Assembly: GCA_021234155.1 (NCBI GenBank)
Contig: JAJEKV010000316.1
Span: 124,001 to 188,000, forward strand
Reading direction: 5' to 3'
From: Isoetes taiwanensis
Taxonomy: Eukaryota; Streptophyta; Lycopodiopsida; Isoetales; Isoetaceae
Length of the DNA: 64,000 nt
The notes under the pieces: model-generated
The model's database searches: none
Told to the model about the DNA's origin: nothing
What the model saw: only the letters and a program-made list of their open reading frames with translations
Translations under genes and position numbers: made by a program
Part shown: in pieces, positions 1-64,000 of the stretch
Layout: the number at the start of each line of letters is the position of its first letter
Position numbering within the stretch: the first letter of the stretch is position 1

Positions 1-778
1 TTTGTCTGGGGACATCAGTCTCAAAGTCTACAAGTCCTCCTAGGCCTACAACAGGCGCATATATCTGGCCCAATATCTCGTCTTCTCTCAACCCTGTCAC
101 TTCAGATATGTCCGGTAGCAACAAGTATGGTTTCCCACCTACATGGATGGGATATGCTTCTGATAACCCCCAAGTAGACAATTTTTTCTCGGAGACCTCC
201 TCGTCCACAACCTCGTTCTCCTCATTTTCCAGTATGAGCTTCTCTTCCTCAGGGTCTATCGGCTCCTCTACTGGTGAGGCGGGGCGTTCAGTTTGAGCGA
301 CCTGTGCACTTGAAGGGGAATTGGCATCTTTGCTTGGCTTAGTGTAAATCATGTATGTGCTGAACATGATATCTAGGCCAAAAAAACTTTCCTTGCCCTC
401 TTGCCTGCACAGTTCTGCAGGTAGTTTCTTCAAGAACCTTCTAGTTCGGTCTTGATCAGGTTTCGGAAACATCTTAATTAAAGCTTGCATGCTTAGTGAA
501 GGCAAACCAGTCACAGGACATGGTTTCACGTCAGGACCAGCTCTAACCATGAAGCTATGAAGGATGCTGCCATATGCATCAGTAAACCTGTTACACTCTG
601 CCATAATGTCTATGCTCAGGCAAAAATTATTATATACAATGGTTGCATCCACTGGTTCCTCTAGCTCCTCCTTGAACTCTTCTGGATGCTTCAGACAAAA
701 ATCCCGTTCTTTCTCCACTATTTTGTCGTACCATGCGCTAAACAGCTCCCATGCCTTATCTGATCCGCTATTTGCCAT
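1..778 (-). CDS. Unrecognised protein, 5' part of an open gene running off the window
   Basis: The frame starts with ATG at 778 and stays open for 259 codons to position 1, so the stop lies outside the window. An in-frame stop upstream of 778 makes this ATG the first possible start. The N-terminus begins MANSGSDKAWELFSAWYDK and is soluble and helical in character. A Glu/Asp-rich stretch (PVEEPIDPEEEKLILENEE) near residues 190-210 separates it from a more globular tail containing YPIHVGGKPYLLLPDISEVT. I see no signal peptide, membrane segment or known motif. The absence of stops over 259 codons, unlike most of the window, suggests a gene under constraint or a young element gene. It lies 570 bp downstream of the gene at 1349-2556 on the same strand, with a palindrome array between them. 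Function is not assigned. Confidence 0.6.
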   Translation of the reverse strand, partial: MANSGSDKAWELFSAWYDKIVEKERDFCLKHPEEFKEELEEPVDATIVYNNFCLSIDIMAECNRFTDAYGSILHSFMVRAGPDVKPCPVTGLPSLSMQALIKMFPKPDQDRTRRFLKKLPAELCRQEGKESFFGLDIMFSTYMIYTKPSKDANSPSSAQVAQTERPASPVEEPIDPEEEKLILENEENEVVDEEVSEKKLSTWGLSEAYPIHVGGKPYLLLPDISEVTGLREDEILGQIYAPVVGLGGLVDFETDVPRQ

Positions 779-841
779 TCTCGTGGAGCAGCGCCTCGAT
801 TTATGACACTTAGAATGTGAGCGCCTTTGTAGCGGCTTGAT

Positions 842-1225
842 TTGCAAGAGAGACTAACAACGTGGCAACGATGCGAAAATAACACTTCCTTAATTTATGC
901 TATGCACAAATTCGCACCTTGGCTATGGTGCGAAAACAAGACTTCGATAATTCATTCTATTTACAATTTCGCACCGTGGCTACGGTGCGAAAATACCTCT
1001 TCCATTTTTTATACTATGCACATTTTCGCACCGTGGCTACGGTGCAAAAACAACCCTTCAATATCTTATTGTATGTACAATTTCGCACCGTGGCTATGGT
1101 GCGAAAATGCCCCTTTCATTTTTTATGCTATGCACATTTTCGCACCGTGGCTACGGTGCGAAAATGGCCCTTCCATATTTTATGAGATCCACAATTTCGC
1201 ACCGTAAGTACGGTGTGAAAACACA
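842..1225. repeat. Tandem array of about six dyad-symmetric units, period about 58 bp
   Basis: Each unit carries a near-perfect inverted repeat with core CGCACCGTGGCTACGGTGCG flanked by T and A runs. Copies centre near 918, 977, 1034, 1093, 1149 and 1204, joined by AT-rich linkers containing TATGCACA-like words. The first and last copies are more diverged. The array occupies the space immediately upstream of the gene starting at 778 (minus). The many short open frames here are by-products of the repeat. It could be a cis-regulatory array, a subterminal repeat region of a DNA transposon, or a minisatellite. Confidence 0.9.
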
Positions 1226-1348
1226 TCCACAATTTATGTTGTACATAATTTCGCAACATGGCTACTTTAAGTCTTATATTCCAATGAAAGCTCCCGGTTT
1301 GCAATTAATATACAATAGATCTCCAATTAACAATCACTTATATTTATA

Positions 1349-2556
1349 TTAGATAGATTCATATACAGATATGACTTTGGGTGGCATGCATGACCCCAAT
1401 TTATAGCATTCTTCTCTGCGCTTTCCCACCTTCTGGCCGTCTATCATGAAATGGAAGAAATTTAAGTCTGTCTCAAACTCTAATTGCCGCCGAACATCGA
1501 ATAGAGACCACTCGCTCTCCGCTCTCAGACTTTTGAACAGCTGATTATCCTTATGAATGTTCAAGTCTATGACAACGGAATGAGTGCCATCATTGTCATC
1601 TTGTTCGATAGTCCAGACGTACTTTCTTCCTTCACGGACATTTCGCCATCTCCTATACTTAAAAGTGACATACAGAGTTTGCTTCCGAATGCAATATCTG
1701 AACCGAACCGTGTCTCGACTTATCCTGCATTCAGTACATTCAGCTCCATCGTGAAGTCGAGCACTCCAACCTTCAAGAAATACACTATCTGAAAAACTAT
1801 CCACCGACTGTTGAACTGTAAACATCTTCAAGGTCTTCTTTACATTGTTGGCGCTCTTGAATATGGCAATGAACAGATCAATTCCTAAATTTATCTTCAC
1901 ATGCCCGCAGACTCGTCCCTTCTCCTTCAATGCCGTGAACATTTCCTGCGACAACTTACTCCGTGCTAATAAGATAGAAGTGGCATCCAGAGGCCTGCTG
2001 TATAAATCGAACAGGCTGGGCAATGGAAGCTCAATTAGCTTGGATCTTCGTGGAGAGTATTCATACCTCCAGAACCATATACCCCTTTCTCTGAGCTGTA
2101 CTGGTGTGCTACCTTCGAACAACAAGCAGCCCATATCTTGGTGAAAGCAATGGAATACACTACTTATCGAATGTGAAGAGACAGTGTTCTCCACATCAGA
2201 TATACACAAACCTGAGAGAATAGGAATGAACTGGATAAGTAACTGAACTAATTTAAATATGGATTGCATAGAAGTACATACTCACAATTTGCTTCTAACC
2301 GTGGAAAAGTTCGTCGCTTGCTTATTTTTTCTTTTGCCATATCTGTTGGAGTGTATACATGCCTTACTTGTACAAATATCTCTTTGCCTGATCGAAATCC
2401 GACCACCAAAGCCTTCCAATGTGCAGAAACATCATTTCTCCTGCATCTTTTGACTCGCCATTCACCTCGCATTGCAGGTTGGAAAGTAACAAAGCTCCCG
2501 GTCGACACCACGAAGCTTTCAAAGTCATTTTCGACTGTGATAGAGCTTATAGCCAT
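1349..2556 (-). CDS. Two-exon gene, unrecognised protein with a possible BAH-like N-terminal part
   Basis: Exon 1 is 2556-2286 and exon 2 is 2211-1349. The intron 2285-2212 is 74 bp, with donor GTGAGTATG and acceptor TTCTCTCAG after a pyrimidine tract. The phase is preserved (AAT T | GT), which joins two open frames into a 377-residue protein; this is direct evidence for a real splice. The N-terminal 150 residues, with HWKALVVGFRSGKEIFVQV followed by FWRYEYSP, loosely resemble the strand pattern of BAH domains, but I would not rely on it. The C-terminus (residues about 320-377) contains FFHFMIDGQKVGKRREEC and could be a small ubiquitin-like fold. Upstream sequence 2557-2930 is locally GC-richer, as expected of a promoter. 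No frameshift is visible, so it looks functional. Confidence 0.65.
2212..2285 (-). other. Spliceosomal intron of the 1349-2556 gene
   Basis: This 74-bp intron starts GTGAGTATG and ends CTATTCTCTCAG on the minus strand. It contains an in-frame stop (TTAG region), so retention would truncate the protein. Its short length and consensus ends fit a plant spliceosomal intron. Confidence 0.8.
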
Positions 2557-3435
2557 CTAGTCACAGAATTCAAATCAGAATGTGGCGCGGAATCGAAATA
2601 CTAGGAAAGACTACGCGATTTTACCTTAATCGAAGTTTTTCTGTGGTCGAAACTCCCTTTGGCGCAGGTCGAAGCAGTTCCCGAGAAAATCGAAGCTCCC
2701 TTGGCGCGGGCAATCGATCTTCGCGCAAAATCTGTTGAGGAAAACACCTGAGCGGGAATTGAGGGCGGGAGCAAACGATCATAATTGCCACGTGTGTAAT
2801 CTGACACCCGAAGCTACAGGCACGGATATTACCGAAGCTACGTGCAGTTGACACCTGGAAAGGCGAAACCAAGGCTTGGTAAAAAAATTCTGTACAAGCT
2901 CGGCTCCCCATTCTAATGCCATGCATCATAACGTGCTACATAATTAGGACATATGTGCACCACACAATTGATAATGGATTACCTATAGCTATATTATGCT
3001 CTTTCAATACTGCACACCAACGCAATCTCAACAATCACAATGTTGTTGCACTCCAAAGAAATTCCAACAATACCTTATATTTTGTCCCATGCACTTTGCA
3101 AGAATATGCAAAGCACCACCTTGCAAACTACAGAGTGTGCTCGACATTTTTCGGTTTTATTTTGCTCCTTACAGAGTTTTTGCCTTCTAATCCCAGTTTA
3201 CAATTTTTTGCTTCACATCTAAGTTGTTGAATACATTTTATATTTCTAACATAACAATACAACAATTGTGGATTGCTCCCAACTATGACACATATAGAGT
3301 TTGCATGTCTTGATCAATTTTGCTTTTCATAGCAGTATGATTGAAACCCTTTAAGCAAGTTACTTCACAAGGAAACTGGATTCGGAAAATCAGACGGCTT
3401 CTTAGGCACGATTGAGCGGTGATTGGATTGATTGT
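2557..3435. other. Intergenic, probable promoter of the 1349-2556 gene, then AT-rich DNA
   Basis: From 2600 to 2790 the sequence repeats words such as TCGAAG and GGCGCGGG and is GC-richer than its surroundings, which fits the 5' region of the minus-strand gene. From 2920 to 3430 it is AT-rich with no supported gene. Confidence 0.4.
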
Positions 3436-3438
3436 TAG

Positions 3439-3714
3439 GTGGGATTTATTATGATACAGTGGGAACGCAGAGGTATTGGCCTCCCCGTCAACGGCCATAG
3501 CCCGGTGCCATTGTCGCTCCCGCTTTCACCTGCAAATCCAAACCCTATTTCGCAACAAAGGATTTCTTCTGTGCCCGCCTTTCCATTTTCGAATTTGGGT
3601 GGGGATAATATTTGGACTAATGGGCTGGAATCGCCTGCCAGTGCAAATATGACGCAGTTAGCACAATTTGTTGCTATCGGAGAAGTATCAGGCAGTGTTT
3701 TAAGCTCCAGATAA
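3439..3714 (+). CDS. Unrecognised 91-codon open frame, possible captured exon
   Basis: An open frame reads MGFIMIQWERRGIGL and continues with a Pro/Ser/Asn-rich, probably disordered segment (SPANPNPISQQRISSVPAF). The opposite strand is also open for 111 codons, so strand is uncertain. Base composition is richer in GC than the flanks. It lies about 425 bp upstream of a Helitron 3' end in the same orientation, so it may be host sequence carried by that Helitron. No family was recognised. Confidence 0.3.
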   Translation: MGFIMIQWERRGIGLPVNGHSPVPLSLPLSPANPNPISQQRISSVPAFPFSNLGGDNIWTNGLESPASANMTQLAQFVAIGEVSGSVLSSR

Positions 3715-3781
3715 GAATCTTCGTTGCCTCTTTCACTAGCCTTTAGTACCGGATTTGGGTTCTCAAGCATAACATAGGCTT

Positions 3782-3932
3782 ATGTTTCAGCAGCTTTGGC
3801 AAATGCACAGGATTTTACTTTTCCAGATCCTAGGTCTTGATTTTCTTCCTAGCTACTAGGAATGTTTCAGCAGCTTCGGCAGATGCACAGGATTTTTCTT
3901 TTCCAGGTCCTGATTTTCTTCCTGGTTACTAG
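3782..3932. repeat. Tandem duplication, two copies, period about 80 bp
   Basis: ATGTTTCAGCAGCTT starts at 3782 and again at 3862. The copies share the word GCACAGGATTTT and a TTCCAG followed by GATTTTCTTCCT, with a short deletion in copy two. Both could be read as VSAA-A-AQDF-FP, so this may be a duplicated coding or intron-border segment within the Helitron cargo. Confidence 0.75.
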
Positions 3933-3973
3933 AACCTCCCTTTTTTCTCTTTGTATATAGACACACTTTGCAG

Positions 3974-4155
3974 TCTAGAGCTGGCCAAGTGATCCGAGAC
4001 ATCAAAGCAAAAACCAATTTTGTCTATGCATCCCAGGGCGAGGCAGTTCTCAACAGTAATCCTTACTTTTCTGAATTTCCTTCTTCTGAATTTCATATAC
4101 AATCACATAGAAAGCCCACCAACGGTGGGCAATTTTCTAGTTTTATTATATAAGA
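3974..4155 (+). pseudogene. Exon-like fragment cut off by a Helitron 3' end
   Basis: A pyrimidine-rich stretch ending GTATATAGACACACTTTGCAG precedes an open frame beginning SRAGQVIRDIKAKTNFVYAS. The acceptor-like CAG is at 3971-3973. The frame stays open through the Helitron terminal hairpin and stops at 4153, so the final residues (KPTNGGQF) are encoded by transposon sequence, not by the original gene. The parent gene was not identified. Confidence 0.35.
4114..4140 (+). mobile_element. Helitron 3' terminus, plus orientation
   Basis: A perfect 7-bp stem GCCCACC / GGTGGGC (4114-4120 and 4124-4130) with a 3-nt AAC loop is followed by AATTTT and then CTAG at 4137-4140, with host T next. This is the standard Helitron 3' end: a short GC hairpin, about 6-10 nt, then CTRR, inserted before T. 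The body lies to the left. The 5' TC end was not located. Two other ends in this window share the same stem pattern and loop. Confidence 0.85.
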
Positions 4156-4174
4156 TGTAAATCAAGCATAAGCG

Positions 4175-4198
4175 ATGCCAACCTCTAGTGGTTGGCAT
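4175..4198. repeat. Short perfect hairpin
   Basis: ATGCCAACC and its complement GGTTGGCAT flank the 6-nt loop TCTAGT. The hairpin lies 35 bp beyond the Helitron terminus at 4140. It has no CTRR at the required distance, so it is listed only as an inverted repeat. Confidence 0.6.
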
Positions 4199-4796
4199 GG
4201 GGAAGTGGGGAGGTGTTTTTTAGGGGTGGGAGATTTTTTTTTTGCTATTGTGGGAATTCTTTTATGATGAGGTTGAAATGGATTAGATACTCAGATCATA
4301 TGCATGTAACGCAATTACCTTATGTCCAAGTCCGAGAAGAAATGTCGAGCTCAGCCGAACTACAACATGAACGAACAAATGGCACTCGGTTGTGCCGATC
4401 TAAAATTCACTACCGTGTAAGAATGGAGCTACAAATATTCTCAAAACATATATCAAAATAAATGAAAAAAAAAAATTAACTCGTTCTATCTTTACAAAAG
4501 CATCATAATTGCCAACATTTCGTGAAGTATAATTTCCCTGCTCCCTTAAAAGCCTAAAACATAATAAGTGATTGTAAAAAAAAAAATTGATAATTGTTAA
4601 GATATAGAAAGTAAATGATACATGTACATATACATGACCTCTACCTATTTATTCTGTAAGAGGTCAGTTCATCCTATTTCTGTTCTACCTTACTCTGTAA
4701 TAGGTTAGTTCGTTCTACTTCTATTCTACCCATTTATTTCTGTTCTACCGGTTAAGTGATGGTGACTGTCACTACAAGAGTTCGAGCTCTAGCGCC

Positions 4797-5054
4797 ATGG
4801 GAGCATTATTGATATCTCATGAAGTGGACCTGCAATTCAAGGAAAGTGAAAGGTTAGGTAGCTTAGGCTTTACGGAGAGTTATGGCTGCAGATTTTTGTG
4901 CATTGCAGTTTTCAAGTGGATAATGATTCTTGGTGTTTTTGTTTCAAGCTCTTCTATCCAAAGGGAATGCCTTAGAAATTTCATGGCTAGCAGCAGAGAC
5001 TTAGGTAAAGTGGATCATTGCACCAAGGCATTTCATATCCATAGAGAAGCATAA
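4797..5054 (+). CDS. 85-codon open frame conserved in three repeat copies
   Basis: MGALLISHEVDLQFKESER continues to a hydrophobic core, FLCIAVFKWIMILGVFVSS (about residues 33-52), that could be one membrane helix. Intact 85-codon versions occur at 58054-58311 (minus) and 62571-62828 (plus), differing by only a few residues. Because the DNA copies are so similar, an intact frame in all three is weak evidence for selection. The ATG follows a conserved leader that includes CACTACAAGAGTTCGAGCTC. No homologous family was recognised. Confidence 0.35.
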   Translation: MGALLISHEVDLQFKESERLGSLGFTESYGCRFLCIAVFKWIMILGVFVSSSSIQRECLRNFMASSRDLGKVDHCTKAFHIHREA

Positions 5055-5314
5055 AATAACAAGACATTTGAATCCTCATACAATCAAAACAGACCTTATC
5101 AAGACAGTGAGTTTGATAAAAGTAAGTCTCTTCCACAAGTTCCTTAATTTTCTCAAAATATAGCCAAATATGAAGTTAATAATGGAGTGCATTAAGAAAA
5201 GGTTAAAGCTAAGGTATATTGTACAATTGATATGAAACGCATTCCTACATACTGCAACTAATCGGAGCAGTAACTTCTAAAACTATCGACAATTCTAATA
5301 TATCTCATGCGGTT

Positions 5315-6560
5315 GGCTTGAGGGCAATATTACAAAGCTGTGGAAGGCCCTGGTTGAGGAAAGGTTCTTTCCAGATCATCTATTTATTGGTGAATCAGGA
5401 GTAATGCCTGAGATACCCCAGTTTCTTGTTGAAAGTTGGCTAGCCGAATACCCAGGCAATAGTGAGGCCATTCGCAAAGAATGGGCTGAGGATAGATTGT
5501 CGCTAAAATTTATTGATTCAACTATAGTTGCCCTTTGTTGGTTCAATCTTTTTATCTTGTCATAAGGTTGAAAAAATGAAGTATGTCCAAATCCTCCTCA
5601 GCCAGTAACGACAATCACATCTTTGAGTTGTCTTGAGGTAGGTTCTTATCCTAACTTATAACAATCATATGCTCGGATTACACATTCTGGGGTGAACTAG
5701 CTGGGTACTCTGGAGAGCTGTGGATCTCCTTTCTTGAGGAAAAAGAATTTTTAATGCACCTATTTTCTTTGGCTGGAGGTGTCACCGCTAGATGGTTTGT
5801 AGCAAACAAACAATCTCTTCTTCGTGAGTTGACAGGAGTTATCGATCCAACAACTCTTGGTTCCACTACAATTGCCTGCGAGCTAATGTCCATGTTGAGT
5901 TATATGAAAGGAGGTAAAGAGTTAATCGTTGGAGGGATGGCTGCTCCAACTAAGGTAATGGATCAAGAGGATGTTTTGGAAGTCCCAAGAGGTGGAATAA
6001 AAAAAGGATGGAGAGCTTTCTTTACACCCATCTGTGGTTGCAAACAGAATTAGGAAACTGGATATGCTTGGTGTCATGAGGAGGGCAACCTTAGCCTACC
6101 TTAGCAGTCAAGAGGAGGGCAATGGAAAGAATCTGCAGGGCTCCATCTCTTCCTCAATTCATTTGGCTGGGGGAATGCTTATTTTGTGGCAAAAACTAAT
6201 TCTCCTAGGGATGTGGAGATACTTTTGAGAAGAGGATTCATCTCATGTGAACAAGGAAAATTCTATCTCCCAAGATGGAGAGCCAAGTTTAATCCAGATT
6301 GTTCTGCTTGCCATTTTATTTCCAATGTGGGGCTCGTTCAAAGGCCTAAGCTATAAGTACTGGAATGAAGATGCCTTGAAGGCGTTGTATCTGGTTGGTG
6401 AATTTATCACTTTAGAATTTTAACAGGAATTTGTGCCCAGGGTATGCTTTATGATTGATCTGAAGAAGCAAATCCTAAAATCTCATGCAAAGGCTACCCG
6501 AAGGAGCAGATTAATTTTCCCTTGAGATTAGAAGGCCTACCGCTAATTGTGAAATTTGTT
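5315..6560 (+). pseudogene. Decayed DUF4283 / LINE-ORF1-like gene in repeat copy A
   Basis: Open blocks interrupted by stops and indels read KLWKALVEERFFPDHLFIG (about 5337), then WISFLEEKEFLMHLFSLAG (about 5720) through MHLFSLAGGVTARWFVANK (5754), then SCEQGKFYLPRWRAKFNPD (about 6240). The last block matches the DUF4283 pattern of plant LINE ORF1 and zinc-knuckle proteins: a basic strand, FNP, then a 'W-S-KGL--KYWNEDALKAL' segment seen intact in copy B. Downstream, MIDLKKQILKSHAK (about 6450) fits the end of the same domain. The copy has lost about 350 bp near 6043, and stops make it non-functional. In the family the domain is thought to bind RNA in retroelement particles. Confidence 0.55.
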
Positions 6561-7533
6561 CTAACAGACTTCACGTTGGAAACTTCTTTGTTAGTAATAA
6601 ATATTCTTTGTGCATCTCCGCTGTTGTTAAAGGCAGTACTTTCGTTGTAGACCCAAACTGAAGCCTATATTCATTTGCAGAAATAACCATATTCATTTGC
6701 AGAAATAACCTCATTCATTTGCAGAAATAACCTTCCTTAGAAAACCTACTCTTTGTATTGCACCGTGAATCTCCATAGCTACCTTCATGAGAGATCTCTA
6801 CTAAGCCTCATCACCTTATAGTTGTGAGTCCGAATTTGAAGAAGCGGTTGGTGCAGGACGACCATTTTGCCTTGCACATTGTTTCAGCAGAACCATCAGC
6901 GTCTATGCTATGATCCACGCCGACCCTTTCTCTGCTCTGCTCCATGTCGACCCCTCCTCTGCTCTGCTACTGTAAAGCCTTAATAGGGCAACAATGCTGC
7001 CCATTTTATGTTGAATCGTGATCGTCCAATTATGCCAATCAAAACCTTGCTTTAGGGCTGGGTCCAACACTTACAATAAAACTTTATAATATAGGATTAG
7101 TATTTTGCATTTCTAATGGTGTCTTGACATTAGAAACAACTTAGTTTGGGTTGGTGATGGGGATAGAGTCCCTCTTTTGTAAGGTTTTCTTAATTAGCTT
7201 AATATCTATGTTTCCTCGATTGTTATATATTTGATAATATGCTTTTGTTTTCGTCTGAGTTTTCTTATCATTTTGTGAGCTTTATGCAGAGTTAAACTTG
7301 TCTAAAAGTCATGGCTTGGCAAAAATACCAGATACCACAATATTTAGATATATAATACTTCTTATTTTTTTTCTTTTCTTTTTAATTGGAAATCACATAA
7401 TATTATATCACTTTATTTCAACTCTACTAGATTATCAAAAGGTAGTATTGAAACACAAAATCTGTTATTTATTAAATTTGAAACTAAAAGTTTATTTATT
7501 AAAATATATTTTAAAGGATAATATTTTAAATAT

Positions 7534-7763
7534 ATATAGTTTTCCACGATTTATAGAGAAATAAAAGTGATTAAAGACCACCAAAGAATATAAATGGTAG
7601 TAGACGAAGATTAATACTTCAAAAAATTAAATTATTACAATTTTATAACAACGTTACAATAATAAAGTATTGAAAACTTTGTAAATCTTAACAAGTATCA
7701 TGGTACATACTAGTCTAAAGTCTATATATACTTTTAATTTAATAATTTCTTATTTATAAGGAA
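7534..7763. other. AT-rich noncoding flank
   Basis: This stretch separates the end of repeat copy A from the Helitron terminus at 7764. I see no gene or structured repeat in it. Confidence 0.5.
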
Positions 7764-7791
7764 CTAGAAAAAGTGCCCAGCATTGTTGGGC
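7764..7791 (-). mobile_element. Helitron 3' terminus, minus orientation
   Basis: Read on the minus strand, the stem GCCCAAC / GCTGGGC with loop AAT is followed by ACTTTTT and CTAG (plus 7764-7767), then host T. The stem has six Watson-Crick pairs and one G-T pair. The pattern matches the ends at 4114-4140 and 27045-27073. The element body extends to the right from here. Its 5' end was not found; AT-rich DNA from 7792 to about 9450 is the likely interior. Confidence 0.8.
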
Positions 7792-9464
7792 TTTCATGAG
7801 AAACGTATTGAAATAGCTTACTATAAAAATACGACATAAATGTTTAATGACCTTTCAAACACCATGTGCATTGGGCATTCATGAGTTTGTGTGAAACATA
7901 TGTGTGAAATGCTTGCAAAAGTAGTTCTTCAACTTGACACATTGATGGGCTAAAATATTATTCGAAGGGTGATTAAAAGTGTTCTAACAAAGCTAAAGAT
8001 TTTATTTATGTGCTTATCTTAGTTTTGACATAAAAGAAGATATTTAGGGTAAAGCCCATGTTGATTTGAGCTTTATGAAAAATTGATGCTTGGAATAAAA
8101 GTTAGTGTTGGAATCCTTAGATATAATATATATAATATATACATCATATTGATGTTGGTAAGACACTTGTTAAATACTTATGGAACCTTTAATGTAAATG
8201 GTTATTGAATTCCAGGATTGAATTTTGCAAATTGAATTAATAATGCTGCTTGTGACGAACACATGATATTGTCATGACCACTAAATAAACCTTCATTGCA
8301 TTGCATCAGACAAACAATGCGACTCTTAAATACAACTATTCAATAACATGAGTAGTTGTATGATAGGATTCTTGTTTGTATAAATATAGACATGCGCGCA
8401 GAATATACAATATCCATGATGTTTACAATTTTAGCAAATCATTATTGAAGGAAAGGTATGTAAGAAAATGTAATATCATAGCTCTTTATGCCTATATCTT
8501 TTATGTTTGTTCATATATATTAATTGTCAATTATCAAACTCTTGTAACATCAATAAGACAGTATTCAAAAATAATATTTCATCCTCAAATATTAGACAAT
8601 CATCAAATATATATTGAGTATCTCGATCTTATTTCAACTTCTCAAAACTTCAGCTCAATCACTATTCATATGAAGCTTTAAACAATGCTCAATCACTATT
8701 CAAATGACCTTTATTTATTTACTGTAGCATTGTGAAATGGACTCTACCTGTATATGGTCGAATGAGTCTAACAACCAGCACACAAAATGTATTTAGGTCT
8801 TCATATTTTATAAAATCATTTCTGCGGTCATGCTGCACCGAATCAATCCTCATGTAATCTTATCTCGTCTTCATTGGATCAAGTATTTGAAATGAAAATG
8901 GCTCAATGCCATTGGACCGAGCACCATACTATACTATATGACTTTACAAAATTAGTTTTGCCTTAGGCATCGACCCATTTGAACCTTTGGACCTTGGTAA
9001 ACTTAGGTTAGACACAACCTAATGAAAAATAGATCTATGAGACCTTGAGGTGATCTTCATATGATCTAGGCATCTCATATATATTGTTCATCGTGAACTT
9101 GCGTTTCCTTAGCCTTTACATAATATGTACATAAATCCTAGGAAAACATACTCCATGTACCCTCCCTGGTGGATCACAAAAATGCTCATCCTTTGTCCTG
9201 TCCAAACGATCTAACCATCATTCAATTAAATTGGGATTATGTCTTAATTTTGGGATAAATTTTATATTGCACTTTTTTAGTAACTTTGTTAAATTCACTG
9301 TTTTAGTAACTTTGTTGCCCTTAGACTAGAATAGACGTTAACATATAATCACACACGGGAATATAAACTCACACCTTAACTTCAAATTACAAAATCATAT
9401 ATCATGGAACTCAAGTAGTACACAACTTTTATTAACTGTAGAAAAGATACATAGTAATTGTTTT
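7792..9464. other. AT-rich DNA without supported genes
   Basis: Short open frames here (for example 8376-8681) have no coding character. The segment is probably interior sequence of the minus-orientation Helitron that ends at 7764, plus its flank. Confidence 0.4.
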
Positions 9465-12420
9465 TCATTTTTCCACTAGCATCCCCAAGGATATGAGAAC
9501 CTTATTCCTTACATCACGAGGTATTGTAACTCTCATTTGTTTTACTAGGAATAGTTTTTGGAGTCCGCAGTACAATACGGTTTCAATGTCTAGCCAAAGA
9601 TCGGGATCACTTGGATTTCTCCTCCACCTCTTTGTCCAACAATCTGAATATCTTTCTTTATCGGTGACATTACTCAAGCTGATGTCTTTGGACACCACCA
9701 TTCCACTAGCAGCACCTTATTGAAGTTAACATCACCTTCTTCTTTGCAAATATCAGAGATAGTCCATCCCAACCACCTTTGGATAGGTCTCTAGATCTGC
9801 TTTGGTTTTACTACTACAAATTGGTTGCACTCCACGTCGGTAGAAGGTTCATAAGAATCCATGCCTAGATATTTTGGCCTATCCTTCTTAGGACCAACAT
9901 AGTGTTTATCAGTTGAGGAGGAGCATATGCCTTCACAATGCTACTAATGGTACCATCATCTTCGTCGGCACCAGCTAATGTTTTCCACTTACTTTTAGGG
10001 AACCACCCTTCTTCGAGCTCTTGAGGAGGATGTGTCTACCTCATCCAACAAGTTGATCACCTTCTTCCAATAATCTATCAATGCGATTTGTGTCATCTGA
10101 ATTAGTTTGCCAATGCTTGATGTAGTCATTGATGCCATCCTTAGTCAATCCCAATTGCTTGACTTCTGCGGTTGGTTTTAGAGCTTTTGGTTGACCGGGG
10201 AGGTATCATAGGCTTGCCATTTGCATCCCTGCGCCAAATTTCTGCCCCACCTCTCCACTTCTCCTCGAAGGTCTCATTTTCCATTGCATGATTGGAATCC
10301 CTTCTCTCACCCAAAAGTGAATTGAAGAGGTCTAGAATGACCTTCCATGTCGAGAGCATAACCATCCACAAAACTCTTCCAATCGGGCACTTCTTCTATG
10401 ATAGATCCTATAGGAGATGGATTTGTACATCCATGAAATATTTCCAATAGCACAGGAAAGTTGGTAGCTGTCTGCTTTGTCTCAATACATGACTATATTT
10501 TTCCAAACAATGCATCCACATCCTCATGAGTATGTCAGGGCATTAGGAACCCCAAATTGACTCTTTCAAAAACACCCACGGTGTTAAGTAGGATAGGAAA
10601 GAAAACATCCACTGTTCTTATTTTGACCCGGCACAATTATCTAGTTGCAAGAGGAACTTTACGGGGCGGATCTCGAGGTTTAGCGAGATGTTGAAGCTCC
10701 AACATGTTCATTAGGTCCATTCCTCCTAAATCTTGCCTTGCTAAACTTTTCAATACTATTAGGGGTTCCATCCAACAATGCACTATGTAGTGCACGGCTA
10801 TTTTGTAGGATCTGTAGGTGACCATTGTAACCCTTCTCATAGTTTCTTAAACACCTCATGATACTCCCAATGTGAAAATCACGGACCATCACTCCACAAC
10901 TCTAAAGCTGAAATGGCCATAATAGGTGCGAGGCGCCCATGCAATATTGCCCGATCATTGAAATCTGCAAAGGGTATGATCTTCCACATGACTTAGGAAT
11001 GTACTTGAATTGTGGAAGACAAGTCTTGTTGGTCCATTTTATCATGTATAATACATAGATAGTTATTAGGTTCCATTGGGATAAGGTCCTCCACATCCAA
11101 TAAGTTGATCTACATGATAGTTGATGTCATATGGTCCTTCATATGTTCCCTTATCTTTGCCCTTAGACTTGGTTGCCTGGTCTTATCTAGTGTCTCCTTG
11201 ACTTGGCACATAAATTGCACTTGGCAAAGTTGTTTGAAGTTGCTATGGTCACATGCTTGAAATGCCTATTCCATAGCCTACTAAAGCTGGGCTGGGATAT
11301 AGAGGCCACTCCAAGTTCGAAGCAATGCATTTATTTCCTCTAATATGCTCTTACGGGTACAATGGGATGGCAATCTCTTTTCAACAATAACTCTACCCTG
11401 TTCATCCTTCTTACTCTTATGTGGCATGTTTTTTGCATTGAAATCCACATATCTTTCAAATATTTCCTTTGCGGCTATAGTTCTTGAGGTAGGCCTTACC
11501 GGGCCGGTGTTCCCATGCAATGCAATTTTACTACCATTTTCATGTCTCTTTTTGCGGTTATTGCCAAGAAGAGGTTGGAATTCCATGTATAGCCATCCAT
11601 GCTTTTGAACATATCCACTTTCCATTCAATGGGAATCTTTTCTTCTTTGATCTTTCATCACGAATTGCATAGCCAAATATGGTGTACATGAAATTCCTCC
11701 TGCTATCACACTTATGTTCACGATATGTAGCTCTTGCTACCACCATCTCTTCTATTGTGAACATTCTAATCTGAGGAGGCCCAACAACATTCACTTCCTC
11801 TAACTTTTGCATCGGGGCTTGAGGAGAACAATCATAATCGACTTACATCTTTTGGTGGGATAATGTTTGAAAGTTGGAAGTGGCCTCTTGCTACTTGTGT
11901 GAACATTATTGACAATGGTTCTACATCTATAGGAAGCGTGTAGTTCCCCTCGGTTGAATCTTGTCCCTAGGCCATGCAACAATAGTTGGAACCTCTAGTT
12001 GCTTCACACAAGCTAGGCATTCTTGTTTGCACGAACCCTTTTCCTTCAATTGTCATATAATTTTGAGATTGCCACACCTAACTTTGTCCTCCCTAATCTT
12101 TCATCATTCTTTGCATTGATAGGATCTGCTAGAACAATAATCCCTTCTCCCTCTTGCCTCTACATTTGCATGCATGCGGGATCTTGACCTTTTGTTTTTC
12201 CAATCGACCCTAGTATAAAGTACAATTTCCTTTCCTGTGGCATCATCCTTTTCATTTGAGGTCTTTTCCTTTCCTTTGCCATCATCTTTGTCATCTTCAT
12301 CCTTTTCATTTCTGGTCTTTTCCTTTCCTTTCCCATCATCTTTGTCATCTTCATTAGTTGGGGATTTTTCTTTGCCTTGATCACCATCATTGGGGGCCTT
12401 GGGGATTTAGCATTTTGCAT
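9465..12420 (-). pseudogene. Broken DUF7869-type transposon protein
   Basis: Reading the minus strand from 12420, an acidic/Lys-rich tract (NEDDKDDGKGKEKTRNEK, duplicated in tandem) is followed by FTIEEMVVARATYREHK and WICSKAWMAIHGIPTSSWQ (11560-11800), a linker with ALHGNTGPVRPTSRTIAAK (about 11500), then LQLDNCAGSK (about 10650) and HTHEDVDALFGKI (about 10510). The order LDNC-x-K followed by GHTH-x-D-x-D-x-F is the hallmark of the widespread DUF7869 family, an RNase H-like domain usually found in transposons. The Gly codon before HTH has become TGA, the Trp/Asn region after SK has a stop, and several frameshifts separate the blocks. NETFEEKWRGGAEIWRRDA (about 10250) is part of the C-terminal region. 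It is clearly inactive. Confidence 0.7.
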
Positions 12421-12429
12421 GCCATTGAC

Positions 12430-12870
12430 CTAAAATGAATAAAACCTATAGTAAGTTAGCATATCAAATAACATCTCCCTAACATGTTCTTAAATGAAAG
12501 TTAACCTTAATAATAACCTTAATAACCTATAATAACTTAATCTATAATAATAATAAGTTAACCTATAATATATTAACTTATAATAACCTTAAATGTTGTA
12601 ACCTTAAAAACAACTTTAAGGCTTTAGGTTAGCACTTTTAAGGTTAGAAGTTTTAAGGTTAAAACTTCTAACCTTCAATAAATATAACCTTAGCCTAAAA
12701 CTTCTAAAACTTAAAACTTCTAAATTCAAATTCATAAATTTTTAAACTTATAACTTTATTTATGAACTTAAAAATATTAACCTTAACTAATAACCTTAAC
12801 TTATAAACCTTAAAACTATTAACCTTAAATCTTATAACTTATATAACCCTTGCAATAAATGTTGGCCGGT
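12430..12870. repeat. Degenerate AT-rich repeat of AACCTTAA / TTAAGGTT words
   Basis: The words ACCTTAA, AACTTATAA and AAACTTCTA recur irregularly on the plus strand over about 440 bp, with one inverted stretch near 12620-12680 (TTTTAAGGTTAGAAG opposite ACTTCTAACCTT). No gene is seen. It lies directly upstream of the DUF7869 pseudogene and could be its element's 5' region. Confidence 0.6.
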
Positions 12871-12929
12871 TATTATGGCTTGTGATCTGAAATTTTAAAA
12901 GCGGTTATTATTTCGGTTTACAATCCCTT

Positions 12930-13560
12930 TCCAACTTTTCCGGCTTTTACGTCTCTCTTTCGAACCCGACCTGCAGTGCGCTTTCGATCTATCTGCTTTC
13001 GCTTCGAGCTGCTTTAAGCTTCAATCTACGTGGCTTTTCGCTTTCGGCTTTTACGCTTTTCGCTTTTCGCTTTCGGCTTTTCTGCTTCCACAATCTCGTG
13101 GTTTTTCTCGGCTTCAATCTACGTGCTTTTTTCTCGGCTTCAATCTACGTGGTTTTTACGTGGTTCAATCTCGTGGCTTCTATCGCATCAATCTCGACTC
13201 AATCTCGGCTTCTATATGCTTTAAACTCAAATTTTCGAGCTTTTTCGGCTTCTACAATCATCGCTTTAGGGTTTTCGGCTCAAAAGGTGTTTTCGGCTCC
13301 AAGGTTTGTAGGATATATTACAAGAATGTTCTGCAAGAATGTCTACGGTTTTTGGCTTTTCGGCTCTGATACAATCTCTCGACTTTGAATAACTTTGGTT
13401 TTTGTGTTAAAGCTTCTTCGGCTTCTAAATTTGCTATTGCTTTTCGGCTTCTTAAGGCTCAAATCAACTTTGGTTTTGATCTTTTGGTTTTATTTCGAAG
13501 TCAAAGGCTCAATTCTCAGTCTGAGAACACAAATAGGTTAGTATCTCTCATTCTTTTAGT
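12930..13560. repeat. Degenerate repeat rich in TTTCGGCTT and CAATCT-CGTG
   Basis: Words such as CTTTTCGCTTTCGGCTTTT and GGCTTCAATCTACGTG recur many times with spacing of 15-35 bp. Open frames here (13030-13388) are low-complexity Phe/Ser/Arg strings and are not convincing proteins. Confidence 0.65.
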
Positions 13561-14040
13561 TATTTTCTGAAAGCATGTTATTTACTTTTACATGCATCGG
13601 TATATATTACCCCGAGTTAATTTAATCGAGTTAATGGAGTTACATTTACATGAATCGAGAATATCTGCTCTATGATCTTGTTACGTGATCTTGCCTATAT
13701 GATCTGCTCTTATTCTATTTCACTAGCTATTCCTCTATACATTTCTAATTAATGATCTAAAATAATGAAGTTATTCTATTTCACGAGCTCTTCCTCTATC
13801 TGTTCTAATTAATGATGCGAAATAATGAAGTAAATAATGATCATAGATCATATACGCTCTATGATCTTGCTCTATGATCTATGATATCATAGATCATAGA
13901 TCTTCACTAACTCTTCCTCTATCTGCTCTAAATAATGAACTAAAACAATGAACTAAACAATGAACTACTATCGGCTTTATATTTTGAATTACGCATTACG
14001 CATTACGCATTATGCATTTTGTTAGAATAATATGTTGGAA
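13561..14040. repeat. Degenerate repeats of TCTATGATCT and AATAATGAA words
   Basis: CTCTATGATCTTG, TTCCTCTATCTG and AAATAATGAACTAAA recur, with a local palindrome around 13870-13900 (ATCTATGATATCATAGAT). At 13990-14020 there are four near-copies of ACGCATT. No gene is seen. Confidence 0.6.
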
Positions 14041-15682
14041 TGGGAGAAATGGCGGCTTGGCGCATTTCTATTTTGGGTTCGTTTTCCACTAGGTTAATCA
14101 AATCGCGCCCGGTAGCGTTTTAGTTGGCATTTCAATTTCATACGGCTCTATACAAATCGCGCCCGGTGGCGTGTGAAATAGATCGTGCTAATTACTTTCT
14201 CTCGTTCTAGTGCCATGGATTTTCCTTATGCATGGACCTTTGGCTGGTTCAAATACTGCTTGGCTGGTTCTAGTTCACTGGGCGACCATCAACTCACGGA
14301 CCCTGTACAAGATATTACTTGAGTGTCTTTGTTCAAAGCGTTCAAAGAGAGTTGGAGAATCCATTAGGCGGCAATGTATCGGGGGCCATGGGTACACTTC
14401 CATCGCATCTATGGACATATCGGACTCCTCATGCTCTTAGTAAGGCTCATGCCAACAAATAAGTACAAGGATTTGATTTATAGTATCGGGGATCGATACA
14501 ACACTCTGGTTTGGAGACTTCGACATCCTCGGGGAAAGATGAGGATCTGTCATATCGAGGGTGGTTGGTGGGACTTCTTCTTGGGATTGGGCGGATGAAG
14601 TGGGGCTGTCGACATATTGTAGAGATAGAAAGAATTGGCGCTGGCGCATTTTTTGAGAAGAAGAAATGTACATAACTTTTTTTGGAATATGAATACAAAC
14701 TTCGGCGCTGGCGCAATTTGCACTATACTTTTACGTCATTAGTTTATTTTTTTTTTTATATGCAATGTCGAAAACATTGAATCTGTGATGCCCTCCGGCC
14801 GGTATGACCAACCCCAAGAAACTACATATTTTCATTAATGTGTAGTTTCATGGGGTTGATAAAACTGGCTAAAGACCATCCGCGAGAATTCAAAAGTTCA
14901 CAACATCATGAGATGATATGATATATTCTTTTTTTTTTTGAATATCAAATATACATACCTTTTTGAGGGCGTTCTTTTGGCCATGCTACAAATGTGCCCA
15001 CACTTTCCTGCTTAGTATGCATGCCAGGGATGTCTTCTTGGAAGAGCCTCATCTTCATAATTGCGGTTTATAATGGAAATCTTCTGGCTTGTTTCCAAGA
15101 GGAACACCATGACACATTGAATTTGGATTCGGATCTTGATTTTACATAAGCCTACTCGGGCTTCAAGTTTCTTTGTTAAAGATAGCATTCTTCTCGAATA
15201 GCGATAAAGAACCCGAATTCATTGGAAAAAATAGAGGGCGAAAAATAGAGAACAAGAGAATGCATTGGAATGGAATCACACTCACCATAGTTCAGCGGAC
15301 ATCGAATGGGATTGAAGGCGGCTCGATCGAATGGGATTGTAGGCGCTCGATAGAAGATTGTTCTTGGGCGCTCGAAAGTAGGAATGATCTTGGGGCTCGA
15401 TAGTAGGAATGATCTTGGGGCTCGATAGTAGGTGGCGATTAGGTGGTAGTAGATTGCCACATATCGTTTCTTGAAATTAATAATTAATGGTTCTTGAAAT
15501 TGCACTAAAAAGAAAAACACAATTTTAAATTTGTAAATGGCGGAATGAGGCGGTTAATTAAAGCGGTATAAATTTAAAAGGGCCGAATTTGAATTCTGGT
15601 TTTAAATCGGCGGCCAAGATTATGAGCATACATATAAGTTTAAACCAAAATCGAGTCTCATACTATCCGCACTTGCAGTTCA
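14041..15682. other. 5' flank of the FCP1-like pseudogene, with palindromic motifs
   Basis: The stretch holds scattered inverted-repeat motifs (AATCGCGCCCGGTAGCGTT near 14103, GGCGCTGGCGCA near 14638 and 14705). Coding-like but broken frames occur, for example 14374-14598, which ends in a Gly/Trp-rich run. No protein family was recognised. GC content is above the neighbouring DNA. Confidence 0.35.
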
Positions 15683-15806
15683 ATGGCGTCTAGAGGATCT
15701 GGCGGCCCGGTAGTATTTGGTAGAGGTGGGCGGCAGTCAAAGCACAAATGCAAAGCACGGAGGCTGCTTGAACACGTAGAAAGCACAAATCAACAAAGCG
15801 CCTCGG
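15683..15806 (+). CDS. Candidate first exon, Arg/Gly/Lys-rich N-terminus
   Basis: ATG at 15683 opens MASRGSGGPVVFGRGGR and runs to a donor-like CGG|GTAATTG at 15806/15807. The peptide is basic and probably nuclear or nucleic-acid binding by composition alone. It could be exon 1 of the decayed multi-exon gene that ends in the FCP1-like domain near 20.6 kb, but this link is inferred only from strand and order. Confidence 0.35.
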
Positions 15807-16269
15807 GTAATTGATCTGTTTTTGTTACGTAATTGATCTCGTGTCCCTTTTTTTGTTAGGGTTTTTAGGATGTTTTTAGTAAAGTTATTATCAATAAGAA
15901 GCATGTGTCCTCTAATGTTTGAGTTCATATGTCCCAAAATGTATGGAAACAAATGCTTAATGTGTACTTTAATTACGTATGTCTTTGCTTGAAGCTTGTA
16001 TACTTAATTTGAGCGATTATTGGTAGCTAGTTGTGTTTTTATAGTTAGTTGTGTCCTCGATGAAGATTCAACTCTTTAAGTTGCATTTTATAGTTAGTTG
16101 TGTCTGAGCATTTTGATTCGGACAAAAGCGCCCTGGCCTTGATTTAATTAGGCATTACATTAGTTTCTTTATCTTCGAGGTCACTTCTAAAAGCAGCGGC
16201 AAAGCGTATTTGTTACATTTTATTTGGGACAAAAGCGGCGCTGGCTCGACCCCAATAAACTAAATGAAC

Positions 16270-19200
16270 TTCTTTGTGTATTCATTTTCAAATCGTCGCA
16301 AAAAGCGTTTTGTTACATATGTGTCGGCGGCATTTATTTGAGCATAAAAGATTAACCCATGTCTTTGTATTTTCACGGGATCACAAAAAGACAATCAAAA
16401 AGAGGAGGACCAAGCAAGGCGAGACCTCTGATCGAGAAAAGGCAAAGGGCGAGAAGAAGATATTCTTTATTCTGGACTGCGGCATGTATTGGCGTTAGAA
16501 GATACATACGGAATAATAAAAAGGCTCGAGGTAGAACCTCCATGTCGGAAGAAGATCTTATAGAAATTGAGAATGGTATGTGGAGATATTCAAAAGCGGT
16601 GGGAAAGCGGACCTCATATTCATGTCAAGGTTAAGAGGCGATCAAATGAAGAAGCGGGGAATTCTTATTACATGTGAAGCACAGGGCGATTCTTTACGTT
16701 ACGTGCTAGTTGAAAATGGGCCAAAAACATAAGAAAAGCCTAAAGAAGATCAATCGATGCGGTCGCGAGCTCTTTTAAAAGGCGCTTTAAGATCGGGCGA
16801 CATGGCCGATAACCTCTTCAAATTTGGCTGGGGACGGTGGCGAGCCATTGACTCCTATAAGAATATGCGAGGGGCTTACGGTGTTCGGCGAGCCATTAGC
16901 CGCGAGGCCCTCGAGGCGGTGTCTACTACTGGCGGTGAAGGACAAGGAAGAAGCTAGCTCTAGAGGCGGGGAAAACTCTGAAGTGGCGGCCAGGCCTTAC
17001 AAGTGGCGATGACAAGGCGGCGGTTGGAGGCAATGAGCAAAGCGAAGAAATATGCGACAAGTATCCTTTGGGCCTCGGCTTCACACATCGATCCAGCGTG
17101 GGCCGGGCTTTTCAGGTCCACTAAAGCTATTTATATCAGCGAGAAGGTATGACAAGCGGCACTCCTTGGAGATATTGAGCGGCATGATCGAAAATCGAGG
17201 CGGTGCCAATGCTGCGAGATGTAGTGCCTTACGATACGAGAACAAAAAGGTAATCATCACGGAGCAATTTGGAGGACTTCGCCGAGAACCGGACATACAT
17301 TTTATGATAATAGATGGCGGCATTCAATAGAGGCCGGAAGATTCTCATCAAGAAGCCGCGACATCTTGGGAATCGGTTGTTCTATAAAAAATTTGTGATA
17401 CATCGAAGCTGCGGTTCTGGCGGGTCAACAACACACTGCCGAACTAGCGAAATAAAGCGCCTCCTAAATGACATGGGAAAAACTTTCCTATACAAAAGGT
17501 AATTCTCTTCCCACATTTTTATTTTTAGTATTACCAAATCGCGCCCGGTAGCGATTTCATAATAAAGGCAATGGGTTCTGGGATGGTAGGCGTTTCCGTC
17601 AAATAAGCAAATCGGCGCTGGCGATTTTATATTAAATACAAGTTGAGCCCCGCGCGCAATTTGTATTCTAATATAAAATCAGCGCCCGGCCCTATTTCTA
17701 TCGACTAGAACCATCTACTATTTCAAAAACCCTTTGCTATTTAGCGAAGGCAAATCGGCGCTGGGCGATTTGCCTTCTATATAAAATCGCGGCGTGGCGC
17801 GATTATAAACTAGAAGGATTGTTTGAATTCACGATTATAAAGCTAGCGAAGTTATTCCTTGCAGTCCCTATGTAGAGCAACCCGGCATGCTCCGGAACGA
17901 TGGATTGAATATGGGAAGCCAATGCCTACGAGGCGGGGCCGGTCCATGGCGAATTCAAGTTCTTTGGAAAGGACACTTAGTCGGACTATAGTCTGGGACA
18001 AGAACAAGAGCACCGGATCAAAAAAAAAAAAAGGAGATGAAAAGGGTGATCTTTGTAGAAGAACCAAGCGTGCCCAAGGATGCACGCAAGATAGTTTTTG
18101 CTTGGATCCGTATGGGAGAAATGGAATAATGCAGGGCGCCCTCGTGGAGAAAAGTTGCGATTCACAAGGAAGATTTCCTCTGTTGACACATCAATTTTTG
18201 ATATCCATTACAAGAGAGAGATGAGGAAAGCCCAGGGGTTAGAAGATCAAGAACTCATCTCGGTCTTGGATAGGTTAATCGAAAGGAAATCCTTTACAAG
18301 AAAACCTCGGCAACAAAGGCTATGGAATCCTTTGAAGATGCATGCGACGAGCTGAAGAATATTAGAGTGCTCAAGAAGGCGGTTGGTGAGGAATTGCAAA
18401 GGCTTACATCGGAGTGGTCGTTGTCGGAGTTAGGACTAATGCAAAAGTATAGCGTCTCCAACGGCGACCTAAAAAAAGTATGTATTTTGGTCCAAGGACT
18501 TTGTCAAGCGGCGAAGTTGAAGAAGCGTTGCAAAGATCGATTGGAATTCACACAAAAGTTGCATCCGACTTGAAGCGAAAAGTCGGCGTTGGTGAAGCGA
18601 GACCAGGAGGCGGAATCCACATTTTTTATCAAGTGTCCCTTTGGTTTCAAGTGTGCCTTGCGAGGAAGTGGGTGAAGGTCCTCATGATATCACACTCTTA
18701 GGTGCTTGATAGTCGGCGCCCGGATGGTCGCTTGAAGACTATATCGTTCTTCAACATATCGCGGTGGTTGCCGGCGAAATGCATTACACAATCGTCACTA
18801 TATGTCCCTCAGGCATGTCCTATGCATATGCTCTAAGTCTTTGCAAATGACTTAGAATGCGTGAAAGTCATCTGACGAGGCGATCCTCATAGATGAAACC
18901 AAGGGCGGTGACTTGACCCACGACAAGTAAACTTTCTCATGTGCTTATTATTATGATAGCCATTATGGATGATAAGGAATATGAAAGGCTTAAAGGGAAA
19001 AGCGGATGGAAGAAACTAGCATGGCGGTGCTGCTATCGGTTAGATGAGCGCATCTGCGAAAGCGTCTTCTATCACGGAGCAAGAAGACAAGGGGAAGAAA
19101 TTTGTCAAGGTCGTGGAAGAGTTAGAGGAGGAAGAGGAGGATGAGGAAGAAAAGCGAGGGCGACCCGGTTCTTGTGGGCCACATTAAGTATGAGCTCTAA

Positions 19201-19860
19201 CTTCACATAAGGGAAGCTAAACAAACGGGTTCTCTATGGATCTTTTCGGTATCTCATTGAAGCATTTTGTCCATTGGGAACAACTTCTTTGGGAACTTCA
19301 CGTTGGAGGTTACATCGGTAGAAAGCTTTGAAGTTAGCAAGGAAATGCAGGCGGCGTCGTCTCAGATGATCGAGCGAGAAATTTTTGGACCTCTTCTTTG
19401 AGAAAGTACTAGAGGAAGCCCCTAGGGGACCAATCGGCGGTGCAAAAACAAAGCTTCTAGCTCGAAGGCGAAATACCTTGATTTGCTTAAGGAGCGGGAG
19501 AGTCGAGGCGGGCATTGCGTGGCACCAACTTCATGGATGACATGGACGGCGGCCGGATCACCAAGTACCTATCGACATGCACTGTGAACATTCTTGGCCA
19601 CGAAAATATAGACCCGGTATGACAATGCCAAGGATGATGATAATAACAATCTTGATGATGAAGCGGACTCAAATCGATAACACTAGCGGGTTAAGCGTAA
19701 AAGTAATGAACTATCAAGCGTAGTTCACACTATCTGAGATCTCAAGCCCGATGTGGTTGGTGCTTCTAGCGGACCGGAGGCAATTGAGAATAAAGATGCA
19801 AGGGATGAAAGAGAACACGGGGAATGATGAAGGCGAAAGGTATCGTGACAATATTCCTTT
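16270..19860 (+). pseudogene. Decayed multi-exon coding region, unrecognised, upstream of the FCP1-like domain
   Basis: Plus-strand coding-like blocks include SMSEEDLIEIENGMWRYSK (about 16541), KKVIITEQFGGLRREPDIH (about 17240), GRKILIKKPRHLGNRLFYK (about 17330) ending at a donor CAAAAG|GTAATTC at 17501, REMRKAQGLEDQELISVLD (about 18215), ACDELKNIRVLKKAVGEEL (about 18340), and VGASSGPEAIENKDAR (about 19760) ending at AAAG|GTATCG near 19850. Blocks change frame and contain stops. The gaps between them are AT-rich with palindromes, as expected of introns. No family is recognised for this part. Confidence 0.4.
17536..17804. repeat. Cluster of dyad motifs in an intron-like gap
   Basis: At least four inverted repeats fall within 270 bp: AAATCGC...GCGATTT at 17536-17557, AAATCGGCGCTGGCGATTT at 17609-17627, CAAATCG...CGATTTG at 17751-17772, and AATCGCG...CGCGATT at 17785-17804. 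Arms are conserved while the GC-rich centre varies. The same motif recurs at 19899-19920 and 21191-21215. Confidence 0.85.
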
Positions 19861-19898
19861 TTTGATATCCATGCATTTTTCAAACTAGAAGCTTATAG

Positions 19899-19920
19899 AA
19901 ATCGGCGCTGGTGGCGATTT
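19899..19920. repeat. Dyad motif, AAATCG / CGATTT arms
   Basis: AAATCG and CGATTT flank the GC-rich centre GCGCTGGTGG. The motif lies between the last unrecognised coding block and the FCP1-like domain, an intron-like position. A half-conserved copy follows at about 19972. Confidence 0.75.
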
Positions 19921-20028
19921 GGAATTTCCTAGAGCATACTTTTGAATTATGTTGACATGCATCATTCATGAAATCGCGCTGGGCGTTTTATTTTCCATTT
20001 CTTTCATCTCATACGTTATTGTTCTCCT

Positions 20029-20632
20029 TACGAAATGATTTGGCTTCCCCAAAAGTCTTGGTCTTTGATTTGAATGGTGTGCTATGTAGAGCGTTACCTA
20101 AAACAACGTTTGAAAAGTCATGGTATCGCGCAACAACCATTTGAGACGCATTACCAAATATGTTTACCAGCGCCCTTATCACGAAGGAGATGTTGGACCG
20201 GGCCTTGATGCGTTTTTCGTTGTGCAATTTGGTCATCCATGGAGCATAGAAATATCTGAGGATGTTTTGAAAGTAGTGCACGAGCTAAATAGAAATTGGG
20301 CGTCCATCACGGGATCAAAGCAAATGTGCTTCATTCACAAACCCTAAAGAACCAAGCGGGTAAAAAGATATTTGTGAAATGCTTGCGCAACATGATGGAT
20401 GCCCTAGGTGTTGAGGATAAGGAAGGCATAATCATTGTGGATGATGGCGGCTCTAAAGTGTTGCTTCAATCGATCCGCGGTCATTGAATCCGCCATCCTA
20501 TCATCCTCAAGATTTTGACAATGATGACTTCTGCCCGGCTTTGTTAGTGTCACGCAAGAAATAGCTTCGGGAAAAGCGGTCGAAAGATACACACACTATA
20601 CCCACACCTTGATCGGACGGGGAAATTGTGGG
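20029..20632 (+). pseudogene. FCP1/NIF-type phosphatase-like domain, frameshifted
   Basis: KVLVFDLNGVLCRAL at about 20056 is a HAD motif I of the plant FCP1-homology type (DLNG-x-L). After a stop and frame change, GPGLDAFFVVQFG and EDVLKVVHELNRNW follow (20190-20300). KKIFVKCLRNMMDALGVED and EGIIIVDD (20360-20450) fit the late domain, where IIIDDSP is usual; here the SP after DD is replaced by GG. A second frameshift near 20485 leads into LNPPSYHPQDFDNDDF, typical of the domain end. The family removes phosphate from RNA polymerase II or related targets. At least two frameshifts and a stop make this copy inactive. The catalytic second Asp of DxD is Asn, as in many plant homologues. Confidence 0.7.
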
Positions 20633-21190
20633 GAACTTGAGAAAATCGTCCTAGAAAGGGAACTTTTTGATATATATGTATCTGGGAAATACACTTTCAA
20701 AAAGTTTTGAATATGAAATATACTTTATCGAAAGGTTTTGAATATATATTGTGTTCTTTTATCGGCATTATTGGTTACGTATGCGTATTATTTTTTTTAT
20801 ATTATTAATGCGGTTTGTTATACTTGCAATAATTTGTAGGTATATCTTGTCAATAATTTTGGTGTGTATAAATAGGTATGCATGAAATAGCCCCAGAATC
20901 GGCCCGGTCTCGCCTTCTCCTTGTTATTATGGCACATTCTATTACGCAAGATGAACCATGCGGACCTCTGCGAGGTCTTGAAACTAGAAATAGAACCGGG
21001 ACTGGCTTGATGTCGTTGCTATGAATCTGTCGCTTCTATCTGATCCCTTTGATGTTGTAATCCATCTTATATGGAATCGAGCATGGTTTGTTCATGATCG
21101 GCGGGATCTCGGGACCGCTGCGGCGCTGAGGGCGATGAATCGATTAGTTTTTGTAGTTTATGTTCTATTGTAATCGTTATTTATGCCAAG

Positions 21191-21215
21191 CAAATCGGCG
21201 CCGCTTGGCGATTTG
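21191..21215. repeat. Dyad motif, CAAATCG / CGATTTG arms
   Basis: This is a further copy of the dyad family seen at 17536-17804, about 560 bp downstream of the FCP1-like domain. It marks the probable right limit of that element or gene. Confidence 0.75.
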
Positions 21216-21576
21216 AAACCTGAAAAAATCTCTGTTTTGTAGCAACTTGCTTGTTGTTATTTACTCGTAAAGCTTTACAATTTCATTGTTTAGATTTCGT
21301 TGTCGTCCGTGAATGTGCGAATTAATAGGCAATTTCCTGCTTTTTCAACTGCCTACATTCTGTCATAATATGGGTCATTTGCATCGAATATTTGAATGCC
21401 TTTGCATTTTCACATAAAATGCATATTCCCAGCCCGAAAATGAACACAGTGCAAAAGTGTGGTTAATTCAATATAATAGTCAATAAAATGCTTATACGGC
21501 GCGATTTTGGAATAGACATAATCCCAAATTAATTGAATGATGGTTATCTGATCTAATGCTACTTGCCAGGGCTTCA

Positions 21577-21839
21577 ATATAAGTCCATCAAATTGAAGTA
21601 CAATGATAGCTTGTTTCAAGCTTAATCATTTAATATATTAGCACATTCTGTAGATCATAACCTTTGGTGTATTTGTGTTCTTTCTTGTAGAAACAATTAA
21701 AGACTCGTTTATCTATGTGAGCTAACGGTTCTGTCTGCAGCTTGCTACATGTCCTCTTTTGCTGCTCTTCAACTTGTTCTTCAACTAGCAACAATAATGT
21801 GTACGGCTAATATTGTACTTCAATTTGATGGACTTGTAT
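21577..21839. repeat. Inverted repeat, about 28-bp arms
   Basis: ATATAAGTCCATCAAATTGA (21577 onward, 28 bp in all) is complementary to 21812-21839 with about one mismatch. The arms enclose about 207 bp of AT-rich DNA without a gene. Confidence 0.75.
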
Positions 21840-21872
21840 TGTTGTCTTGTATTTTATTGTTTTGTTGTCTTT

Positions 21873-22776
21873 GGGTAGTTTCCCACTCGCAATTAGGTTA
21901 GGTTAACTTAACCAATTGGTTATCTCTTAACTTAATGGAAAGTAGGTTGTGATTTCCCATTAAAGTCATTAAGTTAAGATTAACTTAAAGGATTGTGAAG
22001 ATATGCATTCACACTATAACAATTATGGACCACTTAGGTTAAGCTCATGAAATCAATTTAACCTAACCTTTATAATAACTTGTGCTTCACACTAGTAGTT
22101 AAGAAGTTTTGTTAGGTTAGAGATAAATGTGTTCGTTTCTCACTTCACGGTTAAGCTATTTGGAGGATATGACTTTTTTTGTCAAGTTACTATTTTTGTG
22201 AATTGTTTGACTACCTAGTAAAATCTAGTAAAGTGGTTGACTCTCTAGTCAATGAGTTGACTTTTGGTTAACTTAGTTTCTGCCAATCAATTGACTTGTA
22301 GTCAACTCTCTCCATTTTAATACTTTCTAGTCAAGTACTTCGTGACCAGTCAATCAATCATAAAATTCTTAAAAATCCACCTCCTATTTTAATGTTTCTT
22401 ATTCAATCTATCAAACTAATAAGACACTTGGTCAACTAGTTGGCATCCTTGTCAAAATTACGATTTAAGAGTCTAACCTAACTGGAACCATTTCTCACTC
22501 GTAGTTGAGTTAGCTTAATGCTTAACCAAAAAGTTAGAAGTTAAGTGGACCTTGCTTAGGTCACTTAACTTTTGCACTAGTTGGTTAAATATTTTTAAAT
22601 TTGGTTAAAAAAATAACTTAACTTTTTCTAGTGAGAAGGATGCTCCCTTAAGTTAATGAACAGTTAAAAATTAGCTGGAATTAACTTACTTGATATTAAC
22701 TTAAGGGTCAGTGGGAAAGTAAGTTCCAGTTATTTGCCCTATTTAACTTAACTTAATGGCAAGTGGGAAATGACCC
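21873..22776. mobile_element. 904-bp element with terminal inverted repeats
   Basis: The left end GGGTAGTTTCCCACTCGC and the complement of the right end, GGGTCATTTCCCACTTGC, are inverted repeats that continue into AATTAGGTTAGGTTAA-like sequence. The interior is noncoding, full of AACTTAA and GTTGACT words, and holds further internal copies of the terminal motif (near 22139, 22487 and 22707). No matching target duplication was found, so the superfamily is open; a MULE- or PIF-like non-autonomous element are options. The right end abuts the F-box fragment. Confidence 0.65.
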
Positions 22777-22967
22777 ATTATCGTATATGTGGCTAAGAAT
22801 TTTATCTCTGATGATATACAGGCCATCCTTGCTAATGACATGGGTGTAAGAAACTCCAATATTTTCATTTTCAAGTCAGATGATATTAAGCAAAATGATG
22901 AGGGTAGTGGAAGTTTTGCACTTTCACAAAACCAGGCCAATGTTGGTATTGGCATGTTAACTTTAAC
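22777..22967 (-). pseudogene. F-box exon fragment, SKIP22/FBXO7-like
   Basis: After an acceptor-like TTTGTAATCAG, the minus strand reads VKVNMPIPTLAWFCESAKL, then DLKMKILEFLTPMSLARMA and SSEIKFLA. The second block is a good F-box (L-x-KILEFL-x-SLARMAC). The lead-in PIPTL...F...KLPLPSSF resembles SKIP22/FBXO7-type plant proteins. F-box proteins recruit substrates to SCF ubiquitin ligases. The exon is cut after KFLAT by the right end of the TIR element at 22776, and nothing of the rest is visible beyond it. It is a fragment. Confidence 0.6.
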
Positions 22968-23027
22968 CTGATTACAAAGGACAAACAAATGCAGCTTCTA
23001 ACGTTCTTTCTGCCTTCCTTCTGCCTG

Positions 23028-23117
23028 TGCATTTATCCACATTGAGACTAGCAAATTCGTGCGTTTATCCACCTTAAGACTAGCAAATCAATGCATTTAT
23101 CCACTTTCAGACTGCGT
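23028..23117. repeat. Tandem repeat, about three units of 32-33 bp
   Basis: Units begin TGCATTTATCCAC, TGCGTTTATCCACC and TGCATTTATCCACTTT, and share GACTAGCAAAT or GACTGCG. The array lies just downstream (minus sense) of the PPR relic. Confidence 0.75.
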
Positions 23118-23149
23118 GGGTCCTGATATCTAAAGTATCACTTCCTCTT

Positions 23150-23470
23150 CTTTCTAGTTGCTTGTTGACCTTGAAGCTGCATTCGCTTAAACATACGGAG
23201 TGCCTCCTTGCAATGACCTATTCCCTTAAACATATAGAGTGCCTCCTTGCAATGACCTTGCTCATCATATGCTGTGATCATAGTATTCAAGCAGTCGCAA
23301 TTTTTTTAGGCATTTAATCAAACAAGTGCTGGCCTATAATCTGTCCTAGCATTGAGTACGCTACAATCATGGAATTCCATGACATAATATCCTGCTCAGG
23401 CATTTCTTCAAATGGTTGCACAACATCTTTACATTGGCCCTGCTGTATACGCATGCAATTATTACATTCC
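23150..23470 (-). pseudogene. Pentatricopeptide (PPR) protein fragment
   Basis: Minus-strand blocks read FEEMPEQDIMSWNSMIVAY (about 23370-23430) and, after a stop and frame change, TMITAYDEQGHCKEALYMF and GHCKEALRMFKRMQLQG (23180-23290). Spacing and residues (F-x-EMP-x-D-x-SWN-MI-AY, then KEAL-F-M) match the PLS-type PPR repeats of plant organellar RNA-processing proteins. A 43-bp tandem duplication (AACATA-GAGTGCCTCCTTGC, 23190-23265) has doubled part of one repeat. It is short, frameshifted and non-functional. Confidence 0.7.
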
Positions 23471-23499
23471 ATACACTTTAGGCACAATTGATAGCTATT

Positions 23500-24496
23500 T
23501 GAGGCACTTGGCTCTAAGGACTATCGTAGAGACAACTACAAAATGAGGATCACAAACGTTTTCACAAATATCTACCCAGACAAAAATGGCTTCTTAATAT
23601 CTTAGCAATTTAAATGTGCTTTTTACCAGTTTAGTCCAATCTTTCAGTCTATCAATGTTGGTCAATGCTATAGTGATTTATTTGCTAATTGTGGTTTACG
23701 AAGACTAGAGTGGTTCTTAACGTGGTTATTAGTGGTAGTTCTCAATGTTATAATGGTTTGTTCACTACTCGTGGATTATGAGATTGTCTCGTGCATATAA
23801 TAATCCCATTGCACCTTATAGTGATCCCCTAAATAGTTTTTTCTTCCATTTCAATTCGATTCAACTCACATCTTCTTCTCAAATCGCATCTCCTCAAATG
23901 ATGTGACGTAGACATGCTCATCTTGTACATTCATCACATATCCATAATATATAACTTAATAAGCGGGGGCTTAAAATATTGTAGTAATAAATTTGTAAAC
24001 CCTAATCAATCAATATTGTTAATTTGGAATTTTCCGGTCTGGAGAAAAACACTTTTGGATTTAATTTTAGTTGATTTTTCTAAGGTTTTGGGGGCTTTTG
24101 GTTCCCGGGAAAAAAAACCGATATTCCAAAAATTGAAAAAAATTTCTTGGGCACGATTTCAATTTCGATTTTAATTTTTCCCTTTCGAATCTTCAGCATA
24201 GCGCATTCTGCTCCTTTTCATTGTTGCATGCATCTGCCACGATTGTGCGAAGGTTTATGTGGGGCATGGAAGACGGGTGGGGTGCCACCGTTGTGCTCAG
24301 AGTCTACTCTCTGTTTTACGCCATAACCTAATCGGCCAAAGTCGTGGAGTTTGTAAACCTCTGCTTTTGGTGGCTGGGAGTTCTAACGACTTCTATAACC
24401 GACATTTTGAGGTAATTATATTTGTTTCTTAAATTGTTTATGGTTCTATGATTCTGAGTCTCGATTCATCTATCAGCTATCCTGGATATTAGTATC
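23500..24496 (+). repeat. 1-kb segment duplicated at 63007-64000
   Basis: The two segments match over about 1 kb in the same orientation with scattered differences and small indels, starting at TGAGGCACTTGG. The segment includes a conserved CCACGATTGTGCGAAGG stretch and ends in a donor-like TTTTGAG|GTAATT. It looks like the promoter and first exon of the transcript that continues to about 27 kb. The copy at 63 kb still runs on at the window edge. Confidence 0.85.
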
Positions 24497-24934
24497 GGAT
24501 TTGACGCAGTTTGCTTGGTTCAGGAGCAAGGAGGAGACCGCTTTCTTCTTGATGCTTCTAACTTTCAAGGTATTCATGCAAGATCAGCACTGTAGAACAG
24601 ACGAAAGAGCAGTCTTCTTAGACCTTTTGTGCTTGCATGCTTACAGGTTGATGAGCTATGCTGGTCGGCTTAGAGATAAATTCAAGCTTCGAGTTGTAAG
24701 TTAAGGTTTTTGATTTGCTTCTTTCAAAGGAAAGCAACACTATAGGAGGAAGATGTTACTGCATAAATCTGTCATAGATGAAGATGAGAGTGCACACGGT
24801 AAGGTTTATTCAATGAGGGCATTTATTTTTTGTTTCTAGGGTCAAAATCTGCTTTGGATCTATATGGATTTCTCTCTCAAATTAACAATATTGATAGGAT
24901 TTTCCAATGTGTACATTCTAGCTGCTTCAAGGTC

Positions 24935-25602
24935 GCTCTAACATTTAGACTTGCTCCAAGACTCCTAAGCTTTTCTATGTCAAACAATGTCTTCATTTCT
25001 CTGCTAGCTGAAGAAGAGCTTACCTTCAACTACTTCTGAAACTAGACACAGCAGGGATAATTATTGTGAAGGATAGTTATTGGAATTCTTTTTCGCTTTT
25101 GTCAAAGATGCAAGTCCAAATTTGGTACTGTAATTTACAAGGTACTGCATAATGTATTGCGCTATGCCCATACGGGTGTCATTGCCATCATGCATGTTTT
25201 GATCTAATCAAATGAATGATATTTTAGATTCTCATGTCCATGCGCTTCTAATTTTGGAGGCACTAGCTCTAACATTTAGACTTGCTCCAAAACTCCTAAG
25301 TTTTTCTATGTCAAACAATGTTTTCGTTTCTTTGAAAGCTGAAGAAGAGGTTAACTTCAATTACTTCTGAAACTAGACACATAGAGGATAAATATTGTGA
25401 AGGATAATCGCTGGGATTCTTCTTTGCTTTTGTCAAAGATGCAAGTCCCAATTTGATACTATACTTTACGAGGTACCACATAATGTATTGCTCTATTCCC
25501 AGACTAGACTTGTGTCATTGCCATCATGCATGTTTTGATCTAATCAAATGAATGATGTCTCAGATTCTCATGTCCATGCACTTCTACTTTTGCAGGCACA
25601 AG
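24935..25602. repeat. Tandem duplication, two copies of about 331 bp
   Basis: GCTCTAACATTTAGACTTGC begins at 24935 and at 25266. The copies keep the coding-like peptide LTFRLAP-LLSFSMSNNVF and then the same noncoding tail, down to GCTTCTA-TTTTG-AGGCAC. The second copy leads into the exon at 25597, suggesting an exon-intron border was duplicated. Confidence 0.85.
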
Positions 25603-26482
25603 CTACTGTCCGTAGCAAGAAGCAACACCCAGTTCACATCTTTTGTAGATGGTTGGAAGGGCCATATAAAAGTAAGATTCGCATTTGCTTATGGTCATGC
25701 ATTTATTCATGTCCATAATCTCTACACTTCGTGCAGTGCTCATTGTTAGAATCCAGAAAGGCTTATGCGCTAGAGATTATCAAGCTACTCAAGTGAAGCA
25801 TAGAATTCCCTTGCTACTGAAGGATATCATTACAGATGAGTGTTTAGCACATAATTTTACTTCATAGCATAGCCATAAGAACTTAGCCCTTGCATTCTTT
25901 GTTCTGATCTATTTTAGCTTGGCTAAGTAAGAGCAATTCTGTAAAATAATTGTACAATGTGAGGCTGCTTTGCATTTCAGTACATCTCAGTTGCTAATTT
26001 ATTGAGATTAAGTGATCTTCATGGTTTTTCTAGATACTCATAAATGAAAAAACCAAAGAGTGAGCTCAGATCTAATATGATGTCCTCTGTGCAGCAAGGT
26101 CTTCTCTGCAGCAAGGTGTTCTTTAAGTGTGGCTTTTTCTAAATTGTTGTACGACAACTTGCCTAAACAACTGTTGGTGGAGAGGTGAGTAAGATACGCT
26201 CCTCATGCATAGTGTCTATGTTTATATATGTTGAAAGTTATATGTACAGTTAGCAATATTGAACTTTTGTCTGAACCTATTTGAGAGTTCTTCTTTAGTA
26301 AGGCTCAAGGTGTAGAATTTTATGATCTGTGTAAACTTGCGAGTAGGCTGACTGAGAGACCTACAACATACTGCTAACCAACTCTCCACTATTCATGCAT
26401 CAAAGCATTATCCTAGACCAAAGCATTATCAAAGAATTATCAAAGCATTCAACATTATCCGATTTTCACCAATGTAGAATGG

Positions 26483-26761
26483 ATGAACATCCTCAGGCAA
26501 CAGGAATTTCTCTATTCACCGGATGAAAATATGACCACAGAAATGCTGAAAGCTCTCACCAAGAGGATGAATTGTACGTCGAACCTCCCAGACCTCTCTC
26601 CTTACTCTACTGCCACTGAAATTTTTAATAACGAGAGTCTTTGGCCTCTTTCTCATACTATTGACCAGGATCTGCAAAGGTTGAAACCTTTTCTCCTTAA
26701 TCGCTACCAAGCCTTTATGCTAGTCAGGTTCTTGTTTAGTTATGATAGGTTGTTTACATAG
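26483..26761 (+). CDS. 92-codon exon-like open frame
   Basis: The frame MNILRQQEFLYSPDENMTT to FMLVRFLFSYDRLFT is the longest open stretch in this transcript-like region, with a balanced residue composition. A donor-like GTCAG|GTTCTTG lies near 26727, so the last 11 codons may be intron. The opposite strand is less protein-like. Function unknown. Confidence 0.35.
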   Translation: MNILRQQEFLYSPDENMTTEMLKALTKRMNCTSNLPDLSPYSTATEIFNNESLWPLSHTIDQDLQRLKPFLLNRYQAFMLVRFLFSYDRLFT

Positions 26762-27044
26762 GGCCAATTCCTTCACTTCAGGGATATGTTCTATCATCAC
26801 AAGGCCAAGCAGGATGCATATGGAGAAGCTGCTATTCTGTTTGGTAACACTGCCACATTTATGGTTTTTTGCTTTCCCTCCGGAATGGGATGAAATAGGC
26901 TGGCAAGTTGAGCCGGTGGCCACTGATCTGGTGATCATAGAAGAGGACGAGGAGGAGCTGGACCCAGATCTCTTTTTGATAGAAGCACAGTAAGGCAAGG
27001 ACCAGGAATGAATTTTGTCATCCTAAGTTCGAAAGCAATGTATA

Positions 27045-27073
27045 CTAGTAACGGGTGCCCGGCGTTGCCGGGC
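27045..27073 (-). mobile_element. Helitron 3' terminus, minus orientation
   Basis: On the minus strand a perfect 7-bp stem GCCCGGC / GCCGGGC with loop AAC is followed by ACCCGTTA and CTAG (plus 27045-27048), then host T. It shows the same layout as the termini at 4140 and 7764. The body extends to the right and probably includes the tandem repeats at 27091-27806. The 5' end was not found. Confidence 0.85.
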
Positions 27074-27090
27074 ATAGATACAATTCCATG

Positions 27091-27267
27091 TAGACATGTG
27101 TGCCTAGCTGTATTTGATAGGAAGGCGATATGTACAAAGATGATCCACATTAGGGTGGTAGATTGCAACCCTTCCTAGACATGTGTACAATGCCTAGCTG
27201 TATTTGACAGGGAGGAGCTATGTACAAAGATATTTCACATTAGGGTGGTAAATTGCAACCCTTCCCG
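27091..27267. repeat. Tandem duplication, two copies of about 85-90 bp
   Basis: TAGACATGTGT-GCCTAGCTG starts at 27091 and 27176. Both copies end in TTGCAACCCTTCC. The repeat lies just inside the Helitron terminus. Confidence 0.85.
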
Positions 27268-27697
27268 ATAAGTCTTTTTGCTCTTAATAATCAACACATG
27301 CATGCATTGGTCGCCACAATGTCATTGGGTGCCACAGTGTAGTGGCTTCAAACTGCAGACCAATACAGTGGAAAAAGAAAGATTTCTAGATTGGAAACTA
27401 TTAAAGTTATATTGAACAAAAATAAAGTTGCATAATTAGGTGCCTTGCTTTCTGGGGCTTTAAAGACATTGTATAAGGTTGTGAATGTCATGTGGTTGGA
27501 AGCATTTATTTGGTGTTTTTGTTGATAAGAGATGAGTTAGGAGAGTTTTATATTGTAATTATAATAATGATTATGCACAACATGGTTAGTATCTTTGTAT
27601 TTCTGTGAACCCTTCCCTATGAAAGTGTAAACTAATGTGTAGACACTTGTTGCACTTTGCTCTTGATTCTAGATTGTGTAGTGTATCTGTTGGCACT

Positions 27698-27806
27698 GTA
27701 AAGAGCCTTATAGATCATTAGTATAGTATAACCTTGACCTTTATATGGTGGTGTAAAGAGCCTTATAGATCATTAGTATAGTATAACCTTGACCTTTATA
27801 TGGTGG
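27698..27806. repeat. Exact or near-exact tandem duplication, 54-bp unit
   Basis: TGTAAAGAGCCTTATAGATC begins at 27698 and 27752, and the two units appear identical. This suggests a recent duplication. Confidence 0.9.
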
Positions 27807-28122
27807 CCTCCAACTTGAATGAAAAACAGATACTAAATTATGTGTATCTATGTTTATGGCTTGGACTATACTTCAAATGACCTAGTGGAACATGGAATTT
27901 CATTCTTCTTCAATCAAACGTATGCGAACAACCAAGTTGCCAATCCATTATTTACGAAAGCGACAAATTGTCATGTGATCGTCATACAAATGCTACATTC
28001 GTTGCATCTTCTTCATGTCTTCTAGATTAGCTTCTGCCACAGCATCAACCTAAGAAAAATAGAGCACTCAGATATCATTTGTAACCTAAAAAATAATGCC
28101 ACCTCCAAACTGAATAAGACTT

Positions 28123-28548
28123 TTATAACCATACCATCGAGGAGGGCTCGCCGCAATGTCTTGAAAACGTTTCAAAAAGCAAATAAGTTATGCTATGCTT
28201 TGATAGTCCACATAATTTTTTAGTAGATATCTCCATCCCATCCTTAGTGCATCCAAATTTGTAGCCATTTTGGACGGTGGCGTTAAAAAAGATTTTTACA
28301 TCATGGCAAATCTCGGCCCGTGCCATGATAATTTGCATTTGCGTTAAACGATCATGTGTCGAAAGATTTTTAACTTTAATTGGATATAAAACAATACTAT
28401 TCCATTCAAATATACATCTTCTATTTATTTCAAAAGGATTTGGGTGACCACTTGTATTCATCTTCATAAAGATAAAAACACCAATGAATGTGGGCCGAGG
28501 ATTTAGTCTTTGATGTTTTTTCGACCTTAGCAGTGCATGAAATGGCAT
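28123..28548 (-). CDS. Unrecognised 141-codon open frame
   Basis: The frame runs from MPFHALLRSKKHQRLNPRP to CGEPSSMVWL. Upstream minus-strand sequence to about 29.4 kb has short coding-like blocks with stops (for example GHDRLKVIKELKTRRYF near 29410), and downstream a block EDMKKMQRM follows, so this may be the longest survivor of a decayed gene. A position just inside a minus-orientation Helitron would fit cargo. No family was recognised. Confidence 0.35.
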   Translation of the reverse strand: MPFHALLRSKKHQRLNPRPTFIGVFIFMKMNTSGHPNPFEINRRCIFEWNSIVLYPIKVKNLSTHDRLTQMQIIMARAEICHDVKIFFNATVQNGYKFGCTKDGMEISTKKLCGLSKHSITYLLFETFSRHCGEPSSMVWL

Positions 28549-31500
28549 ACAAATGAGGAAAAAAGATCATAAAAGTATTATATGCCTAAGAGGTGTTCCT
28601 TGCATACAACATAAGGTATTGAGAAGAATGTCTAGACTTGAATAACAAAAAGAAATTGACATCACCCAAAGCATCGTTTCTCAGGACAAAATGGCAAGCT
28701 GTAGTCTACAATTCTAGGTATTTCTACTCTCTTGAATTGAAAGTCCACTTTTTATTGGCTTACGGACTTAGAAAGCCCATTCCATCCCCAAATGGAGGAG
28801 AGTTATTGTCTTATAAATTTAATATTGAATGAGCTGGCGGTATTCTTGAGCATCTCTTAATATATTCTTTTTGCATCGATGCATTTACCGCTATAGGATA
28901 AGGTGTTAAAGTAAAGCACAAAAGGTTTGGAGCTTCATGCCTTCACTTACTAATGATTCAAACAATAGGAATTAGACCATATTGAGCTGTTTTTCTTACA
29001 TAATTCTACTTTCCAACATAGTGTAGAGTACACGAGGAAATACTATGAGCAGTTCTATGGATAAAGTTATTGTCAATTATAGTGAGGCAAACTACAAAAT
29101 GCTTAACATCATGGGATATTTATACATGGATACAACACACAATTACACTCTGCAAATGATTACATGAAGCAAGCATAAGATGCTAATTTTTCTAAGAGTT
29201 CTCTAAGAATCTATATTATAGAGCTATGAATAAATTGAACAAAACAAACAATTACAACAGGTTGCTCGGATAACTATACCTAGTTGAGTACGATCTTGTT
29301 CTGAAAGGCTCCAACTGCTTGAATGCCCTTTTATAGATTGCAATGCAATCCATGTAACCCTGAAATAGATGCCCTAAAATATCTCCTTGTTTTTAGTTCC
29401 TTTATCACCTTTAACCTGTCATGACCTAGATTTTTTGTAGCAAGACATAATCAAAATGTAAAAGGTGCATCAACAAAAAAGAATGTGGAAAAATATAGCG
29501 TGAACGGACATTTTTTGTGTCATCACGTCTAACCAAAAGTTGTTTGTAGCTGCTATATCATTGCATAAATCAAATATGATCTACCCGAAGCGAAAACAAT
29601 TCCCACGAACCTAGTTCTTTGTCGAGCGGCACATCTATCAACTAGCGAAAAAGCGTGTGAAGGGGACTAAAGCTTAAAAATGAAGCTCTTGATATTTGAA
29701 CCACCTCCGGCATCATAGAGGGGCATCCGGGGAGTATTACACGCAAAATATGATGCTTAGTCTGATGACTTTTCATAAATAATTAGAAAAAGCGGCACAT
29801 TTTCATTGTGTCAAAGAGGAAGGCTAAATTCAAGATGCCATTGCAATATCGACATTGGAAAACAAATATGTGTGAGTTTAGGTTCAAAAGAATATGAAGC
29901 TTTGTATCTCATCCCTGGTCAAAAAAAGCACTTGGAAACAAAGACCACAGCCACAATATTTCAAAACACGCAAGCAATTATAAGAAATAAAGCAAAGCGG
30001 GGTTTCTAATTCTACAATAGAGCATAAGAGTTAAAAAAAATATCTTATCGGGTTGATTATGATTAGAGACCTTGAGACCACCCGACACTTTATAGCAAGC
30101 TTCGGGCTGCACGGACGAAAGGGTTAGGCAGTACATAGGATCAATTTAGCTAAAAGCCCGACCTAAACAACATTCCTATTACTCCTAGTGGATAAAGGCT
30201 GATCCTTTGGTTGGGGTCTATTTGCCAGCCTCTTCAACCTCTTACCATCAAAATTTAAGGCATAAATCTATTCAACAAACCCAAGCAAAGCGATTTTGAG
30301 AGCGAGACAATGAACGGTTAAATAAACACATAACCTGTCCTCAAGGACCCGGAAGAGTAGGGTAAAAGTACCTATGCCTATTGTGATTTGGTGCCCTGAA
30401 TGATTCTTGCATGGGAAAAACATATTCTTTTGGGACATTGCTTAAAATGCTTTCCAAGCATCGCCACAACTTTGCACATCCCATGCAATTTAATCATCCA
30501 ATTGAGAAGGTAATCTTTAAGTAACATTTATAGCTTGATGATTCTGCGAGAATATGGACAGAGAATAACAGTAAGCAGAATGAAATTAAATAAGAACATC
30601 ATGGAAACATATTTCTAATAAACCGACTTACAGTGACTATGAAATGAAGTTCTCTTACATTATATTCTTGGAATATCGGCAGCAATAAGCGTGGCAAAAG
30701 CTCTAATACAATGTTAATGCTACCACGATTCGATTCATAATTTATATCACTCCTTCAGAGATGGGCCCCAAAATTTAAAGAGCTAGAAAATGCGTGGGCA
30801 AATGATGGAAATGCAAACAAAATAGAAGAATAAATAGCCAAATGTCTGGATCTCCATAATCTACATCGAATAGCACCTTTAAATTTCCCAAACTTGACTG
30901 CCGGATCGTGTTGAGGGATCAAATACAACTCTATTACTCCATTATAACCATATACTCGATTACTCTATATAAATCTCACAAAGTAAAGTCCGGTCGTCTA
31001 TGAAACATATGCTAATAATGTATGAAGCCATGGATTCATATGCCAAAGCTCTTCGACTTCTAAACTTACAAAAATTTATATGTAGACACGCCTACAATTT
31101 TTATTCAATCTATACTTGTTGCTTAGGCGAACTTAAGTAAATAAATAGCTTAAAATTGTTTGGGATGTAGGTAGGTATTGAAGCGGGCAATGGGAGATAT
31201 GGTATCCGTTTTTGAGGAAGAGAACAAATGGACATGATTCCGAATAAACCAAAGGAATATCTGAGAATTTGTAAGTCTCAAACTATCGATTGCTTGTTTC
31301 TTGTTGTTGACATAGTTAGACATGGGTGACGAACACTATACTAAGGAGCCTTGGGACAATTATGGAATGGACATAGGGAGAAGAAAGAAAATTTGGAGAG
31401 ATCACTCCATGATTTGGTATATGCACATCCATCCAGAAGCTTAGAATCCTACTATAAAACACCTATTATGCAAGAACACTTGCGCCCTAAGGCTCAAAAG

Positions 31501-32119
31501 CTGTGGTCTAAGGATGATCCGAGGAGAAACAATGACCTGAAAGCGAAATCAATCTCAACCTCACGAAAATGGCATAAGAGTCAATTTAAAACATTATGAA
31601 GACACAAGCGGAAGCGTGAGAGCTTCTGACTTTGCTCTGTTACATTTGTTCTTGCTCGCATCTCCGAATCACCCAACGGATGTGGTCCTAGGCTTGGCTG
31701 GCTGGGCAAGCCATTACCTTGAACATGCAGCAGCGGTCGTGGCATATGCATGCCAGATTAGAAGGGACGAAATCAGATTGGGGCAAAATCGGAACCCCAA
31801 ATCAAAGTTGAGGAAATTTTTTCGATTTTTGGCAATCGGAATTGTTTTCCGGCCGCTTAAAAACCTCGAAATCTTAGGAAATTAAGTTAAAGAAAAAATG
31901 TAAAAAGTTTTTGGGGAGCCGGAAAAACCAAATTTAAACAATAGATAAGAAGGTGTGCAGAAGTCTGTTTTTGTTTCTCATGTAATCTGAAATGTTTAAT
32001 ACAAATTCTCGCTCTACCTTATGTAATCATTTTATATGTTTAATATAAATCTTCCACTACCACCCCAATTCTGGATCCACACCTAAAAACAACAGTAACA
32101 AAAAGACCACATGTCGTTG
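28549..32119. other. Mostly noncoding DNA with coding-like scraps
   Basis: I see no supported gene. Short frames at 29806-30009, 31351-31599 and 31616-31885 have modest protein character (for example MGDEHYTKEPWDNYGMDIG at 31323) but no family match and no clear splice sites. The segment is probably old element DNA. Confidence 0.4.
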
Positions 32120-32690
32120 TTCCAAAAAATCTACATGTGGTTATGTGGAGGTGTGGTTTATTAAGGAGGCGGTGTAGTTTTTTTTATGGAGCTATAGTTT
32201 TTTTTTTTTTGAAGGTGTAGTTTTTAACTAGGTATGGTTTTCTGAAGTGGTATGATTTTTTTAATCGAGGTGTTGTTTTTTGAGGTGTCGTTTATAAGTG
32301 GGTGTAGTTTTTAAATAGCTATTTTTTAAAGAAGTATGGTTTTGAAGTGTGGTTTATTAGCGGTGTAGTTTTTTTAAAGTGTTTTTTGAAGTGTGGTTTT
32401 TTAGTGAAGTATGGTTTTTTACGAGAAGTGGTGTAGTTTATAACTAGGTGTAGTGTTTAGAAGCTATTTTTAAGGAAATATGATTTTTTGGTGTGGTTTT
32501 ATATAACTAGGTATAGTTTTTTATGTAGCTATTTTTTAAAGTAAGTATGGTTTTTTGAGGTGTAGTTTTTAAGTAGGTGTAGTTTTTAAGTGGTTGTTTT
32601 TTAGAAGTGTGGTTTTAAAGTGGCGTGGTTTTTACGCGGCTATTTCTTAAGGAAGTATGGTTTTTGAGGCTATTTCTTAAGCAAAAGCAC
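32120..32690 (+). repeat. T/G-rich degenerate array of GTGTAGTTTTT / GTATGGTTTTT
   Basis: About 25 variants of a G-rich word followed by a T run (GGTGTAGTTTTTTA, GAAGTATGGTTTTTTG, AGGTGTGGTTTTTA) follow each other every 15-30 bp over about 570 bp, nearly all on one strand. C is rare. It ends about 90 bp before the CACTA terminus at 32783. No gene is present. Confidence 0.8.
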
Positions 32691-32782
32691 CATCACACGG
32701 AATATTGTTTGTGTGCTCAACTTTGGGAATGTATCGTATTGTTTTACATTCGTGAAAAATAACTTCAGCGGTTAGATCCAAC

Positions 32783-33130
32783 CACTACAAGAGAATGAGC
32801 ATTTTTGTGAGAAAAATCGTCGGTATCTAGAGATTTTTGCGACATCTGGTGACGAAATCTTGGCGATTACTATTTTGATGCTTTTCGATGATACTACGTC
32901 GGACATATCGTCACATAAATCGTCGAAGCCTTCGTCGGGTTAAAGCGTCACATTGTCGTCGAGAATATCGTCAAATATGTATCGTCGAGAAAAAGCGTCG
33001 AGAATTTCGTCGGAATAATCGTCGAGAAAATGCGTCGGATATAACGTCGGATATATCATCAGTTTTCGCGTCGAGACTATTCGATCGGATATTGCATCGG
33101 ACTAATTGTCGGATGGTTGCTTTTCTAGAA
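32783..33130 (+). mobile_element. CACTA (En/Spm) terminus with subterminal CGTCGG array
   Basis: CACTACAAGAGAATGAG at 32783 is a typical plant CACTA terminal repeat. It is followed by about 18 copies of CGTCGG, CGTCGAGA or near variants at roughly 10-15 bp spacing to 33130, mostly in one orientation. Transposase-binding subterminal repeats at this position are a hallmark of the superfamily. The mate end (CTTGTAGTG) and 3-bp target duplication were not found downstream to 36.4 kb, so the element may be truncated or longer than expected. Confidence 0.7.
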
Positions 33131-34430
33131 GCTATCCTATATTATAATGTTATAATGTATTGAATGGATCCGGCCCTAAATCCAATGGTTTAGATTGATG
33201 CGACAAAATTGTGGCTTAGATTTATGTTTTTAAGGTTTTACCTTGCTTTAGGGTTTCTTCCTTGCGTTTTTGGTTGGCTATGGTCCGTCTCTTTTTCGAT
33301 TCATTTTTGTGCGGGCTTGGATTGCTTCGTTTGGAGGCTTACTGCGCATATGGCAACAACTTGGCATCTATCGCCCCATTTTCTAAGAGCTGTCGCTTTG
33401 GTCTATGACCTTTGTTAGATCATTTGGAGACTAAGCGAACACAATGAGGAAAACGGCGACCAAAGAGCGGTCGATTAAAAGTTTAGAGGAGTAAAATCGG
33501 CATGCTATGGCTGATTTGATTATGAAAACCGGGGCTGATGCCATTTGGGGCGAGCACTCCGGCATTGAACTCCTTTCTTTTTATTCCGATGCCCCTTGCC
33601 TTTGATTGGGGCTGTGGCGGTACTTTGGTTCTTTGGGCGTGATCTTCTGTTGCTTCAAGATTCTAGACTTAGCTCTAAGGTGCACAAATATGCGGTGAAA
33701 GCTCTTTGGCATCTACACAATAGTTTCGGCTCTTTGGGTTACTTATCGGGGTTGCTTTATATCCACAGACCAATCGACTGAGCAAACTCATTGTTGTACA
33801 CATTATTTATATTGAGGGGTTGCTTTGTCTACAACACCCGACCTGTGCAAACTCATGTGCTGTGTACACTATTACAAATGCATGTTTTCATAGGTTTTAT
33901 TTTTAGTTTTTAAGGAAGGAAGACAAATTTGGCATTTAGGGGTTTGAGCTAAAATGCAAGTCTTCCTGCATTATCTTCCAAAAGATGGGAGAGCTTATAT
34001 ATTTTAAGATTCTTTCCTTAGAGATTCTAGGAAAAGAAGGAGTTTGACCGTTTAAACTAGACGATTGCAAGCATTTTCTTGGTCTGTAGCAAGTTACCAT
34101 GGATCTAGGGTTCTTCTCCAACTCTATACTTTACATGTCACGTTGCATTTTTGGATGTTTGATATTGCCTTTGCTGGCTCTTTGTGCCCTCTGTTTGCAA
34201 GTGCAGATATGCTGTCTAATCCAACATTATGTTATCCAGGTATTTTTCTTGCAAATTTTGCTATCAGTCTCATGTTATTGTTTACATGAAAGAAAAAGTT
34301 AATTTATGCAGGTTAGCACATGGTGTCTAATCAGTCAAAATGAAGAGTATTGCTCATAATGCTAAGGGGAGCTGAGATTCTTTTACAAACAAAAAGGTAA
34401 GGGCTCATGCTAAGTTGGCGTCTTTGTTGG
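33131..34430. other. Interior of the CACTA element or flank, no recognised gene
   Basis: Coding-like scraps occur at 33347-33418 and 33640-33780 (SSKVHKYAVKALWHLHNSF). A 67-codon hydrophobic frame, MDLGFFSNSILYMSRCIFG at 34099, reaches a donor-like CCAG|GTATTTTT after CCAACATTATGTTAT at about 34239. No transposase was recognised. Confidence 0.35.
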
Positions 34431-34431
34431 A

Positions 34432-34702
34432 TTGACATGCTTGACGATTTGCTCTATAAGCCAATACAAATTTCATGCATTTGAAGTTTCACATAGTTGT
34501 GATTGTAGGGAGTTCATGTTTCTGGAACTATTTATTCGAACATCTTTAGTGTTAGGATCTTCTTGACATGCTTGACGATTTGCCTATTAAGCCAATTTTC
34601 TAATACAAATTTCAGGCATTTGAAGTTTCACATAGTTGTTATTGTAGGGAGTTCATGTTTCTGGAACCATTGATTCAAACATCTTTACTGTTAGGATCTT
34701 TT
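34432..34702. repeat. Tandem duplication, two copies of about 131 bp
   Basis: TTGACATGCTTGACGATTTG starts at 34432 and 34563, and both copies end near GTTAGGATCTT. Differences are few, including a short insertion (TTTTCT) in copy two. Confidence 0.85.
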
Positions 34703-36837
34703 ATAAAATGGTTAATGCCTTGGCAGTTAATGCATCTATATATGGTATACTTCATGCTTCAACAGGTTGTAGATTAAAGATACATGCTGAAAATGATGTC
34801 TGACTTTAATTTTTCAAGGTGGATGCATATGGAGTTGGAAGGTGAAAGAACCTACAAGAAAATGCAGATTAGAATGTGCAGAGAGCCTTAGTTTTATGGT
34901 TATTTTATGGACGTCAAGGAAAAGGATGAACAAAGCCTAATATCAGTGAAGAGTTCCCTAGAAGTTCATGTGCATTAAGAAATCTAAGATATCTCTCCAT
35001 GGCCTGTGCATCAACTTGCAACGGATCATATGGGGGTACTATATCTTGGGGGTTATTGAAGATGAAAGCCATACTCTTCTGAGTTGCCCTGCTTTTGAGA
35101 TAGTCCGGAATCATTTTTTGACCTTAGCATTCCATTCCACGCTTCCACAACTTCTCAGAGCACCATCTGAGATGACTTGGCATTATACATACTTGAGGTT
35201 CTAGATAAACGTCTGCAATTACTGAGACCTCAGTAGTCATTATCTCTGCTTGTCTAGTATCATCATTACTGCAAAGGTTTTTCCCTTGAAAACCTTTCGA
35301 GGCAGGGGTTTTTTAATCCTAGTAGTAATAATTGTACTAGCCCATTGTATGGGTCCCATGACCTATTGGTCTCCGTGGACGTTAAAAAATTTATTCTATT
35401 CTATTCTATTCCTTCATCCTCCTTCTGAGATGATTTCAAGCCTTTTTGTCCAGATTCTAGGCTTAAGAACTGCAAAGCTGCTCTCTGTGATTAAAGGTTT
35501 ATGTTATTTGTATTCTGAAGGATGCTCTTATAAACTTCTCATTTTGACATATATATTTTAATGTCGAAGATGCTGATAAAGGATGGAATAAATCTTGGCA
35601 ATCATCATCTGTGCAAGGCTGTTCATAAATCTACTGAGGCAGCCAGTACAGTGGCATTAGGACTCTTAGGCCATTAGATGTACATCCTGAATCATAACTT
35701 CTATATGTCCTGCAAAAGCCAGCTCACTGCCCTAGATTATGTCATTTCATGTGCGCTTTCTCAATGTACCAAAATGTGGATGCATATTCCTATAACATGT
35801 AAATTTTAACCTGGAGACCTATTACACATTTCTAAATAACATAAGCGAAGCTGAGAATTTAGTCAGGCATTTGCATATATTTTGTATACAATTGGTATCC
35901 TTTTGTAAGAAAAAGTTTAGCATGTATATTTCTGCTGGAGCAGTGGTCCCCTTTATACGACTTATAATTATCACTAGATTTTTAAGGAGGCTCACAACAA
36001 TGCTTCAAATCCTTTAAAATAGAAAAATTGATACTCACATCCATTTTGCAATCATTTTCTAATAGATATTGGTTGGAGTGCAAGGTGCATCTAGTAGTCT
36101 TGCAATGTAATATTCATTGTAAATAGTAAACAGGGGCATGTCTTTCACCAACCAATTCCCAAAACAACACTTCTTTGTCATTGAATGAGCAAGAAACTTC
36201 CATTGTCTTTGGCGATTGGCTACAAAAAATAATCCATAGCAACTTAGGTTTTGAGAACCGTACTAGAGTACGTGACAACCAATCATAAAACTTTTTTATG
36301 GCAATGATAAACTTCTTTATGGATTTGCCTAACTATATTAGATTTATGATAAGGAGTTTGAGCTGAACAGGTTTTCATTCACATAGGTTCTCAACTTATT
36401 CTCAAACCTTGTTGGCACCGTCTATTTGGGCTAGAGAGAAATCAAGGTGTCGTTTGAAGCTTTTCGAAATCCTCCAGCCCTTCGAAAATTCGAGTTAACC
36501 GAGAAAAACCTTTGCCACGTCGCAAAGTTAAGTTATGTTGGTATTGCGTGACCTGGACTTCGACTTTTTTTTTTCGAAGTCAAGTGAGGCAACCACATGG
36601 GAACGTTGCCTTTGGCCTCAAAGTGTCATAAGCTTATGACCTTGATAAAAGTTTAATAGTTTCCATTGCCTTTATAGGCTATAAAAACAAATACTGGTGT
36701 ATTTCTAACCTTTGAAAACCTTCTGTCACTTCTGGATATCGATTTAGGGCATGCGTAAACCTTTAGGTTAAAAATTGATTATGGCCAAAACATGGTGCCG
36801 ACATGGTTAACATTGCATTTGATTAGTCTTCTTGAAG
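34703..36837. other. No supported gene
   Basis: A minus-strand frame at 34914-35114 (NNPQDIVPPYDPLQVDAQAM) has coding character but no family match, and a plus frame at 35250-35561 is hydrophobic and unconvincing. The rest is AT-rich. A TTGGCACCGTCTATTTGGG word at 36411 resembles the start of some Gypsy internal regions but stands alone. Confidence 0.35.
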
Positions 36838-37169
36838 GACAACAAGAATGCTCAAAGGAAATAATGTAACAACTTCAAATAAATCTCACAATATGCAGCA
36901 AGACTTGGGGCAGGCTTATGAACACTTGGCCAAGGCAGAAAAAGAGTTGAAGATGCAGTTGACCACTAATACTCTTTAGTGATGTCTCTTTCCCTTAATT
37001 CATTTTTGGTGGGAGCACATATTGTAGTCAATTCTGTTTGCCTCAAAACTTAGATGTGTTTATGGTCCTTATTAATTGTTGTTTTTGCAGTGGAATTGAG
37101 CCATCCTCAACAACTACTGAGATTAAAAAGGCATGTCAAAAACTAGCATTGAGACATCATCCGGACAAA
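36838..37169 (+). pseudogene. TPR-DnaJ protein fragment (J-domain exon)
   Basis: After an acceptor TTGTTTTTGCAG, 37091-37169 reads GIEPSSTTTEIKKACQKLA then LRHHPDK, followed by a GT. This is helix I-II of a J-domain, including the diagnostic HPD, which in the family stimulates Hsp70 ATPase activity. The preceding block 36890-36978, MQQDLGQAYEHLAKAEKEL, resembles the linker before the J-domain in plant TPR-DnaJ proteins; it ends in a stop rather than a clean donor. No TPR part or downstream J-domain exon is seen nearby, so this is a two-exon scrap. Confidence 0.65.
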
Positions 37170-37489
37170 GTAGTACGCTTCCTGTACTACACTTGTTTTA
37201 TATTCTACTATCTATAACTCAACCTCAAAAAAAGATCTTTGCGACGCATACATTTACTCAAGGTATTCTTGCTCAATGCAAAACTAGCGAGGAAATTTGA
37301 AACCATGACTCATGATGTAGTTAGGGATCTGGCGGGGGGTTAAACTAGATATTAAGAACTGTAGTAAGAAATTGAATATTTGTTCTTGAGATCTTAAGGA
37401 CTTCTATTAACAAACGTGCAATTCCTTTTGCGGTCTCTATTTTCACAAGTTTACCGATCAACTTTGCGGTCAAAAGTTGGCCTTGCTTA

Positions 37490-38250
37490 CTTGGCATGGC
37501 ATGTCATCAATGGCATGAACATCATCATGCACATGACATATCACCAATGGCATGCCACATTATCATGCGCCTTCTTTGTCTTATGTTTTCGCGGGTTGTG
37601 GTTGAAATATGCTTCCTTGGGACCCAGTGGCAAAGCAAGAGTAGAATAGTGGCACATAAGGTGAAATGGCAATGATATGGCACTAGAAATGTTGAGGTTG
37701 CTTCTAAACAGCAAGCAAACTTCATTCTTTGCAAAAATTATGGGAGATGACATGGCATGAGTATGGTGAGGTGGCAAAGATGAGTGGTGAGGTGTGAAAA
37801 GATGAAGGGCTTGAAAACCAAAAGAATTTGCCTAGACAACTTTTCAACTAAAAAAATAAAGCATATTTGTCCATGGTGACATGGCATTCCCTTGGATGAT
37901 GTGGTATGTGACATGATGACTAAGCATTTTATGCACGTTAGATAGAAAATGACTAGGCCAATTAAAAGAAAAGGAGAATTTTTTTGAGTGAGATAAGTAG
38001 GCAATAGTGGCAAGCAATAAGGAGATGTGGGACTAGAAATGATGATGGCATGGTATGAGCATGTGGGATGCAACTATGAGTGATGACATGGCAAAAAATG
38101 AGGGAATAGAAAATGAAGAATTTGCCTAGGCAATTTGAAACTTCTTAGAAGAAGCATATTCACTATAATGACATGGCATTTCTTTTGAAGATGTGGCACA
38201 TCACAATGTATGACTAACACATTTGGTTTCAAACACATTTGGTTTCAAAT
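37490..38250. repeat. Degenerate repeats rich in GACATGGCAT / ATGATGTGG
   Basis: Words ATGGCATG, GACATGGCAT and GATGTGGCA recur through about 760 bp. A longer direct repeat pairs 37853-37935 with 38150-38215 (AAGCATATT...GACATGGCATT...ATGACTAA). No gene is seen; open frames here are His/Met-rich artefacts. Confidence 0.6.
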
Positions 38251-39124
38251 TGGGATGTCAATATATGATGTGCCAAATATTCTGACAACATTGATATTCA
38301 TTGACGTAAAACAATCATCTTTTGTCCTTTAAGCTTCTTAAAACATGCAAATCCTATAAATAAAGATTTATAGAAGAATATGCAATGTGCATTCAATTTT
38401 TAGAAATAGATGCGTTGAAACAGAGCTAAAAACAACGAAAAATTTAAGAGATTCTAAGCTTGGAAGAAAAACTTGGAAGATCCATCGATGGCAGAATGCA
38501 TGGCAGCATAATACATGAGATCGGCTTGTAAACCTTTCTGCAGCTTCGTCAAGCTTTTGCAAATGCCTGGCATTGGCTGGAAAGACCCATAAATTCCACC
38601 AAAGAGTCAAGAAAATTAAATGAACACATTCCTAAGCAAATCATGAGAAAAAACTTGCAAAGATCCTAAGCTTGGAAGAAAAACTTGAAAAATCTAAAGC
38701 AAATCCTACTCGTACTGCGAAATAGGGCAGGTGCCATAGCCATCGAGTGTCAAGGGCTACAAAGCGGCATCAGAGCAAGCTCCAAGGGCTGCCCACCGCC
38801 ATAGCCGCCCATCGCCATAGACAGACCTTCGCTGAAAAAAGATGGGGGCGGAGGGGCAAATTAGCTCCCCATTCCCATGTTGTGGTGATACGGCCACCGG
38901 TTCCACATTTCGGTGTGGCCAATGACCCCTTTCCGACTGCCACGGATTGTGGGGCCCCACCGGTCCACACCGTAATGTGGTTTCCGTGACCATGCCACCA
39001 TACAAACCAACAAACATTTAACATTATCATAACCTACGAAATTTATATTTAATAGAGATGAACGGTGGAGATGAATTCAAATAGACGGTTAAGATGGTGA
39101 TCTTCGTCCTAACATCCTATTGGT

Positions 39125-39216
39125 GGAGATATGGCGCCTTCCTTTTGCCGCCGAAATTCAAGGCCACAGCGGAGATATGGCGCCTTCCTCTTGCCGCCTA
39201 AATTCAAGGCCACAGC
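39125..39216. repeat. Tandem duplication, two copies of 46 bp
   Basis: GGAGATATGGCGCCTTCC starts at 39125 and 39171, and both units end in CAAGGCCACAGC. One of the few GC-rich patches in this part. Confidence 0.85.
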
Positions 39217-39580
39217 GGCCGGTCCATTGTAAAGGAAATACACGAAAAATGAGCAATCGACTGAGCAAACTTTCATTAAGGTGGTCATCTTTCTTATACA
39301 ATGAAGGGCGGTGCCCAAATTAGCAAGCAGATGCCAGCATATCAATTGCCCTAATAAGCTCCCAGACTTAAGGAGAAACAAACGAAAATACACCTATCAT
39401 GACCGACCATAGTCATATCTTGCTGAAAAATACCAATTCCAACACATTGCAGCTTCCATCTCCATCTCCACTGCGCTCTAGGTTCGCCTTGCTGCCTCCA
39501 GCTCCACGACGGCCAGATCTTCAGATTCGCCTCCAGCTCCACTGCTGCCAGTCCAAATAGAGCCATAGCCAATCTTTGCG

Positions 39581-41756
39581 TATAGAACAAGGTTTAAAAT
39601 GAAACGCACTTATTTAAGAAGTGCGTTTGAAAGATTCCTTTTGAAAATTTATAAAATTCTGAAATCCCTCTAAAAAGGGCCTTTTTATTACCTTTAGTCC
39701 AAAGATTTATAAAATTGCTCGTGAAAACAGACATTTTAAGAAGATTTAGTATTAAGGAAAAACACACACACACAAAAAATCCCATTGTAGAGGGGGAAAG
39801 AACTACAATGAAATTCAAAGATTTACTATGGGGCAAATTCGTATGAAGAAATTAGATGCTTTTGTACCTTGTCCCTGAAAATTTTTATATTAGTTGTTTT
39901 AGAAGACAGGAAATTTGTTATTTCACAACCATTTTGGCTGAACATCCTAATGGACCTTAAAACACATTGGGAGGCAGTTGAACAAACTTCTTGAATGACA
40001 AACCATTGTTTTTGCATCACATAGTATTACAATTACCAATACATCCACGATATTTTGTAGTTGATCTGAAGTTTTAGTTGATGATGCAGTATAAATTTAT
40101 ACCGAGGATACAAAAGTTGAAGTAATGAAGCCATGTGATTACATGCCCTCCTTTTTATTCTCGGAGATGTATTTTTGAGCGCACATATCAATCTACAACA
40201 TGGTGATGCTCGGGGAGATAGTCAATCTCCTTAGCAATGTTGAGCATATTCATCACAATTACGCCATCATCAGAGCGATTGGGCACCATGCACATTTCTC
40301 TGGCAAATTGAAGTATTCGATGCGCCTTTACCCTTTCCTAAATATTTTGTAAATAAATAGGTAAACTTAGAGGGGTTGCTACTCCTGGCTCCCTCTGGAT
40401 AAACCACGTGGTTTCCTTCTAGTCAAACACCTGTGTCACCATAATATTTTGGAGTTCTTTGCCTTTAGTAGCAATTTTTTAGCTGCCTGAAGTGAAGTTC
40501 GCATGTATGTAGAGAAAAAAAAGTAGAAATAACAACATGATTCGACTACTTTATGCTCTAACATTGCATTACAAGCTCGAGAAGTTTTAGAACCGTTTTT
40601 AGAACTTTTTAGACTAAAAACTAAGAAAAGTGTGTAAAATTATCCCTTATGTGTGTTACTTTAGTAGTTTTAGGTTGCCAAACCCTTTGGCGAGTAAGTA
40701 AGAAAAGACCCCAAAAGATTTTTACACGATATATACTTTACCTCGGAAGATATATATATATACATATATATACAAACGTTTTATATATATATGCAATTTG
40801 GTATAAATTTATACCGTTTCTCCGTATAGATTTATACCGCAAGAGTTCTCTTTTCTTCGGATATATATATATGTAAGTATGTATATATATTATATTATAT
40901 ATATACACATATATGTGTATAAATTGATTGTCTGAAGGTTATCTGCGGTATAAATTTATACCGAGAGAGCTGTCGCGGTATAAATTTATACCGAGAGAGC
41001 TCTCGCGGTATAATGAGGGAGCTCTCACGGTATAAATTTATACCGTGGGAGCTCTCGCAGTGAATCGAGAGAGCTCTCGCGGTATAAATTTATACCGCTC
41101 GAGTCCTCTTGCGGTATAAATTTATACCGCTCGAGTCCATTTGCGGTATAAATTTATACCATGCGAACTCTCTGACATGTTATATCCGCACAGCACTACC
41201 TATTGTGGTATAAATTTATACCACCCAGAAATTTATTTTGAAGACGTTATGTCCATGCATTGTCCTCGCGGTATACATAAGTCTATAGCAAGACGGATGA
41301 GCAAATAAGAGCAAGTATATAAGACGAAGAGCGAGCGTCTTCGACTCCAACTTGCGCTTCAAAGTGTAAGTTTGTTCAATGAGGCATACTTTCATGTGAA
41401 AATGTTTGCTTCAATGAGGCAATGTCAAAATGTGTTGCATTTTTTACAGTTTTGTTCATAGTTTTGTACTGATTTTGAAAACAGTTTTTCAATGTCTATT
41501 TTGTTTAGTTTTTGAAAATATTACTATTTCTCAAACCAAACTAGGGGGACCAAAAAGGGATGTCAAACAATTTTGAATGGAAGCTAAGTTCGCACCCCCC
41601 CTCAAAAATGATGCCTAAAATTTTCAAATTGTCACACTTGTCACAAATATACCATGAAAAGGGACCTTTTTTGGGGGATTTTAGGGAATCTTTCAAAGAT
41701 TCCTTTTGAAGTGCGTTTTGAGCAAATTAGTGCGTTTCATTTTAAACTTTGTTATA
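39581..41756. mobile_element. 2.2-kb element with long terminal inverted repeats
   Basis: The left end at 39581 (TATAGAACAAG, then GTTTAAAATGAAACGCACT) and the complement of the right end (CTATAACAAA, then the same 19-mer) are inverted. Similarity continues inward through AGTGCGTTT and GATTCC words. The interior has a palindrome array (40800-41225) and minus-strand coding scraps: VSFLNKCVS-type short frames, and EMCMVPNRSDDGVIVMNML after an AG acceptor near 40336. No transposase was recognised and no target duplication is obvious. The right end coincides with the intron acceptor of the dynein exon. Confidence 0.6.
40800..41225. repeat. Array of perfect palindromes CGGTATAAATTTATACCG
   Basis: About nine copies are present, at about 40800, 40946, 40976, 41028, 41078, 41112, 41142 and 41207, with a degenerate one at 40825 and a broken half near 41006. 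Linkers of 12-20 bp are enriched in GAGAGAGCTCTCG, itself a palindrome. A lone copy lies at about 40089. Spacing is mostly 30-35 bp. Confidence 0.9.
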
Positions 41757-41757
41757 G

Positions 41758-42138
41758 GTTCTTAGTGTGATTGCTCAACAAATATTGACTATTCAACGAG
41801 CTAAAGCAGCAAATCTGAAGGCTTTTGAATTTGAAGGCGTGAAGCTTACTTTAAAACGGACATGTAGTGTCTTCATTACCATGAATCCAGACTATCTTTG
41901 GCGGCTCGAGCTCCCCTCGACAATTTAAAAGCTTTGTTCCAATACGGTTGCAATGATGGTTCCAGATTATGCACCGATCTCGAGGAGAAGGGATATCCGC
42001 AGAGTTCAGGAGGCAAAAATCTTGCCCGATTCAACCCAAACATTAAATTTTGAATCGGATCCCACTTTGCCGCACATTACGAAGTGGGCATCTACGCTTC
42101 TCGCTTGCAATTGGACCCTAAAAGTTTGGGCTTTTTAA
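41758..42138 (+). pseudogene. Dynein heavy chain exon fragment (motor AAA region)
   Basis: After TTTGTTATAG the frame reads VLSVIAQQILTIQRAKAAN, then FEFEGVKLTLKRTCSVFIT followed by MNPDY, then AMMVPDYA after a stop. The order QQ-LTIQ, FEG-x-L, C-x-VFITMNPGYAGR-ELP and MMVPDYA is specific to the first AAA module of dynein heavy chains, the microtubule motors of cilia and cytoplasm. The expected GYAGR has become DYLWR, an in-frame TAA follows ELPSTI, and the later part (QEAKILPDSTQTL) is poorly conserved. The exon is dead. Dynein heavy chains are absent from flowering plants, which makes this fragment informative about the host. Confidence 0.85.
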
Positions 42139-43054
42139 ATCCCGGGATCTCCTTCCAGCTCTTGTTCTTTTTTGCGAAGGATCAATAGCTCGCCATGCAA
42201 ATCCTTATCTTCAAGAGTTTGATGGAATTTTAAATACTCGAAATCTTCCTTCCCTTGCTTCCGACTTGGTTTCTTATGCGAATGCCTGTTTTTGGAGTTT
42301 TGGGAGAAAGTGTGCGAATCGTGCCATCTTGTATTAGTTCTTCTGCTTTGCCTTCATGAACCCATTTAATGCATCATTCCATTGGCTTAGTCGAGTTGCA
42401 AATTCAAAATCTAGGCGGAATCATCTTCCATTAAGGCCCCGATTTTATTATGCATATTTCGGAATCGAGTACAAGGATTGGTGTAGAATGAGGGAAAGTA
42501 TCTTGAAGCTTCTTTTCAGGTGAACAATTTTAACCTATTCCTCAATGCGATTAGTTTCATGTTGCGAATAAATGCGTGTTTAGCTAAAGTTTTTTTTGGC
42601 TTTGTGAAAATGGCGGTGAAGACATAGTTAAGGTGGAAGAGCTATTAGGCGGCGGGGATCAAGTATGAAAAAGGGTGGTGGAAGAGAAGGGCATTGAAGT
42701 AGAACAGATTTTTTCCATGATCGATGGCTTTATGATAGAGATCTGCACTTGTGAGAAGTTGCGGTGGAACCACTAGGTGCCTCTGTTTGCCTTTCTAAAC
42801 TTTATAGCTCAAAACTGAACAGAATTGCCTGAATTTTTTTCAAATCATTAACTGAGCACAGTTCGACAAATGCACATGCCTAAGACGTCAGAACTCCCAT
42901 ATTCTTTCGTGGCAAAGATGAGGCAATAACAGGGATTCTATAACAGGCAAATATTTTGATCTTGTAAAAAGATTTCTTTGCTTTTTGAGCATGATGCTTG
43001 TCATCTTTTTGTTTGTTTAGGTAGTAACTGTCTTGGTGACTCGTGAGGCATATG
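42139..43054. other. Flank of the dynein fragment, no supported gene
   Basis: Plus-strand sequence to about 42.5 kb may be further decayed dynein gene, but no motif can be aligned by eye. From 42.5 to 43.05 kb I see nothing recognisable. Confidence 0.35.
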
Positions 43055-43742
43055 AGGCAGATTCTAAGATCAGAGGGAAGTGGTCAGAAATAGAGTTGCT
43101 GCAATCAGATTTGATGATAGCTTGATCCCAGGCGTCTAAATCTATTGTACAACTATAGAATCTATCAAGCAAACAAAAAATTCTCTCAGGTTCTTTTCTT
43201 TTATTACTTCAATAGGAGGTGGCCGAGGAGAAAGGAGGGTAATAAACAAACAATTCAGTAAGCTTATCCCATTCCTTTCTTTCATTCCTGGTCATATTTA
43301 GTTTCTTACCGGGGTATTATTAAAACCCCCAGTTAACAGCGAATTTTGCACTTGAGTTTGACCACCAATCCAAACCCATTTCTTCCCAGTGCCTTTCTCT
43401 TTTATGAGGTTCAGTAGAGGCATAGACATTAATAATGCCAAGGTTATGGCCTTCAATATCCAAGGAACTGACAGACCAACGACCTGATAGAGCTATATAA
43501 GAACCAGAGGATGAGAATCCTTTCCAAATTGTGCAAATATCTCCTCGAGTACCATTAGCAGCAGCCCAGGTGGAGCCACTCCCTGGACATATCCAATCTC
43601 CTAATTTGGAGGATTCAAAAGAAGGGAGCCTATGATCTTGTAATAAAATGATATCTGCCTTCATTTCTTGTATGGCAATTGAAGCTATTTTCCTTTTTAA
43701 AGGGTCTTTGATGCCTCTTAAATTTCAATACACAATCTTCAT
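43055..43742 (-). pseudogene. LINE endonuclease domain fragment
   Basis: From ATG at 43742 the minus strand reads MKIVY, a stop where family members have Trp, NLRGIKDPLKRKIASIAIQ, then ADIILLQDHRLPSF. Next come RGDICTIWKGFSSSGSYIA and GIINVYASTEPHKRERHWE (43400-43500). Further down, LDRFYSCTIDLDAW and SISDHFPLILESA (43060-43175) give the closing SDH motif. These are ordered landmarks of the APE-type endonuclease of plant L1-like LINEs, which nicks target DNA. The stop, a gap near 43180-43320, and absence of reverse transcriptase show a truncated relic. Confidence 0.8.
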
Positions 43743-44087
43743 AAAGACTTATTTATAGTGTTAGAGGCATGCCCATCTAAATTAAGGAGGGGCATTCTCT
43801 TATTTCTCTTCTTGGACATTTGAGGGGTATAAAACATGGCAGACATAGATTAATTATCCATTGTCAAAGCTGCATATCTACAAATAGTGCTGGATCTCTG
43901 TGCAGTTATAAAAAGACAGAGCAAGAAAGGTATTTTGCATCGTATTTCATAAGCATTCATTATACATTACCTTATTTATCTTATTATCTTATTTATCTTA
44001 TTCTTTTTTTTTTGGCATTTCGAGGGATTGAGAGGATAATTACCTTGGTTTGTATAGAGCCAAAGAAGGCAGAAAAAAAAAGCAGCG

Positions 44088-44800
44088 GAGCTGGCAAGTC
44101 TGGCTTATTTGAGGGAGGCAGAGAATATATACAAGGCCATCTTGATACCAAAGAATGAGGGCATGCTCAGGATCAACGATAAGGTCCTTCTAAGGTTAAA
44201 TGGACAACTCCATACATATATATAAGTGTAGACACCATCATTGCAGAAGGCGAAGATGCTATAAGGGACTTCCTAATCGAGTTCATCAACCACCTGACCC
44301 CTTCTGGCATGCCACCGCATAAGCTGCACATCAAGGATGGAGCAATCATCATCCTACTTAGAAACATGAATCCGAAGGCCAGTTTTTGGAACGGCACATG
44401 CCTTCGCGTCATCAAAGTGCACCTAAGAATCATAGATGTAGAGATAATCACAGGCACCTACAAAGGAACAAGGGTCCTCATACTAAGAATAACCCTAGAG
44501 CCATCAGACAGTGACCTCCTCCCCTTCAATCGAAGGCAGTTTCCCATGCGACTCGCATTCTCGATGACCATAAACAAGTCGCAAGGCCGGTCCATGACCT
44601 TCGTTGGCATCTTCTATCTACCAATACCAGTTTTCGCACATGGCCAGCTCTATGTCACATTCTCAAGGTGCACCACACAACATGGAGTGAAGGTATACAT
44701 TCAAAATAACTCAAGACAAGGAGCACTGCTAAAAAACAATAAAAGGTTCATTCCAAATGTAGTCTACAAAGAGATTCTACAGGATGAAATAGCCCCTTAG
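44088..44800 (+). pseudogene. Helitron Rep/helicase C-terminus (PIF1-like)
   Basis: Blocks read AYLREAENIYKAILIPKNE, INDKVLLRLNGQLHTYIYK, a one-base frameshift near 44228, then DTIIAEGEDAIRDFLIEFI, MPPHKLHIKDGAIIILLRN, RRQFPMRLAFSMTINKSQG and GQLYVTFSRCTT. The PPH-L-LK-GA-I-LLRN, FP-RLAF-MTINKSQGQ and HGQLYVALSR landmarks are those of the helicase part of the Helitron rolling-circle transposase. From 44309 the frame is open for 163 codons to a TAG at 44800. The Rep nuclease and most of the helicase are missing. The element's 3' terminus follows 30 bp later. Confidence 0.85.
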
Positions 44801-44829
44801 TTTATATACATCTCTTGCACTGTACTAAT

Positions 44830-44857
44830 ACCTAGCAACGCTGAGCACTATTACTAT
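44830..44857 (+). mobile_element. Decayed Helitron 3' terminus after the helicase
   Basis: ACCTAGC-AAC-GCTGAGC followed by ACTATTA and CTAT aligns with the other three termini (stem starting GCCC, loop AAC, then CTAG). Mismatches in the stem are G-to-A and C-to-T changes, the pattern of methylated-cytosine decay. Position 30 bp after the helicase stop is the canonical place. Confidence 0.65.
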
Positions 44858-44931
44858 GTTTGGATATTTTTTTTCTTAATAATAAAAGGTTACTGCACAC
44901 TTTTCTTACTGGGCACCTTTACTAGCACTAT

Positions 44932-45150
44932 AGGATGGCATTTGGTAATGAAATGCCACTCAACCTCATGTCCAATAAATAAAATATTCCAGGATGACAT
45001 TTGGTAATGAAGTGCCACTTGGCCTCATGTCCAATAAATCAAATATTCTAGGATGACATTTGGTAATAAAGTGCCACTCGGCCTTATTTCCAATAAATCA
45101 AATGTTCCATAATGAAGTTGGCAATGAAGTGCTATTTGGCCTCATTTCTA
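44932..45150. repeat. Minisatellite, about four units of 59 bp
   Basis: Units starting AGGATG-CATTTGGTAATGAA occur at 44932, 44991, 45050 and (diverged) 45109, each with AAGTGCCACTTGGCCTCAT and CCAATAAATCAAAT. A single related unit lies at about 50850-50930, followed in both places by CACTATGATAAATAAGAGCC, so the two loci share a family. Confidence 0.85.
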
Positions 45151-45890
45151 GAACGTTTTCTTCACTATGATAAATAAGAGCCATGAGGCGTCCAAAAAAT
45201 AGTCACTATTAGTTTTTTACAGCAGTATTTACAAAAAACTACTGTAAAAAAGAGATGTCACTAAGTGGGTTAATGTGTTGAATAACCAATAATAGTTACA
45301 TGATGTGGTTTTTACGTATGACTTATCATTCTATTTTATCATCGTAGTTCCTTATGATAATTTGTTTGTTTGGTTTATAGTAGTGTTTTTTTGCTCAGTT
45401 TTAGGTATGTGGATTGATTAATAAGGCCATAAACCACTAACGAATTCAACTTTAATTGTTTGTGTAACTTAAAGTGCTTTTTTAATGAAATTACGTAACT
45501 TATTTCACATGAACTAGCGTTGCTTCCTAGTTGTTTTATCATAGAACATGGAGTAACTCCAAATAGTTTTTGCATTAAGATAGTGAATATTTGTCATCTT
45601 CAATAGCATTGGTTTGGCGAACAAAATGAGGCATACTTTAAGTTAGGAACCATTGCCATTTCAAGCCATAAACCATGATGATTTCTCCATCACATTGCTA
45701 GTGGTTTGTTGGTCCATGTAATTGACCTTTAATTTATGTCACAAAATAAAATACCTTTTTTCTGTGTGATTCATTCATGCAAACATGGTAAATAATATCA
45801 TGTGATAAAGGAACTGACGATCACAAGTGATGATTGTCATGTGTGATGATGCCAGACATTTTTTTCTTTTATCCAAGACAACATTCTGTA

Positions 45891-45983
45891 TATAAGAATG
45901 GCAGTTTACTGCCGATTCCCAGGGAGGAATCCCTGCCGACGCGCGGACTCCCTGGGAATCGGCAGTAAACTGCCATTCTTATA
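45891..45983. repeat. Perfect 36-bp inverted repeat with 21-nt loop
   Basis: Arm 45891-45926 (starting TATAAGAATGGCAGTTTACT) is perfectly complementary to 45948-45983. The loop is GC-rich. Part of each arm, GGCAGTTTACTGCC, is itself palindromic. It may be a recent foldback element or a source of small RNA if transcribed. Confidence 0.9.
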
Positions 45984-45988
45984 ACGTG

Positions 45989-46253
45989 GATGCAACTTGG
46001 GTTGCATTCTGCACCTTCGAGCTCCGGAATCAGAGGTAAAATCTCCAGAATCAGGGGTAGAAATGCCGGAATGAGAGGTAAATCTTCAAGAACGGCGAGT
46101 AACTTCAAGAATCGAAGGTAAATCTTCAAGAACGATGAGTAACTTCAAGAACGGCTGCAGCTCTTAGACTAATAGCAGTTCCGGCAAAGAACCTCCGCCA
46201 GATGGCGCAATGCCATTGGCGGATATGGCAGAATGCAACCTAAGTTGCATTTA
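45989..46253. repeat. Inverted repeat with 23-25-bp arms enclosing CTTCAAGAACG repeats
   Basis: GATGCAACTTGGGTTGCATT at 45989 is complementary to AATGCAACCTAAGTTGCATT ending at 46252, with few mismatches. Inside, CTTCAAGAACG-GAGTAA units repeat four times (46085-46160). It adjoins the perfect hairpin on its left and may be part of the same small element. Confidence 0.7.
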
Positions 46254-46385
46254 CGTATAATGATTTATACCATATGAAATAATCATCTTCTTTGTTTCTT
46301 GTAAAAAACGTATCTTTATCTTTCTTTTTTCATTGAGTTCTTATCTCTGTTTCTATGCCCTCTCTCACAAAAGTTTCTAATCTTT

Positions 46386-46440
46386 GCCTTTTTGGGAATC
46401 GAACCCAAACACGTCCATTAAGGCATGCTGCTTAGCTCTA
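46386..46440 (-). other. tRNA-like segment with a good B box
   Basis: The minus strand holds GGGTTCGATTCCC, matching the pol III B box and forming a T-arm with flanking bases, and about 34 bp upstream AGCTAAGCAG, a weak A box. No full cloverleaf can be drawn, so this could be a tRNA relic or SINE head. Confidence 0.3.
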
Positions 46441-48540
46441 GTTTTTGTAATAACCATGAAGGCGATCAAACAAATAATGAGAATGAACACTTCTATCCAG
46501 TACAATAAATAATTGCTCATTGCGATGCGTAGCTCTTGATGATAGATCTACTGGCAAGATCACAGGGAAAACACCAATATGAGGCCAAAATAACTCCGGG
46601 TAAAATGAAAGGGATCAGGGGAATGCTCGAGAAGCATGTGTAAGAACCTGTGAAATGCAACACAACGGTTAAAAATGCAAAGACAAATTAAGCTTAACTT
46701 TTTCCTGCATATTTCCTACATAGGGGCAATGCTTCAACACCCCACCGTTCCTGGCAAGCACTGAAGATAGATCAGAGAAAGTTAAAGCAGAAATACAGAA
46801 AACTGATTAGCAGCAGAAGAAAAAGCAAGAGCAAAGGATGCACCCAGGAAACTAGATCCGGCATCCTCATGCAGGAACAAGACTGTAAGGAACTCAAAAA
46901 CCTTAAAAACAAACCAAAGCAACAAGAAATCGCAAAATATGAACACTGGAAGCTAAAAACAGCGTCCCTTGTGCCGGCCTGGCCGCATCGATCCACCACT
47001 ATGAATCTAAACCTAGAGTAATAGAAAACAGCGGCTGTGTTTGTTTTGAAAACAGAAGAAAGCATCAAGAGAGAGATACCGAATATGGAAAGAGTAGAAA
47101 AACGACATGCAGTTCTAGAGACAAAACATGACTACATCTTAGAAAGCACAAAGAAAATAAAAAGGAGAAGGGTCTGCCGAGATGAAGGCCTTCTGAAGGC
47201 CATTGGAACGGAATCCCTGTCTCTGGATGAAGAATAGACAAGGCAACGATCATGGGCGGTCCTTGCAGTAAGCAGCCCTGCGCTACGCTACAGAATACAA
47301 AAGCAGAATACAGAAGCAGCAAGGGTAGCATTAATATTACCGATACCTCATAGCACCGATGGGAGAAAAAAGGAGGGAAAGAAGGGTTTTTATAGGTTAA
47401 AGATGTCCACCAATAGAATTTGAAGGCATAGATCACAATTCTGGCAATCTCAACCGTTGGTAATTCCATCCCGTACCGACAGTCATGATGTTGCCACGAC
47501 TCATAAAAGGGTAACTCTATTTTCACCTATTTACGTCCCATGTGAGCCCATTATCTCAAATAAACACAAGAGCCCGGAGGGGCAAGCCTTGTTTATTTGA
47601 GATAACGGCGAGCAGGGGAGGTGAACCCCTTTAACCGACAGGCTAAGTTCTATCGATTCGCACCTGGTTTATCGCATCCCTAGCTTGGATTATCAGCATC
47701 CATGGATACATTATCAAGCTCCAATGCTGAAACCAAGGCAGACAACGCCGATTATCGACATCCAGACCAAAAATCGAACTAGAAAATTGACGCAGTTGTG
47801 CTTATCACGTTCATAGATCCATGTTCTCGGGGCTGGGATGGACGTTGGCGATGGCTTGGATTGGAAAGCATGTCGGTTAAGACCTTGATATCTGACGTTC
47901 GGCTAATGCATTGATTTTTTTACATCTTATATGCATGTAATTTAGGTGTATTTATTTAAACCCCACACTATATATTGAGCATTTCCTTCTTTTTATTATG
48001 TGTATCTAGATATGCCGGCATATATAGGAATGTACTTAGAAATAACATTGAGGTAACAATGGTTCGGAGGGCGCGTTCTCCATCTACAAGAAATTTATCA
48101 CGGCGGCCAAGGCTGCCGCGAACATTTCTCTTTCCCAACCCCTGTCTGTACCCAAGTGAGTCAAACAAAAAAAATTATTCACAGTGCCCATGTCCTACCA
48201 ACTCACTTATTGTTTAGAATTTTGTCTGGCAGTAGTAGTTATAGAAGATCTTGTTGTGTGCATTACGTTATAGTTTAGATGAGAGGCGGATCGATTCCAC
48301 AAAAGAACTTTGAATATGCATTTAAAGAAGACCTTGCTTATTGTGCATGAGATCCACATCTTGACACAAGTAACTCTATGAACACAAAAACTCTATACTC
48401 GTTTTGGAAATATCATATCACCAAATCGTTCTCTCCAATTGCTATGAAAAATATTGAATCAATCTTTATTATGGACAAAGAAATTGCGTCTTTTTTAGTA
48501 CATGCATTACTTGCTAAAAGGCTCTTTATAATCCCATTGC
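46441..48540. other. No supported gene; one foldback at 47551-47605
   Basis: Open frames such as 47065-47526 (minus) are hydrophobic or low-complexity and lack a family match. From 47551 to 47605, TTATCTCAAATAAACA-CAAG is complementary to CTTGTTTATTTGAGATAA with a two-base bulge. Nothing else is clear. Confidence 0.4.
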
Positions 48541-48599
48541 TTGGTGGATTTGCAAAGCTTGTCAGACAATCTTTTTCAAGATTCCCCATTTTGCTGCAA

Positions 48600-48697
48600 T
48601 CCTAAATCGGAAGTAAAATCAACTCTGTTGGAAGATCCCCCCTCTCGCAGTTTGCTAGCTCTCTGCATTCCTAAATCAGAAGCAAAATCAACTCTGG
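48600..48697. repeat. Short direct duplication, period about 70 bp
   Basis: CCTAAATCGGAAGTAAAATC at 48601 recurs near 48670 with three changes. Both copies read PKSE-KSTL in one plus frame (48541-48759), an open frame of 72 codons without recognised homology. Confidence 0.65.
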
Positions 48698-49102
48698 ATT
48701 ACCGAACACTACTGACATGCAATCCACGACTGGGGGCTTGCAGAACTAAAAAACCCTAACCTGTGTGCAAAAGCGCGCTTCTTTTTTATGCTCCCATAAG
48801 TTGCAATATTTTCGGCGTTCGATCCCCATGGCATAACATATGATACACTGAGTGCGAGAGCTAGGAAAGAAACACTATCAGAAGTAACTAACAATCATAA
48901 AATAAAGCCATTATTTTATAAAAGTAGAGTAGAGCACATGGAAAGAAAACTACATGTTGAGAGTATCAATACATTAAGCAAGGGGTAACAGCCCATTGTG
49001 TTACCATATATACATTTAATGGGCTTGTCTATGTACATAGACCTTCATAAAATGGAAGCCACATTTCTTAGTAGATGATGCAGTTCTTTGATTCATGCAC
49101 AT

Positions 49103-49935
49103 TTATGCCCAAGCCACCTTCCTTCTTGTCCCAAAGGAAGCTCTTTCTTTTGTGTATGCTTGGCAAGCTGCAACACAACTTGTTGGGAGAGTCTTTGAAT
49201 TAACTTGACAGTTATTTAATTGTTTGTCCAGCATCTTTGAGCCAGGGCACATGATCACCTTCCTTGCCACTAATTCCTGCTTCATTTCTCCACTGATAGC
49301 TTGAAAATGGAAGCCTGAACTCCAAATATTTTCAGCTTTGCTACTGGTAGTACCAGAATTTTCACTCCAAGAAGTAACTCCATCAAGTTTTCTGCACATG
49401 CCCTTTTTCCTAAACCTTGGGTGAGTACATATAAATGGCATCTCTGCACAATTTTCACTACGCACCCTCATTGTTGCAACTGATGCAACCATATCTTTTT
49501 GATCCAAAATTACTGTGTAAAAACCTATATAATCCATACGTCTGTGCTCGAATACCCACTATAAACCACAAGTGATATCTTCTCAATCTTTGTTTCTTGA
49601 TCTATGTAGGGCTCGAAACAATATTCCAACAGATTTAATGCAGCTTGAAGCTCTCCAATATAGGGATTTTCTGTGCTAACTGGCAGCTTTGATTTTGGAT
49701 TATGCAGAAGAGGCCAGCGTAGTGTTTTATCTTCGTTATCTCTGATAATATTTCTTTTTCCGATCAATGCCTCGAGACGATAAGATATGGATCTGCATTT
49801 AAGGCTGCAGAGGCTGTCGGCAGATTTAGAGCAGGAAGTATGAAATTTAAGATGGCACTGTGTGCATGACCATGCCAGAGCATATCTTGAAACAAAGGAT
49901 TTGCTCACAGCACAGCAGCAAAAGGGCAAAACCAT
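49103..49935 (-). pseudogene. IDM1-like PHD-finger / GNAT acetyltransferase fragment
   Basis: Two overlapping minus frames join through a one-base deletion near 49530. The first has CTQCHLKFHTSC, a PHD-type zinc ligand cluster, then ELQAALNLLEYCFEPYIDQ and VVYSGYSSTDV. The second continues MDYIGFYTVILDQKDMVAS, MPFICTHPRFRKKGMCRKL and EMKQELVARKVIMCPGSKM. The order PHD, 'ALNVMEECFEP-D', 'FYT-IL', 'EMPFI-T-RRKGMCR-L' matches plant IDM1-type histone acetyltransferase-like proteins, with the acetyl-CoA loop at R-x-x-GMCR. After GVTSWSEN part of the GNAT core is deleted or replaced. The N-terminal Agenet/PHD region is missing. This is a broken, possibly captured copy. Confidence 0.75.
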
Positions 49936-50849
49936 TCCGCTTCGGGCGCTTGCTTGTTTTCAAGTTATTTCTGCTTGTAAGCCTGTTCTTCAAGTTATTT
50001 ATGTCGTATTTGCAAATTTCTCACCTTCAAGGCTATTCCAAGGCTTTGGAACCTGGATGTCCTGAGACAACCATGCATACACGTGCCAATACCATAAGTA
50101 GAGAGAAATGATAGAAGGTCAAGTTAACGGCCACTTTGATTGAGCATTCAACAACTTCTTATTGCTCATTTACCAATAATATATAATCAACCAATTGTTT
50201 TCGCATAGCATTATGCCGACCAAATACTATGGTAAACCCTTCCTTTGGGGTGAATTTTTTAAGCTTGATAGTAACTGAATCACTAATGGGTACTAGACTA
50301 GTGTGGTTCTACCACTGTTGGAACACCAACAAAATACCATTCGGCATTTAACATGGATCCCAGGATCACGCGGCTTTGCCGCCACTGGGAGACATCCACA
50401 TCATTATGCCGCACCAGGACATTATCATCTTGTCACTGTTGCGGGCACCAAGGTGTGTGCCAAAATGTATTTCAGAGCAGTAGACTGGATGCCAAGATTG
50501 ACACCATGACATTTTAATTCAATTCAGTGTATATTGAGTAATATTGGGCAAATTTGAACTAGCTTTCAAACCATGTCATAAGTCATAGAATTGTTTTAAC
50601 AAACCATTACTAGTTTTAATAAACTACTATAGTACGCATGAAACAATCTCATAAATCATAATTAGTTTTCAACAAACCACTATCACATTTAAAAATAGCA
50701 TCTGTAACCAACATCGATCTCAAAAAACCATTATGATATGTGGTTTTCTTCTATCAAATAAAATCATGCATAAAAAACCACATATATCATGGTTTTTAGA
50801 CGATTTGACATTAATTAAATATAATAGTTTAGTTTTGGGCTCCTTGGTG

Positions 50850-50933
50850 CTTAAATATTCCAGAATGATATTGGCAATGAAGTGCCATTTGGGATCTTCT
50901 GCACTATGATAAATAAGAGCCATGTTTGGGGTC
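50850..50933. repeat. Single unit related to the 44.9-kb minisatellite
   Basis: ATTCCAGAATGATATTGGCA with GAAGTGCCATTTGG and CACTATGATAAATAAGAGCC matches the unit and right flank of the array at 44932-45185, same orientation. It suggests two copies of one element flank 45-51 kb. Confidence 0.7.
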
Positions 50934-51399
50934 TGGATTCGGGATCGCCTGCAAGACAACCCTCTGTGAGGACTTTTAGATCAAGCAGACAAATCCTAGC
51001 ATAGTGCCACGCGAGATTTTGCAAAGAGATCAGAAAAAGAAGAAAACCAACAGAAAAATAAAGAGACTATATGCCAAGATAAGGCTCCTTGAGTATCAAT
51101 AAGAGTACATGAACTCTTGACATCTATCTCTACTGATATATATAATACAATGGCCTTGGGTCCAGAATAGATAGGTGGCAGATCTCGATCACTAACTCCT
51201 GGATCATATGCATGATTTAAGGGAATCTTTGCAGTGCCGTCATTAGTGCCTAGAATCCTGCTAATTTAAGTCCGAACTCTCCGGAGGTCGTCATTTGTCT
51301 TGTCTGGCTCTCTTCTTTGATGGGGGCATGGACTTCTGCGTGGTTTTCGGCGGCGGAGTGGGTTTGCTACCTGACGTTTCACCTGGTCCCTTGTCTCTG

Positions 51400-54389
51400 C
51401 CCTACGTGGTATTCAGGAATAGTCCTATGCACGGCCGCCACAGGGACTAAACACTCCCCACCAAACAACACTTTTTGAGGAAAGAAAAGCGCATAATCGA
51501 TTCGGGGAAGGAAAACCAGGAACTTTGTCGAAATCATCCTGCCGGCTATGAGGACGTGCCTCAAAGTGATATTTGTGGATGACATCTTGCCGATCTTTTA
51601 AGGCATCTGAAATGTGTACCCCGATGGAAGGTGATGCATCTATCAGAAACCCAGATTGCGCCATATCTTCAAAAGCGTGGTGAGCCTCCACGGGGACATA
51701 CTGACATTCGATGAGTAGGCAAGTCTAGAGACCAAAAGCACCAGCACTGGCATTGGGATTACAATAATATATAGGACGTCGTCGAGCAATTGAACATTGA
51801 AGAAGGCACTTCATGGCAGCACAAAAACCTGCTTGGCGATGAACTGACGGGTCAGGGGACGTGGCAGCACGCTCCAAGAATTGTGTGAGTCCCCAGATGG
51901 CATAAACGGGGTTTTGCCAACCATCATCATTTGGAATATAGATCCAATTCCGATTGTGATCCAATATTTCTCCTTCCTGTCAGACAGTTCGGTGCACGAA
52001 ACGTGGATCCCACCTAAGATCTGTGGAGATGTGTGCCGGGATCCAATCAGCATAACCAGCCAGAGCCTTGGTCCAAAAAGAGGATCGCTAGTCCAAAGTG
52101 AAGAACTGACGGCGTGGAGTGCTCCCAATGATACATAAAGAGTGTCATGCTGAGAAGACGGCTGCATCATAGGCTGTTGAGCTTGATCACGGAACTCTTG
52201 AAAGAAGTCGGCATCTAGAGTTTGACACTAACATTCCCATTCTGAACATGAAAGAAGAGTGTTGGCAGGGGGAGGAACCCATTCAACTAGATTGATCTCA
52301 CCATCAAGATAGGCATGGAGGCTGTTAAAGCCACCTAGATACTATAAATATATCTGTGCAAATTGAATCCCCATTTCTTCGTGCAAGTTCTTGCATACTT
52401 GTTGCAAAGTTTTTGTAATCCAAAGGGGCAAATGGTGAGTAAGCTCAGGCATGCTTAAAAGCATTGACCCATGACTGATCGTGAAGATATTTATTGTCAG
52501 GCTGTAACAACCACTTGGCATTTGGATCTCCTTGAAAGGCACGGTGAGGACCGTCATCAAACTTATCCTGTGTGTCAGCCAGATAGAAGTCATGCATAAC
52601 ATACGCCATGGGTTAAACAAGACGAAAAATAAAAAAGTCTGGATCTTCACAAGCAATAAACAAAAATGTAAGAAGAGCACAAAGATGGCCTTTGTCTTCA
52701 ATTGAGAGATCGAGCCAGATGGTGAGGAGATCCTTACTGGTGAGAGAGCCATGAAGGGTGCCATTAGCAGAGAACCACTTGAGCATAAAGAGATGTCTTT
52801 GAGATTGTACATAATCCAAGCTCATGGGTTTAGCAAAATCATCCTGAATGTGGACAACCAAGGAGATGTATGTCTCATGCTGATTATGAGCTTCATCAGC
52901 TGACTGAATGGCCTGTTGCAGTTGGTGTTCTATATCATGAATTCTGTTCTCTTTCTTAATGAGAAGATGGAGTTGCTTCCTGATCTTTCTGTGAGAATTA
53001 GTAGCATATGAAAATGAAGGGCCATGAGTGGAAACCTGCAGCTGAAGACTAGCAATCTCAGTATCAACTAGCTTCTGTTTCTCAGCCTCAATGAGCTAGG
53101 TTTACAAGCCCTTGACCTGTGTGTCTGTACTACTGTGAGCTGGCCTTCCAAAACATAAATGCGGATTTCTCCCTGTGTGGTGGCATGCTGTTGACGGGTG
53201 TACTCATTTTGCAATCCCATGTAAAGAGCATGAGTGTCAACAAGAAGCTTGTCCCTTTTTTTTTTATATGAGCCAGAAGCTCCGTGATAGTGGCTTGAAG
53301 TTGAGCTTGCTGTTCTTCCATTGTATCTAGCAAAGCTCCATGTTTCTAAGGCTTCTGTGGAATCCATATATTCTTTCACCCCATTCATGAAATATTCTTG
53401 CGACTCCTGAAGTTTGATCATGCAACCAGCAACAATTTGTTTATATTGGTACAGTGCCCTTCTGGTGGGTGGAGGAACGAGGGGCTGAAGAGGCAAAGGT
53501 GGCTGTTGAACTATGTGAGTGGAAGTTTGAGAGACTTGGTGTGAGATAGAAGCATCTGCGTGAGTGGACTGAGAGGAAGGAACATTGATGACTGGAGTGT
53601 GGCGTGGAGATGGTTGAGCATCAGTGCATGGACATGAGGTCTCTTCTTGAAGTTCTTTGACGGGACGGATGACGGAGTGGGTGCGACTGGAAGCTGAAGA
53701 AGTAGCCTCCAGGTATCTGATGGAGGCGACTGGGTTCTGGAAGACACTGGTTAATGATGGCCTGGAAGTGAGCACCCATAGCAGACTCAAGACCGGAGCC
53801 AGAAGATTGACGGAGCCTATTGACTTCATGAAGAAGACGTTGAAACAAAGATTTGGGGCCAATCCACAAAACTGATGAAATGAATGGCAGCAACGGCAGT
53901 ATGGAAAACGTGCTTGTTAATATGGGTGTTCTTGATCGAGTACCCATAAAACTTCCTCCACAAAAAGCTTCATGGAGTTTCGCTATGTTGGTGAGTTTAT
54001 GTGTTGTGGCCGCATATGGAGTTTAGCCATAAACAATAACGTCATGATCCTGCAAAGCGGCCCAATTTAAGGAAGGAGTGCGTCGAGGCAATTGAAATAC
54101 CTGGGCTAAGAGACTTTGGTTGAAGGTGATTCTTGTATGATCCACCATCATCTGATATCTTGTATCAGTCTTGATCAAGTGTGCAACGAACTGCCGAAGC
54201 TGTGCTGGATTGGGAACATGGAGTTCTTGTTTAGAAAAATTCAAGCAACCCCACCCTTTCAGCAACATCATGACTAGCGCCTTCAAGGGGTTCTCGGACA
54301 GTGGCAGTGGAAAAGATGACCGATTGAAATAACTCAGGATCCATGGGCGCTGTGGCCTGGAGAGTGGGCAACTTGGGGGAGGCAGCCAT
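51400..54389 (-). pseudogene. Long decayed unrecognised gene, probably of an element
   Basis: From ATG at 54389 (MAASPKLPTLQATAPMDPE) the minus strand has many long open blocks in changing frames: LRQFVAHLIKTDTRYQMMV (about 54180), ITFNQSLLAQVFQLPRR, THKLTNIAKLHEAF (about 54000), a Gln/Pro/Ser-rich middle (53400-53650), a coiled-coil-like stretch (MLDTMEEQQAQLQATITEL, 53333), VVHIQDDFAKPMSLDYVQS (52860), NRNWIYIPNDDGWQNPVYA (51950), and a tail ending near 51425. I count at least five frameshifts or stops. The 'NPxxLRxFV...ITFNQxLLxxVFxLP' head resembles accessory proteins encoded by plant elements, but I cannot name the family. Confidence 0.5.
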
Positions 54390-54902
54390 GTCGATCGATG
54401 GAAGAAATTGAAGAGTGGAAGGCTAAAAGCGGAGAATTTTGAGAAGCTTTAGGGTTTGTGTCTGTTCAGCCAAGATTTTTATAGGCAGGTTCGAAAGTAG
54501 AGATATTTAAAATATTATCCTTTAAAATATATTTTAATAAATAAACTTTTAGTTTCAAATTTAATAAATAACAGATTTTGTGTTTCAATACTAACTTTTG
54601 ATAATCTAGTAGAGTTGAAATAAACTAATATAATATTATGCGATTTCCAATTAAAAAGAAAAGAAAACAATAAGAAGTATCATAATATAATAATAACAAT
54701 CTAAAAAAATTATTAAAATATCTAACAAATCTGATTACATCTACATATTGTGGTATCTGGTATTTTTGCCAAGCCATGACTTTTAGACAAGTTTAACTCT
54801 GCATAAAGCTCACAAAATGATAAGAAAACTGAGACGAAAACAAAAGCATATTATCAAATATATAACAATCGAGGAAACATAGATATTAAGCTAATTAAGA
54901 AA

Positions 54903-55597
54903 GGGAAAAACTACAAAATAACCTTATGTTTTGACGAATTTCACGACATACCCTTGAGTTTTTATAAATTTTTGTAATACCCTTGGTCAACGTATTTTCT
55001 GTAGAATTTTGTATATCATCAAATGCCCTTGTATTTTACGTATTTCATATAAAGCCCTTTTAAATGGATGTTTTTTGGGGCAAGGATTTGACATCGGCAG
55101 TTTTCATTTTTGAATAGAAAACAGAGCAAAGATTTAGAGTTCTAACCTGATGAAATCCCAATGGAAAACCTAATTCAACCTCACATGCTTGAATCCGCTC
55201 TTCACTGCCATATAGATATGAATATCTCTGAATACCTTCATCTTGCATCTTTTCAAGAGCATTTTCCGAAGCAAAACTGAATGCGAATCCATCTCCTCCA
55301 AAAGCCATATAGTAAGACTCTAATATTCAATCATGGCTCTCAGATTTGATAGTCGTACTTGGAAAGAACCCTAATCAGATTGTCAGAATAAAATGGTATT
55401 ATCTTTCATCTTAAGGGTATTTGGTGAATTGTGTAGAATCTTAAGGGCATTTGAATAATTAACATACATCTTAAGGGCATTTGAACAATTTTCAATAATA
55501 CAAAATACGTTGACCAAGGGCATTACAAAAATTTATGAAAACTCAAGGGGATGTCATGAAATTTGTCAAAACATAAGAGTATTTTGTAGTTTTTCCC
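54903..55597. mobile_element. Pack-MULE: 695-bp Mutator-like element carrying a host gene fragment
   Basis: Left end GGGAAAAACTACAAAATA and right end TATTTTGTAGTTTTTCCC are inverted; similarity continues inward for about 95 bp (CTTATGTTTTGAC, CCCTTGAGTTTT, CTTGGTCAACGTATTTT). A 9-bp target duplication ATTAAGAAA flanks it (54894-54902 and 55598-55606). Copy A keeps the uninterrupted site at 7186-7194. Length, long TIRs and 9-bp duplication are Mutator hallmarks. The interior holds a DUF604 exon piece and no transposase. Confidence 0.93.
55147..55405 (-). pseudogene. Captured DUF604 glycosyltransferase-like exon fragment
   Basis: Inside the Pack-MULE the minus strand reads FYSDNLIRVLSKYDYQ, a short deletion, SESHD-stop-ILESYY, then MAFGGDGFAFSFASENALE, KMQDEGIQRYSYLYGSEER and QACEVELGFPLGFHQ, ending at a donor CAG|GTTAGA. 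This is the conserved core of plant DUF604 proteins (Fringe-like, putative Golgi glycosyltransferases), where '(D)NL-VLSKYDH', 'GGGGFAISYPLAKAL', 'CIQRYPGLYGSD-RIQAC--ELGVPLT-E-GFHQ' is expected. The intron junction after FHQ shows capture from genomic DNA. One stop and a frameshift break the frame. Confidence 0.88.
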
Positions 55598-56279
55598 ATT
55601 AAGAAAACCTTACAAAAGAGGGACTCTATCCCCATCACCAACCCAAACTAAGTTGTTTCTAATGTCAAGCTCCATTAGAAATGCAAAATACTAATCCTAT
55701 GATATAAAGTTCTATTGTAAGTGTTGGACCCAGCCCTAAAGCGAGGTTTTGATTGGCATAATTGGACGATCACAATTCAACACAAAATGGGCAGCATTGT
55801 TGCCCTATTAAGGCTTTACAGTAGCAGAGCAGAGGAGGGGTCGACATGGAGCAGAGCAGAGAAAGGGTCGGCGTGGATCAGAGCATAGACGCTGATGGTT
55901 CTGCTGAAACAATGTGCAAGGCAAAATGGTCGTCCTGCACCAACCGCTTCTTCAAATTTGAACTCAGAGCTACAAGGTGATGAGGCTTAGCAGAGATCTC
56001 GCATGAAGTTATCTATGGAGATTCATGGTGCAATACAAAGGGTAGGTTTTCTAAGGAAGGTTATTTCTGCAAATAAATGAGGTTATTTCTGCAAATGAAT
56101 ATGGTTATTTCTGCAAATGAATATGGGCTTCATTTTGGGTCTATAACGAAAGTACTGCCTTTAACAACAGCGGAGATGCACAAAGAACATTTATTACCAG
56201 CAAAGAAGTTTCCAACATGAAGTCTGTTAGAACAAATTTCACAAATTAGTGGGAGGCCTTCTAATCTCAAAGGAAAATT

Positions 56280-57430
56280 AATCTGCTCCTTCGGGTAGCC
56301 TTTGCATGAGATTTTAGAATTTGCTTCTTCAGATCAATCATGAAGCATACCCTGGGCACGGATTCCTGTTAAAATTCTAAAGTGATAAATTCACCAACCA
56401 GATACAACGCCTTCAAGGCATCTTCATTCCAGTACTTACAGCTTAGGCCTTTGAACGAGCCCCACATTGGAAATAAAATGGCATCAGGACAATTTGGATT
56501 AAACTTGGCTCTCCATCTCGGGAGATAGAATTCCCCTTGTTCACATGAGATGAATCCTCTTCTCAAACGTATCTCCACATCCCTAGGAGAATTAGTTTTT
56601 GCCACAAAATAAGCATTCCCCCAGCCAAATGAATTAAGGAAGAGATGGAGCCCTGCAGATTCTTTCCATTGCCCTCCTCATGACTGCTAAGGTAGGCAAC
56701 CCTCTAATTACTATGCATCCAGTAACACCAAGCATATCCGGTTTCCTAATTCTATTTGCAACCGCTTCATCTTTATCATCCTCTAGCTGCTTCTAAACTA
56801 TAGAAATTGTGGCGATTGTTTCCTATTTTTCCAACATTTCTATAGAAACGAATTTAGTAGAATTGGATGTTTTACCATAAAATTGAGGTTCTTACTATAA
56901 AATGTCCATTAATTTGGCGAATTTACTATAATCGGGATGCAATATTATCAAATTTCGGCGATTTTATGAAATTCTTTAGCGTACGCATCCTAGTAAACCA
57001 TCGAATCCAGATTTTAAAAAATGGTAAAATATAGCAACTTTACGAAGTTTCACACCTTAAAGTCATCACTGCCGTAGATAGGTGTAAAGAAAGCTCTCCA
57101 TCCTTTTTTGCTTCCACCTCTTGGGACTTCCATAACATCCTCCTGATCCATTACCTTAGTTGGAGCAGCCACCCTCCAACGATTAACTCTTTACCTCCTT
57201 TCATATAACTCAACATGGACATTAGCTCGCAGGCAATTGCAGTGGAACCAAGAGTTGTTGGATCGATAACTCCTGTCAACTCATGAAGAAGAGATTGTTT
57301 GTTTGCTACAAACCATCTAGCTATGACACCTCCAGCCAAAGAAAATAGGTGCATTAAAAATACTTTTTCCTCAAGAAAGGGGATCCACAGCTCTCCAGAC
57401 TACCCAGCTAGTTCACCCCAGAATGTGCAA
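56280..57430 (-). pseudogene. Decayed DUF4283 / LINE-ORF1-like gene in repeat copy B
   Basis: Minus blocks include MHLFSLAGGVIARWFVANK (57354), KKGWRAFF (about 57115), IRKPDMLG (about 56740), then MAKTNSPRDVEIRLRRGFI (56605), CEQGEFYLPRWRAKFNPNC and GSFKGLSCKYWNEDALKAL (56450), and MIDLKKQILKSHAK (about 56320). The central 78-codon frame (56369-56605) gives the best view of the DUF4283-like core. A possible intron lies near 56780-57070 (donor TTTAAG|GTGTGAA, acceptor near GAAGCAG), matching the part absent from copy A. Stops elsewhere make it inactive. Confidence 0.6.
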
Positions 57431-58053
57431 TCCGAGCACATGATTGTTATAAGTTAGGATAAGAACCTACCTCAAGACAACTCAAAGATGTGATTGCCGT
57501 TACTGGCTGAGAAGGATTTGGCCATACTTCATTTTTTCAACCTTATGACAAGATAAAAAGATTGAACCAACAAAGGGCAACTATAGTTGAATCAATAAAT
57601 TTTAGCGACAATCTATCCTCAGCCCATTCTTTGTGAATGGCCTCACTATTGCCTGGGTATTCGGCTAGCCAACTTTCAATAAGAAGCTGGGGTATCTCAG
57701 GCATTACTCCTTATTCACCAATAAATAGATGATCTGGGAAGAACCTTTCCTCAACCAGGGCCTTCCACAGCTTTGTAATACTGCCCTCAAGCCAACAGCA
57801 TGAGATAGATTAGAATTGTCGATAGTTTTAGAGGTTACTGCTCCGATTAGTTGAAGTATGTAGGAATGTGTTTCATATCAATTGTACAATATACCTTAGC
57901 TTTAACCTTTTCTTAATGCACTCCATTATTAACTTCATATTTGGCTATATTTTGAGAAAATTAAGGAACTTGTGGAAGAGACTTACTTTTATCAAACTCA
58001 CTGTCTTGATAAGGTCTGTTCTGATTGTATGAGGATTCAAATGTCTTGTTATT

Positions 58054-58311
58054 TTATGCTCCTCTGTGGACATGAAATGCCTTGATGCAATGATCCACTT
58101 TACCTAAGTCTCTGCTGCTAGCCATGAAATTTCTAAGGCATTCTCTCTGGATAGAAGAGCTTGAAACAAAAACACCAAGAATCATTATCCACTTGAAAAC
58201 TGCAATGCACAAAAATCTGCAGCCATAACTCTCTGTAAAGCCTAAGCTACCTAACCATTCACTTTCCCTGAATTGCAGGTCCACTTCATGAGAGATCAAT
58301 AATGCTCCCAT
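58054..58311 (-). CDS. 85-codon open frame, copy B
   Basis: This is the minus-strand twin of 4797-5054 with about six substitutions (for example RESEW for KESER, FHVHRGA for FHIHREA). It keeps the same start, length and hydrophobic centre. No function is assigned. Confidence 0.35.
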   Translation of the reverse strand: MGALLISHEVDLQFRESEWLGSLGFTESYGCRFLCIAVFKWIMILGVFVSSSSIQRECLRNFMASSRDLGKVDHCIKAFHVHRGA

Positions 58312-58789
58312 GGCGCTAGAGCTCGAACTCTTGTAGTGACAGTCACCATCACTTAACCGGTAGAACAGAAATAAATGGGTAGAATAGAAGTAGAACGAAC
58401 TGACCCGTTACAGAGTAAGGTAGAACAGAAATAGGATGAACTGATCTCTTACAAAATAAATAGGTAGAGGTCATGTATATGTACATGTATCATTTACTTT
58501 CTATATCTTAACAATTATCAATTTTTTTTATAACAATCACTTATTATGTTTTAGGCTTTTAAGGGAGCAGGGAAATCATACTTCACGAAATGTTGGCAAT
58601 TATGATGCTTTTATAAAGATAGAACGAGTTACTTTCTTTTTTCATTTATTTTGATATATATTTTGAGAATATTTGTAGCTCCATTCATACACGGTAGTGA
58701 ATTTTAGATCGGCACAACCGAGTGCCATTTGTTCGTTCATGTTGTAGTCCGGCTGAGCTCGACATTTCTTCTCGGACTTGGACATAAGG

Positions 58790-59048
58790 CCTGGGGGGTG
58801 CACTCAGTAAAAACCGTAGAAAACATGTGAGTGTACGGGAGGGGGTTTTTTTGGGGCCAAAACCGTACCCATATATGGGAGGGGGTATTTTTCTTGCGAG
58901 AAGTTAGTATATATATATAAGAGAAATATGGTAGGGGTATATGAAATATGAGGTATATTTTCTTAGAAAATTTCCGTATAAGGGATAATTTCTCTTAACC
59001 CTATGCACGCACATGCCATATAGACTTTACATTAGGTGCACCCCCCGG
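58790..59048. mobile_element. 259-bp Mutator-like MITE
   Basis: The left end CCTGGGGGGTGCAC and right end GTGCACCCCCCGG are inverted, and the 9-bp sequence GACATAAGG is duplicated at 58781-58789 and 59049-59057. Copies A (about 4317-4325) and C (about 62095) have the single uninterrupted site. The interior is noncoding with GGGAGGGGGT words and a TA-repeat. It is a different TIR family from the Pack-MULE. Confidence 0.88.
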
Positions 59049-59268
59049 GACATAAGGTAACTGCGTTACATGCATATGATAGTATTAAAATATGAGACTT
59101 TTGATGAGTTTTTTTCTATTTTTTAGTGCTCCCTTGACTTGAAAACAACTCGCTTTTGAGTGACAAAGAGAATGATGATGATATGTGAAGGATAACATGA
59201 TAAAATTATATGTAATTTTACTTTTATTGATAAAAGTATAAGAGAGGTGGGATATTCTAGCTAGTTTC

Positions 59269-59396
59269 TGTACAAGATGCTATTCTAGAGACAAGACTAG
59301 TCTAGCTTGGACCATAAACAAAAAAATACATGTATTTTTTTTTTAATTTATGGTCCAAGCTAGACTAGTCTTGTCACTAGAATATCATCTTGTACA
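59269..59396. mobile_element. Foldback MITE inside the left arm
   Basis: TGTACAAGATGCTATTCTAG at 59269 begins an approximately 50-bp arm complementary to the sequence ending at 59396, with an A/T-only spacer of about 28 nt. The matching place in the right arm (near 61885) lacks it, proving insertion after the arms formed. The inserted block probably starts near 59240. Confidence 0.8.
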
Positions 59397-60016
59397 ATTA
59401 CTTTCTAAACTAATTTTCATTCTAATCTATTTAAAATGAAAATTTTGATCAATTTTGTATAATTAAAATGCTATTTTTTTAAAATATTTAAAGAAAGTTC
59501 TAAATTGATATTAATTAAATGATTACATTTATGTTTAAACTATGTGTCATTATGTTTATGTTTTGATTTAAAAAAAATTGAATAGTTTATTATTGATTTA
59601 TTCAATATTTATTATAAAACTATTAACTTTATCATATAATTAATTTCAACCTAAAACGTTTCTTAAAGTGTTGCGAAATATAAAAATTTGTAAGTTGCGA
59701 AAATTCTCATAATATTTTTAAGTTATCACTTATCAAACCATCGAATATTATTTAGAAATTATCATGATTGCCAAATTTTAAATTTGTTAAATCACTGAAT
59801 ATTGAAATCTTATATCCTTGAAATATTTAATTCTAAATAGATAAAATTAGTTTGGAAAAGAATTTTATACTTTAATAACTATTAAAGTGTTTATTTAAAG
59901 ATAAACTTATATAATTAGAACTTATAAAAAATATATCTTAAATATATGCATATGCTTACTATATATATAATATCAAAAGCATATCTAAATTGATAAAAAA
60001 AAGAATGTCAACACAT

Positions 60017-60370
60017 TTATCGAGATAATTGTAGGTAAAGGAAAAGGAGAACAGGTGCTACAAGCATGATACATGCAAAGCAAACATAAATAGCACCTGC
60101 AATCCCATGTCTATGTGGTATCCCTATCTCATAAATATGGCATGAGGAAACAGTAAGTCCAAGGGCATACTTTCGACACCACATGTGACCCCTCAAAATT
60201 TGGACTTTTACTGTTTTCTCTCTCCAGTGAATTGGCTTGTTCAAAATTATGACAATAAAAATGGCAACAATAATTAGCCAAACTATAAGCACGGCGACCC
60301 ATGGCAACGCACCTGATGGTGGTCCAAAAATCATTGTTTGTATATAAAAGACTGATTGGCACCAACACAT
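60017..60370 (-). CDS. 117-codon frame with two hydrophobic segments
   Basis: MCWCQSVFYIQTMIFG leads to a likely membrane helix, LPWVAVLIVWLIIVAIFIV (about residues 22-45), a basic loop with NKPIHWREKTVKVQILRG, CHIYEIGIPHRHG, and a second helix (AIYVCFACIMLVAPVLLFL, about 92-112). A twin in the opposite arm (60901-61212) keeps most of it. The residue pattern looks like a real membrane-protein exon, but no family was recognised. It may be a captured host exon carried by the inverted-repeat element. Confidence 0.4.
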   Translation of the reverse strand: MCWCQSVFYIQTMIFGPPSGALPWVAVLIVWLIIVAIFIVIILNKPIHWREKTVKVQILRGHMWCRKYALGLTVSSCHIYEIGIPHRHGIAGAIYVCFACIMLVAPVLLFLYLQLSR

Positions 60371-60900
60371 GCAAGCGAGAGTTTGATCAGCCTCTGAGAT
60401 TTCACCTTGTATCAGAATATATGTATTGTTTAATTCTTCTTGATTGTTATAATTTTTATAAGTTCTAATTATATAAGTTTATTATTAAACCATTAACTTT
60501 ATCATTTAATTAATTTCAACCTAAAACTTTTCTTAAAGTGTTTTAAAAAATATAAAAATTTGTAAATTGTAAAAATTCTCATAATATTTTTAAATTATCA
60601 CTTACCAAACCATCGAATATCACTTAGAAATTATCATGATTGCCAAATTTTAAATTTGTTAAATCAATGAAAATTGAAATCTTATATCCTTGAAATATTT
60701 AATTCTAAATAGATAACATTAGTTTGAAAAGGAATTTTATACTTTAATAACATTTAAAGTGTTTATTTAAAGATAAACTTATATAATTAGAACTTATAAA
60801 AATTATAACAATCAAGAAGAATTAAACAATACATATATTATGATACACTGTGAAATCTCAGAGGCTGATCAAACTCTTCGCTATTTAGAGGCCAGCTTGC

Positions 60901-61212
60901 ATGTGTTGGTTCCAATCAGTCTTTTATATACAAACAGTGATTTTTGGACCACCATCAGGTGCGTTGCCATGGGTCACCATGCTTATAGTTTGGATAATTA
61001 TTGTTGCCATTTTTATTGTCATAATTTTGAACGAGGTAATTGACTGGAGAGAGAAAACAGTAAAAGTCCAAATTTTGAGGGGTCATATGTGGTGTCGAAA
61101 GTATGCCCTTGGACTTATTGTTTCCTCATGCCATATTTATGAGATAGGGATACCACATAGACATGGGTTGCAGGTGCTATTTATGTTTGCTTTGCATGTA
61201 TCATGCTTGTAG
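60901..61212 (+). CDS. 103-codon twin of the 60017-60370 frame
   Basis: MCWFQSVFYIQTVIFG to PHRHG matches the minus-strand frame with about 10% changes. A one- or two-base indel after HRHG shifts the last part, so the second hydrophobic segment is lost (ends LQVLFMFALHVSCL). It is therefore the more decayed of the pair. Confidence 0.4.
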   Translation: MCWFQSVFYIQTVIFGPPSGALPWVTMLIVWIIIVAIFIVIILNEVIDWREKTVKVQILRGHMWCRKYALGLIVSSCHIYEIGIPHRHGLQVLFMFALHVSCL

Positions 61213-62074
61213 CACCTGTTCTCCTTTTACTTTACCTACAATTATCTCGATAAATGTGTTGACATTCTTTTTTTTGTCAATTTAGATATGCTTTTGATAT
61301 TATATGTATGGTAAGCATATGTATATTTAAGATATATGCTTTTTATAAGTTCTAATTATATAAGTTTATCTTTAAATAAACACTTTAATAGTTATTAAAG
61401 TATAAAATTCTCTTTCAAACTAATTTTATCTATTTAGAATTAAATATTTCAAGATATAAGATTTCAATTTTTAGAGATTTAACAAATTTAAATTTAGCAA
61501 TCATGATAATTTCTAAATGATATTCGATGGTTTGATAAGTGATAACTTAAAAATACTATGAGAATTTTCACAATTTACAAATTTTTATATTTTTTGAAAC
61601 ACTTTAAGAAAAATTTTAGATTGAAATTAATTAAATGATAAAGTTAATGGTTTAATAATAAATATTGAATAAATCAATAATAAACTATTCAATTTTTTTT
61701 TTAAATCGAAACATAAACATAATGATACATAGTTTAAACATAAATGTAATCATTTAATTAATATCAATTTAGAACTTTCTTTAAATATTTAAAAAAAAAA
61801 GCATTCTAATCATATAAAATTTATCATAGTTCAAAATTTAATTTTAAATAGATTAGAATGAAAATTAGTTTAGAAAGTAATTTTATACTTTTATCAAGCG
61901 TAAAATTACATATAATTTTATCATATTATCCTTCACATATATCTATTAGATTTGAATAAATTCAAATTTTGTTATCCTCTTTGCCACTCAAAAGCGAGTT
62001 GTTATCAAGTCAAGGGAGCACTAAAAAATAGAAAAAAACTCATCAAAAGTCTCACATTTTAATACTATCATATG

Positions 62075-63006
62075 CATGTAACGCAATTACCTTATGTCCA
62101 AGTCCGAGAAGAAATGTCGAGCTCAGCCGAACTACAACATGAACGAACAAATGGCACTCGGTTGTGCCGATCTAAAATTCACTACCATGTAAGAATGGAG
62201 CTACAAATATTCTCAAAACATATATCAAAATAAATGAAAAAAAAATTAACTCGTTCTATCTTTACAAAAGCATCATAATTGCCAACATTTCGTGAAGCAT
62301 AATTTCCCTGCTCCCTTAAAAGCCTAAAACATAATAAGTGATTGTTAAAAAAAAAATTGATAATTGTTAAGATATAGAAAGTAAATGATACATGTATATA
62401 TATACATGACCTCTACCTATTTATTCTGTAAGAGGTCAGTTCATCCTATTTCTGTTCTACCTTACTCTGTAACAGGTTAGTTCGTTCTATTTCTATTCTA
62501 CCCATTTATTTCTGTTCTACCGGTTAAGTGATGGTGACTGTCACTACAAGAGTTCGAGCTCTATAGCGCCATGGGAGCATTATTGATCTCTCATGAAGTG
62601 GACCTGCAATTCAGGGAAAGTGAAAAGTTAGGTAGCTTAGGCTTTACGGAGAGTTATGGCTGCAGATTTTTGTGCATTGCAGTTTTCAAGTGGATAATGA
62701 TTCTTGGTGTTTTTGTTTCAAGCTCTTCTATCCAAAGGGAATGCCTTAGAAATTTCATGGCTAGCAGCAGAGACTTAGGTAAAGTGGATCATTGCACCAA
62801 GGCATTTCATGTCCACAGAGGAGCATAAAATAACAAGACATTTGAATCCTCATACAATCAAAACAGACCTTATCAAGACAGTGAGTTTGATAAAAGTAAG
62901 TCTCTTCCACAAGTTCCTTAATTTTCTCAAAATATAGCCAAATATGAAGTTAATAATGGAATGCATTAAGAAAAGGTTAAAGCTAAGGTATATTGTACAA
63001 TTGATA
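62075..63006 (+). repeat. Dispersed repeat copy C, truncated
   Basis: It matches 4295-5233 of copy A from CATATGCATGTAACGC to CAATTGATATGA, then breaks abruptly. At the break it joins a copy of 23500 onward through a few shared bases (TGAGGCAC). The 85-codon frame is intact at 62571-62828. Confidence 0.88.
62571..62828 (+). CDS. 85-codon open frame, copy C
   Basis: This is the third copy of the frame at 4797-5054, reading MGALLISHEVDLQFRESEK and ending AFHVHRGA. It is closest to copy B. No function is assigned. Confidence 0.35.
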   Translation: MGALLISHEVDLQFRESEKLGSLGFTESYGCRFLCIAVFKWIMILGVFVSSSSIQRECLRNFMASSRDLGKVDHCTKAFHVHRGA

Positions 63007-64000
63007 TGAGGCACTTGGCTCTAAGGACTATCATAGAGACAACTACAAAATGAGGATCACAAACGTTTTCACAAATATCTACCCAGACAAAAATGGCTTC
63101 TTAATATCTTAGCAATTTAAATGTGCTTTTTACCAGTTTAGTCCAATCTTTCAGTCTATCAATGTTGGTCAATGCTATAGTGATTTATTTGCTAATTGTG
63201 GTTTACGAAGACTAGAGTGGTTCGTAACGTGGTTATTAGTGGTAGTTCTCAATGTTATAATGGTTTGTTCACTACTCGTGGATTATGAGATTGTCTCGTG
63301 CATATAATAATCCCATTGCACCTTATAGTGATCCCCTAAATAGTTTTTTCTTCCATTTCAATTCGATTCAACTCACATCTTCTTCTCAAATCGCGTCTCC
63401 TCAAATGATGTGATGTAGACATGCTCATCTTGTACATTCATCACATATCCATAATATATAACTTAATAAGCGGGGGCTTAAAATATTGTAGTAATAAATT
63501 TGTAAACCCTAATCAATCAATATTGTTAATTTGGAATTTTCCGTCCCGAGAAAAACACTTTTGGATTTAATTTTAGTTGATTTTTCTAAGGTTTTGGGGC
63601 TTTTGGTTGAAAAAAAAAAAAAAAACCGATATTCCAAAAATTGAAAAAAATTCCTTGGGCACGATTTCAATTTCGATTTTAATTTTTCCCTTTCGAATCT
63701 TCAGCATTATGCTCCTTTCCATTGTTGCATGCATCTGCCACGATTGTGCGAAGGTTTATGTGGGGCATGGAAGATGGGTGGGGTGCCACTTGGTTGTGCT
63801 TTCGAGTCTACTGCTCTTTTATGCCATAACCTAATCGGCCAAAGTCGTGGAGTTTGTAAACCCTCGCTTTTGGTGGCCGGGAGTTCTAACGACTTCTATA
63901 ACCGACATTTTGAGGTAATTATATTTGTTTCTTAAATTGTTTATGGTTCTATGATTTCGAAGTCTCGATTCATCTATCGCCTATCCCGGATATTAGTATC
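63007..64000 (+). repeat. Second copy of the 23.5-24.5 kb segment
   Basis: It matches 23500-24496 in the same orientation with small indels (for example a longer A run at 63609-63625). It includes the conserved TTGTGCGAAGGTTTATGTGG stretch and the donor-like TTTTGAG|GTAATT at about 63913, then leaves the window. Whether the downstream exons seen after 24.5 kb also exist here is unknown. Confidence 0.88.

Follow-up and report, generated by a model that had tools for sequence, protein, structure and literature searches.

Structure of the element and its captured fragment

The analysed window is a 64,000-bp stretch of the Isoetes taiwanensis genome (contig JAJEKV010000316.1, positions 124,001 to 188,000), in which positions 54903-55597 are occupied by a complete, unstranded copy of a non-autonomous Mutator-like element (MULE) of the Pack-MULE type, 695 bp long. 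Its left terminal inverted repeat (TIR; 54903-54997, plus strand) starts with GGGAAAAACTACAAAATA, and the right TIR (55503-55597, minus strand) is the inverse of that end. The two 95-bp repeats are 93% identical, and their similarity fades further inward, about 128 bp being alignable at 86%. The element is bordered by two copies of ATTAAGAAA (54894-54902 and 55598-55606, neither assigned a strand), which match at 9 of 9 positions. The boundaries, the length and the approximately 95-bp TIRs given in the initial annotation thus proved exact to the base, and the 9-bp duplication it claimed is present.

Between the TIRs lies captured host DNA (55105-55411, minus strand, right edge approximate), delimited by its match to a parent gene and made up of DUF604 exon sequence and, beyond the donor GT, about 42 bp of the parental intron. 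The open exon part of 58 codons (55147-55320, minus strand) matched Pfam profile PF04646 at 67 bits, well above the cut-off of 25 bits (E=2.3e-18), so that the proposed DUF604 identity withstood the profile search on which it hinged. The GT donor at 55146-55145 (minus strand) has been retained in the context CATCAG/GTTAGA, aligned with and identical to that of the parent, again as proposed. The captured piece is larger than had been described, since it reaches past the open exon into an upstream exon part (55321-55411, minus strand), which alignment to the parent revealed to be out of frame through small deletions common to the family. A solved-structure search with the 58-residue fragment gave no match, and a literature search for DUF604 inside transposons returned nothing relevant.

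A high-copy family with 9-bp target site duplications

The element had been treated as a lone copy. It is instead a member of a family whose DUF604 core occurs at about 68 places or more. Searching the whole genome (1.66 Gb) with the element, as the initial annotation had suggested, yielded siblings with the same TIRs genome-wide; 40 places were scored, the best non-self matches being 84-91% identical and most of them about full length. A 33-bp TIR consensus pattern, allowing up to 3 mismatches, matched 583 times in the genome, compared with 0 matches for the reversed control. A 33-bp DUF604-core pattern matched 70 times, two of these being copies of the parent gene, which leaves at least 68 non-gene places. 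Near full-length copies measure 665-863 bp. For the 20 copies with both ends available, identity between the 9-mers on the two sides was 0.711, compared with 0.383 after shuffled re-pairing; flank identity peaked at exactly 9, with no excess for 8- or 10-mers. Together, the TIR counts and the 9-mer identity exclude chance, and the distinct flanks of most siblings speak against derivation of the 9-mers from one shared repeat. With 68 core places set against 108 profile matches, about two in three DUF604 matches in this genome are transposon copies, by which gene-family counts would be inflated.

Four family copies lie within 70 kb on C1071 (748996-818314; L003, L004, L008 and the copy at 774605), and three of them have common flanks, suggesting a local segmental duplication bearing the element.

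Empty sites and the order of insertion

Comparison of the window with itself revealed a duplicated host segment, of which arm A (4318-7542, minus strand) is empty and arm B (54494-58789, plus strand) bears the element. In the inverted arm A, the undisturbed target is a single ATTAAGAAA at 7186-7194 (minus strand), and the site reads exactly AGCTAATTAAGAAAACCTTAC on the reverse strand. When the element and one 9-mer were removed from arm B, its flanks aligned unbroken to the reverse complement of arm A. The empty site, with one 9-mer and no element, is thus as originally reported, and two further empty duplicates of the host segment were found on C414 and C49. The initial annotation had regarded the element as dated by the empty site; this stands as a relative order, with insertion after arm B split from the three empty duplicates, and fails as an absolute age.

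The same difference between the arms could reflect precise excision from arm A and not insertion into arm B. In the unrooted arm tree, where arm B has diverged furthest, a single loss on the opposite side would formally be just as parsimonious. We nevertheless consider excision very improbable: arm A and the duplicates on C414 and C49 are all empty, each retaining a single 9-mer without any footprint. Furthermore, counting changes at A/T sites only, the window copy differs from the family consensus at 6 of 458 sites (1.3%), less than the 2.5% on arm B's own branch, as expected for an element that arrived along that branch. Insertion after the arm B split is consistent with these values, whereas total divergence alone (4.5% versus 3.3%) would have pointed to the reverse sequence of events.

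The arms also differ by a second segment, of about 300 bp, which arm B has (approximately 56773-57080) and arm A lacks. The arms are also part of a near-identical repeat set (94-98%) present in both orientations at 4295-5235, 23484-24496, 57873-58789 and 62067-64000 of the window, with further copies on C414, C1059 and C49.

Decay of the family copies

Among 27 copies, transitions affected 11.6% of CG, 10.9% of CHG, 4.5% of CHH and 1.7% of A/T sites, a pattern which, by established knowledge, would be expected of methylated DNA. The copies differ from the consensus by about 4.5%, most by 4-5%; because of the cytosine transitions, this total overstates their age. Silent, replacement and stop-making changes in the exon numbered 66, 150 and 27; the remainder of the element predicts 69, 144 and 12, indicating that coding has not been kept. 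Spread of the fragment as a functional coding unit, for which the 58 open codons of the window copy could be cited, is accordingly very improbable, given frame-shifting deletions common to the family, a neutral silent/replacement ratio and stop-making changes above expectation.

The parent gene and the edges of the capture

The parent DUF604 gene lies at 7.176 Mb on C996, with a 99% copy at 1.308 Mb on C922. Positions 207-514 of the family consensus match the C996 gene at 80% identity (E about 1e-90), continuing through the donor into the intron, and a maximum-likelihood tree pairs the element clade with the C996/C922_1.31M gene as sister groups (support 99/99). Only chance matches to the TIRs were found around the parent locus on C996 and C922 (flanks to about 1.5 kb). 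The parent sought in the initial annotation therefore exists, and it does not share the element's TIRs over that distance. The stem from the parent gene to the element clade is about 0.19 changes per site, compared with 4-5% for the copies, so the capture long predates the spread.

Relatives that have these TIRs but no DUF604 fragment share consensus positions 1-163 and about 516-711 with the family. As the relatives resume at about 516 and the parent match ends at 514, two independent right-side edges meet at 514-516. On the left side, 43 bp (consensus 164-206) fall outside both matches, which counts against the capture account, and in a longer subfamily (L044) this gap is extended by about 150 bp, to about 190 bp in total. 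The junction was inspected for capture microhomology and proved too ambiguous for a claim. The family is short, non-coding, TIR-bearing and high in copy number, as MITEs are, but a plain MULE-derived MITE without capture, its DUF604 similarity being convergent or transposon-derived, can practically be dismissed despite this small size, abundance and lack of coding constraint, because the homology to a single gene continues across an exon boundary into its intron, the fragment groups with this same gene in the tree, and relatives bear the same TIRs without the fragment.

Assignment to the Mutator-like elements

A relative at C71:23112-26249, located through a TIR end close to a MuDR-like match, is 3,138 bp long, has the same TIRs (82-83%) and is flanked by a perfect 9-bp duplication, TTTATTAAT. 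DBD_Tnp_Mut (1.1e-5), MULE (6.7e-11) and SWIM (3.6e-5) domains lie between its TIRs. The combination of a MuDR-type transposase, the same termini and a 9-bp duplication shows that these termini belong to Mutator-like elements, giving direct support to an identity that the initial annotation had drawn from the 9-bp duplications. Its transposase gene is broken and degenerate and its TIRs resemble the family's at only about 82%, which weighs against the account preferred here; no intact autonomous element was found.

The 9-bp duplication falls within the 9-11 bp of MULEs, and the 95-bp TIRs (about 128 bp at 86%) are at the short end of their typical 100-500 bp (PMC3310237). The family also combines the features of Pack-MULEs, namely a host gene fragment within a non-autonomous MULE, a parent elsewhere without TIRs, and mobility evident from different sites, target duplications and empty sites. 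A Helitron, which has neither TIRs nor target duplications, is ruled out by the presence of both, and a hAT element, with 8-bp duplications, by a duplication signal that appears for 9-mers but not for 8-mers. A CACTA element (3-bp duplications) is excluded by the single-copy 9-mer at the empty site, length 3 lying outside the tested range.

Two further loci were considered and rejected. L086 (C1065) resembled a 7.35-kb autonomous element with a MuDR-like fragment between two TIRs; a pair of TIR elements, set in flanks that are tandemly duplicated and with the transposase lying beyond them, looks likelier. L085 (C1050) was rejected as a Pack-MULE with PPR gene pieces because the end of the PPR part is common to unrelated loci; that part is probably another repeat nested in a short MULE.

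Proposed origin and comparison with known elements

The account that we regard as very probable is that a non-autonomous Mutator-like element took up about 345 bp of the DUF604 gene between its subterminal regions, comprising part of one exon with its donor site and the first stretch of the following intron, and then lost a few short pieces. Capture may have followed a repair-type route, by analogy with gap filling during repair, a proposed capture model for Pack-MULEs (PMC8277862). The common termini and 9-bp duplications point to cut-and-paste mobilisation by a MuDR-type transposase acting in trans on the common TIRs, and a transposase of the C71 type would have moved the family copies. The element would thus have spread to about 68 places or more with 9-bp target duplications, the window copy inserting into arm B once the host segment had been duplicated. 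The copies sampled have decayed neutrally and show the mutation pattern of methylated cytosines, and they are probably silenced by the host.

The elements constitute a well-documented, probably new Pack-MULE family, high in copy number and of a kind already known. Of the 14 copies in the tomato Pack-MULE family PM-ZIBP, 13 have tandem TIRs at each end (PMC3310237). The present family resembles PM-ZIBP and Pack-MULEs in general in being non-autonomous and multicopy, with MULE TIRs, 9-11 bp target duplications and a traceable parent gene (PMC3310237), but differs from PM-ZIBP in having at least about 68 copies, nearly all single TIRs among those sampled, and another captured gene. Some DUF604-family copies adjoin one another (L043/L053 at C1036:17337223-17338162, and C1074:46365-47118), resembling the tomato tandem-TIR arrangement. 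A grapevine Mutator family that contains cellulose synthase exon and intron sequence (PMC2528002) is similar as a MULE carrying host intron and exon, although a different gene is involved. As in other multicopy Pack-TIR or Pack-TYPE elements, captured DNA has been amplified by transposition with a target duplication that differs per copy (PMC8277862, PMC8903248); for a captured fragment, the present copy number is high, though we claim no record. The locus offers a complete worked case in one plant genome: the parent gene and the edges of the capture are in hand, as are a relative bearing a transposase, several empty sites and an insertion of known relative order.

Possible effect on the parent gene and a second DUF604 dispersal

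Perfect matches of at least 21 nt to the parent DUF604 gene occur in 30 of 32 sampled copies, and perfect 21-nt matches to five paralogues in nearly none (one copy, one paralogue). As a transcript, the window copy is predicted to fold into a long hairpin (z=-12.9); its own longest match to the parent is only 16 nt. The hairpin fold and the 21-nt matches make it conceivable, if unlikely, that putative small RNAs from the family silence the parent DUF604 gene, and that one gene, in trans.

A second, separate dispersal of DUF604 sequence was observed at seven loci (L035, L038, L039, L041, L042, L048 and L049), where about 440 bp of a gene at 29.115 Mb on C1018, split in some, lie inside 2.3-kb repeats without TIRs. 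The aligned repeats end in CCCCTGTTATAATGCTA(G/C)ATAT or near it. A repeat terminus ...TGCTAGATAT is common to DUF604 pseudogene loci and to inserts lying within MULE relatives (L085:406-6003, L086:5397 onward, L028 and L040), and the L085 insert with this terminus bears PPR fragments.
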